DNA of 14,367 nt from a bacterium (GTDB lineage Bacteria > Planctomycetota > J058 > JAJDCP01), in contig JAUIEM010000258.1 of NCBI GenBank assembly GCA_030428695.1, forward strand, positions 1 through 14,367. Reading direction: 5' to 3'. Made by a program: the position numbers and the translations under genes. The notes beneath the pieces were generated by a model. That model was not told the origin of the DNA and did not search any database. It saw nothing but the letters and a program-made list of their open reading frames with translations. Positions 1 through 14,367 of this stretch are shown one piece after another. Position 1 is the first letter of the stretch; every line of letters begins with the position of its first letter.

Positions 1-2
1 TG

Positions 3-938
<936 letters not shown>

Positions 939-994
939 CGCCCGCTCTCCGCGCTCCGCTCTCCGCTGCACTCGCTGCCTCGTGCCCTCGCCCC

Positions 995-1028
995 CCCCGG
1001 CTTCGGAGGGTCCGGCCCGAAGCCGGGG
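995..1028. terminator. Strong hairpin, probable bidirectional terminator
   Basis: A perfect 12-bp inverted repeat, CCCCGGCTTCGG (995-1006) and CCGAAGCCGGGG (1017-1028), has a 10-base loop. It lies between the convergent ends of the kinase (938) and the thioredoxin-fold gene (1038), where a shared terminator is expected. Neither side has a clear T-tract, so rho-independent action is inferred from position and stem strength. The rest of the 939-1037 gap is pyrimidine-rich and contains an 11-base direct repeat, CCGCTCTCCGC (942-952 and 956-966). Confidence 0.6.
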
Positions 1029-1037
1029 AGGCGCATC

Positions 1038-1277
1038 TCAGCTCAGGTCTGCCAGCGACGCGCCGAAGTTGATGTGAAACGGCCGCCCGTCCAGGACGAC
1101 GGCCGGAACCGACTGGACTCCAGCCTCGCGCGCCTCGGCGATCCGGCCCTTGTCCTGGCCGAGGTGCACCACCTCGACGTCGACACGGGTCGGGTCGAGC
1201 AGGCTGGCGAGCTGCTGCTCCGCCTCGACGCAGACCGGGCATCCGGCGTGGAAGAAGGTCGCTTGGAACTTGCTCAT
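1038..1277 (-). CDS. Small thioredoxin/glutaredoxin-fold protein, CPVC active site
   Basis: A 79-residue protein with the size and layout of a minimal glutaredoxin-like thioredoxin fold: first beta strand (FQATFF), a Cys-Pro-Val-Cys redox motif at residues 13-16 (HAGCPVCVEAE), then the conserved cis-Pro context SVPAV (Pro58) next to the active site. The likely role is cytosolic dithiol-disulfide exchange; the partner is unknown. The start at 1277 is chosen because GAGGAG lies 8 bases upstream of that ATG; a GTG three codons earlier (1286) would overlap the ribosome-binding region. It is transcribed divergently from the MarR-type regulator across a palindrome-bearing control region, so it is probably that regulator's target. 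No signal peptide is visible. Assignment to the fold is firm; which thiol pathway it serves is unknown. Confidence 0.85.
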   Translation of the reverse strand: MSKFQATFFHAGCPVCVEAEQQLASLLDPTRVDVEVVHLGQDKGRIAEAREAGVQSVPAVVLDGRPFHINFGASLADLS

Positions 1278-1314
1278 CGATCTCACTCCTCATAACGGTT
1301 GCAGTGCAGAACAA

Positions 1315-1343
1315 ATAGTATCGACTCGATACCACCAACCGAA
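1315..1343 (-). promoter_or_regulatory. Candidate promoter of the thioredoxin-fold gene
   Basis: On the minus strand, TTCGGT (1343-1338) and TACTAT (1320-1315) are spaced by 17 bases. The -10 matches consensus at 4 of 6 positions and the -35 is weak. The perfect palindrome at 1318-1332 lies in the spacer and overlaps the -10, which fits repression by the neighbouring MarR-type protein. Confidence 0.4.
1318..1332. promoter_or_regulatory. Operator 1: perfect 15-bp palindrome, candidate MarR site
   Basis: GTATCGA-C-TCGATAC is a perfect 7+1+7 inverted repeat in the AT-rich divergent region between the MarR-type gene and the thioredoxin-fold gene. MarR dimers typically bind dyads of this size that overlap promoters of their own gene and of the divergent gene. 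It sits inside the candidate minus-strand promoter. The assignment is inferred from position and symmetry. Confidence 0.6.
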
Positions 1344-1363
1344 GGATACAGCATCGCGGAGCG

Positions 1364-1392
1364 TGTACAAGATCATTTCGCCTCGATATTAT
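1364..1392 (+). promoter_or_regulatory. Candidate promoter of the MarR-type gene
   Basis: TGTACA (1364-1369, 4 of 6 to the sigma-70 -35) and TATTAT (1387-1392, 5 of 6 to the -10) are separated by exactly 17 bases. Transcription would start near 1400, leaving a leader of about 30 bases before the ATG at 1430. The local AT-richness stands out strongly from the surrounding DNA. Operator 2 overlaps the spacer and the -10. Confidence 0.55.
1375..1389. promoter_or_regulatory. Operator 2: imperfect copy of the MarR palindrome
   Basis: ATTTCGC-C-TCGATAT matches operator 1 at 11 of 15 positions, with the right half-site nearly identical (TCGATA). Its centre (1382) is 57 bp from that of operator 1 (1325). 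It overlaps the candidate -10 of the MarR-type gene, so binding here would give autorepression. The left half is degenerate, suggesting a weaker site. Confidence 0.45.
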
Positions 1393-1429
1393 ATTTTCCG
1401 TCCGCAGGGCACATGGACTGGAGGCCTGC

Positions 1430-2011
1430 ATGAGCGGTGACGAGCTTCGACGGGTGCACGAGCTGCTGGAGCGGATCGGCAACGTCCTGCGCGCGGAGGC
1501 CCGCGGCGTCGACGGGGCGCTGCAGCCGGTCCAGGTCCAGGCGCTCGCGTACCTCGCCCGGGCCAACCGCTACAGCAACACCCCGGCAGCCCTCGCCGAG
1601 TACCTCGGGATCACGCGCGGCACGGTGTCACAGACGGTCGGCGTGCTCGAGCGCAAAGGGCTGCTCGCACGCACACCCGACCCCAAGGACGGCCGCAAAT
1701 CGCATCTGCGGCCGACCCCGGCCGGGCAGCGGCTGCTGCGCGAGGCCGTTCCGGCGCCGGCGCTGCGCGAGGCGCTCGGAGAGGACGCCGCGGCGGCCCT
1801 GGCCTCGCAACTCACCGCGCTGCTGGCCGGGCTCCAGCGCCAGCGCGGCGGGCGCGCGTTCGGGGTCTGCGCGAGCTGCCGCCACCTCCGGCGCGAGGCC
1901 GACGGCACCCGCTGCGGCCTGACCGGCGAGCCCCTCCGCGCCGAGGACACACAGCAGCTCTGCCGCGAACACGCGGCGCCCTCTCCGGACCCCCACGCCC
2001 AGAACCCTTGA
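1430..2011 (+). CDS. MarR-family regulator with C-terminal four-Cys tail
   Basis: A 193-residue winged-helix DNA-binding protein. The MarR core spans about residues 5-140; the helix-turn-helix is in AALAEYLGITRGTVSQTVGVLERKGL (about 54-79), followed by the wing with the conserved DPKDGRK (84-90). Beyond the usual MarR length is an extra tail of about 50 residues with C147-x2-C150, C162, C178 and an adjacent His (CREH, H181). This spacing suggests a bound metal or Fe-S centre, or a thiol switch; that is inference. The start is supported by GGAGG five bases before the ATG. It is divergent from a CPVC thioredoxin-fold gene, with two related palindromes between them, consistent with autoregulation and control of that gene. 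It lies 80 bases upstream of the cupin-NRPS block, and whether it also controls that block is open. Confidence 0.9.
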   Translation: MSGDELRRVHELLERIGNVLRAEARGVDGALQPVQVQALAYLARANRYSNTPAALAEYLGITRGTVSQTVGVLERKGLLARTPDPKDGRKSHLRPTPAGQRLLREAVPAPALREALGEDAAAALASQLTALLAGLQRQRGGRAFGVCASCRHLRREADGTRCGLTGEPLRAEDTQQLCREHAAPSPDPHAQNP

Positions 2012-2035
2012 GGCCCCGTCCGCGCCGGTTCCCTG

Positions 2036-2063
2036 TTGACGCCCGCCGCCAGGTGCGCATCAT
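2036..2063 (+). promoter_or_regulatory. Possible promoter for the cupin-NRPS block
   Basis: TTGACG (2036-2041, 5 of 6 to the -35) and CATCAT (2058-2063, 4 of 6 to the -10) are separated by 16 bases in the 80-base gap after the MarR-type gene. Predicted transcription would start near 2070, about 20 bases before the preferred cupin ATG at 2092. Neither operator palindrome recurs here. The -10 is weak, so read-through from the MarR-type gene remains possible. Confidence 0.35.
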
Positions 2064-2091
2064 GGACCGGGCCCCCACACGGAGCCAGCCG

Positions 2092-2598
2092 ATGTCCGAC
2101 AACGTGATCAACGTCGAGGACGCCCCCGAAGAGGGCGAGATCGACGGGCCGATCGGCCACTTCTACAAGGTCCTGACCCCGTCGATGGAGCGCCTCGGCC
2201 ACCTCGGCGTCAACCAGACCCGCGTCCCTCCCGGCCAGGTCGCTGCCCCCTTCCACGCGCACCTGCGTGAAGACGAGGTGTTCTTCGTGCTGTCCGGCCG
2301 CGGGGTGCTGCGCTACGGCGACGAGCTGCGCGAGCTGCGGGCGGGGGACTGCGTCTCCTGCCCGGCGGGAAGCGGCAAGGCGCACCAGTTCGCCAACCCC
2401 TTCGATGAGGATCTGGTCTACCTCGCGATGGGCTACAACCATCCCCATGAGGTGTGCGTCTACCCGGACAGCGGCAAGACCATGGTCCGCGGGCTGCGGA
2501 AGATCGGCACCCTCGAGCCCCAGGACTACATGCACAACGAGCCGGCCGCCCCGAAGATCCTCGAGCTGTGGAAGCAGGCCGAGGGTCCGCCCGCGTGA
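2092..2598 (+). CDS. Single-domain cupin protein
   Basis: A 168-residue protein with one cupin beta-barrel. Motif 1 is around residues 48-69, with the metal-ligand pattern H55-x-H57-x4-E62 (HAHLREDE, then VFFVLSGRG). Motif 2 is GDCVSCPAGSGKAHQFAN (85-102), giving the fourth ligand H98. The set is complete, so it should bind a divalent metal. Cupins of this size act as small-molecule isomerases, dioxygenases, lyases or binding proteins, and the sequence does not say which. The ATG at 2092 is preferred because GGAG lies seven bases upstream; in-frame starts at 2062 (ATG) and 2008 (TTG) exist but have weaker support. The stop overlaps the next gene's GTG by four bases (GTGA), placing it first in a translationally coupled block ending in an NRPS. 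A role in making or sensing that product is inferred from context. Confidence 0.85.
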   Translation: MSDNVINVEDAPEEGEIDGPIGHFYKVLTPSMERLGHLGVNQTRVPPGQVAAPFHAHLREDEVFFVLSGRGVLRYGDELRELRAGDCVSCPAGSGKAHQFANPFDEDLVYLAMGYNHPHEVCVYPDSGKTMVRGLRKIGTLEPQDYMHNEPAAPKILELWKQAEGPPA

Positions 2599-3530
2599 GA
2601 GCCTTCGCCTGCGACAGCTTCAGCCTGCCCCTGCCGGAGGGCCATCGCTTCCCGATGGACAAGTACCGGCGCGTCCGCGAGAGCCTGCTCGCCGACGGCG
2701 TGCTGCGGCCCGACCAGATCGGCCGGCCGCCCGCCGCCGACGACGCGGCGCTCGCCCTCGCCCACGACACGGAATACCTGCGCCGGGTAGTCGACGGCGC
2801 GCTCGACGAGAAGGAGGTGCGACGGCTGGGCTTCCCCTGGTCCCCCGCCCTGGTCGAGCGCTCGCGGCGCTCGGTCGGAGGCACCCTGGCCGCCTGCCGG
2901 GCGGCCCTGCGCGAGGGGGTGGCGGTCAACCTTGCCGGCGGCACCCATCACGCATCCCGGGGCCGGGCCCAGGGCTACTGCGTGTTCAACGACGCGGCGG
3001 TCGCCGCGCGGGTGTTGCTGGAGGAAGGGCTCGAGCGGGTCGCGGTGCTCGACGCCGACGTCCACCAGGGCAACGGCACCGCGGAGATCTTCGCCGACGA
3101 GCCGCGCGTCTTCACGTTCTCGATCCACGGCGCCCGCAACTTCCCCTTCCACAAGGCCTCGAGCGACCTGGACATCGGCCTCCCCGATGGCACCGAGGAC
3201 CGCGCCTACCTGCGGGCGCTCGAGGACGGCGTGCGCGAAAGCCTCGCCCGCAGCCGGCCCCGGCTCGTGATCTACAACGCCGGCGCCGACCCCTACGTCG
3301 GTGATCGGCTCGGCCGCCTGGCCCTGAGCCGCGACGGATTGCGGCGCCGCGACGCGCTCGTGCTGTCGCTGTGCCGCGCTGCCGGCGTGCCGGTCGCGGT
3401 GACGATGGGGGGCGGCTACTGCCCCGAGGTCGCGGAGATCGTCGCGATCCACGTCGAGACGGTGCGCCAGGCGCTGCGTGTCTGGCAGGCCTGGCGGGCG
3501 GCGGAGGCACGGACGGGCAGCCCGGCATGA
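2595..3530 (+). CDS. Histone-deacetylase-family zinc amidohydrolase
   Basis: A 311-residue member of the HDAC/AcuC/acetylpolyamine amidohydrolase superfamily, hydrolysing an acetyl- or acyl-amide with an active-site zinc. Landmarks: LPLPEGHRFPMDKY near the start (11-24), the His pair in GGTHHA (H118, H119), DADVHQGNG with ligands D155 and H157, the third ligand D232 in NAGADPYVGD, and the transition-state Tyr in GGGY (Y275). All catalytic residues are present and the length suits the bacterial family. The GTG start at 2595 overlaps the cupin stop by four bases and begins exactly where family homology should begin; no ATG fits. Its stop overlaps the next ATG (ATGA). Many bacterial members are stand-alone enzymes of uncertain substrate. 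Here, coupling to an NRPS suggests action on an N-acyl building block or product, which is inference. Confidence 0.9.
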   Translation: MRAFACDSFSLPLPEGHRFPMDKYRRVRESLLADGVLRPDQIGRPPAADDAALALAHDTEYLRRVVDGALDEKEVRRLGFPWSPALVERSRRSVGGTLAACRAALREGVAVNLAGGTHHASRGRAQGYCVFNDAAVAARVLLEEGLERVAVLDADVHQGNGTAEIFADEPRVFTFSIHGARNFPFHKASSDLDIGLPDGTEDRAYLRALEDGVRESLARSRPRLVIYNAGADPYVGDRLGRLALSRDGLRRRDALVLSLCRAAGVPVAVTMGGGYCPEVAEIVAIHVETVRQALRVWQAWRAAEARTGSPA

Positions 3531-4282
3531 GCGCGACCTTCCTGGGCCCGCCCGACGCGCAGCTGTTCGCGCGCTTCCATCCGGGCCGGGGGCGCCCGGG
3601 GGTGCTGGTCTGCCCGCCTCCGGGGCCGGGTGGGCTGCGCTTCCACCGTCCCCTGCGGCGGCTGTGCGAACAGCTCGCCGGCCGCGGGCTGGCGGTGCTG
3701 CGCTTCGACTTCCGCGGCACCGGCGACGCGGCCGGAGACTTCTGCGACGCCGACCTCGAGACCTGGAGCGAGGACCTGCGCCGGGCCGCCGACGCCCTGG
3801 TGCGGATGGCCGGCTGCGCACGCATCGGCCTGCTCGGCCTGCGGCTCGGCGCCAGCCTGGCCTGCCGCCTGGCTGCCGAGCGCAGCGACGTCGCGGCGCT
3901 GCTCCTGTGGGATCCGGTCGCCGACGGCGAGGCCTGGCTCGCGGGCCTGCGTCGGGAGCAGCAGCGGATGCTCGCGACCGCCCACGTGCGCGGCGGCCCG
4001 CCCGAGCCGGGCGAGCTGCTCGGCTTCGACTGGAGCCCGCGGCTGCTCGCGGGAGTCGAGGCCCTCGACCTGTGCGCCGACGCCGCCTCCACGCCGCCCT
4101 GCCTGGTGCTCGAGACCGACCCCGCCCTGCCCCTGGGGAAGGTGGCGGAACACCTCGGAGCGCGCCTCGAGCGGCGTCCGGATCCCGCCCTGTGGCGCTG
4201 GTACGAGAGCTTCCGCGGCGCCGTGCCGCGGCCCTCGCTGCTGCGGCGCTGCGTCGCCTGGCTCGACGAGGAGCTGCGGTGA
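3527..4282 (+). CDS. Alpha/beta-hydrolase-fold protein 1 (nucleophile replaced by Arg)
   Basis: A 251-residue alpha/beta-hydrolase-fold protein. Fold markers are the oxyanion-region loop CPPPGPGG (29-36), the strand and turn VLRFDFRGTGDA (57-68), the nucleophile elbow GLLGLRLGASLA (101-112) and the acid-bearing strand LLLWDPVADG (125-134, D129). At the elbow the usual G-x-S-x-G reads G-L-R-L-G, so the Ser nucleophile is replaced by Arg106 and ordinary esterase chemistry is unlikely. I recall a similar GLRLG elbow in one of the two hydrolase families associated with exosortase A loci, which also sit beside an acyl-CoA ligase; no exosortase is in this window. The start is the ATG in the ATGA overlap with the preceding gene. 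Its stop overlaps the GTG of a second, different hydrolase-fold gene. Possible roles are an inactive partner subunit or an acyl-binding scaffold. Confidence 0.85.
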   Translation: MSATFLGPPDAQLFARFHPGRGRPGVLVCPPPGPGGLRFHRPLRRLCEQLAGRGLAVLRFDFRGTGDAAGDFCDADLETWSEDLRRAADALVRMAGCARIGLLGLRLGASLACRLAAERSDVAALLLWDPVADGEAWLAGLRREQQRMLATAHVRGGPPEPGELLGFDWSPRLLAGVEALDLCADAASTPPCLVLETDPALPLGKVAEHLGARLERRPDPALWRWYESFRGAVPRPSLLRRCVAWLDEELR

Positions 4283-5130
4283 GCGAGCGGGTCGTCGAGT
4301 TCACCGCCGAAGGGGCGCCGGCGCTGATCGGCGTGCTCCACAGCGCGCCGCGCCCGGCGGAGGTCGGCTGCGTCTTCCTCGACAGCGGCCTCGCCCCACG
4401 GGTCGGGCACTACCGGCTGTACGTGCGGCTGGCGCGGGAGCTCGCGACGGCGGGCTTCCCCTGCCTGCGCTTCGACTTCTCCGGCGTCGGCGACAGCGCG
4501 CCGCGCACCGACGGACGCACCGCCGACGAGGCGGCGATCCTCGAGACCCGGGCGGCGATCGAGGTGCTCGGCTGCCGACGGGCCGTGCTGCTCGGGGTCT
4601 GCATGGGGGCCCGGCAGGGCTTCCGCATCGCCCTCGTCGAGCCGCGGGTCGCCGGCCTCGCCCTGATCAACCCGCGCGGCCACCTGCACGAGGGGCCGGC
4701 GGCCGGGCTGAAGCTGCGGGCGCTCGTCGGCCACGGCCTGCGCCTGAGCCTGGCGAGCAGCTTCGCCACCCGTGCCCGCGACACGCTGCTCGCCGGGGAC
4801 GCGGACCTCGGCCGGATCGGGCGCATCGGCCGCCAGCTCCGGGCCGGCGACCTGCTGCCCGGCTGGGGTCGGGCGGCGCGGAGGATGCTCCGGGCGCTCG
4901 GCCGCGGGCCGGTGCTGCAGCTGCACGCCGAGGCGGACGAGGGGCTCGACTACCTGCGCGCCGCCCTCGGGCCCGGGCTGTGGTGGATGCGGCGGCGCGC
5001 GGACTTCGAGCTCGTCCGCATCGCGGGCAGCAACCACACTTTTTCCCAGCTGTGGAGCCAGCGCCGCCTGCTGGCGGAGATCGGCGCCTGGATGCGGAGA
5101 CGCTTCGCGGGCCCTGCGGAGGCACGATGA
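4279..5130 (+). CDS. Alpha/beta-hydrolase-fold protein 2 (probable Cys nucleophile)
   Basis: A 283-residue alpha/beta-hydrolase-fold protein. It shows the N-terminal strand GCVFLDSG (30-37), the turn LRFDFSGVGDSAP (63-75), a nucleophile elbow LLGVCMGARQG (104-114), a strand LALINPRG (127-134) and a C-terminal GSNHTF (250-255). The elbow is G-x-C-x-G, placing Cys108 where Ser normally sits, as in dienelactone hydrolases; Asp220 (LHAEADEG) and His253 could complete a Cys-Asp-His triad. It is therefore plausibly an active thioesterase, acyltransferase or peptidase-like enzyme. It begins at a GTG overlapping the previous stop (GTGA), and its stop overlaps the NRPS ATG (ATGA). Because that NRPS has no terminal thioesterase, off-loading or editing of the carrier-bound product is the most economical role. 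That is inference, and no specific substrate is recognisable. Confidence 0.87.
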   Translation: MSERVVEFTAEGAPALIGVLHSAPRPAEVGCVFLDSGLAPRVGHYRLYVRLARELATAGFPCLRFDFSGVGDSAPRTDGRTADEAAILETRAAIEVLGCRRAVLLGVCMGARQGFRIALVEPRVAGLALINPRGHLHEGPAAGLKLRALVGHGLRLSLASSFATRARDTLLAGDADLGRIGRIGRQLRAGDLLPGWGRAARRMLRALGRGPVLQLHAEADEGLDYLRAALGPGLWWMRRRADFELVRIAGSNHTFSQLWSQRRLLAEIGAWMRRRFAGPAEAR

Positions 5131-8100
5131 CGATCGCGGAAGGTCTGGCCGCGCGGGCCCGGGAGAATCCCCACGCCCCCGCCCTGCTCGCCCCGGACCG
5201 CGAGGTCCTGAGCCGCGACGCCCTCGTCGCCCAGCTGCGGCGCGTGCGGAGCGGGCTGCGGGCGCTCGGCATCGGGCGGAACGACCGGCTCGCCTGCGTG
5301 CTGCCGCAGGGGCCGGACGCCGCCGGCGCCTTCCTGACCCTGGCCTCCTGCGCCGCCTTCGCGCCGCTCAACCCGGCCTACCGCGAGGCGGAGCTCGACT
5401 TCTACCTCAGCGACCTCGCCCCGGCCGCCCTGGTCGTCCCCCCCGGCGAGGCCGCGGCGGCGCGGGCGGTCGCCGGCCAGCGCGGGATCCCCGTGCTCGA
5501 GCTCTTCCCCCAGGCCGCCGCCGGGGCCTTCCGCCTGCGCGGGGCGACCGGCCGCCCGGCCAGCGCCGACGGGGCCTGCGCGGCGGACGACGTCGCGCTG
5601 CTCCTGCACACCAGCGGCACGACCGCGCGGCCGAAGCTCGTGCCCCTGCGCCAGCGCAACCTGTGCGCCTCGGCCCGCGCGATCGGGGCGACCCTCGGCC
5701 TGGAGCGGGAGGACCGCTGCCTCGAGCTGATGCCGCTGTTCCACATCCACGGCCTGATCGGCGCGCTCTTGTCGTCGGCGCTCGCGGGCGGCTCGGTGGT
5801 GTGCCCGCCCGGCTTCTTCGCGCCGCGCGTCTTCGCCTGGATCGAGGACTTCACGCCGACCTGGACCAGCGCCGTGCCGACGATGTACCAGGCGCTGCTC
5901 GCCCGCGCCGAGGCGCACGCCGCCCTGCTCGCGACGCGCCCGCTGCGGCTCCTGCGCTCCTCCTCGGCCGCGATGCCGCCGACCGTGATGGCGGCGCTCG
6001 AGCGGGTGTTCGGAGCGCCGGTGATCGAGAGCTACGGGATGACCGAGGCGAGCCACCAGATGGCGAGCAATCCGCTGCCGCCAGGGGTGCGCAAGCCGGG
6101 CTCGGTCGGTCCCTCGGCCGGTCCGGAGCTGCGGGTGCTCGCGGCCGACGGCGGCGAGGCGGGCGTCGGAGAGGTCGGCGAGGTGGTGATCCGGGGCCCG
6201 GGGGTGACGAACGGCTACGTCGAGAATCCGGCGGCGAACGCCGCGGCCTTCACGGACGGCTGGTTCCGCACCGGCGACGAGGGGCGCCTGGACGCGGACG
6301 GCTACCTGTTCCTGACCGGGCGCATCAAGGAGATCATCAACCGCGGCGGCGAGAAGATCTCCCCGCGCGAGATCGACGAGCGGCTGCTCGCCCATCCGGC
6401 CGTCGCCCAGGCGGTGTGCTTCGCGCTGCCCGACCCCCGGCTCGGCGAGGACGTCGCGGCGGCGGTGGTGCTGCGCGCCGGGGCAGAGGTCGAGGCGGCC
6501 GCGCTGCGGGCCTTCTGCGGGGAGACCCTGGCGGCGTTCAAGGTGCCGCGGCGCATCGTCTTCCTCGACGCGATCCCCAAGGGACCAACGGGGAAGCTCC
6601 GCCGCATCGGCCTCGCCGCCCAGCTCGGGCTGGCCGCGGAGGAGGTGGTGGAGGAACCGGGACGGGCGCCGGAGGGGGAGGCGGAGGAGCGGGTCGCGGC
6701 GCTGTGGCGGGAAGTTCTCGAGCGCGACGAGGTCGGCGCCGAGCAGGACTTCCTCGCCGCCGGCGGCGACTCGATGCTCGCCACCCTGCTCGTCGCCCGG
6801 CTCCGCGCCGCCTTCGGCCGGGAGCTCGACGTGCTCGCCCTGTTCGAGGCGCCGACCGTCGCCGCCCAGGCGCGGCTGCTCGCCGCCGCCCCGGAGCAGG
6901 CGGAGGCGCCGCTCACCCCGCGGACCGAGACCGGCCCGGCTCCGCTCAGCGAGGCCCAGCGCCGGCTCTGGATCATGGCCCGGCTCGCCCCCGAGGCCCC
7001 GCTCCTGCATCGGCCGCTGCTGCTGCGGCTGACCGGCCGGCTCGACGCGGGGAAGCTCAAGGACGCGCTGCGGGCGCTGCTCGAGCGCCACCGGGGGCTG
7101 CTCTGCGGTTTCCCCGAGGAGGCACCCGGCCGGCCGGTCGCGGTCGAGGGCGCGAGCTTCCTGATGCTGCCCTGCGAAGATCTGCGCGGGCTGCCGCGGG
7201 AGGCCCGCCACGCCGCCCTGCACGAGCGCGCGGTGCGCGACGGGCGGACCCCGTTCGCGCTCGGCTCCGGGCCGTTGGTACGGGCCTGGCTCTACCGCCT
7301 GGACGAGGCCGAGCACGCGCTGTTCCTGGTCTTCCACCATCTGGTCTTCGACGGCTGGTCCGAGGGCGTGCTGGTGCGTGAGCTCGCGGCCCTCTACGCC
7401 GGCGACCCCTTGCCGGAGCTACCCCTGCAGGTCGCCGATGTCGCCGCCTGGCAGGCGGGCCGGGCAGGCGAACGCGAGCAGGCGCTGGCCTGGTGGCGCG
7501 AGCAGCTCGCCGGTTGCCCGTCGCTCGCGCTGCCCCTCGACCATCCGCGACCCCCGCAGCCGAGCTACCGGGCGGGCCGCTGCCGCCTGCTGCTGCCCTC
7601 CTCCCTGGCGCGCCGGCTCGAGAAGCTCGGCCGCGAGGCGGGGGCGACCCTGTACATGGTGCTGCTCGCGGGCTTCGGCGCGCTGCTCGGACGCACCGCC
7701 GGCCAGCGCGACGTCGTGCTCGGCACGCCGGTGTCCGGGCGCACCCGCACCGAGACCGAGGGGCTGATCGGCTGCTTCATGAACATCGTCGCGCTGCGCA
7801 CCCGCATCGACGAGGGGATGTCCTTCCACGCCCTGCTCGCGGCCGTGCGCGAGGCCACCCTGGGAGCCCTCGCCCACCAGCTCGTGCCCTTCGACCGCCT
7901 GGTGCAGGCGCTGCGTCCGGCGCGCCACGCCGGCCGCTGGCCGCTGTTCCAGGTGCTCTTTCAGCTGCGCAACCACGCGCGCGTGCTGCGCACCGACGGC
8001 GCCGTGCGCTTCGAGGTCGCCGACTTCGACCCGGGGCTGATCGGGGGCCTCGACCTCAGCCTGGACGTCGAGACGGGTCCGAGCGGGCTGCTCTGCACCT

Positions 8101-10049
8101 TCGACTACGCCATCGAGCTCTTCGAGGCGGGCACCATCGAGGCCCTGGCGGAGCGCTACCGGCGGCTGCTCGAGGCCGCGCTGGAGGCTCCCGCGCGGCC
8201 GGTGCAGCGCCTGCCCTGGCTGCCCGAGGAGGAGCGCCAGGCGGTGCTCGCCCTCGGCCGCGGCCCCCGACGGGAGATGCGCGCCTCCCTGTTGCACCGC
8301 GACTTCGAGCGCTGCGCCGCCGAGCACGCCGAGCGACCCGCCCTCGACGGGCTCGGCGGCGTGCTCTCCTACGGCGCCCTGGACCGCCGCGCCTGCCGGC
8401 TGGCGGCGCGCTTGCAGGAGCGCGGGGCGGGGCCGGGGCGCGTGGTCGGCATCCTCTCCGCCCCCGACCGCGACTTCGTCACGGGCGTGCTCGCGACCCT
8501 GAAGACCGGCGCGGCGTGGCTTCCCCTGGACGCCCGCCAGCCGGCGGCGCGGATCGCCTCGCTGTGTGAGCGCGCGCGCCCCTGCGCGGTGCTCGTCGGC
8601 CCGGCGCTGGAGGCGCTCCTGCCGGCCGCCACCCCGCGCCTGGACTTCGAGCCCGGGGAAGGGCCGGGGCTGGCGAAGGAGGACTGCGCCGCCGAGGTCG
8701 ACGACCGCGCCTACGTGATGCCGACCTCCGGCTCGACGGGCGCCGCGAAGCTGGTGGCGATCCCCCACCGCGCGATCGTCGAGCAGCTCGACTGGCGGCG
8801 GACCGCGGTCTCGCTTCCCGGAGGACGGGTCCTGCTCGCCGCCTCGATCAGCTTCGACGACTCGGTCTGGGAGCTGTTCGTGCCCTTGAGCACCGGCGGC
8901 ACGGTGGTGCTTCCGCCTGCCTCGGGGGTGTCCGACCTGCACGGCCTCGCCCGCCACGTCGCGCGCTACGACGTCGAGCACATGTGCCTGGTGCCGTCCC
9001 TGCTGCGCCTGTTCCTCGCCGTCCTGCCTCCGGAAGGGCTGCCACGCTTGCGGATGGTGACCAGCGGCGGGGAGGTGTTCGAGACCGGGTTGCTCGCCCA
9101 GGTCCGCGCAGCCCTTCCGGACGTCGCGATCTTGAGCGGCTACGGGCCGACCGAGGCGACGATCGCGGTCTCTTTCTTCGACGGCCGGACCGCGGGCGAC
9201 GGCCCGGCGCACCTCGGGCCGCCCCGCGCCAACGTGCGCCTCTACATCCTCGACGACGAAGGCGCGCTGCTGCCGCGGGGGCTGGTCGGCGAGCTGTACA
9301 TCGCGGGGCCCGCCCTCGCGGACGGCTACCTCGGGGACCCGGAGGAGACCGCGGCGCGCTTCTTGCCCGACCCCTTCGCCGGCGAGGGGAGGATGTACCG
9401 GACCGGCGACTTCGTCCGCTGGCGCAGCGACGGCAACCTCGCGTTCCACGGCCGGCGCGACCGCCAGGTCAAGCTCGCCGGCGTGCGCATCGAGCTCGGC
9501 GAGATCGAGGCCGCGCTGCGCGCCTGCCCCGGCGTGCGCGACGCGGCGGCGGCCCTGCTCGACGGGCCGCCGCGGCTCGGCGCCTGGGTGGTCGGCGAGC
9601 CCGTCGGCGACCTGCGCGCCCGGCTGGCCGAGCGGCTGCCCGCGGCGATGCTGCCCGCCTCCGTCGAGCGCGTCGCCACCTTGCCCCGCACCGCGAGCGG
9701 CAAGCTCGACCGGGACGCCCTGCGCACGCTCGAGCCCCTCCCCGCGCGCCCGCGACCGCCCCTGCAGGGGGAGACCCAGCGACAGCTCGGGGCGTTGTGG
9801 CGCGAGCTGCTCGGCATCGATGTCGGGCCGAGCGACAACTTCTACGACGCGGGCGGCCACTCCCTGCTCGCGATCGAGTGCGCGGCCCGGATCGAGTCGC
9901 AGCTCGGCGTACAGCTCGAGGTGCGCCACTTCGCGACCGCGACCCTCGCCCAGCTCGCCAGCCTGTGCGAGCAGCGCCAGCAGGACGCGAAGCCCGGGCT
10001 GGCCGGGCGCCTGTTCGGAAGGCTGAAGCGGGCGCTCGGGGGGGAGTGA
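5127..10049 (+). CDS. Nonribosomal peptide synthetase, acyl/A-T-C-A-T, no release domain
   Basis: A 1640-residue NRPS. (1) AMP-forming ligase, about 1-500: phosphate loop HTSGTT (161-166), YGMTEASHQM (from 303), RIKEIINRGGEKISP, and the C-terminal Lys490 in GPTGKL. Its wording is closest to oxalyl-CoA-synthetase/Pcs60-type acyl ligases, so it may load an organic acid rather than an amino acid. (2) Carrier T1, Ser549 in GGDSM. (3) Condensation domain, about 606-1030, with intact HHLVFDG (737-743). (4) Adenylation A2, about 1050-1530: PTSGSTG (1199-1205), FDDSVWE with Asp1244 at the amino-group-binding position, YGPTEA (from 1339), GKLDRD (Lys1526). (5) Carrier T2, Ser1579 in GGHSL. After T2 only a short basic amphipathic tail follows (GRLFGRLKRALGGE), with no thioesterase, reductase or epimerase. 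The start is the ATGA overlap, with GGAGG four bases upstream. Prediction: a two-unit acyl-amino-acid or dipeptide-like product, released by a partner protein. Confidence 0.95.
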   Translation: MTIAEGLAARARENPHAPALLAPDREVLSRDALVAQLRRVRSGLRALGIGRNDRLACVLPQGPDAAGAFLTLASCAAFAPLNPAYREAELDFYLSDLAPAALVVPPGEAAAARAVAGQRGIPVLELFPQAAAGAFRLRGATGRPASADGACAADDVALLLHTSGTTARPKLVPLRQRNLCASARAIGATLGLEREDRCLELMPLFHIHGLIGALLSSALAGGSVVCPPGFFAPRVFAWIEDFTPTWTSAVPTMYQALLARAEAHAALLATRPLRLLRSSSAAMPPTVMAALERVFGAPVIESYGMTEASHQMASNPLPPGVRKPGSVGPSAGPELRVLAADGGEAGVGEVGEVVIRGPGVTNGYVENPAANAAAFTDGWFRTGDEGRLDADGYLFLTGRIKEIINRGGEKISPREIDERLLAHPAVAQAVCFALPDPRLGEDVAAAVVLRAGAEVEAAALRAFCGETLAAFKVPRRIVFLDAIPKGPTGKLRRIGLAAQLGLAAEEVVEEPGRAPEGEAEERVAALWREVLERDEVGAEQDFLAAGGDSMLATLLVARLRAAFGRELDVLALFEAPTVAAQARLLAAAPEQAEAPLTPRTETGPAPLSEAQRRLWIMARLAPEAPLLHRPLLLRLTGRLDAGKLKDALRALLERHRGLLCGFPEEAPGRPVAVEGASFLMLPCEDLRGLPREARHAALHERAVRDGRTPFALGSGPLVRAWLYRLDEAEHALFLVFHHLVFDGWSEGVLVRELAALYAGDPLPELPLQVADVAAWQAGRAGEREQALAWWREQLAGCPSLALPLDHPRPPQPSYRAGRCRLLLPSSLARRLEKLGREAGATLYMVLLAGFGALLGRTAGQRDVVLGTPVSGRTRTETEGLIGCFMNIVALRTRIDEGMSFHALLAAVREATLGALAHQLVPFDRLVQALRPARHAGRWPLFQVLFQLRNHARVLRTDGAVRFEVADFDPGLIGGLDLSLDVETGPSGLLCTFDYAIELFEAGTIEALAERYRRLLEAALEAPARPVQRLPWLPEEERQAVLALGRGPRREMRASLLHRDFERCAAEHAERPALDGLGGVLSYGALDRRACRLAARLQERGAGPGRVVGILSAPDRDFVTGVLATLKTGAAWLPLDARQPAARIASLCERARPCAVLVGPALEALLPAATPRLDFEPGEGPGLAKEDCAAEVDDRAYVMPTSGSTGAAKLVAIPHRAIVEQLDWRRTAVSLPGGRVLLAASISFDDSVWELFVPLSTGGTVVLPPASGVSDLHGLARHVARYDVEHMCLVPSLLRLFLAVLPPEGLPRLRMVTSGGEVFETGLLAQVRAALPDVAILSGYGPTEATIAVSFFDGRTAGDGPAHLGPPRANVRLYILDDEGALLPRGLVGELYIAGPALADGYLGDPEETAARFLPDPFAGEGRMYRTGDFVRWRSDGNLAFHGRRDRQVKLAGVRIELGEIEAALRACPGVRDAAAALLDGPPRLGAWVVGEPVGDLRARLAERLPAAMLPASVERVATLPRTASGKLDRDALRTLEPLPARPRPPLQGETQRQLGALWRELLGIDVGPSDNFYDAGGHSLLAIECAARIESQLGVQLEVRHFATATLAQLASLCEQRQQDAKPGLAGRLFGRLKRALGGE

Positions 10050-10057
10050 GGGGGGAG

Positions 10058-10118
10058 CCGATTCCGATTCCGATTCCGTTTCGGAAGGATACCGACCTCG
10101 ATCGCGATCCGACCGACG
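10058..10118. repeat. Degenerate hexamer tandem repeat after the NRPS
   Basis: CCGATT occurs in three and a half perfect tandem copies (10058-10078) and then decays through related hexamers (TTTCGG, ATACCG, ACCTCG, ATCGCG, ATCCG) to about 10118. It lies between the NRPS stop and the next promoter. No coding frame with family features crosses it. The function is unknown; it could be slipped-strand expansion or a short intergenic repeat family. Confidence 0.6.
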
Positions 10119-10120
10119 CC

Positions 10121-10150
10121 TTGTCCCCTTCGCGCCGGCGCCGCTATAGT
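10121..10150 (+). promoter_or_regulatory. Probable promoter of the DUF1800-DUF1501 operon
   Basis: TTGTCC (10121-10126, 4 of 6 to the -35) and TATAGT (10145-10150, 5 of 6 to the -10) are separated by 18 bases. The predicted start near 10157 leaves about 20 bases before the ATG at 10177, including a GGAGG. The isolated TATAGT in otherwise GC-rich DNA, right before a new transcription unit, supports the call. Confidence 0.55.
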
Positions 10151-10176
10151 GGAGGAAAGCTGGCGGAGGACGCGCG

Positions 10177-11373
10177 ATGGCCGAGTTGTTGACCGGGCCG
10201 GAAGCCAACGCCCACCTGATGCGGCGCGCCGGCTTCGGCCACTCCCCCGCCAGCCACGCGGCCTGGAGCGGGCTGCCCTACGAAGAGCTGGTCGAGCGGC
10301 TGCTCGGGGCGCTGTCCGAGGCGCCTCCGGAGGATCCCCTCGGCTTCGACGTCTACGAGCCCGGCGCGATCCAGCAGCTCTGGCTCGAGCGCATGGTCGC
10401 GGGCGCGGCGCCGCTGGCCGAGAAGCTCGCCTTCTTCTGGCACGGCCACTTCGCGACCTCGAACGTCAAGGTCCGCGACCCGGCGCTGATGTGGCAACAG
10501 TACCGCCTGCTGCGGCGGATGGCGGGCGGACGCTTCCGCGAGCTGCTGCTCGGCGTCTCGCGCGACGTCGCGATGATCCGGTGGCTCGATGGGAACTCCA
10601 ACCGCAAGGGCCAGGCGAACGAGAACTACGCCCGCGAGCTGCAGGAGCTGTTCTCCCTCGGGCGGGGCAACTACACCGAGACCGACATCCGCGAGATCGC
10701 GCGGGCCTTCACCGGCTGGGGCAGCCGTCACCACAGCTTCCGCTTCCGGCCGGAGTTCCACGACGAGGGCACGAAGACCATCCACGGCCAGACCGGGAGC
10801 TTCGACGGCGCCGACGTCGTCGACATCCTCGTCGCCCTGCCCGCCTGCCATCGCTTCATCGCCGGTCAGCTGCTGCGCTTCTTCTCGCACCCGGACCCGA
10901 CAGAAGAAGAGATCGACGGCCTCGCCACGACCTTCCGCGACAACGGCGGCGACCTGACCGCGACCCTGCGCGCGCTGTTCCTCGCCCCGGCCTTCCGCGA
11001 CCGCGCGCGCTGGCGCTGCCTGGTCAAGAGCCCGGTCGAGCTCGCGGTCTCGAGCCTGCGTGCGGCCGGCTTCTCGACCGTCCCGACCTGGGTGCACGGC
11101 GCCCTCGACGCGATGGGGCAGATCCTGTTCCGGCCGCCCTCGGTCAAGGGCTGGCCCTCCGGGGCGACCTGGCTGTCGAGCGCCGGCGTCGTCGAGCGCC
11201 TGCGGGTCGCCAGCCGGCTCGCCGGGCAGACCCCGATGGCGGCCGTCGCCCAGCTCGAGACGGTCGCCCTGGACGGGCAGGTGCCCGCGCTCCTGCGCGA
11301 GGCGCTCGAGGGCCTGTCGTCCCGCGAGCGGGTCGGGCTGTTGCTCGGCTCCCCTGAATTCCAACTCTGCTGA
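10177..11373 (+). CDS. DUF1800 family protein
   Basis: A 398-residue protein that matches the DUF1800 family along its whole length. Signature segments are LMRRAGFGHSP (14-24), KLAFFWHGHFATS (83-95), the highly conserved SNRKGQANENYARELQELFS (141-160) and ETDIREIARAFTGW (168-181), plus SVKGWPSG near the C-terminus. The biochemical function of the family is not established. It is usually encoded directly beside a DUF1501 gene, as here, 16 bases upstream of it. No signal peptide is visible at this N-terminus, whereas its partner carries a twin-arginine signal, so export on its own is not evident. The start has GGAGG seven bases upstream and a promoter immediately before it, so this is the first gene of a new transcription unit rather than part of the NRPS block. 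Confidence 0.95.
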   Translation: MAELLTGPEANAHLMRRAGFGHSPASHAAWSGLPYEELVERLLGALSEAPPEDPLGFDVYEPGAIQQLWLERMVAGAAPLAEKLAFFWHGHFATSNVKVRDPALMWQQYRLLRRMAGGRFRELLLGVSRDVAMIRWLDGNSNRKGQANENYARELQELFSLGRGNYTETDIREIARAFTGWGSRHHSFRFRPEFHDEGTKTIHGQTGSFDGADVVDILVALPACHRFIAGQLLRFFSHPDPTEEEIDGLATTFRDNGGDLTATLRALFLAPAFRDRARWRCLVKSPVELAVSSLRAAGFSTVPTWVHGALDAMGQILFRPPSVKGWPSGATWLSSAGVVERLRVASRLAGQTPMAAVAQLETVALDGQVPALLREALEGLSSRERVGLLLGSPEFQLC

Positions 11374-11389
11374 TCCCGGAGGACGTCCG

Positions 11390-12547
11390 ATGGCCCTGAA
11401 CCGCCGCAGCTTCCTGACCCGCGCCCTGGCGAGCGGCCTGGTGCTCGCCCTGCCGCGCGGGCTCTACGCCGACGAGCCGGCCGCGGAGGCGAAGACGCTC
11501 GTCCTCCTGCACCTCAACGGGGGCAACGACGGCCTGAACACCGTGATCCCCTACGCCCACCCGACCTACCGCGCGCTGCGCCCGACCCTCGGCATCGACC
11601 GCCGGCAGGTGCTCGACGTCGACGACGAGCTCGGGCTGCACCCGGCGCTACGCCCCTTCCTCGGCCAGCTCGAGGCGGGGAACCTCGCGGTCGTCAACGG
11701 GGTCGGCTACGACAACCCCGACTTCAGCCACTTCCGCGCGACCGAGATCTGGCACACCGGCCAGCCCGAGCAGACGCCGAACGAGGGCTGGATCGGCCGG
11801 GCGCTGACCGAGCGGGACATCTCCGCCCCGGTGCGCGCGATCGCCCTCGCCAAAGAGCAGCCCCTCAGCTTCGCGGGCGCGGGCACCGGCGTGATCACGA
11901 TGACCGACTTCGGGCGCCTGCGGGTGCCGCGCGAGCAGAGCCGGGCGGCCGCCCTCTACGGGCAGTACAGCGACCTCGAGGGGCTGCGGGAAGAGGTCGG
12001 CAGCGCGGGGGCCGAGGCCCTCGACGTCGCCGCCCGCATCGCCCGGCTGCGGCCGGCCAGCGGGCCGTTCTACGGGCGCCTGGGGGACGACCTGCGCAAG
12101 ACCGTCGCGCTGCTCGACGCCGACCTGCCCCTCGAGGTGATCGCGCTGAGCTTCGGCGGCTTCGACACCCACGCCAACCAGCGCGGGGCGCACCAGGGCC
12201 TGCTCGCGCAGCTCGCGAACAACCTCAACGCCTTCCAGGACCAGCTCGCGGAGCGGGGCCTGGCCGACCGGGTGATCACGGTCGTCTTCAGCGAGTTCGG
12301 CCGGCGCCCGCGCGAGAACGCCTCCGGCGGCACCGACCACGGCTCGGCCGGCCCGATGTTCGTGCTGTCTCCCGCGGTGCAGGCCGGCTTCCACGGCGCG
12401 TATCCCGACCTCGACGTGCTCGAGCGCAACAACTTCGTCCACACCGTCGACTTCCGCTCGGTCTACGCCGCGCTGCTCGAGAAGGCCTTCGGGCTCGACC
12501 CGCAGCCGGTGCTCGGCGCCCACGCGGCCCTGGAGATCTTCGCATGA
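11390..12547 (+). CDS. DUF1501 family protein with twin-arginine signal
   Basis: A 385-residue DUF1501 protein, a family related in fold to sulfatases and alkaline phosphatases. The N-terminus LNRRSFLTRALASGLVLALP carries a twin-arginine motif (R5-R6) and a hydrophobic stretch, so folded export by Tat is expected, possibly after cofactor loading. Family landmarks are LNGGNDGLNT (42-51), LGLHPAL (81-87), FSHFRATEIWHTG (112-124), FGGFDTH (255-261), VVFSEFGRRPREN (298-310) and GTDHG (314-318). The Asp and His residues in the last blocks resemble the metal-site residues of the alkaline-phosphatase superfamily, but activity is not established. ATG at 11390 is chosen over upstream in-frame codons because GGAGG lies seven bases before it and the Tat signal begins there. 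It forms an operon with the DUF1800 gene. Confidence 0.94.
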   Translation: MALNRRSFLTRALASGLVLALPRGLYADEPAAEAKTLVLLHLNGGNDGLNTVIPYAHPTYRALRPTLGIDRRQVLDVDDELGLHPALRPFLGQLEAGNLAVVNGVGYDNPDFSHFRATEIWHTGQPEQTPNEGWIGRALTERDISAPVRAIALAKEQPLSFAGAGTGVITMTDFGRLRVPREQSRAAALYGQYSDLEGLREEVGSAGAEALDVAARIARLRPASGPFYGRLGDDLRKTVALLDADLPLEVIALSFGGFDTHANQRGAHQGLLAQLANNLNAFQDQLAERGLADRVITVVFSEFGRRPRENASGGTDHGSAGPMFVLSPAVQAGFHGAYPDLDVLERNNFVHTVDFRSVYAALLEKAFGLDPQPVLGAHAALEIFA

Positions 12548-12680
12548 GCTTGTCTCCGCATTCCGCGAGCGCGTCGCGTAGCGCCGGGCCGCAAGATCGA
12601 GGTGTCCCTCGGAGAACGAAGACGAAGAGCTTGCGAGCCCGCCGCAAGCGAGGCCCCGTGGAATGGGAGACACGCTCATG
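12543..12680. repeat. Long interrupted inverted repeat bracketing an intergenic element
   Basis: The left arm CATGAGC-T-TGTCTCC-G-CATTCC (12543-12564) pairs with the right arm GGAATG-GGAGACA-C-GCTCATG (12660-12680): 20 base pairs with one mismatch and one bulged G. The arms enclose 95 bases and overlap the DUF1501 stop on the left and the next gene's ATG and ribosome-binding region on the right. Inside are smaller hairpins, CGAGG-tgtc-CCTCG and GCTTGCG (12629) with CGCAAGC (12649). It could be a structured leader or a miniature repeat element; copies elsewhere cannot be checked here. Confidence 0.6.
12629..12649 (+). terminator. Possible terminator or leader hairpin
   Basis: GCTTGCG (12629-12635) and CGCAAGC (12643-12649) form a perfect 7-bp stem with a 7-base loop, about 80 bases after the DUF1501 stop. 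No T-tract follows. It may end the DUF1800-DUF1501 transcript, or be an inner arm of the larger inverted repeat. Confidence 0.3.
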
Positions 12681-13955
12681 AGACTGCTGCCCGTCCTGCT
12701 CTGCTGCGCGCTGCTGGTCGCGGACGACGCCGCGCTCCAGCTCGGTCCCGGAGACTTCGAGCTGCTCCCCCTCGACGAGCTCGAGCGCGGCCGGCTGTTC
12801 CGCGAGCACGGCGCGCTCGTCGAGCGCATGCAGGCCCTCGGCCGGCGCCACGCCCAGCTCGGCCGCCAGCTCGACGAGCTCGAGCCGGACAGCGACGCCC
12901 AGGCCCGGGTCCGCACCCAGCAGGCCGAAGTCGCCGGCAGGCTCGCGCCGCTGTTCGGCGAGCTGACCGCGATCCTGCGGGCGGAGTTCGGCATCGACGA
13001 CGCGCACCTCGCGCGGGTCAAGGCCGCTCCCGTCGGCGAGCGCCGGGTCGCCCGCTACGCCCACGCCCAGGTGCTCGCGCACGGCGCGCTCAGCGAGGCG
13101 GAGACGCGCCTCTTCGAAGCCCTGGTCGCCGCCCTCGACGGCGCGCAGAGCGGCTGGCGCGCCTCGCGCGCGCGGCTCGAGCAGCTCGGCCTGGAGGAGT
13201 CTGCGCGCCGCGCGGTCGAGCAGGGGCTGGCGGCCCAGGAGCGGGAGGCCGAGCAGCGCTTCTGGATCGTCGTCGACATCGTCCTCAGCGATGCCCAGAC
13301 CGCCGCGATCATGGCGGAGCTTCCCTACGACTTCACCCGCATCCGCGACTTCCCCGGCCACCTCCTGCGGCTGCCGGGCCTCAGCCCCTCCCAGACCGCC
13401 CGCCTGCAGGCCGGCATCGCCGAGATCGAGGCCGAGAGCGCGGCGGACGACACCGAGGTGCGGCGCCTGGGCCAGGAGCTGCGGCGCCGCGACCTCGAGC
13501 GCGACGAGCGGGCGGCCCTGCAGGAGGCGCTGCGCGAGGCGCGCGGCCGGCTGGCCAGCCTGCGCGAGGAGGTGTTCGCCCGGCTGCAGGGATCCCTGAG
13601 CGCCGAGCAGCGCCTCGCCCTCGCCGCGATTCCGCCGTACGTCTCCCCCAACGACCGCAACCTGCGCCCGGAGCGCCTGTTCGCCGGCCTCGAGCTGTCG
13701 CCGGCCCAGGAGGCGACCCTCGCGTCGATGCGCGAGGAGGTCGACGCCCAGCGCCGCGCCTACCAGGAAGAGACGCGCGAGATCCAGCGGATGGGCGCGG
13801 ACTACGGTCCCGACTCGCCCCAGCAGATGATGATGCAGTCGATGATGATGGGCGTGCAGGCCGAGGGCCAGTCGACCCTGCGCGAGGCGGTGCGCCACGT
13901 CCTGCTCGAGGTGCTGCGCACCGAGCAGGTCAGCGACTGGATGCTCGGCCTGTAG
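12678..13955 (+). CDS. Exported helical protein with LSxxQ motifs (hypothetical)
   Basis: No family is recognised with confidence. The 425-residue product starts with a short signal-peptide-like segment (MRLLPVLLCCALLVA, probable cleavage before DDA), so it is likely periplasmic. The rest is almost all charged alpha-helix with coiled-coil character (about 28-115 and 240-305). Four short motifs recur: LSDAQ (203), LSPSQ (235), LSAEQ (307) and LSPAQ (340), each at the start of a helix, recalling the LTxxQ motifs of CpxP/Spy-type periplasmic chaperones. A Met-rich patch (MMMQSMMM, 384-391) lies near the C-terminus and could bind metal or hydrophobic surfaces. ATG 12678 is chosen because GGGAG lies just upstream at good spacing; ATG 12663 is an in-frame alternative that would overlap that ribosome-binding site and spoil the signal peptide. 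The start codon lies in the right arm of the inverted repeat at 12543-12680. Confidence 0.8.
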   Translation: MRLLPVLLCCALLVADDAALQLGPGDFELLPLDELERGRLFREHGALVERMQALGRRHAQLGRQLDELEPDSDAQARVRTQQAEVAGRLAPLFGELTAILRAEFGIDDAHLARVKAAPVGERRVARYAHAQVLAHGALSEAETRLFEALVAALDGAQSGWRASRARLEQLGLEESARRAVEQGLAAQEREAEQRFWIVVDIVLSDAQTAAIMAELPYDFTRIRDFPGHLLRLPGLSPSQTARLQAGIAEIEAESAADDTEVRRLGQELRRRDLERDERAALQEALREARGRLASLREEVFARLQGSLSAEQRLALAAIPPYVSPNDRNLRPERLFAGLELSPAQEATLASMREEVDAQRRAYQEETREIQRMGADYGPDSPQQMMMQSMMMGVQAEGQSTLREAVRHVLLEVLRTEQVSDWMLGL

Positions 13956-13997
13956 CGCCATGGGTGAGCAGCGCAGAAGGCTCGAAGCGCCCGAGAT

Positions 13998-14043
13998 CTG
14001 CGGCGTCCGGGTCCGCAGCAGGAATCCCGGTGAATCAGCCGGG
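13998..14043. other. Two small hairpins in the gap before the UbiA-family gene
   Basis: CTGCGG (13998-14003) and CCGCAG (14013-14018) form a 6-bp stem with a 9-base loop. CCCGG (14026-14030) and CCGGG (14039-14043) form a 5-bp stem with an 8-base loop. They could terminate the upstream transcript or structure the leader of the downstream gene; no T-tract or known riboswitch core supports one choice. The remainder of 13956-14067 shows nothing else. Confidence 0.3.
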
Positions 14044-14067
14044 TAGGAAGAAGCTCCGGGAGACCCG

Positions 14068-14367
14068 ATGCGCGAGCTCCTCTCCGCGATCAAGATCGCG
14101 CGGCCCGGGTTCTGGCCGACGCAGCTCTGGTTCTTCCTGTTGCCGTTCGCCCAGCGCGACATGTTCGGCCGCTGGCCCTTCTGGCTCGGCTGCGTGTACG
14201 TCTGCTTCCCGCTCGGCTACGTCCTGTACGGCTGGAACGACCTCAACGACCACGCCTCCGACGCCCTGAACCCGCGCAAGGACAGCTTCCTCTTCGGCGC
14301 ACGCCCGGACGCCGAGCAGCGCCGCAAGCTGCCGCTGCGCATGGTGCTGAGCCAGCTGCCCTTCGTC
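14068..14367 (+). CDS. UbiA-family prenyltransferase (3' partial)
   Basis: The first 100 residues of an integral-membrane prenyltransferase; the frame runs off the window. The N-terminus AIKIARPGFWPTQLWFFLLP leads into the first membrane helix (about 15-27), and a second covers about 36-55. This is followed by NDLNDHASD (57-65), the first Asp-rich motif NDxxDxxxD that binds Mg-pyrophosphate of the polyprenyl donor in the UbiA superfamily, and then NPRKDSF. The acceptor (quinone precursor, haem, chlorin, sugar lipid or other) cannot be deduced because the second Asp motif lies beyond the edge. The ATG at 14068 has GGGAG five bases upstream. It follows the LSxxQ-protein gene in the same direction after a 112-base gap, so co-transcription is possible. 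Confidence 0.85.
   Translation, partial: MRELLSAIKIARPGFWPTQLWFFLLPFAQRDMFGRWPFWLGCVYVCFPLGYVLYGWNDLNDHASDALNPRKDSFLFGARPDAEQRRKLPLRMVLSQLPFV

Follow-up and report, generated by a model that had tools for sequence, protein, structure and literature searches.

Introduction

Among enzymes known to unload assembly lines, the type I thioesterase (PF00975) occupies the end of the line, while trans-acting release of NRPS products has been described for PBP-type thioesterases such as SurE, which combine a Ser/His/Asn/Lys tetrad with a lipocalin-like domain (PMC11735501, accessible portion). Two different alpha/beta hydrolases are likewise named by the models TIGR03101 and TIGR03100 (exosortase A system-associated hydrolases 2 and 1); the term 'hydrolase' finds no match in Haft 2006 (PMC1569441). 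How assembly lines without a thioesterase are unloaded is often unexplained, and a release pair bears on that question.

Here we describe HydA and HydB, encoded beside a thioesterase-less NRPS in a 14,367-nucleotide stretch of Planctomycetota DNA (the window). From sequence comparisons we favour, with moderate confidence, the reading that the pair is a two-protein, Cys-based release module acting in trans on assembly lines that lack a thioesterase. No account of such a pair with NRPS or PKS was found in the literature at the level of titles and opening abstract lines. The pair differs from type I thioesterases in being a separate two-protein module with Arg and Cys instead of Ser and no PF00975 match, although HydA takes the same end-of-line position in five proteins. 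Trans-acting release, as proposed, would be shared with SurE, whereas HydA and HydB match Hydrolase_4/Abhydrolase_1 with Arg or Cys. TIGR03101 and TIGR03100 are the nearest named models, and one of the features that set HydA-HydB apart from the exosortase A hydrolases is its partner, an NRPS or PKS.

Results

A coupled block of five genes. Positions 2092-10049 hold, on the forward strand, genes for a cupin, an HDAC-type deacylase, HydA, HydB and an NRPS (A-PCP-C-A-PCP). The 4-base stop/start overlaps claimed in an earlier note on this DNA are exact at 4/4 junctions (GTGA at 2595, ATGA at 3527, GTGA at 4279 and ATGA at 5127), GC3 is 0.93-0.96 across all five ORFs, and homologue comparison supports the start codons of HydA, HydB, HDAC and NRPS. 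A scan of 900-11500 gave three promoter-like sites against 0.1 expected in shuffles, all consensus matches only: they stand 5' of a MarR gene (1364-1392), the cupin (2036-2063, forward strand, sigma-70-type TTGACG-16-CATCAT) and a DUF1800 gene (10121-10150), and none lies inside 2092-10049. The flanking gaps measure 80 bases (MarR to block) and 127 bases (block to DUF1800). The block resembles one transcription unit, in line with the note's claim that the five proteins are made together. Such overlaps are common in compact GC-rich operons and therefore back co-expression, not a single pathway.

The NRPS (5127..10049, 1640 aa) is organized as A1-PCP-C-A2-PCP without thioesterase or reductase domain; Pfam returns two AMP-binding, one Condensation and two PP-binding stretches and no thioesterase, bearing out the earlier description of an NRPS without release domain. 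It thereby has what defines a modular NRPS, namely C, A and PCP domains that carry their active motifs (HHxxxDG and GGxS, read by eye). A1 (5142..6623) is of the acyl-CoA-ligase type: its residues 6-499 match the FadD7 family model at 1.3e-155, below the model's cut-off, and its nearest solved structure is the oxalate-CoA ligase 5ie0 (9e-110). There follow the first carrier (6687..6881, PP-binding residues 521-585), the condensation domain (6939..8246, Condensation residues 605-1040, the site of the HHxxxDG motif) and the amino-acid adenylation domain A2 (8304..9716, AMP-binding from residue 1060, the end being set by us), whose top hits among solved structures are linear gramicidin synthase A chains. 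Substrate prediction for A2 was abandoned, as the code D-D-W-C-V-S-G-I-A-K, read by eye in what we take to be GrsA numbering, gave no trusted match. One NRPS, P0085, is 71% identical to that of the window, and a search at 1e-100 matched 6/392 and 0/128 genomes with a best identity of 56%.

HydA and HydB carry unusual nucleophile elbows. HydA (3527..4282, Hydrolase_4) and HydB (4279..5130, Abhydrolase_1/Hydrolase_4) have the alpha/beta-hydrolase fold, with predicted-structure pLDDT of 89.4 and 85.7, respectively. HydA has Arg106 (codon 3842-3844) at the nucleophile site, in the elbow GLRLG, and HydB has Cys108 (codon 4600-4602), in GVCMG, and His253 (codon 5035-5037). With the window counted, the elbow residue is Arg in 96/98 HydA domains (Gly in L010 and L106) and Cys in 103/104 HydB domains (Ser in L033), and the His is kept in 100/104. 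The HydB triad acid is not conserved (D220 in 46/104), and Glu at position 35, found in 91/98 HydA domains, is absent from window HydA. PF00975 has no match in HydA, HydB or the NRPS, and membership would further call for a GxSxG serine. Foldseek neighbours are mostly esterases, lipases and other general hydrolases; GrgF (6lzh) and BotH (6t6h), which we take to be natural-product hydrolase folds with unusual chemistry, match the HydA model in fold at 17% and 19% identity and are not paired. Window HydB was not placed in a clade, being a long branch without a starred set; L002, L001 and Planctomycetota rows are path-nearest.

The two hydrolases are non-canonical, as the earlier note had it, yet named relatives exist in TIGR03101 and TIGR03100. 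Against these, window HydA scores 84 bits (cut-off 202.75) and window HydB 96 bits (cut-off 168.45); together with five tested pairs the ranges are 84-127 and 84-106 bits, all under the curated cut-offs, and assignment to the exosortase A families was rejected. The TIGR03100 cut-off is passed in only 2/50 related genomes, and the two proteins above it also have an elbow Cys (GLCDGA), as does HydB. Exosortase (PF09721) exceeds its cut-off in 21/50 pair-bearing genomes and does not do so in 29/50, drafts that may be incomplete.

The pair recurs beside thioesterase-less assembly lines. As judged from gene neighbourhoods, the conserved unit is HydA-HydB with an NRPS or PKS that lacks a thioesterase. 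Outside the window, 67/97 HydA domains (94 loci) sit downstream of an ORF with a terminal carrier lying 4-60 residues from its C-terminus, 65 of them within 200 bases and the others at 706 (L011) and 744 (L067). In a further 5/97 (L006, L030, L033, L058 and L105) HydA is fused behind the carrier, in the position of a thioesterase, and 25/97 show neither arrangement, including four HydA-HydB fusions and some at contig ends. PP-binding is present in the 41 NRPS and 19 PKS-like proteins upstream of HydA, and their scanned parts contain no thioesterase (0/41 and 0/19). Loci with the pair span twelve phyla and are not independent (eight are from Marinobacter and several are near-copies). In the Gemmatimonadota and Acidobacteriota samples an NRPS or PKS lies upstream of 10/12 unfused pairs and a carrier-ending ORF upstream of 0/6 fused HydA-HydB proteins.

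Several observations speak against a release module: there are pairs without an assembly line, linkage is weaker in the Planctomycetota draw (a carrier-ending ORF upstream in only 5/16), HydA-HydB precedes rather than follows the NRPS in the window, and the HydB acid varies. By eye, 5/36 genomes (L003, L007, L015, L018 and L033) have a PF00975 protein no farther than about 10.5 kb from HydB (about 70 bases away in L003), and there that enzyme could be the one that carries out release; the other 31/36 have none within this distance, some contigs ending sooner. On the side of release by the pair, relatives of the window NRPS occur in eight Planctomycetota stretches without HydA/HydB, and there four tails (L163, L165 and L167) carry PF00975. 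L164 has a thioesterase-less NRPS of the window architecture with neither a HydA/HydB match in the stretch nor the C-terminal tag described below, and because of it a bare carrier end is no proof. L154, too, counts against the reading, having an aminotransferase at its end where a carrier would be expected.

When a separate accessory hydrolase is encoded near an NRPS, its usual role is editing, and the pair could accordingly be read as proofreading in the manner of a type II thioesterase, clearing stalled carriers while release proceeds by other means. We regard this as unlikely: HydA is fused behind the terminal carrier in five synthases, all 60 upstream synthases are free of a thioesterase in their scanned parts, and PF00975, the usual editor, is already at hand in the five genomes above and lacking from the surveyed surroundings of the rest.

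A proposed release mechanism. The release module draws on gene order, cross-phylum adjacency, absence of thioesterases from the scanned upstream synthases, carrier fusions and conserved residues, all of which are observed; complex formation, chemistry and product we infer. Since the same pair often ends similar assembly lines in many phyla, it is probably a little-known route of natural-product release, and it probably supplies the 'missing' release step of the window NRPS. In the scheme that we propose, A1 would load an acyl group onto PCP1 and A2 an amino acid onto PCP2, and the C domain would couple both into an acyl-aminoacyl thioester. HydA, with no Ser nucleophile and a nearly invariant Arg, may bind the terminal carrier or a C-terminal tag and present the thioester to HydB, whose Cys108 would attack it with His253 as base, so that the product is released or transferred. 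If true, genome miners could use so recognisable a pair to find and complete thioesterase-less clusters.

A basic amphipathic tag ends many of the synthases. The window NRPS ends in the basic amphipathic sequence GLAGRLFGRLKRALGGE (9996..10046, forward strand). The tail pattern, chosen after inspection, ends 28/60 HydA/HydB-adjacent NRPS/PKS against 3.1% of shuffled tails; it is found in 27/39 long-tailed clients, is absent from 20/21 short-tailed synthases, matches 1/10 in later samples and was not seen by eye in five fusion linkers. Thirty tags (28 clients, the window and P0085) have a mean hydrophobic moment of 0.54, against 0.31 when shuffled, with amphipathicity built into the pattern, and a mean charge of +2.6. 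Tags such as KGFLSRLFGG (L037) presumably resemble the MinD C-terminus, and the tag might serve as a membrane-targeting helix of the MinD type, drawing the synthase to the membrane, where the pair would move the carrier-bound product to an acceptor such as a lipid or polysaccharide precursor. A recurrent ORF cluster in 30/80 loci, glycosyltransferase-like by eye, points the same way, as do the exosortase A association of the kin, by model name, and one TIGR03100 protein within an exopolysaccharide cluster (PMC3584217, accessible portion). The post hoc pattern, the untagged short tails and the later samples weigh on the other side; moreover, Pfam-confirmed glycosyltransferases are limited to L026, L071 and L076, none with an assembly line directly upstream, and polysaccharide genes number 0/10 among the scanned window genes, leaving transfer to a membrane acceptor improbable in our estimation.

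Returning to release, a broader version that we put forward only tentatively is that a pseudo-hydrolase with Arg at its elbow, in complex with a Cys hydrolase, may be a widespread, undescribed unloader of thioesterase-less NRPS/PKS in at least twelve phyla. Many of these lines would be recruited through the short C-terminal tag, basic and amphipathic, perhaps at the inner membrane, and the exosortase A hydrolases would put the same chemistry to a sister use. If true, the latter may act on carrier-bound groups, which would hint at their role, and engineers would gain a separable release module with a docking tag.

The cupin and the HDAC appear to be local additions. The cupin (2092..2598, 168 aa; Cupin_2, Pfam 1.9e-17) and the HDAC-type Zn amidohydrolase (2595..3530, GTG start, 311 aa; Hist_deacetyl 1.3e-61) open the block. 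The earlier note had treated the five genes as a functional unit to be sought elsewhere in the same order. That set was not seen again: neither window protein has a phmmer match (E<=0.1) among ORFs from 100 HydB-fetched loci, a search that a distant cupin would escape, and eight stretches (about +-9.5 kb) at 8/10 best-matching HDACs show no cupin, HydA, HydB or NRPS-domain match. One undescribed conserved pathway with cupin and HDAC essential, to which the four coupled junctions lend support, is on these grounds highly unlikely. Of the undescribed biosynthetic system that the note proposed, the non-canonical hydrolases, the thioesterase-less NRPS and the absence of a nameable pathway stand (we likewise could name none described), while conservation of the five-gene set is not supported. 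We take the cupin and HDAC as window-specific tailoring or regulatory genes, the latter being, for example, a product N-deacylase. The HDAC has the Hist_deacetyl domain, Zn ligands and HH dyad expected of a classical Zn-dependent deacylase, with motifs HH, DxH and GGGY by eye, and its nearest solved structures are 9rje and, second-best, VcHdaH (9gkv). Sub-cluster 5b (VcHdaH type) comprises long-chain deacylases with SGGYHH and GGGY foot-pocket motifs (PMC11532494, accessible portion), and the window HDAC shows, by eye, AGGTHH in place of SGGYHH, along with GGGY. Regulation of the block by MarR is unlikely: the cupin is preceded by a promoter-like site of its own, and a perfect palindrome (1318-1332, 0 expected) occupies the space separating MarR from a divergent thioredoxin-like gene.

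HydA and HydB often lie behind carrier-ending assembly lines

The four 4-base overlaps that couple the genes of the five-gene block (2092-10049, + strand) were exact on recheck, and promoter-like sites (consensus matches) were found on both flanks of the block and, in the same scan, none inside it. The earlier note's five-gene pathway was not supported as a conserved set: neither the cupin nor the HDAC had a phmmer match at E≤0.1 in 100 loci. The operon is the ordinary part of the finding; the interesting part is the pair of alpha/beta-hydrolase-fold proteins HydA (3527..4282) and HydB (4279..5130).

A profile search of genome contigs with a HydB alignment provided 80 loci (the best 80 of 85 relatives). 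In the phylum of genome G001, 41 of 392 genomes matched the HydB search at 1e-10, and one stretch each was taken from 20 of these (the 18 best after setting aside G001 and G009, both represented already, plus G069 and G134). We judged the 97 HydA domains above 60 bits, which lay in 94 of the 100 loci. An ORF ending in a carrier lay upstream on the same strand in 67 of the 97, within 200 bases in 65 and farther off in L011 (706 bases) and L067 (744 bases); these ORFs were mostly NRPS or PKS, a few being pieces at contig ends and that of L102 a lone carrier of 142 residues. HydA was fused behind a carrier in five further cases, and 25 showed neither arrangement. By source, the upstream and fused cases made up 67/81 of the HydA domains from the scan loci (63 + 4) and 5/16 of those from the Planctomycetota draw (4 + 1). 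The same test revealed no NRPS/PKS module beside the low-scoring members L108-L116, indicating that the assembly-line link belongs to part of the family. Judged by titles and taxonomy labels, linked loci include members of Planctomycetota, Chloroflexota, KSB1, Zixibacteria, Acidobacteriota, Pseudomonadota, Gemmatimonadota, Actinomycetota, Bacteroidota, Calditrichota, Nitrospinota and Myxococcota; draft MAGs make up the majority, and Marinobacter accounts for eight.

At 1e-30, matches occurred in 4/247 genomes of the phylum of G411 (labelled Acidobacteria) and 18/249 of that of G408 (labelled Gemmatimonas), yielding 18 further stretches beyond the earlier loci (L144 and L145 share one genome, and the genome of L151 is that of L041). 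Twelve of the 18 encode separate HydA and HydB, ten of them (not L150 or L157) with an NRPS/PKS module upstream; such a module preceded none of the six fused HydA-HydB ORFs (L149, L152, L153, L155, L156 and L159; ~590-750 aa). HydA and HydB also form single proteins in L069, L106, L107 and L112. HydA itself ends single proteins of the layout C-A-PCP-HydA (L006, L058), C-PCP-HydA (L105, where HydA was found by its own profile, not Pfam), AT-DH-KR-ACP-HydA (L030) and C-A-PCP-KS-AT-KR-ACP-HydA (L033). Through these fusions HydA is linked both to the assembly-line end and to its partner HydB.

Seven Marinobacter NRPS-HydA-HydB loci (L050, L061, L062, L064, L066, L068 and L072) have several neighbouring ORF clusters in common, some glycosyltransferase- or acyltransferase-like as judged by eye only; this could point to a surface polymer modified by the NRPS. 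In L073, the pair has a phosphopantetheinyl transferase gene (11607-12329, - strand; Pfam) as its neighbour; 14/80 loci contain the ORF cluster of this gene, the L073 member being the one scanned with Pfam.

No thioesterase in the scanned parts of the client synthases

Pfam scans of 60 of the 67 upstream proteins covered the last 1000 residues (fewer in shorter ORFs) of 41 NRPSs and, in 19 PKS-like proteins (L027 of these being NRPS-type), stretches of up to 1900 residues. The NRPS parts contained Condensation (41), PP-binding (41) and AMP-binding (40) domains and no thioesterase (TE) or reductase; the PKS-like parts contained PP-binding (19) and ketoacyl synthase (16) domains and no TE. Four Pfam-scanned clients of the ten in the extra sample likewise had no TE, but one of them, L154, ends in an aminotransferase domain. 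In PKS modules of L018 (2953-9219) and L142 (9679-15579), AMP-binding_C stands just before the terminal ACP without a main AMP-binding domain; 14/19 proteins of alignment A5, to which they belong, match AMP-binding_C.

By contrast, many relatives of the window NRPS among the best 120 of 2836 carry the thioesterase family PF00975, and 10 of 12 relatives examined from these 120 end 259-324 residues past the last carrier motif. No HydA or HydB was found near looser A1-PCP1 relatives in eight Planctomycetota stretches. Among these stretches, PF00975 sits on four tails (in L163, L165 and L167) and an Ldh_2 domain on that of L166, at a contig end. L164 has a bare carrier, no tag and no HydA/HydB match in its stretch; it is a counterexample, and a bare carrier end is thus no proof. 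PF00975 is present in 29/36 pair-bearing genomes; in 5/36 (L003, L007, L015, L018 and L033) it is no farther than about 10.5 kb from HydB, with coordinates compared by eye and some contigs ending sooner. In L003, a standalone PF00975 TE (G001:C5:626899-627567) lies about 70 bases after HydB, and the pair and a type II TE can therefore coexist.

Many clients end in a basic amphipathic tag

Past the last carrier, many client synthases finish in a short basic hydrophobic peptide. The pattern [LFIMVW]..[RK][LIM][FLMVIYT], sought within the final 30 residues and chosen after viewing the tails, matched 28/60 clients (27/39 long tails, 1/21 short ones), against 3.1% of shuffled tails. It also occurred in 59 of the 775 ORFs, client genes among them, that reach 400 residues or more in the loci, and in 5/57 carrier-ending proteins among the best 120 of 2836 window-NRPS relatives, one of the five being P0085. 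The window NRPS ends GLAGRLFGRLKRALGGE and P0085, 71% identical to it, GLGDRLLRGLRRVLRGE. In later samples the pattern matched 1/10, probably by chance, and two more tails were alike by eye. We did not see the tag in the five fusion linkers (by eye); unfused Planctomycetota relatives of L006 (L003, L005 and L007) carry it. The tag may be a docking peptide or, given its resemblance to the C-terminal tail of MinD, a membrane anchor.

Arg and Cys occupy the hydrolase elbows

HydA and HydB match the exosortase A system-associated models TIGR03101 (hydrolase 2) and TIGR03100 (hydrolase 1), respectively, both below cut-off. Database searches at 1e-3, scoring only the candidates with most words in common, returned 56 relatives of HydA and 20 of HydB, the window's own excluded. 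Both AlphaFold models (mean pLDDT 89.4 and 85.7) have alpha/beta hydrolases as structural matches. The HydA elbow G-x-R-x-G has Arg in 96/98 domains, the window's included (exceptions L010 and L106), and H40 is its sole strongly conserved His; the HydB elbow G-x-C-x-G has Cys in 103/104 domains (Ser in L033), and His253 is kept in 100/104. The exosortase family PF09721 exceeded its cut-off in 21/50 pair-bearing genomes and in none of the other 29, some of which may be incomplete drafts; the pair thus seems to reach beyond exosortase systems. Proteins above the TIGR03100 cut-off occur in 2/50 genomes, each of which also has a separate, lower-scoring HydB.

Release in trans as such is already known. 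Our literature searches returned no description of the pair with NRPS/PKS, and as far as they reach, an Arg/Cys hydrolase pair tied to TE-less NRPS/PKS in many phyla is new, its release function being putative.

Predicted product and surrounding genes

The nearest solved structures to A1 are oxalate-CoA ligases, and A1, read by eye, has FHIHG at the site where amino-acid A domains carry an FD motif; A1 therefore likely activates a carboxylic acid. With A2 an amino-acid adenylation domain, the predicted product is a small N-acyl amino acid derivative.

In the phylum of G009, a search at 1e-60 found HDACs of the window type in 34/294 genomes, with up to 61% identity; stretches round 8 of the 10 best had no cupin, HydA, HydB or NRPS match. 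The window HDAC has AGGTHH and GGGY, similar to the motifs of VcHdaH, which PMC11532494 describes as a lysine de-decanoylase, and by this analogy we would guess that the window HDAC could remove a longer acyl group. The same paper connects AcuC with a lysine that ANL enzymes conserve, whence an equally speculative reading, that the enzyme could deacetylate an A-domain lysine.

The window has a GC content of 74.3% and includes a kinase end (+). A thioredoxin-like gene (1038-1286, -) diverges from a MarR regulator gene (1430-2011, +), and the perfect palindrome GTATCGACTCGATAC lies between the two genes at 1318-1332; the MarR protein has several cysteines close to its C-terminus. The two genes look like a redox-sensing regulator with its target and would not belong to the NRPS block. 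Downstream, DUF1800 and DUF1501 genes (10177-12547, +), 16 bases apart, have their own promoter-like site (10121-10150); such pairs are frequent in Planctomycetota. Together with the HDAC relatives, the two genes suggest that the window is of Planctomycetota origin. They are followed by an ORF at 12663-13955 (+) and by another (+) that runs off the window end.
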